From positions 28,629,554-28,693,553 of the forward strand of contig NC_090282.1 in the NCBI RefSeq assembly GCF_037392515.1: a stretch of 64,000 bases of DNA. The letters are read 5' to 3'. The first letter of the stretch is position 1. Each line of letters begins with the position of its first letter. The notes below the pieces were generated by a model that had not been told where the DNA came from, made no database searches, and saw only the letters and a program-made list of their open reading frames with translations. The translations under genes were made by a program, and so were the position numbers. This DNA comes from Haliotis asinina. Taxonomy: Eukaryota; Mollusca; Gastropoda; Lepetellida; Haliotidae. Below are positions 1-64,000 of this stretch, one piece after another.

Positions 1-2171
1 CGTACTGCATTTATCTGAAGCCAGAACAATTACGTTGTGTAAATGCCAGCTTACCAGACATCCTGTTTTACTGAATTACCTGACTTCACACAAACTTGCT
101 ACATTTCCTGTTTGCCGAATAATTTGCATGCCAGAATTTGAATCTATCAGATATTTATCTAGACAAGCGAAATGGCTGACATTCAGTTCCATGTCTGGAA
201 CTGATGTCAATAAAAGTTCCCAGAGTGACATTGAATCTTTTCCCATTTGTGTGAATACTGTACAAACTGTTATAGTGGCTTTGTGGAGGTATCTTGCGCT
301 TTACTGGTAATGTGACCAATAAAGAGTAACAGGCATTATGGGTATCCAAAAAGATCCCATTTTTGCGAGAATGATCATTTGTGCTTCAGTTTTCCCTGAC
401 CAAGTCTTTTTAGTTCTAACTAAATACCTGTCTCTGTTTCTCTAACATACACTGATGTGATTGACAGGTATTGAACATGATACGATGATTTATGTAGGTG
501 TCTGTCTCAGTAGTCTTTGTAATGTAGATCAAACTGATGGGAAATGTTGTTTTTCTTGTTTTACACACACGATGATTACGTTGGCGGTAATTGCTTTCTA
601 TTCAACAAGATAAGCTGGTCTCTTTCAGTTCAATTTGAAACATCTGTTACATTTTGTTAGAGATTGTGAACAGAGCTTTTTTAAAACGGCATTTGATTTT
701 CACTTTCTGGGAAAGGCCTTTCATTTGTAAAAGATGTTGAAAATATACAGGATTTGTAAAATATCTTTAATTACACCTTGACAAAATACCAATATTTTTA
801 CTATTCATATGTGAAATACAAGTATGCCAGTGAACATCCTCAAACACATGCAGTAAGTTAGTGAGTAATGGTGTGTGATAGGAAGAAATATTAACAAGCA
901 AGCCAGGGTGACACTTGCTGTAGAAAAGTCATTGAATGTGCTGAAGATACATGTATCAACTCTGTGTCTGCGGTATAGTGTTATTTACATGGTATTTTTG
1001 TATCAAATTCAACTATTATATTAATGTGATCTGTACCCAGTTTGGAATGGCTGCTGGGCATGACAGACAAATGGATAGGATGTCAGTCTGGTTGATGGTG
1101 TAACAGAATGGGTTGTTGCTCTTTGAGTTGATCTTGCATTGTGTGGTCCACATCTGAATATTTGCAAGCCACCATCATATCAGAATTATTACTGAATGTG
1201 ATATAAAACAGCAAACAAATAGATAAAATGACTAATTACACTAAGAATATCAACAAGATCAGTCCTTTGCATTCAAAATGAACATGATATGTTTTATTGG
1301 GAAAGGTGGTTGACCTTCACATCATCATGATGGTGCTGCAAAATCAGCTGTCTTGTTCCATTTCATGACAGCCTCTCAGCAAATTTCCCTTGGTGTAGAG
1401 TTTGATTTAAACCATAGCACCATTGACCCCATAGGTGTGAGCTTCACAAATGGCCACAAATGAGTTAACATGAAAGTCGTCAGGTTGAGTCTGGTCAGGA
1501 TTTTAGGATAACTCTCAGGACGCACTCGACATATTCTGTCTGTAAATCCATTATCCTCTGGACAATGCTGAGGAGAGTTCTTCAGCCTGGAATTAGGAGA
1601 TTCATTGGCAGGGAAATAGCACTCATCATGTGCTCATTAAGACTGCAGGGAAATGTTAGCTAATGGGATGTCTGCTTCTATTGTTATAGATTAAAAATAT
1701 GGTAGAATCAGGGTTGTCTTAGGAACTGTATCATGTGTCCATACAGTTGTATTTGTATGCATGGTCCATGCTGTTATTTCAAGAGGAACTACACAAGATG
1801 TTTGTAAAGCAAATTAGGTTACCATTTCAACATCGTTATGGCATTAGCAGACGTGAAAAAATTCTGTGGATTTCTGGCATTTTTGTTTCATTTTGAAAGT
1901 TTGAACGGTGTCATTCTACAGTAAAAGACTCCTAGCTAAATTTTCAGTGTTTTTCTTTTTTAGTGTGTGCTTTGTCATTCTGATGTTTGTAATAGGTTAT
2001 TGGGCCAGAGATGGCACAGTAGACTAAGGGACCACAATTAGCTTTGCAAAGTTCCTGTTGGTTCCCATAACAAGGCCAGACGTTTATGAGAGTTTCTAGG
2101 TTTGTCTACATGTGGTTTTCAGGGGGAATTGTGGAAGATGTGCGTCATGTGTCTTCATTGGTTTTAGGGCC

Positions 2172-2283
2172 CTGGGCCTAGATTTTCAAAGCTCTCTTAG
2201 GGCTAAGATAGTCGTAAGTGCCATACATTAACATTAATTTACGACTATCTTAGTGCTAGGAGAGCTTCGAAAATCTGGGTCCA
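2172..2283. repeat. Palindromic mini-element, copy 1
   Basis: About 110 bp forming a near-perfect inverted repeat: the left arm contains AGCTCTCTTAG-GCTAAGATAGTCGTAA and the right arm carries its reverse complement, separated by about 20 bp. A second copy of the same palindrome sits at 61238-61349, which shows that it is a dispersed element and not a local hairpin. It has no coding capacity, so it is best described as a MITE or foldback element. I could not define a target-site duplication. Confidence 0.7.
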
Positions 2284-2707
2284 GATGGCTATGGTGCAAC
2301 AGTTCACTGTGCATAGTTGCAGGCAGCCTGCTTTCCGATTTTGATGTTTTGTTTGAATAAGAAAGGCTGCAACAGAGGGAAATTTAGATGCACAACTAGT
2401 CTCTGAAATGAACATATTTTACTGAAAAAATATTCACAGTGAAAAAGTGATAATGTAATGATGTGGAGCCTAGAGACTTTCTTCATATTCCTGAAGCTAA
2501 GGAAATCTAGACTTGTGTGGGCTTTCTTGGAAATATTTGCTTCAGGGTCCCTGTATGACAGACTAAGGGAAATTGGGTAGAGCTGATAGGCGTGACCCAG
2601 TTTCCCCCAGGCAAGGGACTATATGCACATGCTCTGCATATGCTACCTGTCTTGTGAAGAACACATAATTCATACCGACAACCAGTCACATTCTTCACAG
2701 CGATCCT

Positions 2708-2773
2708 TCATGGCCTAATGGATAAAACCACCAGGCCAGGAAGGGAAGGGTTGCTGGTTCAAAACCAGACATC
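2708..2773 (+). repeat. tRNA-Arg-like SINE head or tRNA relic
   Basis: The string TGGCCTAATGGATAA matches the D-arm/A-box region of eukaryotic tRNA-Arg, and GGTTCAAAACC about 40 bp downstream fits a degenerate B box. The anticodon stem and acceptor pairing are not preserved, so this is a relic or the head of a tRNA-derived SINE and not a working tRNA. Confidence 0.45.
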
Positions 2774-3459
2774 AACACAATATAGTGGAAGTTTTCAGTA
2801 AGGTGATATTTTACAATCGTTTTCAAACATTGTTCAGTTCAAAAGTCAAGGGTTATTCCTCCTAAAATCCTTTGGCAATTCTTCAGAAAATCATGGGGAT
2901 ACAGTGAATTCCGCAGAAAATACCCAGGATTTCTTGGAGAAATACCGTGAAAGTGCCTGAATAGGTTTAGTCAGCAAAAGAAGAACATGGCAAGACAATA
3001 GGGTGACATCACTAGAGGTTATATGGGGGTTTGAATCCTGGTTTCAGCACCATTCATTTGAGTTTTATAAAAAGTGGAAACGTCTGAGAGTAGCATCACT
3101 TTGTGTTGAGCTTTTATACTGTGATACAACTTGAATTCTGTTTAAAGTGTCATTCACTTGCTCACCCACCTACCCACTCACTTACTCCCACAGGATTTCA
3201 TGATCTTGATGTCGATGATGTTCAGTTTGATTTGGAATCAAATTTCAAGTGGTAACAAGCTGATTTCAGGCTGGCAGTTTGTTAAGCGACTTATTTTGGA
3301 GAAAACCTGTAGTTGTTCTACTGGATTAGTGGCTGTGTGTAAAAGCCTGCATGGTGTTTCAGAATCAGTGATTACATTTTCTTATAAACAGCTCTGTAGT
3401 AAAGAGCCTGGTACCTGATTGCTATGTCTGACATGTCTAATATGTGATTGTCCTTGCAG

Positions 3460-3610
3460 ACTGCGCAGTAGAAGAAGAAAGGCCAGAAAGTATGGAATCA
3501 TCACAACACCAGCATCGGATCTAGAGATGGCGCCACTGGGACAAGGCGATGATGACGATGATGATGAAGATATGACAGTGTTTGAAATGAATGGGAAGAG
3601 ACTCCGATAG
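3460..3610 (+). CDS. FAM174-family membrane protein, last coding exon (partial gene)
   Basis: Acceptor tccttgcag ends at 3459; the exon supplies the third base of a split codon and then about 49 codons to the TAG at 3608-3610. It encodes a basic RSRRRKARKYG stretch followed by ITTPASDLEMAPLGQ, a run of six Asp, and TVFEMN. Human FAM174A/B end with the same order: basic juxtamembrane residues, a YGV(L/I) motif, a ME-x-x-PL-x-Q motif, an acidic run and a TLFD-like motif. This is therefore the cytosolic tail of a single-pass type I membrane protein; FAM174B is linked in the literature to the Golgi. The signal peptide and membrane segment are not in the window. The family call is from recognised sequence pattern, and I cannot choose between the A and B paralogues (molluscs may have a single gene). 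Confidence 0.75.
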
Positions 3611-6227
3611 ATATTGGTAATGCATTTATTCAAATATGAAGTGTGAATTTTTTTTTAAACCCAGGAAATTAAAGTGCTTGTATGATTTCGGAAAATATTA
3701 TTTCTTACCTTGTGTCATACTGTCAAGGTGTGACATGATTACAATTATGAAGAAAAATCTGAAAATGTATGGTTTGACTGTTTTTGTTTTTGTTTGTCTT
3801 ATGTCGTGTATGCATACATCAGTATCACATTTTGTATACTTTTGTCTCATTCGGAATGTTGGTCTTAATTATTCTTTTTCAAGAAATTGGGATTTGTCAC
3901 AATTGATGGGATTTTGTTTTGGGCTAACTCCAAGTACATATAATTCAATCTCAAAATTTCTTTCCTTGACTAGAATCATACACTAGCTAACTTTTTTGAA
4001 GTGTGGATTCTATAATTTGAAAATTACTCACAGTATTTGATAAATTTCCATTTTTGAAAATATATTGTCTCAGAACTTTCTGAAATAGTTAATTTGAAAG
4101 GTTTTTAATAATGAATACACAGGTTTTCAAGATATATACTGTCAAGGTCCATTGTTCAATGCTGTGTATTTTATCTGTAGTGATGCAAGCAAGATGACTA
4201 TCAGCCTGAGTTGTATAATTCAGTAATAATTCTGTGTTTACAAGTGAAACGGATAGATATTGTATTCAGTTGTTAGTATGGTGTTTTTGTATTCCTATGG
4301 TAATTATGAGAAAATTGTGAGAAATTATTTTAACACACAAATAATATTTACATGATGAAATGATGATGATTGTGCTCAGCTGAGTGCAGAGATGCCAACC
4401 TACGATTTTATTATTGTCACTACAGATATTAGAGTTTAAACTACATGAATGATTGCACTAGAAATTCTACAAAATACAAAGAAAATTCATTTAATTCGGA
4501 TGCATAAACAAAAACACATTTTCATCGATTTCATACATTTTTGCCGAAAAAAGACAAAAGAAGAAATGTAATGCTCATAATTTGAAAAATCTGGTGTTCG
4601 AGATATGTGAAATTGAAGTTTTCTCTTGGTATTGTGTCATATTATCTTCCTCAGAATCCATCATGAATTTAGTTGTCTGCTAATTTTATGATCAGACTAC
4701 TCATTTTGATCCTAGAAAATAATATTTGCAACACTTTGGGGTTGCATCTCTGTGAGTGCAACTCCCATACTTCAGTACAACAGCTTACAACTGTTGTAGC
4801 ACTACAGGCATAATGGAGCACTGCTTCCGTGTGAGAGAGGAAATCAATCTGACATTTGTTTCAGCAGCTCCATCTGTGGACTGATGCTGTGATGCTGCTG
4901 TGGATGTGCATGACGATGAGGAGACTCAGTCCTAATGGCTGGTGGAGAAACTCACCAGTACAGGAAGTGGATGAACTGTATCTTCTTAGCTGTCTCGGGC
5001 ATTGAACATTATGCATTCGACCATCACTACTGTGCTTCAAATGTGTGAATTTGGGATTTAAAGAGGCACTCTCAGTTCCATGTGTTGTCAACAAATGTTT
5101 TTCTGAAGTGATAATTGAACATTGGGATATCTGGGGCTCAGAGGCGATACAATGTTGCACGACTGACGTCCATATGAGATTATGACAGCACGTGTCTGTT
5201 ACGTTGTAAAGGTGCAAAATCAGTTTGCCAAAAATGATTTCTGTCTCAGACCTATTTGATTCCAAGTTGTAACTTTCATACCCTCTACAAAGATATGCAG
5301 TAGACCTGTCTTTGTGGTTGAGAACAGATTAATTGAAAACACATCAGTACTCAAGATAAGGGTCCTCTGCTTCAGTATCAGTTTCAAATTGTAAAGGTGA
5401 GCCTAGACCATCATTTCACTATGATCTGTATTTGAATCAAACATGCTTTGATGTCCGGGAAATATGGAACAACAAATATGGATGTATACCTTTAACTCTC
5501 TTCCTGAAGTTGGCTCTGCTTGTGCCTCTTTAACTTACTGTGAGAACTGAAATGTAGTGAAAAGCTTCAGCAAAAACCATGTTCTGACTATATATATGCT
5601 AGTACTAGAATGTTCTGGTACAGATATTATGAAGATCATAGATGTACATGTCAGAAGTCATAAACTTTGATAAAGAAATCAATATTATGTACATTGCTAT
5701 TTAATATGTTCTGTTTAATATTGATTTTGTTTAGTTCTCAAATTCAAGAAACTGATGATTAGATGAAGCTTACATCTGTACTCAGTGCAAACCAAATATT
5801 CTGGACAGTGTTACCAGCAAAAATCATCAAGAAATCAAATATCAGATTACCCAATCATGGTTTAGAGCAGTGTCCTTTTAATCATGTATTGCATTAAATC
5901 ATTCTTCCAGAAAGAGATGTTTGTACTAACAAGGTCCATATTAATGAGGAGCCACTGTAAATGCTAGTTGTATGCTTGTTGAGGATGTGTAATAGTGATG
6001 CAGTGTGATGGTCAGCTTGAAGTAGTTGTCGGGAAGCAGTCTTGTGGTATTTTTGAGCCATACGGTATTGCGACAAGGTGTCACTCTTCATTACTGATGG
6101 ATGGGGAAAATGATGACACACATCACCCTAGGCCTGTCTGTCGTAATCACTTTACAACATAATTGACAGCATCACAAAGTCTTTCTCCACACTGATTGTA
6201 ACCCATGTTTTGCTGTGACCTTGGGTA

Positions 6228-6338
6228 TTACAATGCAGGGTTTCACATGGTATTATGCGTGAACCTCATGTCTGGTGTCCTGCATTGTGGTATTGCTGGA
6301 ATATTGCTAAAAGCAGTGTAAAACCCAACTCACTCATT
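6228..6338 (+). repeat. tRNA-derived SINE family A, 3' part
   Basis: Contains a 'TGTCTGGTGTCCTGCATTG' body followed by the tail TATTGCTGGAATATTGC, TAAAAGCAGTGTAAAACCC and AACTCACTCATTC. The same body and tail recur at 26222-26343 and 26514-26695, which defines the family. The tRNA head is missing or degraded in this copy. Confidence 0.6.
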
Positions 6339-8964
6339 CATGTTTGTGATGTCTGTCCACAGACTGCATGGTACTGACTGGGTTATTTACAGAACGATGT
6401 CACATACCTGGAATATTAGTGAGTGGGCATTAACCCCGGCCCCCAAAATAGATTCAGAGGGGCTGGAGAGATAAATCTCATACATAAACATTTCTGAAGT
6501 ACACGTGTATTTCTTTACGACTTACCTGACTGGTGTTTTGTGTTTACAGTTTCCTACTACCAACAGTGTTTAGCATAGATAGCCTCCCTCATCCATATAC
6601 TCATCATGATAACAGATGTGGAATTTTGTGTAGTGTTAATTATATAGTGATAAAATTTGCAATATTGTTTTATTATCTAACTAACCTTGAGTTTTAAATA
6701 TTTGATCTTCTGTTATAGTTAGTATTTATTGAAGTTGAATATTTTTTGTCTTTGTAATTGATGATATATGATTACATTTTGCTCCTTAATACCTTACAGA
6801 TTTAACATCAACTTGTGATAAAAATGTTGTATAGATATATACATGTTCATTCAGTTACATTGCATAACTTATGTTCATTGATTGAATTTAGTTTTTTTAA
6901 GGTAATTACTAATACTGTTTATATTATTCTGGATTCCTTAACTATATGTAGTAAGTGTTTGGTATTTGTAACAAAGTTGTTCTATTTGCTTTTTGACTGA
7001 GACATGAATCTCATTCAAGAGGGCAAAAATATTTTCTATAATGGGAAAAAGTAGTCTGAAGTGTAGAGATGGTATCACAAATTTGTTTTGGATTGAATAT
7101 CTGAGAGAAAAAAAAATTGTAAATATCCCTATATTTTTTTCATACCAGTAATACAAGTGTCTATTTTTGCTCAAAACATTCCATGCAGGTATCTGCAGTG
7201 TTGTGATGTTGGTAGAACTCTTGCACTTAGGTAAGATATGTAGCTCACCGCTGTAGCTGTTGTCCCAGCAACCGTGGTCTTCCTGTTCCAAGATGCTGTA
7301 CATTGGCAAGTAGTGATGTAAGATGTTATGGTTTGTTGCTTAGGAAATTTGATAGCATTCTGTATAAGTTACACTTTGAATTGCTTACAATTAACTTGTA
7401 TTATATGTTCTAAATGAGGAATATCTTTTCAGGGATGTGACATAAGGTGTGTATTTTCTATTGGCAAAAGTGTGAATTAGGTTAAACAGATTTGTTTCTT
7501 TTTGAGGGCATGAAATTAACAATGTATTTTTGTGAAAAAGGATGTTTGTGCATTTGGTATTGCTTGTTGCGTAATAGCCAGCAGTATGTGGCAGAACAGT
7601 TAATGGAAACGTATAGCAAGGGAGGCAACTCCAACTAAAATTGAAAGTATTCTTGTTTCATGTGTAAACAAAAATATTCATGCTCAACATTTTATTGTTG
7701 GTCAGATTAACTACCAAATCCTCCATGTTCTCCTTGTTAAGCCAACAGCATATTAACAATCTTGGCTTATGTCCTTTTTAGTAGGTAGTGTGTAGCAAGT
7801 GCATCACCATGACAATACTGCCTGTTTTGTTATCAGTAGAGTAGAGACATGTTTCCTTGGCAGTTCTTTTGTTTAAGAGCAGAAAAAATATTCCATCAAC
7901 ACACCAAGCTAATGTATTGCGCATATTTTGAATCATCTCGATTTCCATGTTGAAGATATGACTTTTAATAATCACTTACACTGTATTAAGAAGTATAGTA
8001 CTAAATTACTAGGATTTGATGCGCGCAGTTATCCATGGGGAAATAATGTAACTACCTCTTTGATTAAACCAAACAAAAGGCTACGTGAAACATCTGTCCT
8101 ATCTCCGTATTAGAATGTGTTGATCTGATTGGTACACTTAAATACCATGGATCCTGTATGGAGAGAAATTAATTTCTGAATGGGAATCCATCACACCATG
8201 CAACAAAGCAAAAAGTGTTTTGTTTTCAAGTACATGGAAGTCCTATGACACAGATCAAGTTTACCTTGACTCAGTCAAACAGCAGTTTTCCATCAATTTG
8301 TCTTAATTCCTTTACAGTGGCAAACTAGAACATGCCAGTAAGGTATTTTATGCTAGCAGTATCACTTTGGGAATATATGGCTTGTTTCTCTCGTCAAGTT
8401 TTATGTACCATTTACCTTCATCAAATGTCATGACTTTTGTGTAAAATCAAATGACGTAGAATTGTATAAGCCATTGGAAAAAATATGTGATTCTTCCACA
8501 GTGCAAGCCTTGACTCCAATAATGGTTTACAGATACATGAATACTTCCAGAACCCATGTAGAATGTATCCCAGATTAAAGCTTTATCATACCGTTCATAG
8601 TACCATTTGACATTCATCGTAGATAGTTGCTCAATGTGATCATTTCATTTTCTTCATATTTATTTTTCTGGTCAGTTCTTGGATCAGTTCAGCGACTGGT
8701 TCATCACTGATGCCTACAAGTGCCAGCATACATGTGCTCACAGCCCATGAGGCTTTTTATGATACACCAGTGATGAAAGGGAGGGGCCCTCTCCTAGTGA
8801 AGTGTTCTATTTGAGTTGTTCTGATATGACAATCCTTTTGTTTAACTTATTTATTTCTTTTGGAACTAAATCTTTTGACTTGACTTGCTTGACTGTTTAA
8901 CACAGTAAACAACTTGTTTGGACTGGGAATAGGTTCTGATCTATCACATCTATCGAATTGTGTA

Positions 8965-9065
8965 TGTTTAGCCCAATTGGTAGTGTGTTTGCTGTTCCCA
9001 CAGTCAGTCTGGGTTCAATCCCATCTTAGTATCCCCTCCTGTGATATATTGTTATTACTGGAAAT
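8965..9065 (+). repeat. tRNA-derived SINE head (family A type)
   Basis: TTTAGCCCAATTGGTAGTG fits an A box and GGGTTCAATCCC fits a B box about 35 bp later, the spacing of a tRNA-type internal Pol III promoter. It is followed by a short 'CCCCTCCTGTGATAT' stretch like the family A body and then decays. No functional tRNA cloverleaf is expected. Confidence 0.55.
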
Positions 9066-10757
9066 AAAACAATGAAAAGAATATATTTTTTTCTAATTAT
9101 TACTGGAAATGACGTGTATACCTGGCTCACTAACATACTAACATTACATTACTAAAAAAAAATGTGAAAAAATGTATTTTGAAATCTGATAAATATCTAA
9201 ACATTATATTTAAGGTGCTATTTTGAGCAGATCAAGAAATCCAAAAGCTCCACATTTCTATGTGTTTTTGTGTTGATATCAGACAGATTCTCTCTTTGAT
9301 TGTTTTTTTTATCGAGGTAAAGGTATTGTATTAAGCAGTTGCTGTGAAGATGTCGTGATGAGAAGGTTGGCATACAGCTTGACAGAGGTGTGGTTGGTCA
9401 GTCTCCCAACCAGTACGGTGTATATTACGTACAAGTATTATTCGTGGCATAATGGCTATTATCGTCCTGAGTGCAATCAAGTATTCGTGTGTTGCTTTTT
9501 TTTAACTATCCTTCCATATAGACAAAAGTGCATGTGATGTTATCAAGATATGTTCAGTTTCTTTTTACACAATGCATTATTAGAGACAGAATCATGGGAT
9601 GCAGACATTCTTCTTAAAATCCTACTCTAAATATATTATGGTGCATTCAGTACTATCATATAACTAATCTGTCTTGGTCTTCTTGTATTCTAACCCTGCC
9701 TGTTCATAACAGTACACACCAGGCATTTTGATTTCTACCTTGGTTAGTTGGAGAGTAGTTAAATCTAGCTGATGTGTAATGTAAATTATCTGTTCTTTGG
9801 ATTTCATGTGCACCCACCCCCAAAAAGTGTTAGAAATAGTAAACCTAACGTCAGAATGAATGCTTGCAGTCAGAATTAAGTGCAAACAACAGTGATTTAT
9901 GATGTTATAGTCCTATTTTGTCAATTACAAGGCATGTATATCACACAACCAACCACATGTAGGGGTCATCCTGTGGGTTCCTGGGGTCAGTTCAGAAATG
10001 ACCCATCCCAGCCTAAGTGAGAGAGTGTTCTAAATCTTTTTTTTATTTTTCCCCAAGAATCAGGTAATTTAACTTTTGATACAATCCAATGCACGCTCAT
10101 TTCAGTTCCATGTTTTATTGTTTCGTTGTTACTTGAAAATACTGACACCAAAGTAAGGTGTGTTGGATAATCTCCCTCACTACACACTGGAGTATCAGAC
10201 ACACACCATCAGAAACAATGAACTTACCTGGATGTTCTGTTCAAATATATAAATATATAAATCAGTTTTCTTTCATTAGCTTTTGAATGTTGAATTCAAA
10301 GGAATGAATAACTGATACATAAAAATGTTCCTTGCAATGTTGTAGATTGGATTTTATGTTTAATATAACTTGTTCTTGACAGTTATCTCTGAAAAACTGA
10401 ACTTGTTTACATTTTCACGCGGAACAGTTTCCATGATGCTGTTGTAAGGTACGTCTTTGTTACTTTGAAAACCATCAAGCATTGTTTTAACAATTATGTC
10501 ATATTAACATAGTTCGGTTGGTATATTTGGCTGTAATCTTGAGAAAATCCATAAGTGATAATTAAGGTGGCGAAAGTTTGTGAACAATATGTTTACAATC
10601 TTCCTTGACTGCATTGTTTCTTCTTGTTTATGTATATTGTAACCAACCTTTTTTATGTATTAAAGGCATAAATCTGTATTTTCATTGTTTAAATTTTTGT
10701 TCATGTACACAAGACCACAAGACACTTGATGTGGTGTCATCTGAGAGACAACATAAG

Positions 10758-10886
10758 TTATCACATGGTGTCGAGGGAAATACAGGGTTTTATCAGTCCC
10801 GAATAAAGTTGTATTCCCCGAGCAGGAGAATACAACCTTATTTGGGACTGATAAAACCCTGTATTTCCCTCGACACAATGTGATAA
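10758..10886. repeat. Long foldback hairpin element
   Basis: Two arms of about 60 bp are inverted copies of each other (both contain GTGTCGAGGGAAATACAGGG and TTTTATCAGTCCC) with a loop of only about six bases. Mismatches are few, so the palindrome is young or maintained. About 170 bp downstream (around 11060-11095) lies a shorter inverted pair, GTAGCGGGAG / CTCCCGCTTGC, which may belong to the same element. It has no coding content. Confidence 0.7.
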
Positions 10887-12059
10887 TGCATTTATCTAGC
10901 TGAATGTTTTCACCAAATCAAAACAAAACAACATGCATCGAATCGACTTGCTGCCATGTTGATTGTTTGACCCCAATGCACCACACGTTACTTAAGGCTT
11001 GTCGATGCACGCTTTTGTCACTTCGCATCGTAACCGAGGCGTAGCGGGGTGATTGACTTTCGTAGCGGGAGAACACGACTTTTATACTCCCGCTTGCGGA
11101 TCTTGATGGATGTACATGGTATTTTCTCAGAGTCATGTGGACCTATCAAACCTCGACATTCTTACATGAGGCTAGATAAAGAAACATTGAAGAAGCTATT
11201 CACTTCAAAAGCCAATACACCTGGTTATTTCATTAGAAATTCATGTGAAAAGACAGAATAAAACTTCACCAGAAATATCACATGCATGTACTTTATATGA
11301 AACCTGAGTCGGATTGACTACTTCCAGATGTCAGTCTGGTGTACAACTCAGTGCAAATCACAACTCGTGGTATCATCATGTTGAACTTGCTAAATACCTG
11401 ACTCTGACACTGGTGTTAATGTGGACTTCTCCCTGAATGTATTCCAAACATAAAATATGTCCAAAATAAGTTGTGTGGAATTCACCAATTGTACAAAGTA
11501 AGCTGTCGCCAATTTGAAGATACTGGGTACGACAGTGCACGAGATCACTTTAACAACAGTTTGAAAATGGTCGAAAGGGTTGTGTCAACCTTAAGGATGA
11601 GGTCAAAAAAGGTTGAGGTCAAGATCAAGTGGTGTCTGCATAATCCCTCAGTGTAGGTGGTCACCAAATTTGAACTCATAGGATACACCAGTTAATATTA
11701 GCTAATCAGCTAACGAGCATTGGGACGGACAGATGGTGCTAAATGCATAGTCACCTGTTATGTGTTGCAGCAGGGGACAATTAAATGCATTATATAGAAT
11801 GACATTTCAGCCATTCATGACCAACCTAACATCTTGCATTCATTAGTTGGAAAAGAGACATTGGAACGAGCTGTGATGTTGAAAACCTTGTCAGAATCTC
11901 GTAACATGGGAAGACTGCTTATATCATTCGAAGCATTATAATGAACCCATTCTTCTGAATTCGATTAAAAAAAAATAACTAACCTAAAGTGACTACAAAG
12001 AGGCATGTATCACACTGAGCCACCTAAATATGTATCCAAGGATGTTGCTGGGATAGCTG

Positions 12060-12262
12060 CCTTTAAATTACCCATGTCCATCAGTGGGTCCACAGTTCTA
12101 CTCAGCGACCAAATACAAAACTATCTAATAGTTCGGATGAACGTCACAAAATTCCAGCAATATGAAAGTGTAGGGCTTCATACATTGTACATACGTGGGG
12201 AATCGACCCAGGTCCTCGGCATGAACGAACACTTAAACCACATGGCTACCCCACTCCGTCCT
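12060..12262 (-). repeat. tRNA-derived SINE family A
   Basis: Read on the minus strand from 12262, the copy begins with an A box (TAGCCATGTGGTTTAAG) and a B box (GGGTCGATTCCC), then 'TGAAGCCC' and a 'CATATTGCTGGAATTTTG' tail region. This is the head-to-tail order of family A. Confidence 0.6.
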
Positions 12263-12654
12263 TGAACTTCTCGACACAGTAAGTCCATTTCCAAATATAG
12301 CAAGCTTAATATTCCCAAAGTATTATCCCTACTTCGAGTCCACCTATCTTTCCCATGTTTCGGCCTTTGAAGATATGTGACAGTGCCACCTGTTGGACAT
12401 AGCAGGCTAACCATTTCATCAACAGCAGACATCACTATTTCATGGTTATTTGTAGACACATGTTCAATGTACAGTCCGAATCACGAAACTCATAGCTTCA
12501 TGCAGAGATGCACTTGGAAAGAGTCTTGTGTGGATGATTTTTTTAAGTCACACTAGGAGTTGAAGGTAAGTATCTAGCAGCTAACAATTTGCCATGTCAT
12601 TTCAGTGTACTTTTGATTTGAAGGAACAAAACAAACGATGATTTAAAACATTTT

Positions 12655-12660
12655 TTTATT
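12655..12660 (-). terminator. RPL4 poly(A) signal
   Basis: On the minus strand AATAAA lies 71-76 bp downstream of the RPL4 stop codon at 12731. Cleavage is then expected at about 12635-12645, giving a short 3'UTR as is usual for ribosomal protein genes. Confidence 0.65.
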
Positions 12661-12730
12661 CTCAACACTGCTTACAGGGCCAAAGTAAGGGGATTTACAT
12701 TCTGGCTGCCCTTAGCATTTATGGTTGAGC

Positions 12731-15700
12731 TTATTTTTTCTTGCCACCTTTGCGTCCCTTCTTGGCAAGACGCTTGGACTTAGCGGCAGCAGCCTTGCCC
12801 TTGGGCAGCTTCTCAATTGGTGTTTTTATCTGAAATAACAATGATTGTAAATTTAACATTGTAAATTTTCCACTAATCCTCACCAAAAAAATAATAAAAA
12901 AAAAAATAAAAAAAATAAAAAACAAAAACAAAAAACAAAACATAAAAAACCATGAGTTCTATTTTTAATTACATGATAAAAAGTTAAAGAGGCAGTGTAC
13001 ACTGAAATGTCACTTGTTCTAAATGAAATACACACTTAAGATAAGGCATGTTCTTCAAATTTTGAAATGAAGCAGAAACTCACTTAACCAACACACATGT
13101 AACCCATTGGGTGAAAATATTTTTGAATTGGAAACAGGATCACTGTACTTTTAGTGAGATGTTTATCTACTTGATGTGTAATACTGTTCTAATACTAATA
13201 GCACTCAAGTTGTTTTCATGCATTTCAACAACACTGACCAAAATATTGTTCAGATTTCTTCAAGCACAGCCTGGCTACTGCTTGAAGAAATGTTTGCCTA
13301 GAACACAGACAGTATACATACACCACGTTTTTTGTTGAGGATCTCCAGTTTCTTGCGTCTACGGACAGCTTCAGTGTTTGCAGCTGCCTTCTTCTGGACT
13401 GCAGCGTATGGGTTAAGTCTAACCATCACACGGTAGTTCTTCAATGGATTCTTCTTCAAAACTCTCCTGTCTGTATCGTGCCTACACAAAAATAAACATC
13501 AAATCAACTTCTTTAGTGCCCTATCTATACTTCAGGTTTGACACCTTACTAAATAAGTTATTGACCAGACAATTGAGTAACCAACAATATGATGGAAAGA
13601 CATATTGATGATATTATCTTACATTAATCAAGTGAGCGGCTGTGCCCTGCTTCTAGCAACTTTCTAGCAATACCACAGCAAGGACACTCCCACTACCAAG
13701 GTGAAGTCCTCAGGTCTTCAGTGTGATGATATGGATATAGTACTGGCTGAATTCACATACACAAAGTTGCATCTGTGCACCTCAAAGGTTAGTCAAATTT
13801 CCTTCTCTCAAGTTTATGGATGATGGATCAAACTTTAATTAACGATAATCAATCTCCAGAATCTTTATCAATACCAAGCCTCCATGAAACTGATAAGATA
13901 CATGGTTGGCTGGTTGCTTTGTTAACACCTAACTCAACGATATTCTAGGTATATGGCAGCTCTGTAAATTGAGTCTTAACAATATTGTGATCAACAGCGT
14001 GAGCATGAGTCTACAAAATTGGGATACAACATGTTAACGAAGACAGCAAACCTGATCAGTCAGTTCCAGATATATGAAACCTATGTCACTTATAAATATC
14101 CTTCAACAATTTATTGAATGAAACTTACTTGGGAGCCCTGACAACAGACTGGATCTCAGTGCTTCTCAGGAGTCTTGACAAGTCAGTGTTATTCATCACA
14201 GGCATGGGTAGGCTGAAGCAAACATTCATACATTACTCAAACATTACTTAATACTAACGACTTCCATGGTCATAACTTCTTCTACTAGGCAAAATCAGAG
14301 GTGGTTATTTTGATTTTCATAACAATCAACAACACGGACCAAAGAAATCATCACTTTTTGCCTATTGAGAAACTGATTGGTGAAAATGAATGAGCGAACA
14401 TTCAAAGTGGTAATAAAACTCACTTGTAGTTGCTCTTGGTAGCTGAAGGTTTTCGCCATGTACCATAAAGACTGTCTAATTTTTTCAGGGCAGATTCAGT
14501 CCACAAACAGAATCTTCCCACATGACCACCAGGAGCTATTTTCAACAGATTCAATCTGGCAACATTGATGAGAGTGACACCTGAAAAGGAAAACCACAGA
14601 ATAGATAAAAGCATCAGTTGCTGAATGCCGATTCTACCCCAGATCTTCACATGAAGCCACTTACATGAATTAGGTCTATAATCTAAAAGAACTGGTTCCC
14701 AGAAAATGACTCCTGAACTGATGAAGATGGGCAGTAAATTTAGAGTGCTATGAATCTATTTTATACAAGTCCAATTTACAAGGCAGTAAATTTAGAGTGC
14801 TATGAATCTATTTTATACAAGTCCATACAGATTCAGGAGAGTCATGTTTAGTACCCAGTCACTGAACGCAACAGTACATATCTTAAAAATAACCTGAAAA
14901 TGTACACACCTGGGATATTTCTGAAAGCTCTTGAGATGCCATTGTCTTGGTTGTATATGACAAGAGGACCCCTACGCTGGACACGTCTCCTGTTCCTCAT
15001 TTTCCCCTTGCCAGCACGGAACCGCTTGGAACTATATACCTGAAGGAGACAAGTATATCTAATATATATATGAATATACAATAAAGCAGAGCACAGAGAG
15101 CATGATAATGAACAGTTGGTACATGCCAACAAATGTGACAAGTCAGAAGTGGTTAGAGGTTTTTTCAAAATGTTCAACAACACGGACCAAAGACATCATC
15201 ACTCTTGTCACATCTGTGAGAAATTTTCACTTGTATGCAAAACCTTGTTAAAATTTCAGTGCTTTAACGACATACAAAGTTCATACAACTTTCTATAGAC
15301 TAAGACTAATGCAAATGTGAAAGCGTAAAGACCAATCTGAAAATAATAAATTAAAAGGCAAATGAAGTACTGAAAATAACCAACCAATGAAATCATTTGC
15401 ATTGAAAGTATGGAAACATGTAATCCTGTTACCATAGATGAGCGAGTGAAATTAGTTTATGTTTTTTTAGAATTATTCCAGCAATATCTATATCTGGGAC
15501 ACTTGAAATTGACATGACACACTGTACCAATGTGGGAATCAAACCCCGGTCTTTGGTGTGACAAGCAAAACGCTTTAACCAATAGGCTCCACACCCCCAT
15601 CCCCCAATACATGTCTAGCATGTTAGACAAGTTTCAACCAAAGAAAACTATAACCTAATCAGTAATCAACAGCCTTACCAATATGAAACTTCTGACTTAC

Positions 15701-18700
15701 TTTCTGAATGTCTGCCCATGCTTTGACTCTCTTGAGAAGCCCCACAGCCTCCTTTGTCTTCTTGATCTCCTCCACTTTGTCACTCAAGACCAGCGGTACC
15801 TCAGGGATTTCCTCAATGCGGTGACCTGAAATATGTACCTCATATTATCACTGACAGAAATCTCTCCACCACAAACAGTTGATGTCAATCTGCTGATACA
15901 GAATTATCAAAACATCGCCAAGTTTCCAGTAACACTGTGAGCAGACAGAGTGAGTGAGTGAAATGAGTGTTATGCCGCACTCAGCAATATTCCAGTTATA
16001 TGGTGGCAATCTGTAAATAATCAAGACTGGACCAGACAATCCAGTGACCAACAGCATGAGCGTCAATCTGAACAAATAGAAACGGATGACGTGTCAACCA
16101 AGTGAGGCAGTCTGACCACCCAATCCCATTGGTCACCTCTTACGACAAGCATAGTCGCTTTTTTATGGCAAGCATGGGTTGTTGAAGGCCTATTCTACCC
16201 CAGACCTTCACGGGTCTACAGCAAATGTAACAAAGTCAGAAGTGGTTAGGCTTTTTTTCAGGATATTCAACAACACGGACCAAAGCATCATCATTCTCTG
16301 CACATTTGCTGCATTTAAGTGAAAGATTCAACTGAACAATTTTGACAGATCACATATACCCTGGAGACAGGTGGGAAGTCAGAAATTACATGTATACAGT
16401 ACGTCAACATAAAAAAAAAAAATGTAATTCAGTTAAGGAATTCCTCAGCAGCAGAATAGCTCCTTTATGTTTTGTCTGTCATTTGATATCTGCCAGGAAT
16501 AAAGTTAGAGGCCTGTCAATGATAAATCCCGACTCCTAGGACATGTCAGCTTTCATTTCAGGCCATCAAATAAGGGTATCTTACTTATCCATAGGCTCAT
16601 ACATAATTTCCACATATGGTTTCAAATTGAAAAATAAAATTGGATTTCATTTCATATCTGCTCAAAATACAGCCATTTAATTTCACAACGATAACAAAGT
16701 TGTGCTACTTATCACTTTTCGATAAATAGTCCAGTAAACATTAACATCAGCTATCATATTGAGTTATTCTTTCACAATTAATCATCATGATAATACCATG
16801 AAATAAGCGTAAGTGGAAAATTTGTCATAAGTTACTTTTATCTAGTCATTTCTCAAAATAGCTTTCAAACATTGTTTAGCACCCCTGGCTTCATCATGTC
16901 CCTAATCCCTTGTCTCCTGTGACAAGCATGAGATCTCTAGGGACTGCTCTTGCCAAACCAGCAATTTGTGAGCAACAGGATTTGCACTGATCCAGCATAT
17001 TTTACCTTCTAGGAGTCAACTGTCCACATATCCAGAAATCCATCATTATCCTATCAATAAAAAAGTCAAATGCCTACTGCCTCAACACATTACGACAAAT
17101 GTAACAAAGTCAGAAGTGGTCGGGCTTTATTTTCATGATGATCAACAACACGGACCAAAAACATCCTCATTCCTTGTATATTTGTGGCATGTGTGCAGTG
17201 GTCTCGCATTCAAGCAATGTCTTTAAACCCATGACCCTGTATGTTTTAAACAGTGTTTACCCACTATCAGCAATATTCCACCTATGAGTATATAAGCAAA
17301 TACATATCATGACAACTGCTTTCACTGCATTCAGCAAGTTCAACAATGTCAATGGTACAGATTTATTTCCCTGTAAAAAAGCCACACCGAAGTATTGCTA
17401 AACACAAACTACCAAAATGTGTCAACAATTAAGGTTTATGCTTGCTTACCCACTCACTTTAGAAAGCCAAACAGTTATCCTGTAAGTAATTGCGTCGGAC
17501 CAAACAATCAGGGACTAATATTGAAAGCATTGATGACTGAAATACAAGGACAAGTCACAAGCCTGTCTCAAGCACAGGGTTGTTTGGGACCTATTGTAAA
17601 CAGGAATTCCCTTGAGAGGTACTTTCATGGATTGAAAACATCTCTGAATTGTCCGATCAATCTGCCACATCTAGCACAAGATATCATTCATTATACCACA
17701 TTTCAAAATATATAGAATCACCCTTACCAAGCACGTCAAACTTTGCTAACAGATCATACAAAACAGCAAACAACGAAGTCAGAAGTGGTTAGGTCTTTTT
17801 CAGTTTTCTCAACAACACGGACCAAAAACATCATCATTCTCTGTACATTTGCTGTGCATATCATCTGGTATTACAAATAGAGAGTATAGGAGACCATCCC
17901 AAACAGCAATAATGGTAGAGTTCTGCCAGTAACCCTAGCTTGATATGTTTTCTATTTATTACGATTATATCAAGGGGTTAGGGTAAGGGTCAAAGCTAGG
18001 ACTGGGGTAGGCTGTCTATTGAAAATGTATTCGTGGGCATCAGATTAGAAAAAAGGGGTGGGGTGGGGGCGCAGCTTACAGTTGAAATTCTTTCCCTCAT
18101 GTCATTATTACATAACACTCACCCTTGGACATGACAACTGCTGGGATGCCTGTGGCAGCGATGGCAGAACACATGGCATAACGGCGCTGGTTGACGTTGA
18201 TCCTGCGGTGCCATCTTCTCCAGGTTTTGGTGGGAGCAAACATGCGGCCTCCACGGCACATGTTGCCAAAAGCACCCTGGCCAGATCTGTGGGTACCGCC
18301 ACCTCGCACACGAGGAATACGAGCGACGGCACGGCCAGTACCCCATGACTCAGCAGAGGTCTGGTGGCCTGTAAAGAGAGTAAAAATCTATCACTGACAT
18401 GCTGAAATATGTTCTGAACCACAAATATCAGTATCATATGTAACTGAAATAAACTGTATTTTAAGATAACCCTAAGGAAAGGCAGACAGGGAATGCATCA
18501 CACCATTCGTTACAGCTACCTTGTTCAAAATGTGAAGGACTAAAAGCTCTGGTTTGTTATCTTATCGTAGATAACTGCTGACCCACAAACTTTAAGTAAA
18601 GGTAACAGGATTATTCCTGAAATCGGATATAATGTGTTTTAAGATTTCTGTCTGAAGAGAGGACACCATTCAACTAACCAGCTTTCTCTGAAACTGCATA

Positions 18701-19904
18701 AGGGTGTCTTGTGTTCATGAGCATCTGGAAATGCACAAAGTTGACAATATCCGGCCTGACAGGAGCACGGAAGACTGCTGGGAGTGTGACATTGTTTTCA
18801 GAAGCATCCCCTTTCTCTGAGTAAACCGTTACAAGCGGTCTTGCAGCCTGTAACATAATTGAAAGTTTTGTAAAAGTAAACATCAGTTATGCTATCATAC
18901 AGTACTGCTCTAGTTTTCATTAATACTAAGGACATCAAGTGGTACACTTAACACAACTAAAAAGCTACGTTACAATGGAATTTGTCCAAAGCTGGTTTAC
19001 GTTTACAACCTGAAAAGAAATAGCTGTTAAGGCATTAACCTAAAGAGTTTCTTGGTTTTATGGCCTTATATAACTTCATTTACACAGGGTTGGCTAGGAA
19101 AAAAGGTGACGACTTGTGGTAGAAACAATTTCCTGATATTTGTCACATGCACTGATTCTGAGGCAGTTTGTGAAAGCCTGTGTGTGTGTTTGTTTTGCGT
19201 CGCGAGCAATACTGCAGCACTATTGCGGTAGGGAACACCAAATATGGTCATCACACATTGTGCCCATGTTGGGAATCGAACACTGGTCTTTGGAGTGACG
19301 GTAAGCAGAGTGAGTGAGTGAAATGAGTTTTATGCCGCACTCAGCAATATTCCAGCAATATGGTGGTGGTCTGTAAATAATCGAGTCTGGACCAGACAAT
19401 CCAGTGATCAACAACATGAGCATCGATCTGCGTAATTGGGAACCAATGACAAATGTCAACCAAACTCAGCGAAGCTGACCACCCCATCCCGTTAGTCGAC
19501 TCTCACGACGAGCATAGTCGCCTTATGTGTCAAAGCAGGGGCTGCTGAATGCCTATGGCTACGTTCTACCCCGGGCCTTCACGGGTCGTTAAGATGGTGA
19601 AAAGAACGTACGAGACCAGCAGCATTATCTGAAAGCGAAAACTGTATCTTTTATTTTTTCTGATTTATTTAGAAATCCAATTAAGGACTTCTTTAACAGA
19701 TTTGCTATGTGAAATTGACTGACGGCGGCCATTTCCAAATCCACGTGCGCATATGGCAAGGTACGACTGATCTAAATAGACCGGTGTGTAGCCTTAAAAC
19801 TACGAAGATGATACATAAATAAAACCCAATTAAGCGTGTTGTTGCTGATGACAAGATTGTGGGAATTCTTCTGTGCCCATGATTCGGTTTAAACAATTTA
19901 CCAT
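12731..19904 (-). CDS. RPL4: Large ribosomal subunit protein L4 (uL4), nine exons
   Basis: Coding exons on the minus strand: 19902-19904 (ATG only), 18679-18847, 18123-18368, 15701-15825, 14910-15039, 14424-14580, 14129-14212, 13322-13481 and 12731-12829. All junctions are GT-AG and the phases agree, giving 1173 nt and a 390-aa protein. The start [15 protein letters not shown], the universally conserved [18 protein letters not shown] loop, [20 protein letters not shown] and the LKKNPLKN motif identify eukaryotic RPL4, a structural protein whose loop lines the ribosomal exit tunnel. The C-terminal tail, ending in [12 protein letters not shown], is shorter than in mammals (human 427 aa). Exon 1 carries only the initiator ATG after a 52-nt leader with a TOP motif. 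Introns host U18-like snoRNAs. I see no disrupting change. Confidence 0.96.
13205..13262 (-). pseudogene. Decayed U18-like snoRNA copy in RPL4 intron 8
   Basis: On the minus strand this reads TTGGTCAGTGTTGTTGA, which differs by one base from the guide and D' segment TTGGTCCGTGTTGTTGA of the intact copies. Neither the upstream C box (TGATGA) nor the downstream CTTCTGA D box is present. I interpret it as a sixth, degenerate member of the intronic snoRNA set; the match is short, so chance is possible. Confidence 0.4.
13925..14030 (-). repeat. Repeat family B fragment in RPL4 intron 7
   Basis: Decayed copy of the family B consensus: the order AACTCAACGATATTCTAGG, 'GGCAGCTCTGTAAAT', 'TGATCAACAGCGTGAGCAT' parallels the better copies at 15950 and 19308 in the same orientation. 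Several substitutions and gaps mark it as old. Confidence 0.55.
14286..14364 (-). ncRNA. SNORD18: U18-like C/D-box snoRNA in RPL4 intron 6
   Basis: Read on the minus strand: terminal stem TAGGCAAAAA, C box AGTGATGAT, guide plus D' box TTTGGTCCGTGTTGTTGA, then a spacer, a D box in CCTCTGATT, and the closing TTTTGCCTA. Vertebrate U18 carries the same TTGGTCCGTGTT guide for 2'-O-methylation of 28S rRNA and also resides in RPL4 introns. The stem here differs in sequence from the other copies but stays paired, as expected of a working snoRNA. Confidence 0.85.
14730..14826. repeat. 52-bp tandem duplication in RPL4 intron 5
   Basis: The string GGCAGTAAATTTAGAGTGC and the following 25 bp occur twice, at 14730 and 14782, essentially identical. 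This is a recent local duplication with no apparent function. Confidence 0.85.
15132..15214 (-). ncRNA. SNORD18: U18-like C/D-box snoRNA in RPL4 intron 4
   Basis: Minus-strand order: stem ATGTGACAAG, C box GTGATGATG, guide TTTGGTCCGTGTTGTTGA (D' box TTGA), about 30 nt of spacer, D box in CTTCTGA, and the closing stem CTTGTCACAT. The ten-base terminal stem is perfectly paired. It is encoded on the same strand as RPL4, so it should be processed from the spliced intron. Confidence 0.9.
15478..15602 (-). repeat. tRNA-derived SINE family A in RPL4 intron 4
   Basis: On the minus strand from 15602: A box GGAGCCTATTGGTTAAAG, B box GGGTTTGATTCCC, then a short body and the 'ATTGCTGGAATAATTC' start of the shared tail. 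The copy is truncated at its 3' end. Confidence 0.65.
15950..16216 (-). repeat. Repeat family B, nearly full-length, in RPL4 intron 3
   Basis: In plus-strand reading it starts with GAGTGAGTGAAATGAG and GCCGCACTCAGCAATATTCC and ends with CTTCACGGGTC; the element is therefore on the minus strand with its ACTCACTC tail at 15950. It is about 265 bp with no tRNA-like A/B boxes that I can see. It shares its 3' tail with family A and is found in at least nine places in this window. Confidence 0.8.
16219..16312 (-). ncRNA. SNORD18: U18-like C/D-box snoRNA in RPL4 intron 3 (copy a)
   Basis: Minus-strand order: stem GCAGCAAATGT, C box ATGATGATG, guide GGTCCGTGTTGTTGA, D box in CTTCTGACTTTG, closing stem ACATTTGCTG. 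The family B repeat ends only a few bases from it, without damaging any box. Confidence 0.9.
17095..17186 (-). ncRNA. SNORD18: U18-like C/D-box snoRNA in RPL4 intron 3 (copy b)
   Basis: Guide TTTGGTCCGTGTTGTTGA and D box CTTCTGA are intact and the outer stem CCACAAATAT / ACATTTGTCG is mostly paired. The C box reads ATGAGGATG where the sister copies have ATGATGATG; the central T to G change may weaken protein 15.5K binding, so this copy may be less active. Confidence 0.75.
17764..17854 (-). ncRNA. SNORD18: U18-like C/D-box snoRNA in RPL4 intron 3 (copy c)
   Basis: Minus-strand order: stem CAGCAAATGTAC, C box ATGATGATG, guide TTTGGTCCGTGTTGTTGA, D box in CTTCTGACTTCG, closing TGTTTGCTG. This is the third copy within one 2.3-kb intron, spaced about 0.7-0.9 kb from its neighbours. 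Confidence 0.9.
19185..19297 (-). repeat. tRNA-derived SINE family A fragment in RPL4 intron 1
   Basis: On the minus strand from 19297: a B box GTGTTCGATTCCC, then 'CATGGGCACAATGTGTGATG' and an 'ATTTGGTGTTCCCTACCGC' body segment. The A-box end is missing, and a family B copy begins about 10 bp away. Confidence 0.55.
19308..19590 (-). repeat. Repeat family B, full-length, in RPL4 intron 1
   Basis: About 283 bp on the minus strand, from the GAGTGAGTGAAATGAG tail end to CCCGGGCCTTCACGGGTCG at its 5' end. It retains every block of the family: 'ATTGTCTGGTCCAGACTCG', 'CATTTGTCATTGGTTCCCA', 'GGTCAGCTTCGCTGA' and the 5' GTGAAGG start. It is one of the best copies for defining the consensus. Confidence 0.85.
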
Positions 19905-19945
19905 GTTGGTTGATTACACCCTCGTGTCGATCACGACTGAGGTTT

Positions 19946-19956
19946 AGCGGAAAAGG
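19946..19956 (-). promoter_or_regulatory. RPL4 transcription start with TOP motif
   Basis: On the minus strand an uninterrupted pyrimidine run CCTTTTCC starts at 19956, 52 nt before the initiator ATG at 19904. A C-initiated oligopyrimidine tract is the hallmark 5'TOP of ribosomal protein mRNAs, which places them under LARP1/mTOR growth control. The exact start base is inferred. Confidence 0.7.
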
Positions 19957-20881
19957 ATGATCGTCGGTGCCCGGCGGAAGGATACCGATGAAACACCTAT
20001 ATGTCCTAGTTAGAAGGTATTGTTTGGTTAATATCCTGGGGAGCAGCTACTTCTGAAATAAATCGGCTATTTTGAAGCTAGTAAACCCACTTGTTTAGTC
20101 AAATGTACCACTTACCTTAGGAACTATATTGGTTCTACTGCGGATGTATTCAATAGGCGTGTAGCCTTTGCGTGCTGCATTCCATACCACTTTATGTTAC
20201 AACATTTAAAGTGATCTCAGCGACGTACATTATACAACAGAAACTTCATCGAGTTCTTGCATCCACAACAAATACTTTCGGATTTTGAAATTTGCAGACA
20301 TGCGGGTTTCTTTTACTATTAATTGTTCATATTAATCTTAAGCTTCACCTTGTTTCCGGGACTGTATTGAATTATTTTAACCAACTTTTAGAGTTATTTT
20401 CACCAGCATTTTAAGAAAGAGTTTAAAGATTGTAAACTCTTTGAGGTAGGATTTGTGATCCTGCTTAGGAATCTATGGAAAATATCAGTTTACGTTTTTC
20501 ATCCATACTAGTATGTACTATATATTTTCTCAATTTCCCAGCGAATTCCTCTTACGGTAATAAAGTATTGTCTGTCTATTTTTTCTTTTGTTTAAAAATA
20601 AAACCTCTTTTGAAAACAAACCATGAAAATCACCAATGAGCAACGTCTTATCTGAGTGATTAACCAAAGTGTACACTGAAAGAAATATTTCAAGTTACCA
20701 CAGTAACACTATGAACGTATTCCCTTTACGTGGAGAAATTAGCACTGGTTGAATATTTAAAGTTAATAGCAGTTGCAAGGAAGCTGGGATGTTAAAAAGA
20801 GTATGTCAAGGGAGATAATTTGTCATTTACCGCCAGGTACAAACTTGTTATGGTGGAAAGAGAAATAAACGACGTAGAGCC
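19957..20881. promoter_or_regulatory. Head-to-head intergenic region of RPL4 and TUBGCP4
   Basis: About 0.9 kb lies between the inferred RPL4 start (minus) and the TUBGCP4 ATG (plus), so it should contain both promoters. No TATA box placed for either gene stands out. A 78-bp minus-strand segment at about 20118-20195 is open and ends in a good GT donor, but no credible upstream acceptor supports it as an exon. Confidence 0.5.
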
Positions 20882-23800
20882 ATGCTTCATGAAGTTCTTC
20901 TTGCCCTGACAGGTCACTGTGGTGGTGTATTTAAGGACAACGGAGATGGAATAAAAGTTGGTGAACAAATCAAATGTGTATGATGTTGAACAGCATTTAC
21001 AGATCTATTGCCAGTGCAGCAGACTGAGTTGTCAAACCGCCTGTAGTAGCACTAGTATCCTGTACATTGGCGTTTGGTTTTTCTGTCATTTTCTGATCAT
21101 GAATTCAGTTTTGTCTTGTTGCAATAGCAAAGTGGGTACTAATGATTATTTCTCATGATGTACTAGGACTGTGTCAGTGTTCTATTGCTACAGGATAGAG
21201 GGTCAGAGCGGCTGACGTGCTTGACTTATATCTTATCACAATGGGGAGCACCTTTAGAATTCAGCACCACAATTTCTCGTGAGGACGCTCCCAGCCGTAG
21301 GTCACATGTCAGTGAGACAAACAACCAGTTTATGAGAACCCATTGGACGCGAACCCGCGACCTTCGGATTGTTAGCCCGACAGCTAACCGACTGAGCTAT
21401 GTCCACATAGTTGCACAATGCGAAAATTTAGCTAGTCATTCCTGTGATGTCAAGCAAATGAACGGAAAGAGTCGAATTGGTTGCGGACAATTACGAAGGT
21501 TACAGGTAGACTTGGTGCCTCATGCTTTCAATCTACTGATGGTTGCCGAATGGTCCTGATATCATTTGGCATGATCGTCCTATTCCATAATCTGCAAGAT
21601 ACCATGCTGTGTTGAATGAGCCGATATGGTTCGAACTGAAAACGGTTGTTGACGTCAGGCGTCAGACATTGATTTCACGGTGCATGCATGAATGACGTGC
21701 TTGTATAAAAATCATGCTGTCATGACAGAAAAGTGTTGTAGGGAACCCAGTAAGGATAATGTGGATGCGCTAGGGAATGTGTGAGACATGGGCATGTCTA
21801 GTGACAGCACGAGGGTGAGTTAGACTTCAAATCATTATTGAAAAGATGTAAACTCACACGCAAAAGAAACGCAAGTCTGACACGTAGCATCACTGTATTT
21901 CTTTTTCAACAGTTAAGTATACAAATACGAGTGGAGTCAGATGTACAGAAATTTGAGCAAACACAGTTCATTGGTATCCATACTCAATAAGGTCTTTACA
22001 ATTTGTGTCAGCAATTGCATTTTCCGATTTCGATCATTTGAATTACGTCATTCAATACCTGGTGTGCCCACCATTAGCATTGATCACTGCCACACATCTC
22101 CTGTACATAGAGTTGATCAGACGATTTGTGAAGGCCCTTGGGATCATTCTGCACACTTCCAGTACAGCTGTACGCAGGTCATCAGCAGTTGCAGGCGCTG
22201 GCTGCACTTGGTGGAGACGCCTCTGAATCTCATCCCACAAGTGCTCGATGGGGCTAAGGTCAGGGCTAAGGGCCGGCCATTGCATGACGTTTATGTTGTG
22301 CTGTTGAAGAAAGGCCATGGTAAGTCTTGCAACATGCGGACGAGCATTATCTTGCTGGAAAATGTGATTCCGATGTCGGGCAAAAAATGGAGCAACATGA
22401 GGTCTGATGACTTGGTCAATGTAACGCCGAGCTGTGATGCCGCGTCCTCGACCTTGACCCACATTCTGGAAGCACATTGGTCCAAGCCTAGCATTAAGTC
22501 CAATTCCGGCCCAAATCATGACACTAGGACCACCCCATGCATCCCTTTCCAACACGTTTCGGTCAGCAAAACGCTCTCGTTGACGTCTCCAAACCCTGAC
22601 CCGTCCATCTGCATGTGACACACAAAAGCGACTCTCATCAGAGAAGATGACACTTCTCCACTCACGCTGACGCCAATTTTGATGACCCTGTGCCCATTGA
22701 AGTCGTGCTTGTGTATGGTGTGGTCGGAGTATTGGACGACGTGCTGGTCGGCGACATCGTAGGTTGGTGGCGCGCAGCCGTCGGATAACGGTGTCACGGC
22801 TGATGCGTCGATTATGTGTCCCGACAGTATCCCGAGCAGTTTGGCTTGCTGTAAACTAATATACAGTTTGGATCACGCTGGTGTTGCCGTGTCATGAGAC
22901 GATCTTGCCTAGGGGTCGTGACCCTTTGTCGGCCGCTTCGTTGACGGTCATTGGTTGACTGTGTTGTGTTATAGCGATGCTGGAGACGGTAGATTGTCGT
23001 TATGTTGACGTTAAAGTGCCGAGCAATGTGTTGGACAGACTCTCCAGCGTGTAAACGTCCGATAGCCTGATTCCTCTCATGTTGGTTTAGTCGCGGCATT
23101 GTTGAACAATGAAGGATATGCCAAAGTTCTTGGCGGTTTTTATACCCACTATGGGTAGTGAAAAATCGTGCATATTCAATTCCACGTGGGAAGTGTGCAT
23201 CATGTCCACATCTTCATTTGAGTGGTGCATTTTGGCGATTCGTTTTCGTCTTGTTGTGATCACATTGATCTTATAAAATGATACAGAAAATGTTCCAAGC
23301 ATCGCCAAGCATCACTATGTAAAGAAGGTATTATGAAATTAGGGGTCCAAATTTGGTGCTTCAGTTCAGATAGAAACTTGCGTTTCTTTTGCGTGTGAGT
23401 ATAGATATAGAGGTGAAAGTTGCTCGAAGCCGATTTCCATCAGCCCTAAATTTCGACATCAAACCGTTTCATCGTTTATTTAACTTTTGATGTTTTTGGT
23501 CTCTCGTTTTTCTTTGTGAACAAAATATTCAAAATGGAAAATGAAAACGATGGGTACTCATGCATTTACCTACTATATTGGCTTAGGTCCCTTACCCTAA
23601 CCCTAACCCTAAACCCTAAACCTAACCCTAACTCTTGGTTAATAAATAGAATAAGCTCACCGAACCGGCACGAAAATGGCTGACGAAGCCAGTGTAATGA
23701 ATTCTTACCACTTCAAAAATAAATATTTCTTTGTAATGGTGCAAATTACTGAGTGACAAAGATATGTATGTATATTAGTTTACAGTTATAACTCCTTTGA

Positions 23801-26800
23801 TCTAAATCGTTACTTTTGAAACCGAAATATAGAATATATTTAGATTATTTTAATTGAACAAAACTGCAAATAATAAAACATGGCGCAATGTGACCAATGT
23901 AAGTCATTCTTACTAAATTTAAAAATACAAAATATATAAATACACTAAATATAACACCTCAGCACTTCTTAATACAAAGAAATATGAGCATGTTAGTCAA
24001 AAAAGAAAAAAATATTTAAAACTGGTGCTTGCGAAAAATTGCGCCTCCGCCGGGAACTACTGCTGGAAACACGCAACATCGTTGGGTTTCTGTAATGACA
24101 TGGCTGGTAGAGATGAAACATCAGTGAGCGGAGCTTATACGCACTCACTGAGCTTGACGACCTTGTTGCTATGCCAGCGTCATAGGGCATTGTTTCAAGA
24201 ACGTGCTTTTGAACAAAATCACTTGCAATTACGTAAAATAGTATTATGACGTGTCTTTAAAGTTTGTGGTGCTGTATTCTAAAGACAGGCCCACAATGGC
24301 ATAGATCGATGCTCATACTGTTGATCACTGGATTGTCTGGTCAAGATTCGATTAGGGTAACATTCATTAGTAACAGACTGCCAACCTATAGGTGGAATGT
24401 TGCTCAGTGTTGTACTAAAACACAAACAAACAGCTTTGATAAGTTCATTTATGATTAGCCCACTTATCATCAATTCTTGATAGTTTAGAAAGAAAGTGGT
24501 AGGAAGTCGTTTCCTGTTCACATGGTACTTACCAATTTCAGCTGAGAAAATATGAATGCTTCTTTTTTTGAATAACAGCCCATTCTAACATCTGCGTCTA
24601 TCGGCTGCTAGATCCATCAGGTGAATTGCCTCACATGAGTTCGGTAATAAAGCAATGCCTTCTGAGATTGATAAAATGAGGCTTTTCCTGTTCTTGCTGT
24701 ATAAAAGGAAGTCAGTTTGTGGAATGTACAGAAAAGCAATCCAGTAGGAAAGGAATGGAAAATGTTATGATAGGTCCCAGTTGGTATGAACTTACCAATA
24801 TTTGTGATGTTGCAAGATTTGGTAAGAGTTCCTCTTGTTCATCCATCTGAAATAATTTTGTTTAAATTGATAAATGCCAAAATTAATAAGGTCCTGGCCA
24901 GCAAGTTAAAGAACTGTGATGTGTTGAACATCAGCAATAACTGCAGAAAACTTGTTTAATGCGAGAATAGGAGATGGAACTCTCCATGATTACATATAGC
25001 AGCAAATCATTCATATTATTGTCCAAGTAAGAACACCTTAATACATAACAGTCAAAACCTTAATGAACTTTATCTTTTTTAAGGTTTTGGAAGACCTCCC
25101 ATTTATCCACCCGTCAGAAGTGAATGTTCTAAACCAACTATGCCGTTTGGGTACCTTGTACAGAGGGTTCAAGGTGTTCATACACAAATATGGATCTACT
25201 CTGAGCTTCCAAAATGCAGGTAGGCTTTGCTGCAGCTTTGAGACACCAGTGGGTAAATTATCTTTGTGTGTTTGACCTCTTGTTTGTTTAATCAACCTCA
25301 GACAAGCATATGAAGCTGGGGCTATTTTGACTCTTGTCATAATGAGGTACTGCATCCATGCTAGGATCCTTGTTTCCAGTTTGAAATCTTCTTGGATGAG
25401 CTTAACAGGCATTTCTTTCCTTCTGTGCAGTACTGCTACTGGTCACAGAAACATTGAGTGAAACGATGAAGTGTTCCAAGTACTGCTGTGTCTGCTGTTA
25501 CTTTTCTTAGGCACAATACCCAACTACTCCATAAAATGTTCATTAGACAAAACACATTTCAATGAAAAAGTTTGCTCCACTTTAATATAAAAATTTTTGG
25601 AATAAGGTGTTATAGAAATTGCCCATGGTTTGAGTAATGTGCAGTCAGTGATTAGCACCAGACTTCAGCAGAAAATTAAGAAACCATGAACAATTGTTTT
25701 GTGCCAGCCATTTGCTCATGTCGGATTGTCAGTACTTTTTCACAGTTTGGATTTCCTTTTATGATGCATCAGTATTGTAAATGTTACATTTTGCATAAGA
25801 AAGCCAGATTTATGGATATCAACTTCTTTATTGTGGATAACACAACATTTCGGAGCGTATGCTTGCTCCTTCATCAGGTTGATAAGTCTCTGTCTCCATT
25901 CTCACCCAACAGGATGGTTGGGAGGAAAATTCCTCTGTTTAACAATCCAAGCTAATCCTCTTTCATAATGAGTCATCCATCAAAATTAATGCTTTCTTAC
26001 ACAGAAGATGCCATTTCTATTGGCATGAGCCACAGCAGCTAGAATGTCAGCGATTCATGCTATTGACTGCAGTTGAACAAGTTTTCACATGGGCGAACAT
26101 GCTGCAGTCCATCTAGGTATCCAGTGGGATTTACAGCAAAGAACCAACTTCCAGGACAACCTGGCAGTTCACTTCCCTGTGCTGTCATTAGTACTTGGGA
26201 CAGAAGATACACAAGACTTATATTTGTGCCTGGCTATAGCTCTGATTCCCCACATGGGGAATGAGGCCCATTTTCTGATGTCCCCGCCATGATATTGCTG
26301 GAATGTTGCTAAAAGCGGTGTAAAACCAAACTCACTCACTCACTCGCTCACTTTATAGTTATTAAACATAATATATTTTGTAAACCTAAGGACGATTATG
26401 TGACCAAATTTTGCATTAGGGAGGGACATAATGAGCTGTAGATGCAAGTTCATTTAGTCCCATCATTGTGGCTTTAGGATAATGTAATATGTCATCTCTC
26501 CCTTAACCAGTTTGTTGGGGAGTAGGTTGCCTAGAGGTTTAGCATTCGCTCATTGGGCTGCAGATTTTACATCAATTCCTTTCATACATACAACATGTGA
26601 AGCCCATTTCTGGTGTCCCCTGCTGTGATATTATTGAAATGATTTATGGAATATTGCTAAAACTAGTGTAAAATACCACCTCACTCACACATGCACGCAC
26701 CCACACACCCAGGTTGACTGTTTTTACTTCATGATATACCTGGGGATCTTCCCTTTCCAGAGAACGCAGTTAGTGGAAACCTACATGGAATGTACATCAA

Positions 26801-29800
26801 GGCTTTTTGTCATGGTTTGGATGAAGTTCTCCAGGATTACAGGCAGCTGCTGCTGCAGCTAGAGCAAGATATCATTGGAGACCCTCACCTCCCTGTCTCC
26901 CACATACAGTCTGCCTTACAACAGGTTAGTATCTCCCATTTCTCAACTATAACATACTTTACACAGGGATAAATAATTTCCATAGATTTTATTACGCTGG
27001 GGTCATTCTTGTGAATTGTCTAAACCAGCTGCCCCTGAGACCTCCAGCTCATTTTCTTTTTCTTTCACTCAAATCTATTCTCAAGCCTGCTTACAGTAGG
27101 TGAAGAGTTCACCGGATCAGGGAATGTGTGTTAAGGTAGGGACATTCTTACAGAAAATTAGGCAATTTAACAAAATCCGTATATATTTAAGATGGATTTG
27201 GGTATTGTTTGTTCTGTGATGTGTATTGTTTGCCAGACTGTTACTGGCAATTTGTGGTGAATTAGTAGTCACATTTGTTAGGATTACGAATAAATTCTCT
27301 TTTGACATCAAGACTATACAATATTAAGAAAAACTTGATTTTTTTTCCTTATTCTGACTCATGTTATTTGCTTCTCTTCGCCTCTGCATGAGGTACAGTG
27401 CTTCTATGTTCCCAAGAATGCTAAAAACATTGCACCCAAATACATCTCATCCTGAGCATGCACACCAGCATCCATGTGACCATAAGATAAGTCTCTGTCT
27501 CCATTCTCACCCAACAGGATGATTGGGAGGAAAATTCCTCTGTTTAACAATCCAAGCTAATCCTCTTTCATAATGAGTCATCCATCAAAATTAATGCTTT
27601 CTTACACAGAAGATGCCATTTCTATTGGCATGAGCCACAGCAGCTAGAATGTCAGCGATTCATGCTATTGACTGCAGTTGAACAAGTTTTCACATGGGCG
27701 AACATGCTGCAGTCCATCTAGGTATCCAGTGGGATTTACAGCAAAGAACCAACTTCCAGGACAACCTGGCAGTTCACTTCCCTGTGCTGTCATTAGTACT
27801 TGGGACAGAAGATACACAAGACTTATATTTGTGCCTGGTTATAGGTCTGAGGGTTTAATTCGAGAGAATTTCCTTATGCGAAGATAGTGGAACACTTGAA
27901 GTTGAAATCCCTTGAAGCTCCCTTCTAATAGAAATGGATGTAAAATACACTCACTCACTGGGAGCCTCTCTTTTCCATGATTACAGTCACATTACCAGCC
28001 ATGCTTGTCACTCTTTCTTCATCGCCTGACGAGGACAGTTGGAGGCACACTTGGGTCCAGATACAGCGATAAGTTTTTGCTTTAATTTCAGTCTTATAAT
28101 CTAAATTAGATCATATTCGGTTTTTGGATTGCAATTACCATCATCTTTATGAAAAATATTAAAATTCCTGTATGTTGGACACGTTTTTTCGTCAACTAGG
28201 TTAATGAAATCATGCTCTCAGTGTAAATTCTGGCTATCAACGGATGATCTGCATGTCCTTCCTGCAAACCTATTTGTTCTTCAACTGTTTGCTGTGAACT
28301 TTGCAAGAAATTATCTGATTCAGAATTTGCATTATGTTTATATTCTGTTCAAAGGCATGCGAAGGACTGTCATTAGTCATGTCTAAATCAGTTGATTCTG
28401 CTTCTTGTAACCACATATTATTAACAGCCGACATTCTTGATGTTAGTGATCAGCCAGACGTATTGGCATTGTCAAGATACAGTGAAGCCTCGTTAGTCTG
28501 GACGCTGATAATCCGGATGTCTCGTCTCCCGGACGATTTTAGCTTGTTACCAATTAATGCCTATATAATTTGCCTTGGTAATCCGGAAATTCGGTTTCCG
28601 GAACCGGACGCTGAATAGCTGTAACCAATCAGTAAAACAAACAGTAAATTGCTCCATTGTCCGGACACTGTAAATCATGTTCACGAACCGTAACAGCGCC
28701 TCCCTTGCCTCCCGGGCGATGTTTACGTAACTGCCCTCAGTCATTGGGAACAATAAACATTGAGTTGACATGATGAACTCTTGTTAACTAAGTGTACGCG
28801 AGGTACAGACACAACTCAAAGGCATGGATGACCAGTGAGCTCTTTTCTGATTGGCTGAAATTTTTTGACAGACAGATGCGTTCAAGTGATTTTGCTTCTA
28901 GACAATGCTGCAAGCCATAAATGTGCTTCGATCACATTGCAAAATGTGACCCTGCATTTCGGGGACGAGATATCACTCGAGAAAATCATCGGTGTCAAGA
29001 ATTCGATGAAAAAGGTAACACGCACACAAACGACCATGAAGGACTTTTTGGTGTGACTGTGACATTGTACAATGTTCCTGGAAAATCAACAACGAGAGAC
29101 TTTGCAGTGCCTTGAATTTATTTACATGTATTGTTGTGCTTGCTATTGGTCATTTTATAAGCTTTATAACATTAAATGTTTATTATTTGTTTAATGCAGA
29201 GTCGTGTCTTTTTTGTAGTGGTAAAGGGAAGAAACGCTTGCTGAGACGTGGGATTTTATTCAGTAGTCCGGATGATTCGCATTCCGGACGAATTTGCTGA
29301 AAAACACAACCGTCCGGATTAACGAGGCTTCACTGTACCTGTGAATTGTCTAGATCTCAGAAGAGAACATCGTCAGAATAGGGATCGTCTTCAACTACAA
29401 GACCTCCACTGAAACAACAATCTTTCAGCGATAAGAATGTCCCTCCCAGGAAACATCACATCTGCAACAAACCTCCTCTGCTACTAACAAGGTACAGATC
29501 ATCAGCAGGCCGTCTACAAGATGCCTACATGCACATTCCAATACATCCAGACTCCAGGAAATATCTGCACTTCCTATTCAACTGTCAGCACTACCAATAG
29601 ATGGTTCTACCATTTGGAATATCTTCGGCCCCGTGGCTATTTACTCGGGTCACCAAACCGATGGTCACCTATCTACACTGGCGGGGACTTCGCAGCACCA
29701 TTTACCTGGACGACGACATTCAAGCGCATCATGAGACAAGTCAACTCAGATCACACTTAGACATCACCTTCAGGCTGCTAACTCAACTCAGATGGCTTTA

Positions 29801-32800
29801 GACTGTACTGAAATCGGAATTAGAGCAGCGACAAGATCTTCAGTTCCTCGGGAATCAATTCTTCACTTTGTTGAACTGCATTGTCGTCAAAGAGGATCGG
29901 TGTGTCAAAATTCAACCAGTGATAGAACAAGCTCGACAGTGCCAATGTCTACTTGGTCTGTTCACATCAGCACAGGATTTGACCAGTCGAGGACGTCTGC
30001 GATTACACCCATTACAATTGGTTCTGCAGGACAACTTAAGACCAGGTCTACCATGATGGACTCACCAATCGAATGTCTGCGCTGGGACCTAGTTATTAGA
30101 GCCAGTCTACAATCTCTGTAGATGCATCACTGCAAGGTTGGGGTGCTCAATGAGGTGGCAGCAGGAATGAAAGCTGTAGTCAACCCAGTACGACATTGGT
30201 CGACAGCATCGAAGAATAAACTGCTGATGGTTCATTCAGACAACTCCACAGTAGCATTCTACATAAACAAGCAAGGACCAGCACAATCTCACACACTACT
30301 ACAGCTGACCTATCAACTCTTCAACATCATCAACGACTTAACCTCCACATAGAGGCTTGTCACATTCCATGTGCACACAACAACATAGCTGACGCACTGT
30401 CATGCCCTCTTACAACCATCTCCAACGGAATTGATGCAACATTGAGTTTCGGCGTTTCAATTCATCAGTCAGATATTCAGACCTATTTGCCATGAGGTTA
30501 AACAGATACCAACATTCATGTCTCTAGTACCGGATTCGTTAGCATGGCCAACAGACCCTCTCAGCATCTTATGGGAAGGACTGAACACTTATGCGTTTCC
30601 CCTCCAGTACTACTACCGATAGTCATTGGGAAGATAAAACAGACAATGCTGATACAATTGATTTTGGTTGCACCTTACTGGCCAGCGAGAGATTGGTTCC
30701 CAGTATTCATCAAAGAACTAGGACAACCGACACTGCAAATACCAGAGTGGTAGTACCGTGGAGAACGCGGTTTGAAACATATGCCAGAGCGAAAGTCTTT
30801 ACCTCAGTGAAGGCCACATATCCTACTATTCCAGATGACTGAAAGGTCTACACTCTAGGCGTACTTGGCGGCACTCAGCTCTGTGATCACCATGAAAACA
30901 GGAATCAAACTGACTGAAGTACCCGAACTACTCACCTTACTATGATCGTTCGAGCTGGAAGACCAACAATGCAGATTTAAGGCTTCAGCTTGAGACTTGA
31001 CTGTCATACTACAACACCTCACAAGTGATGTTTACGAGCCATTTGACCGGACATCGCTTGAATTATTGGCACAGAAAATGCTGTTTCTACATGCCGTAGC
31101 TACAGCAGTACAGACGTCAGAAATGCATGCTCTGGACTTCAGTGGCACACAGTTCGACTCCAGTCATGGTGAGATTGTACATCTAAGACTGAGATGGGAT
31201 ATTATCGCCAAAAATCAACTGCCTGGACAACCAGACAGACAATTCCTCATCCGGGCATTATCTGCAGTCCTCAGGCCACATGATGCACAGGATTTATCAT
31301 TATGCCCAGTCAGAGCGCTGAAATTATATCTTGTCATACAGTTGCATTAGACACTAGCAGCACGCCAGCTGATGTGGATCCCCCCCATCACAGAGATGAA
31401 TATTGGAAGAAGGGGACTTAACTCTTGCCGTTATAGTTCCCAAAAGGGGGAGTACTGGACGTACTTATATGGCAGTCAACAAAATACAGCAAGGCCTGAC
31501 CCATCGCCCATTTCCGCTGGATTCTGTAAGCATAATAACCATGAGTTTGAATAGGGAAAATATGTATTTTCATGAATAAAATTGATATTTTATACTTATC
31601 CTGACTTATGGCCTCAAGCCCTCCCAAACACCACTCTGAGGCACACTGAATTCCCAGTAATTCTCATGTCAGACTTATGAGATTTGGAGAGAGTGGCAAA
31701 CATGGCTGGTCATGTGACTACATTGGCAGGAAAGGATGCTACTGATGGGTGAGTGTATTGTACATCTGCTTCAATTAGAAGGGAACTTCAAGGGATTTCA
31801 GGTATGCCACTATCTTCGCATAGGGGGAGGAGATAATCATAATAAGCATGAGTCAAGATAAGTGTCAAAATCTTTCATCAGTTTTATTCAGAAAATTATG
31901 TGATTTACACATGTACTTCTTTTTTGATTAAAAGAAGGTTGTACCACATTTTTATACATGAAGATGTTTGAAGAATTCCTAGGGGTTCAATTGACCGGTA
32001 TCTTCCAAAATAGGTGGCTGACCCATCACTTTAATGACAGATTGAAACAAACAGCATCAGTCACGAAAAGAAAAAAATTATGTATTCTCTTCTTTTCAAG
32101 ATGAAAATGATATTTTGTAGTTATCGTGTCTCATAGACGGGCTCTCCTCTATTTTGGCATGCAAAACATCTATTTGACCTCGAAAATGGAGAAAGATAAT
32201 TCTAAGATATCATTTTTATCCAAACAAATACATATTTTTATATTTTCACAATGTTTAAATAATGTTTGACAACCTGAAAAGAAGAGTGCATGTTTTACAT
32301 GAGTAGATTTACATTTTTTTATTGTAAATCAGACTTTAAAGCATTCTAAATATATTTTGCAGTGCTCAAGCCTTATCTTGGTCGACATCTCAGGACTTGA
32401 ATTTATAGCCTACATGAAAACAACTTGTCACTGAATGAAAAGAGACTAAAGCAAAGACAAGTATTGAACTTGAGAGAGAGTATGTAACTGTGCCTTAGAA
32501 CCTCTTGTTCAGAAAGTCAGAAAGTATTGATTGTGCTTCATTTTTGTGAAGTTTTAGTTGTACTGTTGTCATTTCAGTACCAACTGTTGTTTCCAGCTCT
32601 CTCGTCTGTCATTGAACAGATAAAATCACATAAGGTAATCAGTTAAGGTTGTATTATGTTTATAATTCTAATATTTCTACTAAGGTAGTTATATTCCTGG
32701 TTTCTTTGTTTGTTTTTTCGTAAATGTTTAAAAGATTCAGCATAAATATCATTCATAACGGAACAACATTACTTTCATAAATAATGAATTAGATTTGATA

Positions 32801-35800
32801 AGGACAAATGTTATTTTACCAGTTAAAACAAGGTCTCGGAGAAGCTTACAAATTTCTGATTTGTTTAATTACAGGCTCATGGTTGTTACATTCTGGACAT
32901 TATCCACAAGAACTCTATTTGTGGATTACCATCTGTGAAAGAAGCTCTGAATAGGTGAGCTCTCAATAGCAGCTTGTAAATAAGAAACTGTTTGAGTTGC
33001 CTCCCTTGGTTTGTATGTCTTTTAAAAGAACTTGAAATTGACAGATGAATCTGACAGATCATCAGGCCTGTGATTGACATTATTCGTGTAAATGTAAATA
33101 ATTTGGAAGTCATGCAAGGCAGATTACATGATCCTGTTGGTTGTTTACACCAAGCATGGATTGCTCATTGGCAGTTCCAACATGGAATGGGTAATTATTG
33201 TGTTATTTCCATTAATGGTGTTCTTTATCATCACATTATGTTAAAAGGTAAGGTTACAAATGTTTCAAAGCTTGAGGACCCCATGATCTCACACAAGATG
33301 TGTCAATAAAAATGTTTGTTTAATTGAGTTGATCAGTTTTCCTGATCAATTATTGGATTGTCTTGTATGCACTTCATACTTTACAGGCTGGCTTCATAAA
33401 GCAAGAATACAGAATGACAGGAATATTGCTGAGTGTGGCAAACAAATGTCTCCTCAGGCTTTCTAAGCATGTTATGCTGATACTTTCTTCCCCTAACTGG
33501 TGTTCAGTGTTGTTCATTGATAGTATCTATGTTTGTAGGGTCCTCCATGTCTGCCATGGGGTGATGTTTAAGCAGCTTTGTGCTTGGCTGCTCCATGGGA
33601 GTCTGATTGACCCATACCGAGAGTTCTTCATACAGCAGGCAGGTGGGGAACAAGGTGAGCAGACGGATGAAGACGTGCAAGATACACAAGATGATGAGCT
33701 TGGCATCATGGGAGTAACTGGGAGGCAGCTGCAGGTAGGTGCTGAAACTGAAAATATCTCAGAATATTAGCAGGAGTAATTGTAAAAGACACATCATGAT
33801 ACTAAAAGTTGTCAAAGATAGTCTGTAAATATTGTCATTGAATCAAATGCTCTACAGATAGCTCATGTATATTGTCATGAAAACAAAGGCTGTGAGTATT
33901 GTCACTGAATCAAAGGTTGCACAGATACCTGGTGCATATTGTCATTTAAACAAATTTTCTACAGATAGCCAATGAACATAGTCATGGAAACAAAGACTTA
34001 CAGATAACCTGCAAATGTTGCCGTGGAAACAGACACTGCTCAAATGGCCAGTTACTTTTGCCACAGAAACAAAGACTTACAAATAGAAGTTTATTGTTGC
34101 CATGGAAACAAATGAAAGACTGTTCATTAGGCCTGTAAAATACTGTCATGGAAACAGAGAGTGTAAGCAGAGGTGTGTAAATAACAAGTTATTTTAGTCA
34201 TGAATGAATGCATTCCACAGCGCCTCCTGAACCTGTCGAGTATGTCTGGTGAGACTCCTTCGGTGAGTCAGTTCACAGTCCAGGCGGACCTACTTCCAGT
34301 CTACATTCCAGCCAGGGTGTCCAGCCACATCCTCTTCGTGGGGGAGTCAGTACAGATGTTTGAAAATGATAGGCACAAACCTCAAGCACAGAAAATAGGT
34401 AGGACTTCATGCACTGGATTAGTTTAGAAGAGAAATGGCTGATGATAATTATCCAATGAGCAAGTGTTAGTTAACACTGCAGTCAAGCCTTTTTCATTGA
34501 CTCTGGTGTTGAATATACAGTGGAAGCTGTCTAAACCAGCACTCATTAGGACTCAAGAAAAAAATCCAGTTTAGACAAATATCTGGATTGTAGAGCTGAT
34601 GGTAAATGTTCAGCCATGGATGGGGTTGAGATTGCATGCCGGTGTTGCCAACTTGCCGGATTGGACAGATGCCAGTTTTGACAGCTGCCACTGTACATGT
34701 ATCTTGGTGTAACATTTGTACATATTTTCATTATTAATTATTGACATAACTTTGTCCCTAATTCATCTTTTCTTCAGCTAATAATAATCTGTAATCCATA
34801 AGTAAAGCTATAAATTTATGATTAATTTTCTAATATCTGAATCCTGATATATCACGCAATGAAAACATAGTGTTATTTAAGTGCTTGCTGAAATGAATGT
34901 GCATGATCCCTGCATGTGAGGAAGTCATACAGCATTATTGTGTGAGTGTTGGTAGGTCAGGTTGATGTCAGTCACATAGTGGTACAAGTCTGAGCACCTT
35001 ACTTGGTGGCTGTTGTTGAGATATGGCTGGAATAACCATCCCAGTCAACTGTGGCATAAAAAGCACATTGTTTTTCTCTCCTTTCAGTATTTTTATTACA
35101 GTCAGTAATTCCTTGTCATAATTGAGTCTGATCTTATATGTTGCAGGGTCAATACTCAAAAACAGAGAGCAGGAATTTGCCCGAGCTCTACATGAACTCT
35201 CTAAGCAGTCTCTATTCAATAGTATGGAGTTTGAAAGTCTCATAGAAAAGATCCGTACATATGTTGCTGAGGTATGTGTGTCACTCAACTAACATGGTAA
35301 TTCCAGACTGATATTCATTTTCATTTCTTCCTCTTTCAACCGATGAAGATTCAGGTTAGAATTGACTCAGCAACAGGCTCACTGACTTTTTTAATACATG
35401 TCATTGTATCCCATTTGGGTAGATAAATGCGTGTGATATCAATCACTGGATTGTCTGTCCAGACTTGAATATTTACAGACTGCCTTTACATTGCTGGGAT
35501 ATTAGAAGTTGTTCAGTCATCATGAACAGGGGTTGTGAACCCTTGATGTTTGTTTGTGTTCCCTGAGCCCAAAGGATGAGGGGAACATAAACACCGAGGT
35601 ACCCCCTTCATGGTACGGGTCTAAGATTTGTGATTGGTTGGAATCAGATTTAGTTTTATAATCAGTAATTTTTGCTAACTGTGGTGTGATGTAAATAAAG
35701 TTTCCATGTCAAACAAATGCTGCAGTGGCTTGCTATTTTTATTACATAATTAGATTCTGGACATATGTGTACAAAATGATACAAAAAGTTTGCAATTTCT

Positions 35801-38800
35801 TGACATTTTGAAATTTAGTATGCAACCTCCTTAATATGTATCTGATATTGACCTGACTGTTATTTTATTGTACTGGCCATGGTCATTTTCCTCACCACTT
35901 ATTTTTAATTTTCCAGCATTTATGGGTGTTAATAGTCCAGGAGTCAGGTTTGATAAACCAGATCCGCATCATGAAAGATTTCTACCTATTGGGCCGAGGG
36001 GAGCTGTACCTGGCCTTCATAGACCAGGCCCAGCAGCTCCTGAAGGCCCCTCCCACTGGAACAACAGAGCATGGTAGGAACCAGGACCCCCTTTCTGAGG
36101 GCTTTTACTGGAAATGAAAATACATAAACTCATTTTTTAATATATTTGATTAAAGGGGCACTGATGCAGAGCAATTTCCGTGGACTGGTTGTTATTGTTT
36201 TTCTCCCGTGAGTACCCACATGATATCCCAGAATTTGTGACTGGTTCGTGGCCTCTACTGCGCAGCCCATATGCGCAATTGAGGGTTTAATTATGGACAG
36301 ATCAACTAAGGTGAAGTCATTTTTATTTCATTGCAAATGTATTTTATAAACAAATGAAACACTTTGAAGGTTAATCATCTGCCAGTGGTAGAAATGGTAA
36401 AAAACTATTAGGACGGAAAAATAACGAAGCCAATGTATATCTTTATATTTTGTCTCATAACCCTAATTAGTTAATTCTCATACTTGTATGATTTTGAAAA
36501 TTAATAATACTATACGTATAGTAAATTTCTAACATGACTGTAACATTTAAACATTGCACAGACTGCCAATGTGGATCCTATTTCACACACACCCTATATG
36601 CAATCTAGTGTGTGTTTTCTGTCATATAGATTCTGCTGAATGGTACAACAAATAAATTAAAACAAAATGCAAATAATGAATGTAAAACGGACTAATGTTA
36701 TAGCAACAATGTCAGGCTACTACCTTGTTCAGGATTGTATCCATCAATATCCACATAAAAGAACAATATTCCATTCATCTGCAGCTGGTAAATAATCCTG
36801 CTGTATGTCTTGTGTCTTACATCAGTCTAATTTGCGAACGCATCATTTCGCGTCTCTCACATTGGTGAAAACCTGATAAACCTCTCATGTGTCACCCAAG
36901 ATGACACACCTAGCAACTAATTGTATGATGTCTGCCATTCTAAGTAAATTAGTTAATGAGCAATCAATCAATCAACGCAATGGTGGTTAATTCTTTGAAG
37001 GGAGGATGTTGTTTTTACGCTTGCACTTTACAAGGTGTACTCAGTATAGATTAGTACATCTACACACACTGCCTTATGACAAATCCGCTGTAGAAGATAA
37101 AAGTAATTAATCAATCAGTGTGTTATCGGTTAATCCTTTGATCGATGTTTGTTTTTGTAGATGACCGGATAAACCATCTTGCATCACTTACATGCACACA
37201 TTACATAACATAACAATATATTTGCCACCACAGACCTTAATTTATAATGTTGAGTATTTACTCCAGACAGAAGAAATGCCAAATAGGAACCATTGTTGAG
37301 TAATCTGAGTGGTATTACCACTAATTATACCTGTTATAAATTCATTAACTGACCATCGAGAGAATGATGACAAATATCACGTGTAGGTTTATACCATCAA
37401 ACGCGAGTTACAGCAGGGAAGATGTAATCTCTGTGTTGCATGCAGCCTGAAAACACTTATGGGCCGAAACTGTTTTGAGGATACCAACAGAACTTTGTTA
37501 CATAAGAAACACATACAGGCATTTGCGGTGTACTTGGGTAAATAGGTGTAATCAGTTGATTTTTTACGTAAGAACATTTACAGATTTCTCTACCAATGGC
37601 AAAGTTATTGTTTTTAGTTTACGAATTCAAATAAATCAACTTGGTGGTTTTATTATCATAGATAATAAACCAGGGTAGCTACCATAGCTACCTAAATCTA
37701 AGTATGATTTTTACTATGACAGCTGGACCAACCCTCAAAACTGTCTAAATATAAAGCTTTGCAGTCTTTCAGACTGAAACAAATGGCTTGCTACGTGCCT
37801 CAAGACACCATATTTTAACATGACATGATTAAATATCAAGGTGAAAAACAGAGAAATAGGATCAATTGGATCAGTCACTATACCATCCAGGCATCAGGAA
37901 AAAAACTACACTGCTGGGATATTTTGTTACAATCAGACTAGGAATATGGGCATCCGGCCTCCTGACTGTTTAGGATGAAGAAATTCTGCTAATGTGGACC
38001 AGAGCCCAGTCCCTATGTCCATCACAGTCGAGGGAGCGGACACTGACACCAGTTTGCAGCTTGGTTTCGTAATTAGACTGTTGGCGAGAAACATTATTCG
38101 CTCCTCATCAGTGCCCCTTTAAGGCTTAATTTGTATCACTTTATAAGAAATGACAATAACATTAAGAATTATCTTGAATTAGTTGGTGTTGCAGAGATTA
38201 TTTAGTGTAAAGTAACAAAGATTTTGAGGTGTGTTAACTCTTCACTTCCAAGTGATGTACTACTGGTTATAGCCCTTCATTATGACATGACCAGTTGCCT
38301 GCAGTGGAAACATTAATGTGCCACGTGAGTCCAGTCGGGACTGTTAGGTCTCAACAATCAATACTGCTAGAAGAAAACCAAATTCCATGAACAACAGTAT
38401 TGTAAAAATGTATCATCTCAGATATACGTAGGCCTTGTCTCCCTCATTCTGTTGTGACTGCCGCATGTCATCGCAAGGTCTTAATTTTCTTGTATTGATT
38501 GATGTTAAACATTCCATCATCAGAGTGGAGATTAATATCAGTTGTCAGGTTAATGCTGTACAGATAACACTTTCCATTTCCAGATGTCAATATGGCGTAT
38601 CAGCAGTCAGCAAGAAATGTGCTTCTTGAAGATGAAAATTTCTTCCAACACTTCCACCTAACCGTCACATCTAAAGCTGCAGAGAAGAGTAGGCCAAATT
38701 TTTTATTGATGTGTTATCTTGACTGTTATTGGTAATATCATGTGAAGTCACTACGTCTGTAACCATAACAACGTTTTTGTTAATTATCATACAATCAAGT

Positions 38801-40565
38801 AGCAGGAGCAATAGTTGGAGAACAAGAATAACATTAACTGAGTATTTTATGGTACAGTTCTGGAAAGAAGATAACATTATTTCTGTCTTGAAACTGAATA
38901 GGTCACCATTTTGGGTACGGCCAATATTTAGCTGATCATGGGTTTAGTCCCTATTTTCACCCAAATTATGTTTCTTTGTCCCTACCTTTAATTGTGAGTT
39001 GTTTCATACAGCCTTAAACCCAAATAAATGACTCTCCTATCTACAGAGAGTGGTCAGGCGGAGGATGGAACCTCGGGTGGCACAGCGGAGACAGGCTGGA
39101 AGTGTTTGGGCCTCACTTGCACCATCCAGTGGCCTCTACACATTTTCTTCACCCCCAACATCCTCGAAAAGTGGGTACACCTTCAACCTCTTCAAGTCAA
39201 ATTTAAATGCATGCTTTCTTTTTATGTTCTTTGTGAATTTCTTGATTATGTACAACACAATTACACACTGATCAAGCTGAACACCAAGTTCTACAAACAC
39301 AGGCTCACAATGATCCAGTGAATATCCAAGTATTAAATGTAGATGGTTATCATGTACACACCACCCAGATAACAGAATTACATGATCAAGATCTCTACGT
39401 ATGTACCATGCACCAAAATACACTCATGCACAACACATTAGAATCACATTAGTAAATTTCCTTACATTGATATTCTGCCTGTCACCTATACATGGTTTCT
39501 ATTGCAGAGATACTTGCTGAGTAGTACTAGAGGTCAAAACCATGATTCTTGTCTCAAAATGTTGAATATCTGTCAGAGTCAAATTAATATGAAATTCTAG
39601 GTACAACCGGATATTCCGGTTCCTGTTAGCAGTAAAGAAAACACAGACTGATCTGCAGTCATGTTGGACGTTTCAAATGCAACGCAAGAAGAAGACGCTC
39701 CGTACAGAGGAGGCGCCCAAGTGGCAGCTGAGGACACACATGATGTTCCTTGTGGATAATCTGCAGTACTACCTTCAGGTGAATGTTAATGTTACAGTCA
39801 GTTGTTTGACAAAGCTGTCATCAAGAACAGACTGTAGTAGTCCAAGTAGAACCTGACTGTTTTAGGAAATAATTTGTTCCAATAACTTCATATTGTGGCA
39901 AGCATTTGGGGACTTTATATGTTTCATCATACCTAAAACTGCAAGTGTACTCACCATGGGATTTGTCAGTCTACTGTGCTCTTGTTTGGTACAGGATCTG
40001 GGGAAAATTCACTTATGCACAATGTACAGTCATTTGGTACATCATTTATACTTTATGGCTTGGTCGAAATGTCAATCTAATGTAAGTTGATCAATTTGAC
40101 TTAATTGTTGCAGGTTGATGTGATTGAGTCTCAATATGGCATTCTGCTAGAGAAAATAAACTCAACAGGAGATTTTGAAGCTGTCAAGTTGGCCCATGAA
40201 CAGTTCCTTGTCACTCTCCTGTCACAGAGCTTTGTTCACATGAAATCTGTAAGCCATGTTTCAACTATAGTGTCACTGATCATACTGTTCACACTCATCA
40301 GTAGGGGCCAAGTCTCAGGCCAAGTAGAAAACTGGCTTGTGAGACTGAAGTGAAGGAAACATTGCTTACTGCAGTGTTGAACAAACAAATTGATCATAGT
40401 ACCATACTTTTTTGTAAGAGATGAGGTCTCAGGTAACCCTGTCACTGCCTTGTGCAGAATTGTTGATTCTTGGACAGGCCAGAAACGTGTGACCTTGGGA
40501 TATGAATGGCAGCTTGAACTGGTGTGTTCTAGAAAACTGTTTAAAGAGTTCAATGCATTTCTCTT

Positions 40566-40596
<31 letters not shown>

Positions 40597-41986
40597 CTCA
40601 CACACTCTCACACTCTCACACTAATGTGCTATCTCACTCTGGTTTTGCAGGTATCCAGCTGCCTTTCTGACATCCTGGAGTTGTGCTCCACCTTCTCACG
40701 ACTGGTAAATGAAGCAGAGTCAGCCAACATCACACACACCATTCCGCAACTCCAGACCATTGCAAAGGTACCATGACAATGTAGAATGTCTCCTTGACAG
40801 ATACTAGAACAGTCAGAGTGAAAAACTACTGCTAAAACTACAGCTTCTCTGCACTGCAAGGGTTAAGGATAACCGGAAACTCATCCCAACATGATGTTCC
40901 TCATCTTGCATGTTCATGGCATGGACCAAATAGTTGATCAACTTGCTCAGGGAATATTCTGCAGCACTCTCCCCACTACTGTCAATGTATTTGATTGGTT
41001 ACATTTCATTGGTGCATCACTGACGAGGTGCAGTTTTGTTGACTAATAGCTTATCAACAAAGTTTTTTGGGGGGAGGTAGGGGGGGGATATTTTTTGTTT
41101 TAAGACTAAGTATGCTGTTCCAAGAGGTAATGTTCTTTTCCATTTTTCATTCATAATATGTATGTGGAATATTCAACAGCTTTTCACAGATAACTTTTTG
41201 TGGTCATGATACTTTAAGTGAAGAGTGTTTGCTCATCCCGGAGTGTATTACAGGCTGACACTGATGGTGTGTTATGTTGTTTGCAGAACTTCCAACGTCA
41301 GTCCAGCTTGTTATTCAAGATACTGTCCAGTGTGCGAAGCCACAATGCCAGCCCACATCTTGCCCAATTGTTGCTGAGACTTGACTTCAACAGATATTTC
41401 TCTACAGCCGGGGGCCAGTTGGGCAGGTAAACCAGTGCACACCATTCTATTATTATACTGTAAATCTTGCTACTGAGAAGAAAGGCAATCTCATAATAAT
41501 TATTCTCTAACCTGGCAATTTGAAATACTCTGCCTCGGAAATATGTACTTAAAAGATATGTGGTTGGTCAGTCAATGACTGAAACGGTAGGTTGTGAAAT
41601 TCAACAACACATGAGTTAGACATAATGTCATACTCAGTAAATGTCATGTCATGTCGCTCCTATCTCTCTGTTATCAAAGACATGGAGATTCCAAGGCTGA
41701 TTTTGTATCCCGTAGTACTTGCACATAACTCTCTTTGGAGAGTCCAGAGCAGGATAGGTCCTTGTTTTTGCTAGTGTAGATTCCCAAACAGAAGGTCCCG
41801 TGTAGTCATGCTTACCTCCTTTTGATGAGCCCAGGACAGGATATCCTGGTGTAGATCATGTTGCTCTTGCTGTTGAAATTCCAGATAGGTCTTTATTATG
41901 TCATGTTGCATGTGGTGGGTGGAAAATATATCTGAACATGTCCCTGGCATCATGCGTGTCTCATGCTTTGTCATTTCAGTATCTGA
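20882..41986 (+). CDS. TUBGCP4: Gamma-tubulin complex component 4, 16 exons
   Basis: Coding exons: 20882-20956, 25084-25219, 26761-26924, 32578-32634, 32875-32954, 33539-33734, 34221-34398, 35147-35271, 35917-36073, 38584-38688, 39047-39170, 39601-39778, 40114-40248, 40651-40767, 41287-41426, 41980-41986. Phases agree throughout, giving 1974 nt, about 657 aa (human 667). The start MLHEVLLALTGH matches MIHELLLALSGY; later landmarks are FIHPSEVNVLNQLCRLGT, CHGVMFKQLCAWLLHG, ILFVGESVQMFEN, IKDFYLLGRGEL-like (here IRIMKDFYLLGRGEL), QWPLHIFFTPNILEK, FLVDNLQYYLQVDVIESQ and SSLLFKILSSVRSH. GCP4 is a subunit of the gamma-tubulin ring complex; its N-terminal GRIP1 half mediates lateral contacts and the C-terminal GRIP2 half binds gamma-tubulin. 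Weak points are exon 1 (donor GTTGGT) and the 7-nt last coding exon; without the last splice the protein would end GR rather than GSI. Confidence 0.95.
21338..21406 (-). repeat. tRNA-like sequence (SINE head), TUBGCP4 intron 1
   Basis: The minus strand contains a canonical A box TAGCTCAGTCGGTTAGC, an anticodon-like arm TCGGG-CTAACAA-TCCGA (AAC, as in tRNA-Val) and a B box GGGTTCGCGTCC. The acceptor strands do not pair and the T stem is mismatched, so it is a tRNA-derived repeat or a dead tRNA. Confidence 0.5.
21852..23401 (-). mobile_element. Tc1/mariner-type DNA transposon (DD34E)
   Basis: About 1550 bp, flanked by TA on both sides (21850-21851 and 23402-23403). Terminal inverted repeats of about 25 bp begin AACTCACACGCAAAAGAAAC; the right end is its complement with one difference. 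The transposase lies on the minus strand. Size, TA target and catalytic spacing match the Tc1 group. It sits in intron 1 of TUBGCP4, in the opposite orientation to the gene. Confidence 0.93.
22052..23099 (-). pseudogene. Tc1-type transposase with one frameshift
   Basis: The N-terminal part (23099 down to about 22860) begins MPRLNQHERNQAIGRLHAG and forms the paired-like helix-turn-helix region with ARHFNVNITTIYRLQHRY. The catalytic part reads IFSDESRF (first D), FQQDNARPH (second D) and SPDLSPIEHLWDEI (E), with 34 residues between second D and E. The two parts are in different frames, with a shift around 22855-22865, where the first frame runs to a stop and the second is open from ARDTVGTHNRR onwards. 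Apart from this the copy looks intact, so the insertion is recent. The expected full length is about 340 residues. Confidence 0.9.
23588..23632. repeat. Interstitial telomere-like array
   Basis: Six to seven CCCTAA units in a row with small variants (CCCTAAA, CCTAA), i.e. (TTAGGG)n on the minus strand, the telomere repeat of molluscs and vertebrates. It is about 190 bp from the Tc1 end and lies inside a gene intron, so it is an interstitial array and not a chromosome end. Confidence 0.85.
24283..24420 (+). repeat. Repeat family B fragment
   Basis: Plus-strand copy starting near GATCGATGCTCATACTG and 'GATCACTGGATTGTCTGGTC', ending 'GGAATGTTGCTCAGTGTTG'. The 5' third is missing and a short insertion (GTAACATTCATTA) interrupts it. 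Confidence 0.65.
24796..24846 (-). other. Candidate minus-strand exon nested in TUBGCP4 intron 1
   Basis: On the minus strand a strong acceptor (ATTATTTCAG) is followed by 51 nt beginning ATGGATGAACAAG and ending at a GTAAGT donor; it would encode MDEQEELLPNLATSQIL. A 9-nt segment with similar AG and GTAAGT borders lies at 24533-24541. I recognise no protein family and cannot assemble a full gene, so it could be a chance ORF between splice-like sites. Confidence 0.2.
25881..26238 (+). repeat. 360-bp direct repeat, copy 1 (fossil DIRS integrase piece)
   Basis: Nearly identical to 27485-27844, with only a few differences. Part of it resembles the tyrosine recombinase region of the DIRS-like fossil further downstream (around 31190-31340), so it is a relic of that family. 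It lies in TUBGCP4 intron 2, immediately after a 'TTTCGGAGCGTATGCTTGC' stretch (25813-25880) that looks like another dispersed repeat. Broken; no coding function. Confidence 0.7.
26222..26343 (+). repeat. tRNA-derived SINE family A, 3' part
   Basis: Body 'GAGGCCCATTTTCTGATGTC' followed by the tail ATATTGCTGGAATGTTGC, 'AAAAGCGGTGTAAAACCAAA' and a CTCACTCACTCACTCGCTCAC end. It abuts the end of the 360-bp repeat. Confidence 0.75.
26514..26695 (+). repeat. tRNA-derived SINE family A, nearly complete
   Basis: Begins with a weak A box (GTTGCCTAGAGGTTTAGC), lacks a clear B box, continues with 'GTGAAGCCCATTTCTGGTGT' and 'CCTGCTGTGATATT', and ends in the TAAAACTAGTGTAAAATACC / CTCACTCAC tail. It lies 66 bp upstream of TUBGCP4 exon 3. 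Confidence 0.65.
27485..27844 (+). repeat. 360-bp direct repeat, copy 2 (fossil DIRS integrase piece)
   Basis: Second copy of the 25881-26238 segment, in TUBGCP4 intron 3. It ends next to the left inverted terminal repeat of the DIRS-like fossil, which supports its assignment to that family. With copy 1 it brackets TUBGCP4 exon 3 in direct orientation. Confidence 0.7.
27850..31840 (+). mobile_element. Fossil DIRS-type retroelement (broken)
   Basis: About 4 kb inside TUBGCP4 intron 3. The ends (about 27850-28035 and 31675-31835) are inverted repeats of each other, sharing AGAAGGGA-CTTCAAGGGATTTC and CCACTATCTTCGCATA, the DIRS-like terminal arrangement. Between them on the plus strand lie reverse transcriptase-like sequence (about 29500-29810), RNase H-like sequence (about 30120-30360) and a tyrosine recombinase-like stretch (about 31000-31350). 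Inverted ends with a tyrosine recombinase separate it from LTR elements. It is clearly a fossil: every domain is interrupted, with at least several breaks, and a pogo/Tigger element (28480-29335) has inserted. Moderately old by its ends, which differ by roughly a tenth or more. Confidence 0.75.
28480..29335 (+). mobile_element. pogo/Tigger-type DNA transposon remnant
   Basis: 856 bp with terminal inverted repeats beginning CAGTGAAGCCTCGTTA and ending in the complement, flanked by TA (28478-28479 and 29336-29337). An internal piece at about 28870-28970 reads ILLLDNAASHKCAS and NVTLHF, the second-aspartate block (LLLDNA-SH) of Tigger/jerky-type DDE transposases. Most of the transposase, including the DNA-binding domain and the other catalytic residues, is absent, so this is an internally deleted copy. 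It is inserted inside the DIRS fossil and is therefore the younger of the two. Confidence 0.88.
35438..35510 (+). repeat. Repeat family B fragment, TUBGCP4 intron 8
   Basis: Short, decayed piece: 'AATCACTGGATTGTCTGTCC', 'AGACTTGAATATTTACAGAC' and 'ATTGCTGGGATATTAG' follow the family B order. Both ends are missing. Confidence 0.5.
36154..38118. mobile_element. 1.97-kb TTAA-flanked non-autonomous element
   Basis: The ends are inverted repeats: AGGGGCACTGATG at the left and its exact complement at the right, with weaker pairing for about 7 further bases. Both are flanked by TTAA (36150-36153 and 38119-38122), the target duplicated by piggyBac-type transposases. No transposase-like reading frame is visible within, so it would be a non-autonomous derivative. 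It accounts for most of TUBGCP4 intron 9. The piggyBac label is inference; the termini do not begin with the usual CCC. Confidence 0.65.
40560..40622. repeat. (TCTCAC)n microsatellite
   Basis: Runs of CACTCT and CACTCA units in TUBGCP4 intron 13, ending about 30 bp before exon 14. The pyrimidine-rich run lies upstream of the acceptor and could affect its polypyrimidine context. Confidence 0.8.
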
Positions 41987-42282
41987 GTGAGATGATTACA
42001 GCAACAATGGACATCATTACATGGGAAGCTGTACAGGAGGCACTGACTCCTTGAGACCCTTGTGTAACTTAATTTCTGACTTATTCATTCATTATCTTGT
42101 GATACTCTACCATTGAAAAATGAAATGGTGCTTTTGCTGGAACTGTATATCAGACATACAGCTGAGAAGATGTTCTGTTGGTTTTATGATGTGTCTTATA
42201 CTACAGGTAGGAGCAATGGTTACAAGTCTAAGGCGTTGAATTTGTTTTGCAAACTTATGTCCTTCAGGATGTCACAGCTGAC

Positions 42283-42288
42283 AATAAA
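42283..42288 (+). terminator. TUBGCP4 poly(A) signal candidate
   Basis: AATAAA about 300 bp after the stop codon at 41984-41986, the first canonical signal I see downstream of it. Cleavage would fall near 42300-42310. Confidence 0.5.
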
Positions 42289-42529
42289 TGACATATTGTT
42301 ATGTATAATGTAAATAATATAAATAAAAAGAATCAAAATATAATGTTTTCAGTTAATCTTGGTGTGATTATTTTAATTGTTATTTCTGTCATATTACAAA
42401 TGGGAATATTAAGGTCTCCTGTACCTTACATCCAAGCTTACACCAAACAAGTTTCTGTCATAATGGAATTGCTTTGTGATAAAATGGAGCTGTTAGCAGC
42501 AGATCCAGACACTTTCTTTCAAAGGACCC

Positions 42530-42785
42530 GTGAAGTTCCTGGGATAGAATAGGCCTTCAGCAACCCATGCTTGCCATAAAAGGCGACTCAGCTTGTAAGA
42601 CTCACTAACGGAATCGGGTGGTCAGGCTCGCTGACTTGGTTGACACATGTCATCGGTTCCCAAATGCGCAGATCGATGCTCATGTTGTTGGTCACTGGAT
42701 TGTCTGGTCCAGACTCGGTTATTTACAGACCGCCGCCATATAACTGTAATATTGCTGAGTGTGGCATAAAACTAAACTCATGAAA
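42530..42785 (+). repeat. Repeat family B, nearly full-length
   Basis: Plus-strand copy running from GTGAAGTTCCTGGGATAGAA through 'CAACCCATGCTTGCCATAAA', 'GGTTGACACATGTCATCGG', 'GATCGATGCTCATG' and 'CCGCCGCCATATAACTG' to 'GTGTGGCATAAAACTAAACT'. It is the clearest copy in plus orientation for the 5' and middle blocks; the CTCACTC tail is lost. Confidence 0.85.
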
Positions 42786-43089
42786 CAAATTCAGCAGACT
42801 GAGCTTAAACCATATGTATCAGAGAAATGGTATCATGTTTCCCGGTTCCTGCTTTGAAACTCTCAATACAGTACCACTGGCTCCTTATACACCTGTTGTC
42901 TCCAGGATGAATGTGAAACACAAATGACGTCTGTCTCTCTTTCCATGAAATAGAAAACTCAGTGGGGAGTGTAGATGTTCCTGCTTGAATGTGATGTGCA
43001 GCAGGGTGGCACCAACAGTCAATATTGTTCAGTTCACTCAGTCATGACTTGCTCGGCCCTGAGCAATGTCTGAAACACATATAAGGTTG

Positions 43090-43890
43090 GTAACAGTCTG
43101 ATAATTGTTGGTATGCCATTCCACATGTTGATTGTCCTTGGGAGGAAGCTATGTAGAGAGTGTTCTGATTTCTCCCTTATTCGTGCAATGTTTTATGATG
43201 ATGTCAAGTCCATGAATGTAGTGATGTAGCTGGGCAAGGATGACGTTATTGTTTACCTTTGTGAAAGAAGGTGGCTTTAGCCCGAGGTTTCCTGAGTTGT
43301 AGGTTTCCCATCCAGGGTGTTTTAGCATTATAGTGACACATCCTTGATCATGATCGCTGTACTCACTGCATATGTATCTGGCTGCTTGTCTCCAAGGTAT
43401 TTGCTTGAAACTGTTGGTAAGAGTCCCAAACTGTGGACGCATACAACACAGTAGGACAGGCTAGGGTGGTAAAGGCGCATGCCTTCATTGGTTGCTCTAA
43501 GATGGCGACTACAGTCTTGGTGGACTCGGCTGGGGTGCTGTGATTATGTGTCCTCCATGAAAGGTCACTTGAAATGTTGACCCCTATAGGTATTTGTCGG
43601 CATCAACGGTTTCCAAGTTCAATCCGTGAAGATTGTAAGGGAGACGTAATGTTTTCTTTTCCTTGGAGATATGCATAGTTAGGCATTTCGATGTATTAAA
43701 AGCCATTTGCCATGAACTTTCCCACTTCTGAAGGTTATCCAAGTCCCTTGACTTTCTTCAAGAAGTCTTCAGTCCATCGCAGTGTGTTACCACGAATGTC
43801 GTGGTGATATAACTTAAGAAGCAGCCGTTGATGTGGATTTTGAGAAGCTAGGCACTATCAAATCCAACTGCTTCCCTTGGTCTACAATCT
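43090..43890 (-). mobile_element. LINE fragment, reverse transcriptase C-terminal part
   Basis: Read on the minus strand, pieces match the end of non-LTR retrotransposon ORF2: 'LQKWESSWQMAFNTSKC' with 'LTMHISKEKK' (thumb region), 'LHGLNLETVDADKYL', then 'IPWRQAARYICSEYSDHDQG' and 'FTKVNNNVILAQLHHYI', the conserved C-terminal block of CR1/jockey-like LINEs. The reading frame is broken repeatedly by stops and frame changes and the copy is truncated at its 5' end, as is usual for LINEs. No tail was identified. Confidence 0.7.
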
Positions 43891-46575
43891 GAACCTACTG
43901 ATCGATGGTCTGGACCAGCTGGGTTTCACGTCGTGTTGAAAGGTCGTTATTTTCATGTTCGGTATCCAACTCAATGTAGCGCTCATAAATCTAAAGGGTT
44001 TCTGTGTCTTTTTTGCGGAAAATGCCCTGGATATTCCCTGCAAACATCCGCCACCCACGCACTTGCATATAAGATGCGTCTCTTACCGGGCATCTCGCGA
44101 AGAAACCATATAATAGCTATTTCTACACGTACCATGGTAAAATAAAGAAATAACAAATACCGGACAAACGTTTTCAAGGATCACGAATGTTGTGGTGCCC
44201 TTAGAGACCATTGTGGGTTTAAGGGCAGCTCAGACGTGAGTAACTCGTTTGCTGAGTCTTTGCTACAAAAATATCCATAAACATGTTCATGAACCAGAAG
44301 TCTACGTTCAGTCAGAGTCAATATCCTGTTTTATGGTGTGAGGTTCGCTATATACGTCCCCTGCAGACGCTGAGAGTGATGTATAACTGTCACACGTTAA
44401 GATCGCTCGTGTGACGCATGATGGTGCGAAAAGAGGTCATCAGTGGACGATAGCTTTCGGTAGATTCGGAGTCATTTACTCAGTGTACGGAGTGCGTGAA
44501 CACATTAACGACCCTGGCTCTTCACCAAGCTGGCAGATCCTCTATTAAAGGAAACAGTGAATGGAGAAACATCTTCAGAATCTAGGGTAGTTAAAATACT
44601 TTGGTTGACAGAGTAACAAATCAGAACTAAAATATAAAAAAACCCTAAGAGCATTTCTGACTGGGGTTCATTGGGGTACGCCAGACTGTAGTAACGAGGG
44701 GCTTCAGGGGCGTCCATCTGTCTGTTATAATGTATGTATGTACGCTTTCATAATTATGTCCACTGCCCTTCATATATCGCGAGGTCAATTGAGGGGTTCA
44801 CGGATGCCAAACTGTCTAAAATGGATGGAACCAAATAACAATGAAATATGAAACATCGCATCATGATGCCAAAAATGTTGCCATCAACAAAATGGATGTC
44901 AGCTGTTTCTTTCCAAATTTAAAATAGTCAGTCAAGCAGTTTATACTTCAACCATATCTGCAGATTATGTTCACTTTGATGTCAGTGTATCCGCTGAGCA
45001 AATATGCAAATAACCGGACCCAAACACCTCTTGTCTATCCTTACTAGCAACTGTCCAGTATCCTCATGTTTCTATCTGTAATGTGTTGCTACAAGGGTAT
45101 TTTTAACTCATTTAGCTCACGAATGATTCATATTTTCCCATAAGGTCGTAAGGTGTAGAGTTATAAACGATGTATGAAAAGCATACAAGGCTTATTTGGC
45201 AAAAACCCTGTCACTCTGTCTTTCTCACGCAAATAGCCCACAGGTTATTTACGGGCACGTGACGCGAGGTGACGTCTTTTGTTCTCAAGCATCAAATCAC
45301 TCTCTCCTGCAAGCCACTGTTGGGGAAGGGCAAACACCTACGTTCCGAAAAGCCTTCAAGAATTCTGGAGAAGTGGGCCGGCACCACTGTATCTCCAACA
45401 ACCAAGTGATATCTGGCTGGTCCATGTAAGATGAGTTTATTATATTCTATTATATCTTGTAAGGAAAGTGTGGCTGTCGTGAGCTCTATCTAGGAACACA
45501 GGCGGACGTAAACTACCAGGCAAAACGACAAATACTTCCTTTCTAAAGTTTAGATTCACTTATAACACTCACTATATGTTACCGATATATACATGGTCAC
45601 GTCGAAGATTGATTTCTTCAGTAACTTCCAAGAACCAACTGCAAACCTTATGTATATAAATTGCACGAGAATCATGCATCAAACTGCCCACAAACATGTC
45701 CGTGAACAACTACGTTTTGGTGTAAAAGTCTGCCAAGAATTTGCCAATTTTCAACGATTATTATCTTTTACCGGACTCATGACAATAGTGTAAGGTTTCC
45801 AACGTTACAGATACACGATACATCAATTCATGTGTAAAAAGTACCTTTATTGGGTTTGGAATATTTCTGCAAAATCTAGTTTAGAACATTTGCCAGAAGT
45901 AAGTGGCTATATTTACATTGTTGAATGTAAGCTTTTGAATAGAAGTGCAGATTTGTGTTTAATAGTGGAAAAATATAAAGGTACAAAAACTGTCGATTCA
46001 ACGGTGATGTGTTTGATTCGGACATCACTGTTTCGTTAGGAACTCTAACTTTTCCAGTGTTTCAGATCCTAAAGTCTGTCATTTTAAAGATTATCAAGTA
46101 TTCGAGTTTGCATATGTTTACTTTTATATGACAGTTTTTGGAAGACGTTGCAAATACAGGTGTACATACATTCATTGTATTTAATTGTATTAATATGCAT
46201 CGTCTATACTGTTTGCATAATATCTAACAATTTTGGCCATGACAGACTCCGTTTGTTTTTGATAACAGAAGTCCAGACTCGATCGTTTTCAATGGTACTT
46301 AATGTCATCTAACATCACATGCCCCAGTGACGCTGACTGCATTTACTTAAATTGGGTAACATTTTTCGAAAAATTACGTAATATTGATAAGATCAGTTTT
46401 GTATATTATTTTCCTTTTTGTTTTGTATTTCTAAAGGTGTATTTCCTTCGGTTACGTATCATATTTACTTATTATTTACAAACTGACGATGTAAATTTAT
46501 ATCGAAGAGCACTGAACTGCTACATAATATCATGTACACGTACGGTTTTATTCATTTCCAGAGAATTCACTTAAT

Positions 46576-49500
46576 ATGAAGGTAGTGTTCACCGTCTTCG
46601 TAGTTGCTGTGATTGCGGTGTGCGACGGCCGTGTTCTGTCCGCACCAAGATTTCCTCAGGATGGTGTTTCCAACCGAGGTTCGGGGACGTCGAGAAACGA
46701 TCAGATTGGCACCGTGGGTTCCACCCAAAGTTCTCCCCTCTTGGAATACCCTTACCCTCCGGCATGTTACCCCAACGTATGCCCAATGTATACCATCACC
46801 CCTGGTTCCTTCAATGAGGTAATACTGGCGACCCATCAGCTTTTCATGCTATGTTTACGTTGATATTATTTCATCCATATCATCAGAACAAAGAGCAATG
46901 ATTTGAGGGATTTTTATCGTTGACCGTAACAGAAAAAAGACCAATACATTCATTCTTTATACCATTAACCGTAACAGAAGAAAGAGCAGTAATTTGATGC
47001 CTTTTTACCATTAACCGTAACAGAAGAAAAAGCAATAAATTGACGCCTTTTACTCTTAGCCGTAACAGAAGAAAGCGCAATAAAGCCATGCTTTTTACCA
47101 TTGACCATAACAGAGGAGAGAGCAATAATTTGATGCCTCTTTACCATTAATCTTATGACCTATCATTAAAAACAAAGTTCATAGAAAACAGAAATCACCC
47201 ATATCGATTCATAAGGTTAGCATTGTATTTGGCAAAGAAACATATCTTTCTTTTCCGTTCAGCAATACGAAAGGAGAGAATATCCTGCTGGAAAGTGGCT
47301 GAAAACACCTAGAAAACCGTACGATGTTCCACGCATCGAATCCCAGGAGCTCATCGACTACATTGTCAGCGAGAATTCACTGCGTGAGTAACACATGATT
47401 CACACACAAGACAACCTTACAACTTCTGAGTTAGAATTGGTCTTCAGTAACCCATGATTGTCGGAAGAGGTGGCTAACGGGTGGAGGGCTCGCTGACGTA
47501 GTTGACACATGTCATCTCACCCCAGTTGCATGGATTGATGCTCATGTTCATGTTTATCAGTAGACTGTGTGGTTGATACTCGATTATTTACAGACTGATG
47601 CCATATAGTTAAAATATTGGAGAGTGCGTCGTTAAACAACCAACCAACTGTACTGAAAGGCAATGGACGATTCTGATTTTGAATTGAACTTGGTTATTGA
47701 ACTCCTGGTGTCGTCAGTAATTCTCAGTGATCGATTTATATAAATGTCACAGCTGTTTTGCCTTTTTCGCCCAATTCGACTTGTCAGATTTTGTAGGGGA
47801 GCTAGACCTATGTATATATTTGCCCGAGCTGTCTTCACACCAGACAGTTGAAGAATCATAAGTATCAGCCATGGCAGGGAGTTGCAGTTTCACATTGTTC
47901 TGTGATAGGAAATGAAAATAAATATATTCGCGAAGTTATTAAAATAATCATGTGAAGCAAACTACATGTACTGATTTCGTATTTACATCATTGCAAAACT
48001 GACTTTGATAATGTGTAATTCATGTGAACTGAATGGGGTGAAGGGAATCTGGAAACAATGGACAAGCTGGTGTATTGTGGTGAATATTTGACACTGAAGA
48101 AATACTTTCACAACCAGTGGAAATGGTTTCGTCCAATGTACTTGAGTTAACTACCAAATCCACAAATTTACTAAATCTCGGAGTAACTTATTCTTAGCAT
48201 ACTGTGAACCATTACAAGGAACTGATTTTGGCAACATTTTTGGAATATGTAAGACAACAAGATTTTTTTATCAAACAGGGATGATGCCTTTCCAAGTGTT
48301 TATCTGAATAAAAGAACACCGACATAGCCCTATAGCCATAAAGACAATGTTATCTTAATTAATCCAAACAGTAACATGCATGGCTATCAGCTTCGAAATT
48401 CTTCCAAATATATTGTTAGCAGAACTAATCAGAATCCAAGAGTTCTCGAGTTGTCTACCTGTTTGTGTTATAACATTTAGAAACTTGTGTAGCCCCACAC
48501 ATAGTGGTCTGTACTTGGACTGGGACGGGTAACCCGTATAGCCGGGAAGAGTGGGTAATCAGTTGGACCCGGGTACCCGTTTCAATACCCGTACCCGCTA
48601 TGATCATGTGACTGATAGATTAAACAACCTATTCTTTCATGATTAAAAGGTTGTATCGTCTTTGAAGATTTAGACATAGTCACTTCTTTTGCATATAATG
48701 CGTGGTTAAGATACTGAAAAACTCGAAATTTTAGCCTCCAAGATGAAGAAGATATTGCCATTTCCTGCAAATTTGATGTCATGACTTAACATAACGGGTA
48801 GCCAGGTAGGGTAGGGTAACAGGGGGTGGGGTACCCGGGTAGAAAATTTGTACCCGTCCCAACCCTAGTCACCACCTGATCTCATTTAAGTTAGGTGCTT
48901 CAATCCTGTTATTAATCCCTTTTCACAATAATGATAAATGTGCCGAAAGTGTTTCCACAACGATTGTACAGTCCAAACTATGTCATAAACATGTATTCAT
49001 GGATCCTGAAAATTGTGATGAGCCCAGGTGTTGGCGAAATGGTGAATCAATTTTGAAAATTTCCTTCAAATGTCAACCATTAAACTGTTGGAATGTTGTA
49101 ACGGTGCTCGAACATACCAAATGTATGCATGTACGAAATGTCCAATACCTACATTCACATACAACGGCATCCATTTTGTTTCTTTGTATAGAAACAACTT
49201 TGCAATACGCCGTCCCGGTTGTGGTCCAGGTAGACGTCCCTGTCGGCCATGCTGCCGTCTACAAGAGGTTGATGTCCCAGATGTCCTCCGTCGCGATCAT
49301 AATGCAACAGAAACGAAACGATATAATACAACAACTAACGGAGCTGCGACGGCAACAGCAACATCTGCAGCCCCACCAGCTGATGACGGAGTTGCAGAAG
49401 AGGATGCAGCCGATGAAGGAGCAGTACCGGACGCTGACGGCGGGAATCTACAGTGAATTCACCGCCTTCGCCCACGACTACAACATGACGGTGTACCTGT

Positions 49501-50046
49501 ACCTGCACCCAGACTACTATCTGAACCCACCAACACCTACCAACCCTAATGTCACCATTGTGGACTCACCTGGATTCTCCGTCTATGCCAGGTAGGTAGT
49601 GCGGGAGGACTATGTCCGTATTTAGTGTAGGGAATATCCGTGGAACTCGTACATTAATCGTTCAGTGATCGGGGTAACAGCAGCTGCCACATTGTATCAT
49701 TGTACCCACCTTACTTTGATGATGATGATGAATATGGTCGTATTTCGTTCTTTAGTTGGTCCACATACCTACGCATTCATTCATTCATTCATTCATTCAT
49801 TCGTTCATTCATTCATTCATTCATTCATTCATTCATTCATTTCACTTGATAAATTACATTTGCAGAGGCTACATGGACGCGAACGCAGCCTCATCCTACG
49901 ACATAGCCCTCAACGTCTCTTCATCCGCCAACGTTGAATTCAACAGCTACTACTTCATCGACTATTTACAACGCTACAATGGCTACAACAGATTTTTCTA
50001 TCACGAGGTCTGGCTTAGCACTGATCCCAATAAGCGAATCCTGTGA
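46576..50046 (+). CDS. Secreted protein of unknown family, four coding exons
   Basis: Coding exons 46576-46818, 47263-47383, 49192-49591 and 49866-50046 with consistent phases: 945 nt, 314 aa. Residues 1-18 (MKVVFTVFVVAVIAVCDG) form a clear signal peptide. Residues 19-81 are Ser/Gly/Pro-rich with two Cys (PPACYPNVCP); residues 82-121 are basic. From about 143 to 205 there is a Gln-rich, probably coiled-coil helix (QQLTELRRQQQHLQ). The C-terminal 100 residues are aromatic-rich (YLYLHPDYYLNPP) with three N-glycosylation sequons (NMT, NVT, NVS) and end STDPNKRIL. I recognise no domain. The start follows an acceptor at 46561 only 14 nt upstream, so a 5' untranslated exon exists. It may be a lineage-restricted extracellular or mucus/shell-associated protein; that is a guess. 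Confidence 0.8.
46880..47160. repeat. Minisatellite, about 47-bp unit, in intron 1 of the secreted gene
   Basis: Five to six imperfect units, each with 'TTTTTACCATTAACCGTAAC' followed by AGAAGAAAGAGCAATAATTT-like sequence. Unit length varies slightly. It creates spurious minus-strand frames rich in 'SSVTVNG' repeats, which are not genes. Confidence 0.8.
47440..47645 (+). repeat. Repeat family B, diverged copy
   Basis: Contains 'TCTTCAGTAACCCATGATTG', 'GTTGACACATGTCATCTC', 'CTCGATTATTTACAGACTGA' and 'GGAGAGTGCGTCGTTAAAC', ending in CAACCAACCAAC-like sequence rather than CTCACTC. It lies in intron 2 of the secreted-protein gene. Confidence 0.7.
48516..48872. mobile_element. hAT-like non-autonomous element (GGGTACCCG-rich)
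   Basis: About 355 bp whose ends are inverted: left TGGACTGGGACGGGTA, right (complement) AGGGTTGGGACGGGTA, followed inward at both ends by CCCGGGTACCC-type palindromes. Termini of this AGGGTTGGGACGGG style occur in hAT-derived MITEs. I found no matching 8-bp duplication at the ends, so it is either old or my boundaries are off by a few bases. Confidence 0.5.
49777..49842. repeat. (ATTC)n microsatellite
   Basis: About 16 consecutive ATTC units with one GTTC variant, in intron 3 of the secreted-protein gene, 24 bp before the exon 4 acceptor. Length polymorphism is likely. Confidence 0.95.
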
Positions 50047-50639
50047 ACAAAGACACTGCTCTGAAGCTCGGGGTGATGAGATACCCACGTGTCTCGTTAT
50101 CTAAATACTTCAGCGTGGACAATGAGTGAGTGAGCGAGTTGGGTTTCACGCCGATCTGAACATCATTTGGTTTATATCACGGCGTGTCGGCTTATATGTG
50201 GGACAAATACCGAAAGCAATGTCAGTCTGAGATGCTTACTGCTTCTGTGAAAGCAATGTCTATAGATTGGCGAACTTTGATTTCTGACTGGCAAAAGTAA
50301 TCCCTCTTTACACTTGAAACTGAGGCGCACCATTCCTCTGTTTCACCATGTCACCTAAGGTCAAGGACAAGACTTGGGTCATGCCTATTTCAAGTCCTAC
50401 ATCCCCAGTCTGCAGGGTGTTGCATCCATGATTCGTAGCATGTATCCTTGCGCGTTTATTAAAAACTACACTATAATCATTGTGTTTGATCTTTTTGTGA
50501 AGGTATTGCTGATCAATATTATTTTGTCATTGTCGTTCTCATGACGAAAGAGTCGGGTTGAAAAATTATCTTTAGAATTAACTCTTAGTGCCATGTTATT
50601 GTCTTCTCAAGGGGTAGAGTCATTATACTGTCAACACAA

Positions 50640-51535
50640 AGCGGCCTTTCGTTGTTCATTTAACAGGTAGTGTCATTGTATTGTTCTGTCAACACAGAGT
50701 GGCGATATATAAAACAATATTATGCCACTACCTGTTAAGTGGACAATATATCGTCACTCTGTTTTGAGAGAACAATATGATGCCACAATTTGTTAAGTGA
50801 ACAATATTTAGCTACTCTGTGTTGTCCTCCCGATAGGTAATGGTCACAGAATGTCAATCTATTGTCCACTTCAAAGGTAGTGGCATTGTATTGTTCTTTC
50901 AACACAGAATGCCCAAATGCTATCCTCTGTGATGAGAGAACAATATAATGCCACAATTTGTTAAGTGAACAATATTTAGCTACTCTGTGTTGTCCTCCTG
51001 ATAGGTAATGGTCACAGAATGTCAATCTATTGTCCACTTCAAAGGTAGTGGCATTGTATTGTTCTTTCAACACAGAATGCCCAAATGCTATCCTCTGTGA
51101 TGAGAGAACAATATAATGCCACAATTTGTTAAGTGAACAATATTTAACTACTCTGTGTTGTCCTCCTGATAGGTAATGGTCACAGAATGTCAATCTATTG
51201 TCCACTTCAAAGGTAGTGGCATTGTATTGTTCTTTCAACACAGAATGCCCAAATGCTATCCTCTGTGATGAGAGAACAATATAATGGCACAATTTGTTAA
51301 GTGAACAATATTTAGCCACTCTGTGTTGTCCTCCTGATAGGTAATGGCCACAGAATGTCAATCTATTGTCCACTTCAAAGGTAGTGGCATTGTATTGTTC
51401 TTTCAACACAGAATGCCCAAATGCTATCCTCTGTGATGAGAGAACAATATAATGCCACAATTTGTTAAGTGAACAATATTTAGCTACTCTGTGTTGTCCT
51501 GATAGGTAATGGCCACATTGTCCTTTGAACAGGTG
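50640..51535. repeat. 168-bp tandem satellite with hairpin monomer
   Basis: GATAGGTAATGG recurs at 50832, 51000, 51168, 51336 and 51501: three periods of exactly 168 bp and one of 165. Central copies are nearly identical while the edges (50640-50830, and traces at 51700-51970) are diverged. Within each monomer GTGGCATTGTATTGTTCT is followed about 60 bp later by its near-complement AGAACAATATAATGCCAC, so each unit can fold. Because 168 is a multiple of three, one minus-strand frame stays open for 289 codons; it is an artefact. Confidence 0.92.
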
Positions 51536-51695
51536 AGGCGGTTGGGTAGTCAAGTGGTTAAAGCATTTGCCCATATCGCCGTAGACCCAGGTTTGAATTA
51601 TCACATATGTACATTAAGTGAAGCTCATTTCTGATGCATACCGCAGTGAAACAGCTAAAGCTGCATAAAACTAGACCCAGTCAGTCAGTCAATCA
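51533..51695 (+). repeat. tRNA-derived SINE family A
   Basis: A box TTGGGTAGTCAAGTGGTTAA and a B box-like GGTTTGAATTA with tRNA spacing, body 'GAAGCTCATTTCTGATGC', tail 'GCTGCATAAAACTAGACC' and then CAGTCAGTCAGTCAATC. The end repeat is CAGT instead of CACT, which suggests drift of the simple tail. It directly follows the satellite array. Confidence 0.65.
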
Positions 51696-52659
51696 ATCTT
51701 ATCAGGTAGTTGCATTATATTGTCCTCTTAACAGATAGTGGTATTTTATTGTTCTCCCAACACAGTGCGGCTTTATTGTCCACGTAATATATCGTGGCAC
51801 TTTATCGTCTTCTCAAAACATGCTGATATCTTATTATCCATTGAACACAGTGACATTTTATTGCCCTCAATTGCATCAAACGTACCTGTCAGCACAAAGT
51901 GGTATTGTATTGTCCACTTAACATTTAGTAGAATTTCATTGTCCCGTCAACACACTTCGGTGGCATTATGTAACCCAAAACTTAAGAAGGACGTTACAGT
52001 TAAAGTGGACTAAACTCAGCAGATTTCATTCAAGTCCTTCAAATACCAGTATCTGCCTGTTCAGGGGGACAATAACGGAATCGCAAGTATTCCGTTACTT
52101 TTCCCAGGTTTCTTCCCAAGTTTTGCGATGCAAGGTTAGTCAAAAAACCTGGGAATAAAAAAAGGAACACTTGTGATTTCATGTGATCCCTTACTTTTAT
52201 TCCTCAGTATATTTATCGGGTCCACTTGGAGTTACTGTCATATTTCTAGTGCCCATTTATCAGTTTCAATATCTCCAACCAGGCAGACATTGACACGTTT
52301 GTTTCAGTGCATCTTCACTCCCTTAAGTCCACCTATGTACAGGCCAGCTCTTACAACAAATCGCTTTAAACTGATGTATGATTTTTGGAACATGGTGTGT
52401 AATCTAAGGTGTGACTTAAACAACAATGTTAATCGATCATGGACATTTGACTGCGTGTCGAAATACTTCATGTGGAGTCAATATGAGTTGATACCAGATC
52501 ACATGCTATGGTGATTCATGGTGACACTCTGGCACACGTTCAAACATGCAAGCCGTGTACAAGGAAGGGGTATTGTCAAATAGGGTTAATGAGCCGCGGC
52601 GAGCCACAGTCTCGTCCATATGTTCTCGATTGCTTAATTGTTGAACTGACAGACTGTCT

Positions 52660-53087
52660 GACGCACTGACTCACTCTCTCACTTACCTACCTACCTACCT
52701 ACCTACCTACCTACCCACCTACATACATACATACATACATACATACCCACCCATCCACCCACTCACTCACTCACTCACTCACTCACTCAAAAATCTACCT
52801 TCCTACTGCTGCCTACTCACTCACTCACCTACCAACCGGCCCATGCTTACTTACTTACTTACTTACTTACACTTAAATGTTGGCTGGCTGACGCACTGAC
52901 TCACTCTCTCACTTACCTACCTACCTACCTACCTACCTACCTACCTACCTCCCTCCCTCCCTCCCTCCCTCCCTACCTACCTACCTACATACCCACCCAT
53001 CCACCCACTCACTCACTCACTCACAAATCTACCTTCCTACTCCTGCCTACTCCCTCACTCACCTACCAACCTGCCCATGCTTGCTTG

Positions 53088-53125
<38 letters not shown>

Positions 53126-53130
53126 CTTAA
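52660..53130. repeat. Complex tetranucleotide microsatellite block, duplicated
   Basis: Runs of CTAC/ACCT, CATA, CTCA, CTCC and TTAC units. The order 'GACGCACTGACTCACTCTCT', ACCT run, CCACCCATCCACCCA, ACTC run, 'AATCTACCTTCCTACT', TTAC run and 'ACACTTAAATGTTGGC' occurs twice (from about 52660 and about 52885), so the whole mosaic of about 230 bp was tandemly duplicated. Confidence 0.9.
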
Positions 53131-54225
53131 ATGTTGGCCCTTTGTCAACACTATAGTTTCTTGAATACATTTCAGAACTGATTAAACAGGCATACACTTG
53201 AAAACACAGTCAATATTTGCATGTGCAGTATGTTTCTTACAACAATCTGTTCTGTATTGATCACCCGATAACACCCCAGTGACACCCCTATCAATAGTAT
53301 ATTCATCTAACCAAGTGCACCCATGTACGGTTAGAGCACCCATGTTACCGGAGCCTTTATCACACCGTACAGGTCGTCGTGGGCGACTTCAGGTAACCAG
53401 CAATACACACAGTACTGAATGAAGTATGAATGTTTAAGAATGCATACAAGAAAAATCCTGTTGCATGAGTGAGTGTTGGTGTAGTCATGTAAACTACTCG
53501 TATGAACTAGTCCGTATTGTCATCTTATATCATTTTCCTATTTTTGTTGCATGCTATATGTACACCCCAGCTATAATACACTTTACCATTACAAGCTAAA
53601 TATTGAAAAAAAATAAAATAAATTTAACAATTGTAAAATACTGAATTAGATTCAGCGTCGTGTTCATGATGCAGGTGTATTGGGATATGTGATCGATTAT
53701 TTGCAGCAATAACCTGATTTGAAAAGGGACAGAAAAAAAATCCTCGAAATAGATCCGGCCTTGCGTGATAAGACGCGAACAAGAGAAACAACCCCTTCGA
53801 ACTAACCACGTAGAACCAGATTGTAGCTATGTGTTGCTAACTAGGATTTACCTGCGGAAAGGTATGTTTACCTCAACCGAGGACAATTTATGGCTGTGGG
53901 ATACTTCCTGTCCTGCAGGTACTTGCTGGCTGGTATTACTACCCTTTGTGTATATCCGATATTCGCACTGATTGGGTAATATCTATAAGGGCTGGAGAAT
54001 TATCAGATATAACAGTTACACACTGAATAATAGAACTGTTAACTATATATTCATGTTTGGACAGCATACATGATCACTCTTTGCTCTGGTGATGTGTTTC
54101 CGAACTGTGTCTTACAAGGTGAGTGCCATTATCATTTTGAGAGCTGATTTTAATGTTCAGGTGACAGCGTCCTGGTTTGAAATACACATATAAAGCGCCA
54201 TACAAGTGCTTTGGACCAACTAGCG

Positions 54226-54545
54226 GATCGTTGTGTAACGCTTCACAAAGCAATATTCCAGCTTTATGGAGGTTAATTGTTTATAATGGCGTCTGGACCA
54301 GACAATCCAGTGATGTTTTTGGTTTGGTTTGTTGTTTTACGCCGCACTCAGCAATATTTCAGTTATATGACTTTGACGGTCTATACAATCGAGTATCGAC
54401 CAGACAATCTAGTTCAACAGAATGAGCATCAGACTACGCAACTTGGATACGAGGACAGGTGTCAACCAAGTCAGAGAGCCTGACCCCTCGATTCCGTTAG
54501 TCGCCTCTCATGACAGTCATAGGTTATTAAAGACTAATTCTAACA
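54226..54545 (-). repeat. Two adjoining or nested family B copies
   Basis: In plus-strand reading one copy runs 'CAAAGCAATATTCCAGC' to 'CCAGACAATCCAGTGATG' (54226-54315), where it stops mid-element; a second, longer copy starts at once with 'TTTTACGCCGCACTCAGC' and runs to 'GACAGTCATAGGTTATTAAA' (about 54545). Both are on the minus strand. The first may have been a target for the second, or the two may be truncated neighbours. Confidence 0.65.
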
Positions 54546-55040
54546 TGATCTTCTCGAGTTGGACCTTACCTACTCACCGAGAAGATCTCTTTGACCTCAT
54601 TGTATCTTGTATGCCAGGACATGTTCTTTTTCAGTGTATTATATGCTATTAATGTAGAAACCGTTTCTTTCTGTAAAATATGTCCTTTCAGAGACTAGAT
54701 GTTAGTCTAAGGTAGAATGGTGAATAACAGAATCACAGACATCCGGGATTTGCCTCCACAATCAAAGGACTGAGCGATCGCACTAGATATTTACGAGACA
54801 TACCTTTTGTCCTATCACTTTGAAATTAGGCACGCACAAAGCCGTAGTGACCAAAATACAAATTTATCATTTTCCTTACTGTTATCACACTGATTCACTG
54901 TTAAGAAAGTGACTTGTTCCTAGTTTGAGGCAGATAGAACGAATAAGGTTCATCGTCATAAAACTTCTTCATCTACTGAAACTGCTGTTTATTTCAGGTA
55001 CTCTTAGCAACTGACTCATAGAGGGTCCTCGTTAGTCACC

Positions 55041-58000
55041 ATGAGAAGGTCATCGAAAGTCGCTAATGGCCCCGGCCAAACGGGCGCAGTGGGTGGGCAA
55101 GGAGGGTCGGTCGTCCTCCAGAAAACAGGCCGGAAGATCCTCACAGAGGAAGAACAGCTTCAACACGACATCAAATTCCACCCAGAACTCCAATCAGCGC
55201 TTGAAGGATTCGACGAGTTTCTCAAACTTCTTGACGCTAAGAAGAAGGACAAAGGACAGTTGTTTGAATCCTTGAGAACGAACATTAGTAAAGCCTTTGA
55301 AACATATACAACCGACAGCACACGGTGTATCCTGGGGAACTATCTGGCAGTGAAAGGGTTCGCGAAACGTATGTATGATCTGTATGAATTTGCTATTGGA
55401 ACGATTGATATCCTCACGTCCGATTTCATCCACAAGCATCAGAATGCTATCGAGGTGAAGCTGGTGATGGAGATGAGAAAGTGCCTGTGGACGGCCACAG
55501 ACAACAGTTGGTCTCTTGGAGAGAAGGTTTCCCAGACGGGATTGTTCAAGTACCTCCTCGCCGACGTAAAGGCCATCGGGAAGACTCTTCCAGTTATATC
55601 GGTAACCTTTTCTATTGACATAGTCACAGGCCAGTTCATGTGTGGTTAGGGGTACGTGTGGTTTGGTTGGCTAAGAAGTCGGAATCTGTTGTACAAAGTT
55701 GCTTCCTATCGGTATATCAGAAATCTATCATGGTTATCAGTTCGAATCCCGCTTCAAGTTGATTTTCTTTCAGCTTTTGCAGCACCATACTCATGCTTGT
55801 GTGTTTCATCAATGCCTTCTGGCTTCCTCCCTCATTAGAGAGACAAACCTGGGTGAGTGAGTGAATGAGGTTAGTTTTACGCCGCACACAGCAATATTCC
55901 AGCTATATGGTGGCGGTCTGAAAATATTCGAGTTTCCATCAGACCATCCAGTGATGAACAACATGAGCATCGATCTGCGCGATTGGGAACTGATGACATG
56001 TGTCGACCAAGTCAGCGAGCCTGACCTCCCGATCCCGTAAATCGCCTCCTATGACAAGTATAGTTGCCTTTAATGGCAAGACAAGACAAGACAAAGACAT
56101 ATATCGTACTCAGGCCAATATGCAAGCAATACAAGTATTTTATCAGCACATGTTACAGACATTTCACGAAAGAAATTGCAGTTCAGATAAGGTATTGCTT
56201 CTAAGGATAACAACATGTTTTACAAAGAGGGCAAGATAACGTATTACATTTTCATTTTTGGAGGATAGAATGGAAACAAAAGCAGCTGAGGGATATTTTA
56301 AGAGGTACTAATGCTGGATATATATTTTTCTTAAATCAGCATAATGTGGGCATACAAAAGCAAAGTGAATGGCCGAGTTACATAATGGACATATCCTTAA
56401 ACATCTCTCTACTGAATGTCGTCTGCCCTTATTTACTGATAAGTCTAATAACCTCAACCAAAAATCTGATATTTCTACATGTCAAAAACAGATAGAGTAG
56501 TCCTGTTTGAATTAAGCTCTTGAGTGATCTACAACTGATATCTTGAACTATTGTCGAGACAGGAATGCCTTTCTTGATGATACATTCTAACTAATTGTTC
56601 TCGAAATTGTTTAACCAATATTTTAACCAACATCTTATTTGTGAATTTATAAATATCGGATATCTATCACATTCTCCATGAACCATGCAAGTTGATGTTG
56701 CTTGCTCTACATATAAAAATCTTTTATACGCTAAAAGGTAATTTCTCTAGACAATCCTGACGTTGAAATCCCCAAATTTCAGATCCATTGAGCATGATGG
56801 GTTGGATTTGTTCATCAAACAACTTAAAAATATATTTTCAGGCTTAAAATTCCAAAGTTCAGGGAAGCTGAAGCCTTATTACCACGTGATTTCAGAACAT
56901 ACTAGTCCAAGATAGGTATATTGATTGACAATAGATAAATTTGTGGATTCCACAAGCCACGGTGGCTGAGAGGGTTGGATTCCACAAGCCACGGTGGCTG
57001 AGAGGGTTAGATTCAACAAGTCATGGTGGCTGAAAGGTGCCTTACTCTGAGAGTGTGGGTTCGAATCTAGTGTGGGGTTGAACCCCAAGAAGTACTAGCA
57101 TCGGGACAGACAGGACTCCCAAATATAGCACTTACACGATCGATGCATTGCAATCAAAGCTGATCTTTTCGGATACTGCCTAGAGGATTTCGTGTTAAAA
57201 GTACATACACATGATACACAAGCATAATAAAGACATCTTTTAAAGATTAAAAACGTCTGGGATGAACGGTGCGGTTATTGCGGTTCCTCGTGTTAAGAAT
57301 GTTGTACAGTTGCAATAACTTCATCATATGAGTCCTGTCTCACATGCGTGACTTTCACTGACTTGCCAAGCTTGTTTCCGGGATATATAGGGCACCTGTC
57401 AATCATCCAAGACAAGTGTGTCACGTATGTGATTTATTATGTTATTCGATTTGTCTCGAGAGGTATGATACATGCAAAACGTGTACATGTTCTAGGTCAA
57501 GTCTGTCTGGTAAATGTATTTATATAAATACAGCAAAGTGTAAAACACAGATAAAATAAAAGATTATCTGTATACATATTATGTATACCATCATTACTAT
57601 TTGTAGACGTAAACCAGGTAAAATGACAATAGGTCCTACGTTCTGCGTCTTTGCTGTCCATATATATAAACATATAATATGTAGATTAAGAAAACTATGG
57701 AATACTGTAAGGGACATTCTCGCGATCCCGACCTTTGGAAACAAGCGAGAATGTCCCTTACAGTAATCCATAGAAAGCAGAAAGTAGAGACATTAATCGT
57801 GTACCTTTTACGGTGACGGCTTAATGATATGAACAATATAACTGAATGCTTCTCCTGCCACTTTGCTCCCTGAGTCATCTTAACATCCCCAACGGAGATT
57901 AGCATTGAAGATTCATCTTCTAATATGCCTTAGACAAGACGTAAAGCCATAAAAAAGTTGACAGATGACATTTTAGTTGTTCATTCTGGTAGACTTTTCT

Positions 58001-61000
58001 TGTCTTCAGTGAGAAGACATGGGTATTAACTATGAAACATTCAGGCCACACTTAAGGTTTCCGGATTTTGATACATTTGGTTGGTCGGTCAGGATTAACT
58101 GCAATATACAGATTTTTTGTAATCTGTTTTAAGTTTGATTTGAGGTGATAATGTATAAAAATCCAGTGTAGGTCCTTGTAAAATTATATATCTCAAATTT
58201 TACAGCGGCTTTTCATTGTCATACTTTTGTCAGTGCGATCTCCATCGTCGGATTGAACCGTCTTGTCCTTTGCGGTATTTCATTGAATTTTCGTCATTAT
58301 ATTATCTTTCGACTAACCGTTAACCGAACAAACACAAGTGAGGCTAACCACAGGATTATATGTGTAAGTGCGTTTATCCCCCTCTGTCAACCACGACTTC
58401 ATCCACCACGTGAATTTTTCATACCTGTCGCAGTTAGGTTTGAACTTTGACCCTTAAATTCCTTACTGATAAATGCAGTTACTTAGTTTTACGAAGTTTA
58501 TCTGACATCTTCGTGTTCCCGAAATTTAATCCTTTAATAACTATGGCACGTTCTCACGTTCTTCATCAGGGACTGTCAGAAGCAACCATGACATGACGGT
58601 CAGGCTTTAGGTTGTCGACAGTCAGCAGGGTCATATAAGGTCATTGCGTACATATGTAATTAAAGGGCTAAGGCAGAATATCATCAATATATTATTTGTG
58701 GATTAAGCTACTGGATTGAATGCAATCATTAGGCCTCAACGCAAGATGCTAATCAAATGAATACCTTTTATTATGTTTAAATCTTCAGTAACCCATGCTT
58801 GTCATTAGGGGCGACTAAGGGGACCGGGTGGTCAGGCTCGCTGACTTGGTTGACACATGTCCTCGTATCCCAGTTGCATAGATCGATGCTCATGTTGTTG
58901 ATCACAGGACTGTCTGTTCCATAGTTGATAATTTACAGGAGGGCGACGTATAGCTGGACTACTGCTGACTGCGGCATGGAACAACAACCCACCAACTACA
59001 GGATCTTGCATTGCAAACCCTGACATGAATGGTTATATGATGTTACTGTCGGGACTGGCAATATTTACAGTGAAGATAGTTTCTCTGTTTCCTCGACAGA
59101 CACATGACCACAACCGCCATTTAGATTGATGCTCTTCTGGATGTACGTTGTTTGTCCTAGGATGATGATATTGCCTTTGACACCGCTATTGGCATCATGT
59201 ACAACTGTGCCCAGAACCACGTGACCAGACAGAAGTATAGAGAGCTGAATGCCGTTGACACACTCCTGCCCTTCCTTAAAGCTAAGTCCACAAGTAAGTG
59301 TGTCCAGACATGGAGTGTCCTGTGTCCTTGTTAACAGTGTACGGGATACAATTAAATTGTAATTTAAAACTGAAAGACTCTTAGTTAATTTTATTTTGTC
59401 TATGTTTCGAAAAAATAATCTTTAAGTTTGGTTTGAAGTAATATTTTTAAAAGATCAAGAGGCATAGTACATATGATGCAATCATGAAATTATCGGAGAA
59501 GAAAAGTTTCCCTTGCCATCAGTCTATTTTATTAACCTACTACGACTTCACGTTTTTGAAGAGAAAACACCACAGTCAACGTATAGATTTCCAAGTCAAA
59601 GCCCTACAATGGCGCGTAATAATGTTACAATGGAAAACACGGAACTGTTCACAGCAATGGCTTTTTGTTTTCAAAAGATCGTTGAACCTAGGGTGTTCAT
59701 GATGCTGACATCATTCGTTATGACAGATATTACACCTACCTTCAAAGCATGTGTGTGGTTATCTATAGTTTATGTTTGGCAGAAGTGAAACTTACGACCC
59801 TACTGGTGTTAACCCACATCGTGGACGAAGTCAAGAACAAAGCCCTATCAGCAGACGTCACCGTGTTCGACTTCCTCATCGACATGATCAAGAAGGCGTG
59901 GGAAGATGTCCACCATCGCTGTGTCCAGGGGACCACTTTCTTCAGCGCCCGAGAACTGCTTAACGGCCTGACAGCATTGGCCAAGAATGATGACAACAAG
60001 CGACTATTGATGGAAAAGGGGGTTTTGAAAACCCTGAAATCAATCCTTAAAGGAGGAACAGAGGTTGAGCAAGAGGAGGCCCTAGGGTGTATCAGAGAAC
60101 TTTCATTTAATGACGAAAATAAAAGCATTCTCAACGTAAGGATATCTCTGGGTGGGACAAATTTGGAAATATGGCCATGGTACATTAGAACAAAAAAATA
60201 ATCAAATCCATAAACGTAGTACGTTACATGTACTATGAATATAAAAGCATAGGTTATAATTATAAGAGTCCAAGTTTGTATCAACAACAACCATCGTTGT
60301 CTGTGATTGCGAAGAGGCAATAATTGTTGCAGTGTGTGAAGAGAGTTATATTTGGGTAATACGTACACGACAATAGTATTTACAGACTTTGAAACAACTT
60401 GGAACAAACTTTGGCGTCTTTGGCTCCCATTTTGGCTCGCCCCAATCGTACACAAATCATTGGAATAATAGGGGAAGAATGGTTCTCTTTCACATGATTA
60501 TTAAAACTGATATAATACTGCAGGCTGACGAAGGTGTGATGGATGTACTCAAGGAGAAAGAAAACTCCGGTAACGCACAAATCGCCAAGGCTGCCCAGTT
60601 TACTCGATGGGGCCTGGCCACCAAGAAAGTTGCGGACTCGAGTAAGTGTTGTTTTATTACAGTGACGGGCTGTGAGTAAACCATTTGCATATAACTTGAA
60701 CCTTACTTTTGACAAGATTTGATCTGACAGTCAATGCTGGGACAAATGCTCCTCTGAAGAATGACATGAACATTATTCATCAAAACAAAGTATGTGTCAT
60801 CTCTTTAATGAATAATGTATTAAAACTCATTTTGATTATATTTTGATTGTGATGTTTCTGTTACATTTCAGATTTAAAGCGAAGACAATCAGGATTGTCA
60901 ATGACCTCAAAACAACCCAAATCTGGCCACGTGATGTTGAGTTACTCTTGGCACAACCAGAAGACGGTGATAGAGGTATGTCAGATGTGTAATGATATAT

Positions 61001-63104
61001 AATGACTTATTGAATATTATTCATTATGCACAGTTGTTTCTCATGTTCACAATTGATACCTTTCAGCAAGCGTCGCCAAGACTATCTGGCCATAACGTTT
61101 AAGTGCTTCTGATTTTTTTTAACGCCACTGTGTTTTTAGTCCAGGTGAATTGAATTCTTTGGTCTCGGGGTCATGGTCTCATCTCCTGGGACTTTGCTTC
61201 AAATGAGACTCTGGTCCGCTGTTACATCTGGTTGTCAGGGCCAGATCTTCCGAAGCTCTCTTAGAGCTAAGATAGTCGTAAGTCAATGTTTATGCAAGGC
61301 ACTTACGACCATCTAATTCTATACAGGAGAGCTTCGAATACCTAGGTTCAGAACATTAGAAGCAGATACCTCTTATGGCATCGCTCTTATGGCATTCGAT
61401 AGCTCCCAAGGAAACCATTTGGAATAAAGCCTGACAGATGTAGGTGTTCGTGAAGGGTTTTTCTAACGACACATAAGAGAAACCCGTGGTCGTATTTTTC
61501 ATTGACCGATACTAGAAACCTGTGGTTATATATACAGGCTACGACGGTATCGCTTTTTCCTCTGTCATGTTGCTGTGGATCGGCTGGACCAGGGCTCATT
61601 TTGTCAAATTCTTTCCAAATTAAAAAGACCTGTACGTCCAATATATTTCATAACAATTATTTGTCGTTTTAGATCACTTACGGTACAATATATTTTTGGT
61701 TCATGCTTGAGTGAATTTTATACAGGTCTATGACAAACTGAAGAGTGAAGGATTCCGGCTCTGGATTGACATCGATGACATGGCAGGCAGCACACTAGGG
61801 GCGATGGCGAACGCCGTGGAGAAGGCCAGCGCTGTTATTTTATTTATATCGGAGTCATATTTTGAATCACAGAATTGCAGGCAAGGTCAGTGACACTTTA
61901 TAAAGCCACGGTATAACTGGCTGCTTATGAGGCTCATGGGACTTTGCAGACCGACACACAGACAGGCAGGCAGACAGGCAGATAGTGAGCCATGCATGCA
62001 TGCATCACTGGTTTGTCTGGAATACACTCGGTTATTTACCATCTACCACCACACAGCTGGGGCTTCATACCACACCATGCTGTCAAACCACGAGTTACCC
62101 ACCCTTCTCGAATTCCATGAATACTAAATGTCAGTCATACACTATAGAAACTCTCCATGGCATAATGGAGAAAATACTTTTTAAAAAGCACCACTAATAC
62201 GTTGTACTTGCGATATTCACATATACAAAGAATTACTATTTACTTAATATTGTAACCACAAAGTTCTGATACCACACTGGTTTCAGAGGCCGAGTACACG
62301 TACAAGTTGAAGAAGACGATGGTACCAGTGCTGCTACAGGGGAATTACCAACCAACTGGCTGGCTGGGGATCATGATTGGAACGAAGCTGTATTTTGACA
62401 TGAGTCCTGGAAAAGACTTTGGCGCCAAGCTGAAAGAACTCGTTAGAGAACTTGGCCAAAATGGTCGAATAACAGAGGAGGAGGAAAAGGTAGAATTATA
62501 TGCTGCACAGCTTTATTATTCCATTCACTGTAAATACTAATGGGTTCATGCTTGAGTGAATTTGATTTTTCAAGGAGGTACAATCATGTTGGTGTGGGCG
62601 TAATCATTCTATAACAGATGTATCCATGATGGTGGGTTTGCTGGATTTGTGGAGGCATGCCATAGGAGACATATGAGAATATGTTGATTTATACTGATGG
62701 GTTTATGGTAGAGAGGATTGGTGCATGTTTGGGTTCATGGTAGAGTGGTTGGGTACATGGTAGAGAGGATTGGTATGGTAGGGTGGATGGATTCATGGTA
62801 GAGTGTTTGGGTTCATGGTAGAGCGGGTGCATTTGTGGTAGAATATATGGGTTCAGGGTGGAGCGGATGGATTTGTGGTAGAATAGATGGTTTCATGGAA
62901 GAGCGGACTGGGTTGGGTTTTTGTAGGGTGGAGTTGTTCATGATAGGATGGATGGGTTTCGACCGACATGTTTCAGTTGCTGGATGTGACCGATGCGGCC
63001 CCAAAATCTCTCAGTACAGTCGCCGCTCGCGGTGGAGGTGACAGGGTGCCTGGGTGGACCAACAAAGATGTCATTGAGTGGTTGAAGAACATCGGCATGT
63101 ACCA
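55041..63104 (+). CDS. ARM-TIR-SAM protein, 3' end beyond window
   Basis: Coding exons 55041-55601, 59161-59293, 59783-60135, 60524-60641, 60872-60975, 61726-61885, 62287-62489 and 62977-63104, phases consistent; 586 codons so far, and the next acceptor (CCACAG) coincides with the window end. Residues about 30-187 are helical, 188-388 look like armadillo repeats (FDTAIGIMYNCAQN, LLVLTHIVDEVKNK, EEALGCIRELSFNDENKSIL). Residues about 406-540 are a TIR domain: HVMLSYSW (strand A), GFRLWIDIDDMAG (box 2 region), AVILFISESYF, SQNCRQEAEY with Glu477 at the SARM1 catalytic position, and WLGIMIGTKLYFD. Residues 571-586 (PGWTNKDVIEWLKNIGMYQ, partly) open a SAM domain. Such proteins act in cytosolic stress or innate immune signalling, probably by NAD+ cleavage; that role is inference. 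The ATG follows CACC and an acceptor at 54997. Confidence 0.9.
55851..56090 (-). repeat. Repeat family B in intron 1 of the ARM-TIR-SAM gene
   Basis: Plus reading starts GAGTGAGTGAATGAGG, TTTTACGCCGCACACAGC, 'AGCTATATGGTGGCGGTCTG' and ends near 'CAAGTATAGTTGCCTTTAAT'. The element is on the minus strand and about 240 bp, lacking its extreme 5' block. Confidence 0.8.
56960..57110 (+). repeat. tRNA-derived SINE with triplicated head
   Basis: An A box CCACGGTGGCTGAGAGGGTT of the Leu/Ser tRNA type occurs three times (the second and third about 37 bp apart), followed by one B box GGGTTCGAATCTAG. The first two heads are identical. This is a different SINE from family A. The head repetition looks like a local tandem duplication after insertion. 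Confidence 0.6.
57695..57773. repeat. Short foldback hairpin
   Basis: Arms of about 28 bp (CTATGGAATACTGTAAGGGA and CATTCTCGC; the right arm is the complement with one mismatch) around a loop of about 20 bp. It lies in intron 1 of the ARM-TIR-SAM gene. No second copy was noticed in the window. Confidence 0.65.
58783..59005 (+). repeat. Repeat family B in intron 1 of the ARM-TIR-SAM gene
   Basis: Plus copy from 'TTCAGTAACCCATGCTTGTC' through 'GTGGTCAGGCTCGCTGAC', 'GATCGATGCTCATGTTG' to 'TGACTGCGGCATGGAACAAC'. It ends about 155 bp before coding exon 2. Confidence 0.8.
61238..61349. repeat. Palindromic mini-element, copy 2
   Basis: Second copy of the palindrome at 2172-2283: AGCTCTCTTAGAGCTAAGAT and AGTCGTAAG on the left arm, and 'CTTACGACCATCTAATTC' with GGAGAGCTTCGAA on the right. 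The right arm is more diverged than in copy 1. It lies in intron 5 of the ARM-TIR-SAM gene. Confidence 0.7.
62620..62965. repeat. Minisatellite, GGTTCATGGTAGAGnGGnTG type
   Basis: About ten irregular units of 25-30 bp built around 'TTCATGGTAGAG', in the intron between the TIR-encoding exon and the SAM-encoding exon. It ends 10-12 bp before the acceptor of the SAM exon at 62977. Confidence 0.8.
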
Positions 63105-63527
63105 GTAAGTCTCAAGTGACGCCAAATGATGGTAGCGCCATTGCGTCTGTTTCATGTTTCAACGATGTTCGTCCCTTAGAGATAGCAAATAATGTGATTA
63201 TACGACGCCTCTTTGGATAGACTCCAAGTTGTCCCGGGACTACACTTGTCCTCTTTTGTCCTGAAAGAGTTGTCTTATTTGGACATTTAATACAGTTTCT
63301 TGACGATAAAACAAATCAAAATAGAGTTAGAAACATTTACCCCCGATTATCACCAAGATAAACTTCCACACAAAGTTTATGGATGTCGATGACCGTCATA
63401 TTGAAAGCTTTAGAATGTAATGTGTGCCCTTATGTATACTCGAGTTAGCTGCAAGTATCACAGTCGTGTGAATAGTATGGCATATATTGTAATCTAAGTA
63501 TTCCCAATAATACTAAATGCACAATGT

Positions 63528-63752
63528 GTCCCTCTTTCCTGAAAGGGAGGTGCTACATATGTTTGTCTGTCATACAGTGAACTCTCCCTCTTTCCTGAAA
63601 GGGAGGTGCTACATATGTTTGTCTGTCATACAGTGAACTCTCCCTCTTTCCTGAAAGGGAGGTGCTACATATGTTTGTCTGTCATACAGTGAACTCTCCC
63701 TCTTTCCTGAAAGGGAGGTGCTACATATGTTTGTCTGTCATACAGTGAACTC
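63528..63752. repeat. 56-bp tandem repeat, four copies
   Basis: GAAAGGGAGGTGCTACATAT recurs at 63541, 63597, 63653 and 63709 with essentially no differences. There are no unique spacers, so it is a minisatellite. It lies in the last intron visible in the window. Confidence 0.93.
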
Positions 63753-64000
63753 TTAACAAACACATGAAGTGCTTTCAGCTTATACGTTTTTTCAGTAATA
63801 GTTTTCTAGAAACGTTATCCGTACATTGTCTATATTTAATATCAAGGCAATCAGCTGGACTTTTTGTTTGGTATCCCATTGTTCAACCTACTCTTCACCA
63901 GGTGGTCCTAGCAATTGAGCCTGCTGTAGGATAGTGCAGGGTGTTCATCTTTTGTAGTAGAGACTAATAGAGAATCTAATCATGTTTTTCCTGACCACAG

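Follow-up and report, generated by a model that had tools for sequence, protein, structure and literature searches.

Evidence for an ARM-TIR-SAM gene family in the gastropod mollusk Haliotis asinina

Results

Structure of the gene

The window analyzed here, a stretch of 64,000 nucleotides of Haliotis asinina DNA (assembly GCF_037392515.1, contig NC_090282.1, positions 28,629,554 to 28,693,553), ends within a gene whose 10 predicted exons (A to J) splice in phase to encode a protein of 639 residues. Eight of the exons (A to H) lie within the window, and exons I and J were taken from the downstream DNA of the same assembly, beyond the window end. The protein consists of an N-terminal region, an armadillo (ARM) region (exons B to D), a TIR domain (exons E to G), a linker, and a SAM-like domain (exons H to J). 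The features, in positions of the window, are as follows:

55041..55601, + strand: exon A, beginning with ATG, 187 codons, phase 0 out, donor GTAACC; N-terminal region
59161..59293, + strand: exon B, armadillo-like repeats, residues 188-231; acceptor AG, donor GTAAGT, phases 0 to 1
59783..60135, + strand: exon C, armadillo repeats, residues 232-349
60524..60641, + strand: exon D, closing part of the ARM region; acceptor AG, donor GTAAGT, phases 0 to 1
60872..60975, + strand: exon E, basic linker and then the start of the TIR (HVMLSY); acceptor AG, donor GTATGT; TIR_2 match from residue 409
61726..61885, + strand: exon F, 160 nt, TIR core (BB loop, beta-C, NCRQ); acceptor AG, donor GTCAGT
62287..62489, + strand: exon G, remainder of the TIR; codon of E477 split over the F/G junction; donor GTAGAA, weak by eye
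62490..62540, + strand: candidate read-through into intron 7, 16 residues and then a stop (open frame 62256-62540)
62977..63104, + strand: exon H, linker followed by helix 1 of the SAM (WTNKDVIEWLKNIGMYQ); acceptor AG, donor GTAAGT, phase 2 out; first 18 positions of SAM_2
63999..64000, + strand: acceptor AG of exon I, coinciding with the last base of the window
64001-64064, + strand: exon I, 64 bases, outside the window; continuation of the SAM
64464-64556 plus TGA, + strand: exon J, outside the window; end of the SAM, then stop

AG acceptors precede exons B to H and GT donors follow exons A to H; joined in phase, exons A to H are free of stops over 586 codons, against 33 and 37 stops when the joined exons are read in the two alternative frames. 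These splice signals and the open frame bear out the preliminary description, which had placed the exons here as consecutive and in phase. An in-frame stop at 55005 lies upstream of exon A, whose 187 residues match no Pfam family and have a poor predicted structure (pLDDT 41.6). Read-through into intron 7 could yield an ARM-TIR form of the protein that lacks the SAM. By tblastn, no second copy of the ARM-TIR-SAM gene was found within the window.

The ARM and SAM regions

Exons B to D, searched as a 202-residue piece, match the Pfam Arm family at 22.3 bits against a cut-off of 20.6, and the score falls below this cut-off in the longer proteins (18.2 in that of 587 residues and 17.9 in the complete one of 639). 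The piece score and the predicted structure of one exon favor an ARM region, with the whole-protein score below the cut-off. When the whole spliced protein was compared with the PDB (E up to 10), its ARM part matched Vac8, APC, and designed ARM proteins; SARM1 was absent from these matches for the ARM part, an absence that excludes nothing.

Only the first 18 of the 66 SAM positions lie inside the window, and this part scores 20.8 bits against SAM_2 as a 22-residue piece, 18.5 as the 43-residue exon, and 14.4 in the 587-residue protein (cut-off 20.5). A chance match was rejected in view of the paralogues described below and of shuffling the 43 residues of exon H, which gave no match to any family in nine of nine shuffles. 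Pieces of the completed C-terminus pass the SAM_2 cut-off at 22.1 (75 aa), 21.1 (95 aa), and 21.9 bits (78 aa), with the matches spanning mainly the first half of the domain. In the complete 639-residue protein, SAM_2 (17.3 against 20.5), SAM_1 (13.8 against 23), and SAM_3 (12.8 against 22.6) are all below their cut-offs, and because of this we call the domain a divergent SAM. Among six family members, SAM_3, SAM_1, and SAM_2 match five, four, and two, respectively (E up to 1), and 14 of the 17 PDB chains matched by the family SAM profile carry a SAM; the SAMs of SARM1 and TIR-1 are among the weak matches. Two further Pfam matches over the same stretch were taken as chance: a plant LRR family scores 15-16 bits there and CagS 19.0 bits, each short of its cut-off of 27. 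NCBIfam gave no match above cut-off, and one 29-base pattern from exon H had 0 matches in viral contigs.

The TIR domain

TIR_2 matches the 155-residue TIR piece at 80.0 bits (E 2.7e-22) and the complete protein at 76.8 bits against a cut-off of 28, covering the full profile (1-122). Of the Pfam searches that the preliminary description had proposed, that for TIR_2 succeeds in the whole protein and that for Arm only with an isolated piece; for the SAM, too, only pieces pass, with SAM_2. The NADase-type glutamate (the E75 position) is E477 in the window gene and has its counterpart in all five modeled paralogues, and the surrounding NCRxEAEY is likewise invariant in the six genes. E477 aligns with the SARM1 glutamate in a global alignment and with that of TIR-1 in a profile match; a local alignment with the TIR of SARM1 scores poorly, being equaled by 3 of 1000 shuffles, and leaves the glutamate unplaced. 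The SARM1-specific (group-24) TIR motifs WxHxE, E(R/K)LEAG, and H(D/E)YQ are absent from the window gene, which reads NCRQE and DDMAG and lacks any H(D/E)YQ. By spacing, the position of the SARM1 W, four residues before the glutamate, is N in 6/6, and the residues of the BB loop that matter for catalysis in SARM1 are not conserved. Catalytic activity is uncertain for these two reasons.

Compared with the PDB, the family TIR profile finds Cat1 (CRISPR-associated TIR 1, PDB 9mud) at 2.4e-8, C. elegans TIR-1 at 0.0056, and human SARM1 at 0.26; the likeness to Cat1 is limited to residues 6-97 of its 263, which form the TIR. In TIR trees drawn from 30 of the 150 TIR_2 matches, a phylogeny that had likewise been proposed at the outset, the eight TIRs of the family cluster together (support 97/92, or 96/100 without SARM1), and SARM1 falls beside them on a very long branch with support of just 40/29. 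Bacterial genome contigs gave 48 pattern matches and 0 relatives of the TIR at E 1e-3; plasmid records held six weak TIRs (24-40% identical, E 0.03-0.09).

Paralogues

Six further loci in the same genome are built alike, of which five were modeled in full, four of these lying in tandem. The window gene and the five modeled paralogues share domain order, exon phases, and the 64-base exon I (6/6), and exon F measures 160 nt in all of them. Some paralogues begin MGxxxS. The five are 39-46% identical to the window gene in the SAM, 39-45% in the ARM region, and 48-52% in the TIR, with low identity in the linker (12-22%) and exon A (17-23%). For the closest pair, P3-P4, dN/dS (NG86) is 0.25 in the ARM region, 0.20 in the TIR, and 0.21 in the SAM, indicating that all three are under constraint; the P1-P2 pair was left out, its synonymous sites being saturated in four of five regions. 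In the sixth relative (C10, L048) the exons are partly fused, with single open frames bridging the junctions A/B, B/C, E/F, and I/J, and a 73-aa piece of its SAM is above the cut-off for both SAM_3 (25.5) and SAM_2 (23.5).

A locus on C13 (L044) has ARM and TIR pieces, and it was kept out of the count of complete copies because the start of its SAM is doubtful. By tblastn, 6 of 14 genome stretches (four on C8 and one each on C15 and C7) hold no ARM-TIR-SAM gene, that on C7 having weak TIR pieces only; C3:39.64 and C3:39.66 show a TIR match only.

Discussion

We hold with high confidence that this is one gene of the order ARM-TIR-SAM, as the preliminary description had read it: the SAM-like domain is completed downstream, and in each of the five modeled paralogues the TIR exons are followed by the same three. 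A misreading of two neighboring genes as one was rejected in view of the conserved joins and of the fused exons in C10. That description had also named, as outcomes that would refute it, a completed gene lacking a SAM and SAM exons belonging to another gene, and neither came about; the domain found is divergent and below the whole-protein Pfam cut-off, and for this reason we stop slightly short of the near certainty first assigned to the architecture.

Parts of this architecture are already in print. Molluscan "ARM-TIR" proteins have been described from Crassostrea (PMC4346834) and Aplysia (PMC9334734, whose Table 5 has 11 such genes). They combine an armadillo-type fold with a TIR, as the present family probably does, and are likewise multigene, but in the available portions of these sources the definition of the class does not include a SAM. 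IPR001660 is the SAM entry. The Aplysia table labels genes with a TIR and IPR001660, in whatever order, as SARM (3 genes; PMC9334734), so ARM-TIR-SAM genes could hide among them. An amphioxus TIR-SAM hybrid gene, Brafl1_131196, is known from cDNA (PMC2575513); compared by description only, it joins TIR and SAM in one transcript, as predicted for the window gene from genomic DNA, and differs in that the consulted portion of its description mentions no ARM. The ecTIR-DC family 6 of Loripes (PMC6836662, citing Gerdol 2017) has armadillo-like repeats and a TIR in a cytosolic protein of an invertebrate, as is probable for the window gene, but as summarized there it has a death domain and two TIRs, with no SAM mentioned. 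Relative to these known ARM-TIR and TIR-SAM proteins, we call the combination ARM-TIR-SAM a new variant. We found no description of it in the literature covered, which did not extend to Gerdol 2017, the key survey, or to Zhang 2011, so an earlier one may exist. The epithet "under-described" in the preliminary description is fair, with this reservation on the published ARM-TIR and TIR-SAM proteins.

On balance, we favor the view that the family comprises ARM-gated, SAM-clustered TIR enzymes of innate immunity or cell-death signaling inside the cell. By analogy with SARM1, whose NADase activity is gated by NMN/NAD+ at its ARM region, the ARM region would restrain the TIR or act as a sensor; the C-terminal SAM would multimerize the protein and bring the TIRs together; and the clustered TIRs would cleave NAD+ or a related nucleotide, giving a signal or killing the cell. 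The paralogues beginning MGxxxS may be tied to membranes. It is probable that the SAM drives clustering, and an enzymatic TIR, rather than a pure scaffold, is an evenly balanced call. A credible though less favored alternative is a non-enzymatic scaffold, in which the TIR would bind partners that have a TIR themselves (receptors, MyD88) and polymerization of the complex would fall to the SAM, with NAD+ left uncleaved. The replacement of the W of WxxxE by N and the missing BB-loop residues fit such a scaffold, and the E75 glutamate is common also in TIRs without reported enzyme activity; against it, the glutamate and its neighbors are invariant in six genes, and the closest solved sequence relative is the filament-forming Cat1, a bacterial NADase.

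SARM1, an enzyme of nerve death, has the order ARM-SAM-SAM-TIR. The preliminary description had presented the window gene as SARM1 parts in a different order, a view that is not supported: the SARM1 TIR motifs are absent, and the TIR profile is nearer to Cat1 than to TIR-1 or SARM1. SARM1, TIR-1, and dSarm do share with the window gene, on the reading given here, an ARM region, SAM, and TIR in one protein, the TIR glutamate, and weak similarity in the SAM; this likeness, with the position of SARM1 in the TIR tree, is what one would cite for a SARM1 orthologue with its domains rearranged in this lineage. However, they have two SAMs before a C-terminal TIR, whereas the window gene has a single SAM after the TIR and then stops, and SARM1 is typically one gene per genome, as far as the consulted part of PMC7075850 goes, in contrast to the seven loci here. 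Orthology is therefore very improbable. Least probable of all is a main product of ARM-TIR type ending in intron 7, with the SAM exons rare or confined to an alternative isoform: the GTAGAA donor of exon G and the early stop on read-through would allow it, but the SAM exons are about as constrained as those of the TIR, and exon G of the five modeled paralogues has the donors GTGAGT, GTAAGT, GTAGGT, GTAGGT, and GTAAGT.

In the portions available, a 2020 survey lists SARM1 as the sole animal TIR with known NADase activity (PMC7075850), and a 2026 preprint describes several TIR clades of mollusks, cnidarians, and non-model arthropods as uncharacterized (PMC13142454). The family reported here is compact: beside a TIR that retains the catalytic glutamate it has a candidate sensor and a putative clustering domain, so that a single purified protein would suffice to probe this gap in animal TIRs. 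It is also a warning that to count a gene with TIR and SAM as SARM by default can be wrong. A bolder reading, less likely than not, is that of an NAD+-consuming switch that animals assembled without recourse to SARM1, by placing a bacterial-like TIR after an ARM regulator and before a C-terminal SAM. The switch would have expanded and diverged in this genome into a set that serves immunity or cell death, with N-myristoylation anchoring some members to membranes. If so, the family would represent a second solution to the SARM1 problem, of opposite polarity.

Structure and completion of the ARM-TIR-SAM gene

Exons A-H of the gene (55041-63104, + strand) are separated by GT-AG introns and join in phase into 586 stop-free codons; read in its other two frames, the spliced sequence is interrupted by 33 and 37 stops. 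The preliminary description, which had read consecutive in-phase exons, is borne out on this point. A splice acceptor ends exactly on the window's final base, and the assembly DNA downstream of the window (C3:28629554-28693553 in an assembly of 1.14 Gb and 159 contigs) supplies the remaining exons:

Exon I: 64001-64064, + strand, in phase
Exon J: 64464-64556, + strand, in phase, followed by TGA

The completed gene encodes a 639-residue protein with the SAM domain as its C-terminal end.

Several repeats lie in and around the gene: a 56-bp tandem repeat (63529-63808) in the intron separating SAM exons H and I, a degenerate 20-bp repeat (62698-62951) in the G/H intron, and copies of an interspersed repeat at 54233, 54334, 55874 and, inverted, 58795, which flank exon A and lie in intron 1; the copies at 55874 and 58795 form 188-nt arms with 76% complementarity. 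Elsewhere in the window are a Tc1/mariner-type transposase in two overlapping frames (22055-23213, - strand; DDE_3 48.4 bits, HTH_Tnp_Tc3_2 45.9 bits) and an open frame (46528-46860, + strand) with a signal-peptide-like start (MKVVFTVFVVAVIAVCDGRV) that matches no Pfam family at E up to 0.01. A 168-bp tandem repeat (50757-51560), with copies 83-98% alike and 292 codons open on the - strand, looks like repeat DNA more than a gene.

Evidence for a SAM domain beyond the TIR

Pfam finds a full TIR in exons E-G (80.0 bits, E 2.7e-22) and no domain in the N-terminal exon A. The flanking domains pass their cut-offs as pieces: Arm scores 22.3 bits in exons B-D (cut-off 20.6) and 18.2 in the whole window-encoded protein. 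Exon H holds only the first quarter of the SAM, which reaches 20.8 bits when its 22 residues are scanned alone and 14.4 within the window-encoded protein; residue shuffles of this exon gave family matches in none of nine trials. Judged from the window DNA alone, the SAM would be suggestive rather than proven. With exons I and J it is completed, and the C-terminus matches SAM_2 at 22.1 bits (75-residue piece) and 21.1 bits (95-residue piece) against a cut-off of 20.5. In the complete protein, SAM_2 falls to 17.3 bits, so that Pfam's own rule would leave the SAM unannotated; Arm is likewise below its cut-off. Among the PDB matches listed for the C-terminus, six of seven are SAM-bearing chains (SMS1, liprin-beta, SARM1, TIR-1), with a best E of only 0.07.

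The claim of a SAM depends on a conserved family rather than on a Pfam score. The window protein has 48 matches in its own genome, eight being the window gene itself, and DNA around some of the others yielded five complete paralogues (P1-P5): a tandem group of four (C3:59.036-59.083 Mb) and a fifth gene at C3:7.471-7.479 Mb. All six genes have exons H, I and J after the TIR, with agreeing phases, a 64-base exon I throughout and stop-free models, the paralogue exon ends being set by homology to the window gene plus splice consensus and hence not independent at every base. For exon A, the donors GTGTGA in P3 and GTCAGT in P4 were our choice; exon E of P2 requires a GC donor (GCAAGT), and exon C of P5 has one additional intron. 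Compared with the window gene, the paralogues are 17-23% identical in the N-terminal region, 39-45% in the ARM, 48-52% in the TIR, 12-22% in the linker and 39-46% in the SAM; the SAM is therefore about as conserved as the ARM, whereas the TIR-SAM linker is not. For the nearest pair, P3-P4, NG86 dN/dS is 0.25 (ARM), 0.20 (TIR), 0.21 (SAM), 0.55 (N-terminal) and, from few changes, 1.23 (linker). P1, P2 and P3 open with MGxxxS, a myristoylation-type motif; P4 has MGSTSS downstream of another ATG, and the window gene and P5 lack such a start.

A sixth relative (C10 L048) has single open frames over the counterparts of residues 149-352, of 406-447, and of exons I and J, so that junctions A/B, B/C, E/F and I/J are crossed without introns. 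Its SAM, scanned as 73 residues on their own after one junction had been placed by eye, scores 25.5 bits for SAM_3 (cut-off 22.6) and 23.5 for SAM_2 (cut-off 20.5). A locus on C13 has ARM and TIR pieces and a doubtful SAM.

That the window gene yields mainly a truncated product without a SAM is very improbable, though a shade less so in view of the complete-protein SAM_2 and Arm scores. The same scores lowered our estimates for the ARM-TIR-SAM architecture, still very probable, and for the overall best explanation of the gene, in which a member of such a family acts in innate immunity or cell-death signalling, and to which we give little better than an even chance.

Relation to SARM1 and other TIR proteins

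The idea that the gene is SARM1 with its parts reordered is not supported. Group-24 (SARM1) TIRs are C-terminal and carry a PDVFISY box, an E(R/K)LEAG BB loop, W71/H73/E75 and H(D/E)YQ (PMC7075850). The window gene instead has GHVMLSY, DDMAG and, in the helix, NCRQE, lacks H(D/E)YQ, and has only the glutamate in common with these features. Its SAM sits past the TIR on a fast-evolving linker, unlike in SARM1, where the SAMs separate ARM from TIR. In a tree of 39 TIRs, all eight family members cluster together (97/92), and the placement of SARM1 has only 40/29 support. Since the SAM follows the TIR, the motifs differ and the tree groups the family TIRs, we would not, on sequence grounds, class the gene as SARM1. 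A tandem array of other TIR genes at C3:85.08-85.19 Mb (L006, L008-L011, L014, L017, L029), 33-35% identical to the window gene in the TIR and with the motif NCRREVSLADAL, shares the tree side of the ARM-TIR-SAM group.

The constituent joins are already known. ARM-TIR is a named class in oyster (PMC4346834), amphioxus has a cDNA-backed TIR-SAM gene (PMC2575513), the ARM-Death-TIR-TIR of a lucinid clam is ecTIR-DC family 6 (PMC6836662), and survey group 18 comprises architecturally diverse invertebrate TIRs, 22% of them molluscan (PMC7075850). Aplysia has 11 ARM-TIR genes, and its table, in which SARM denotes any gene with TIR and SAM, lists three (PMC9334734), against the one SARM1 typically expected by the 2020 survey (PMC7075850). 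The literature searched, which did not extend to the main survey (Gerdol 2017), yielded no description of ARM-TIR-SAM; there is a real chance that it is already catalogued.

Possible mode of action

If the protein works much as SARM1 does, its ARM region would restrain or sense, the SAM would multimerise the protein, and the clustered TIRs would act. With the SAM beyond the TIR, clustering and restraint would reach the TIR from opposite sides. Whether this TIR is an enzyme could go either way: all six genes keep the glutamate and the residues around it unchanged, which would favour activity, but four residues before it the family carries N at the position of the SARM1 W, and TIRs without reported activity commonly have E75 too (PMC7075850). 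The family may well have an immune role, suggested only by its TIR, its duplication in tandem and how large the genome's TIR repertoire is (at least 150 TIR_2 matches, with 150 scored of 203 candidates).
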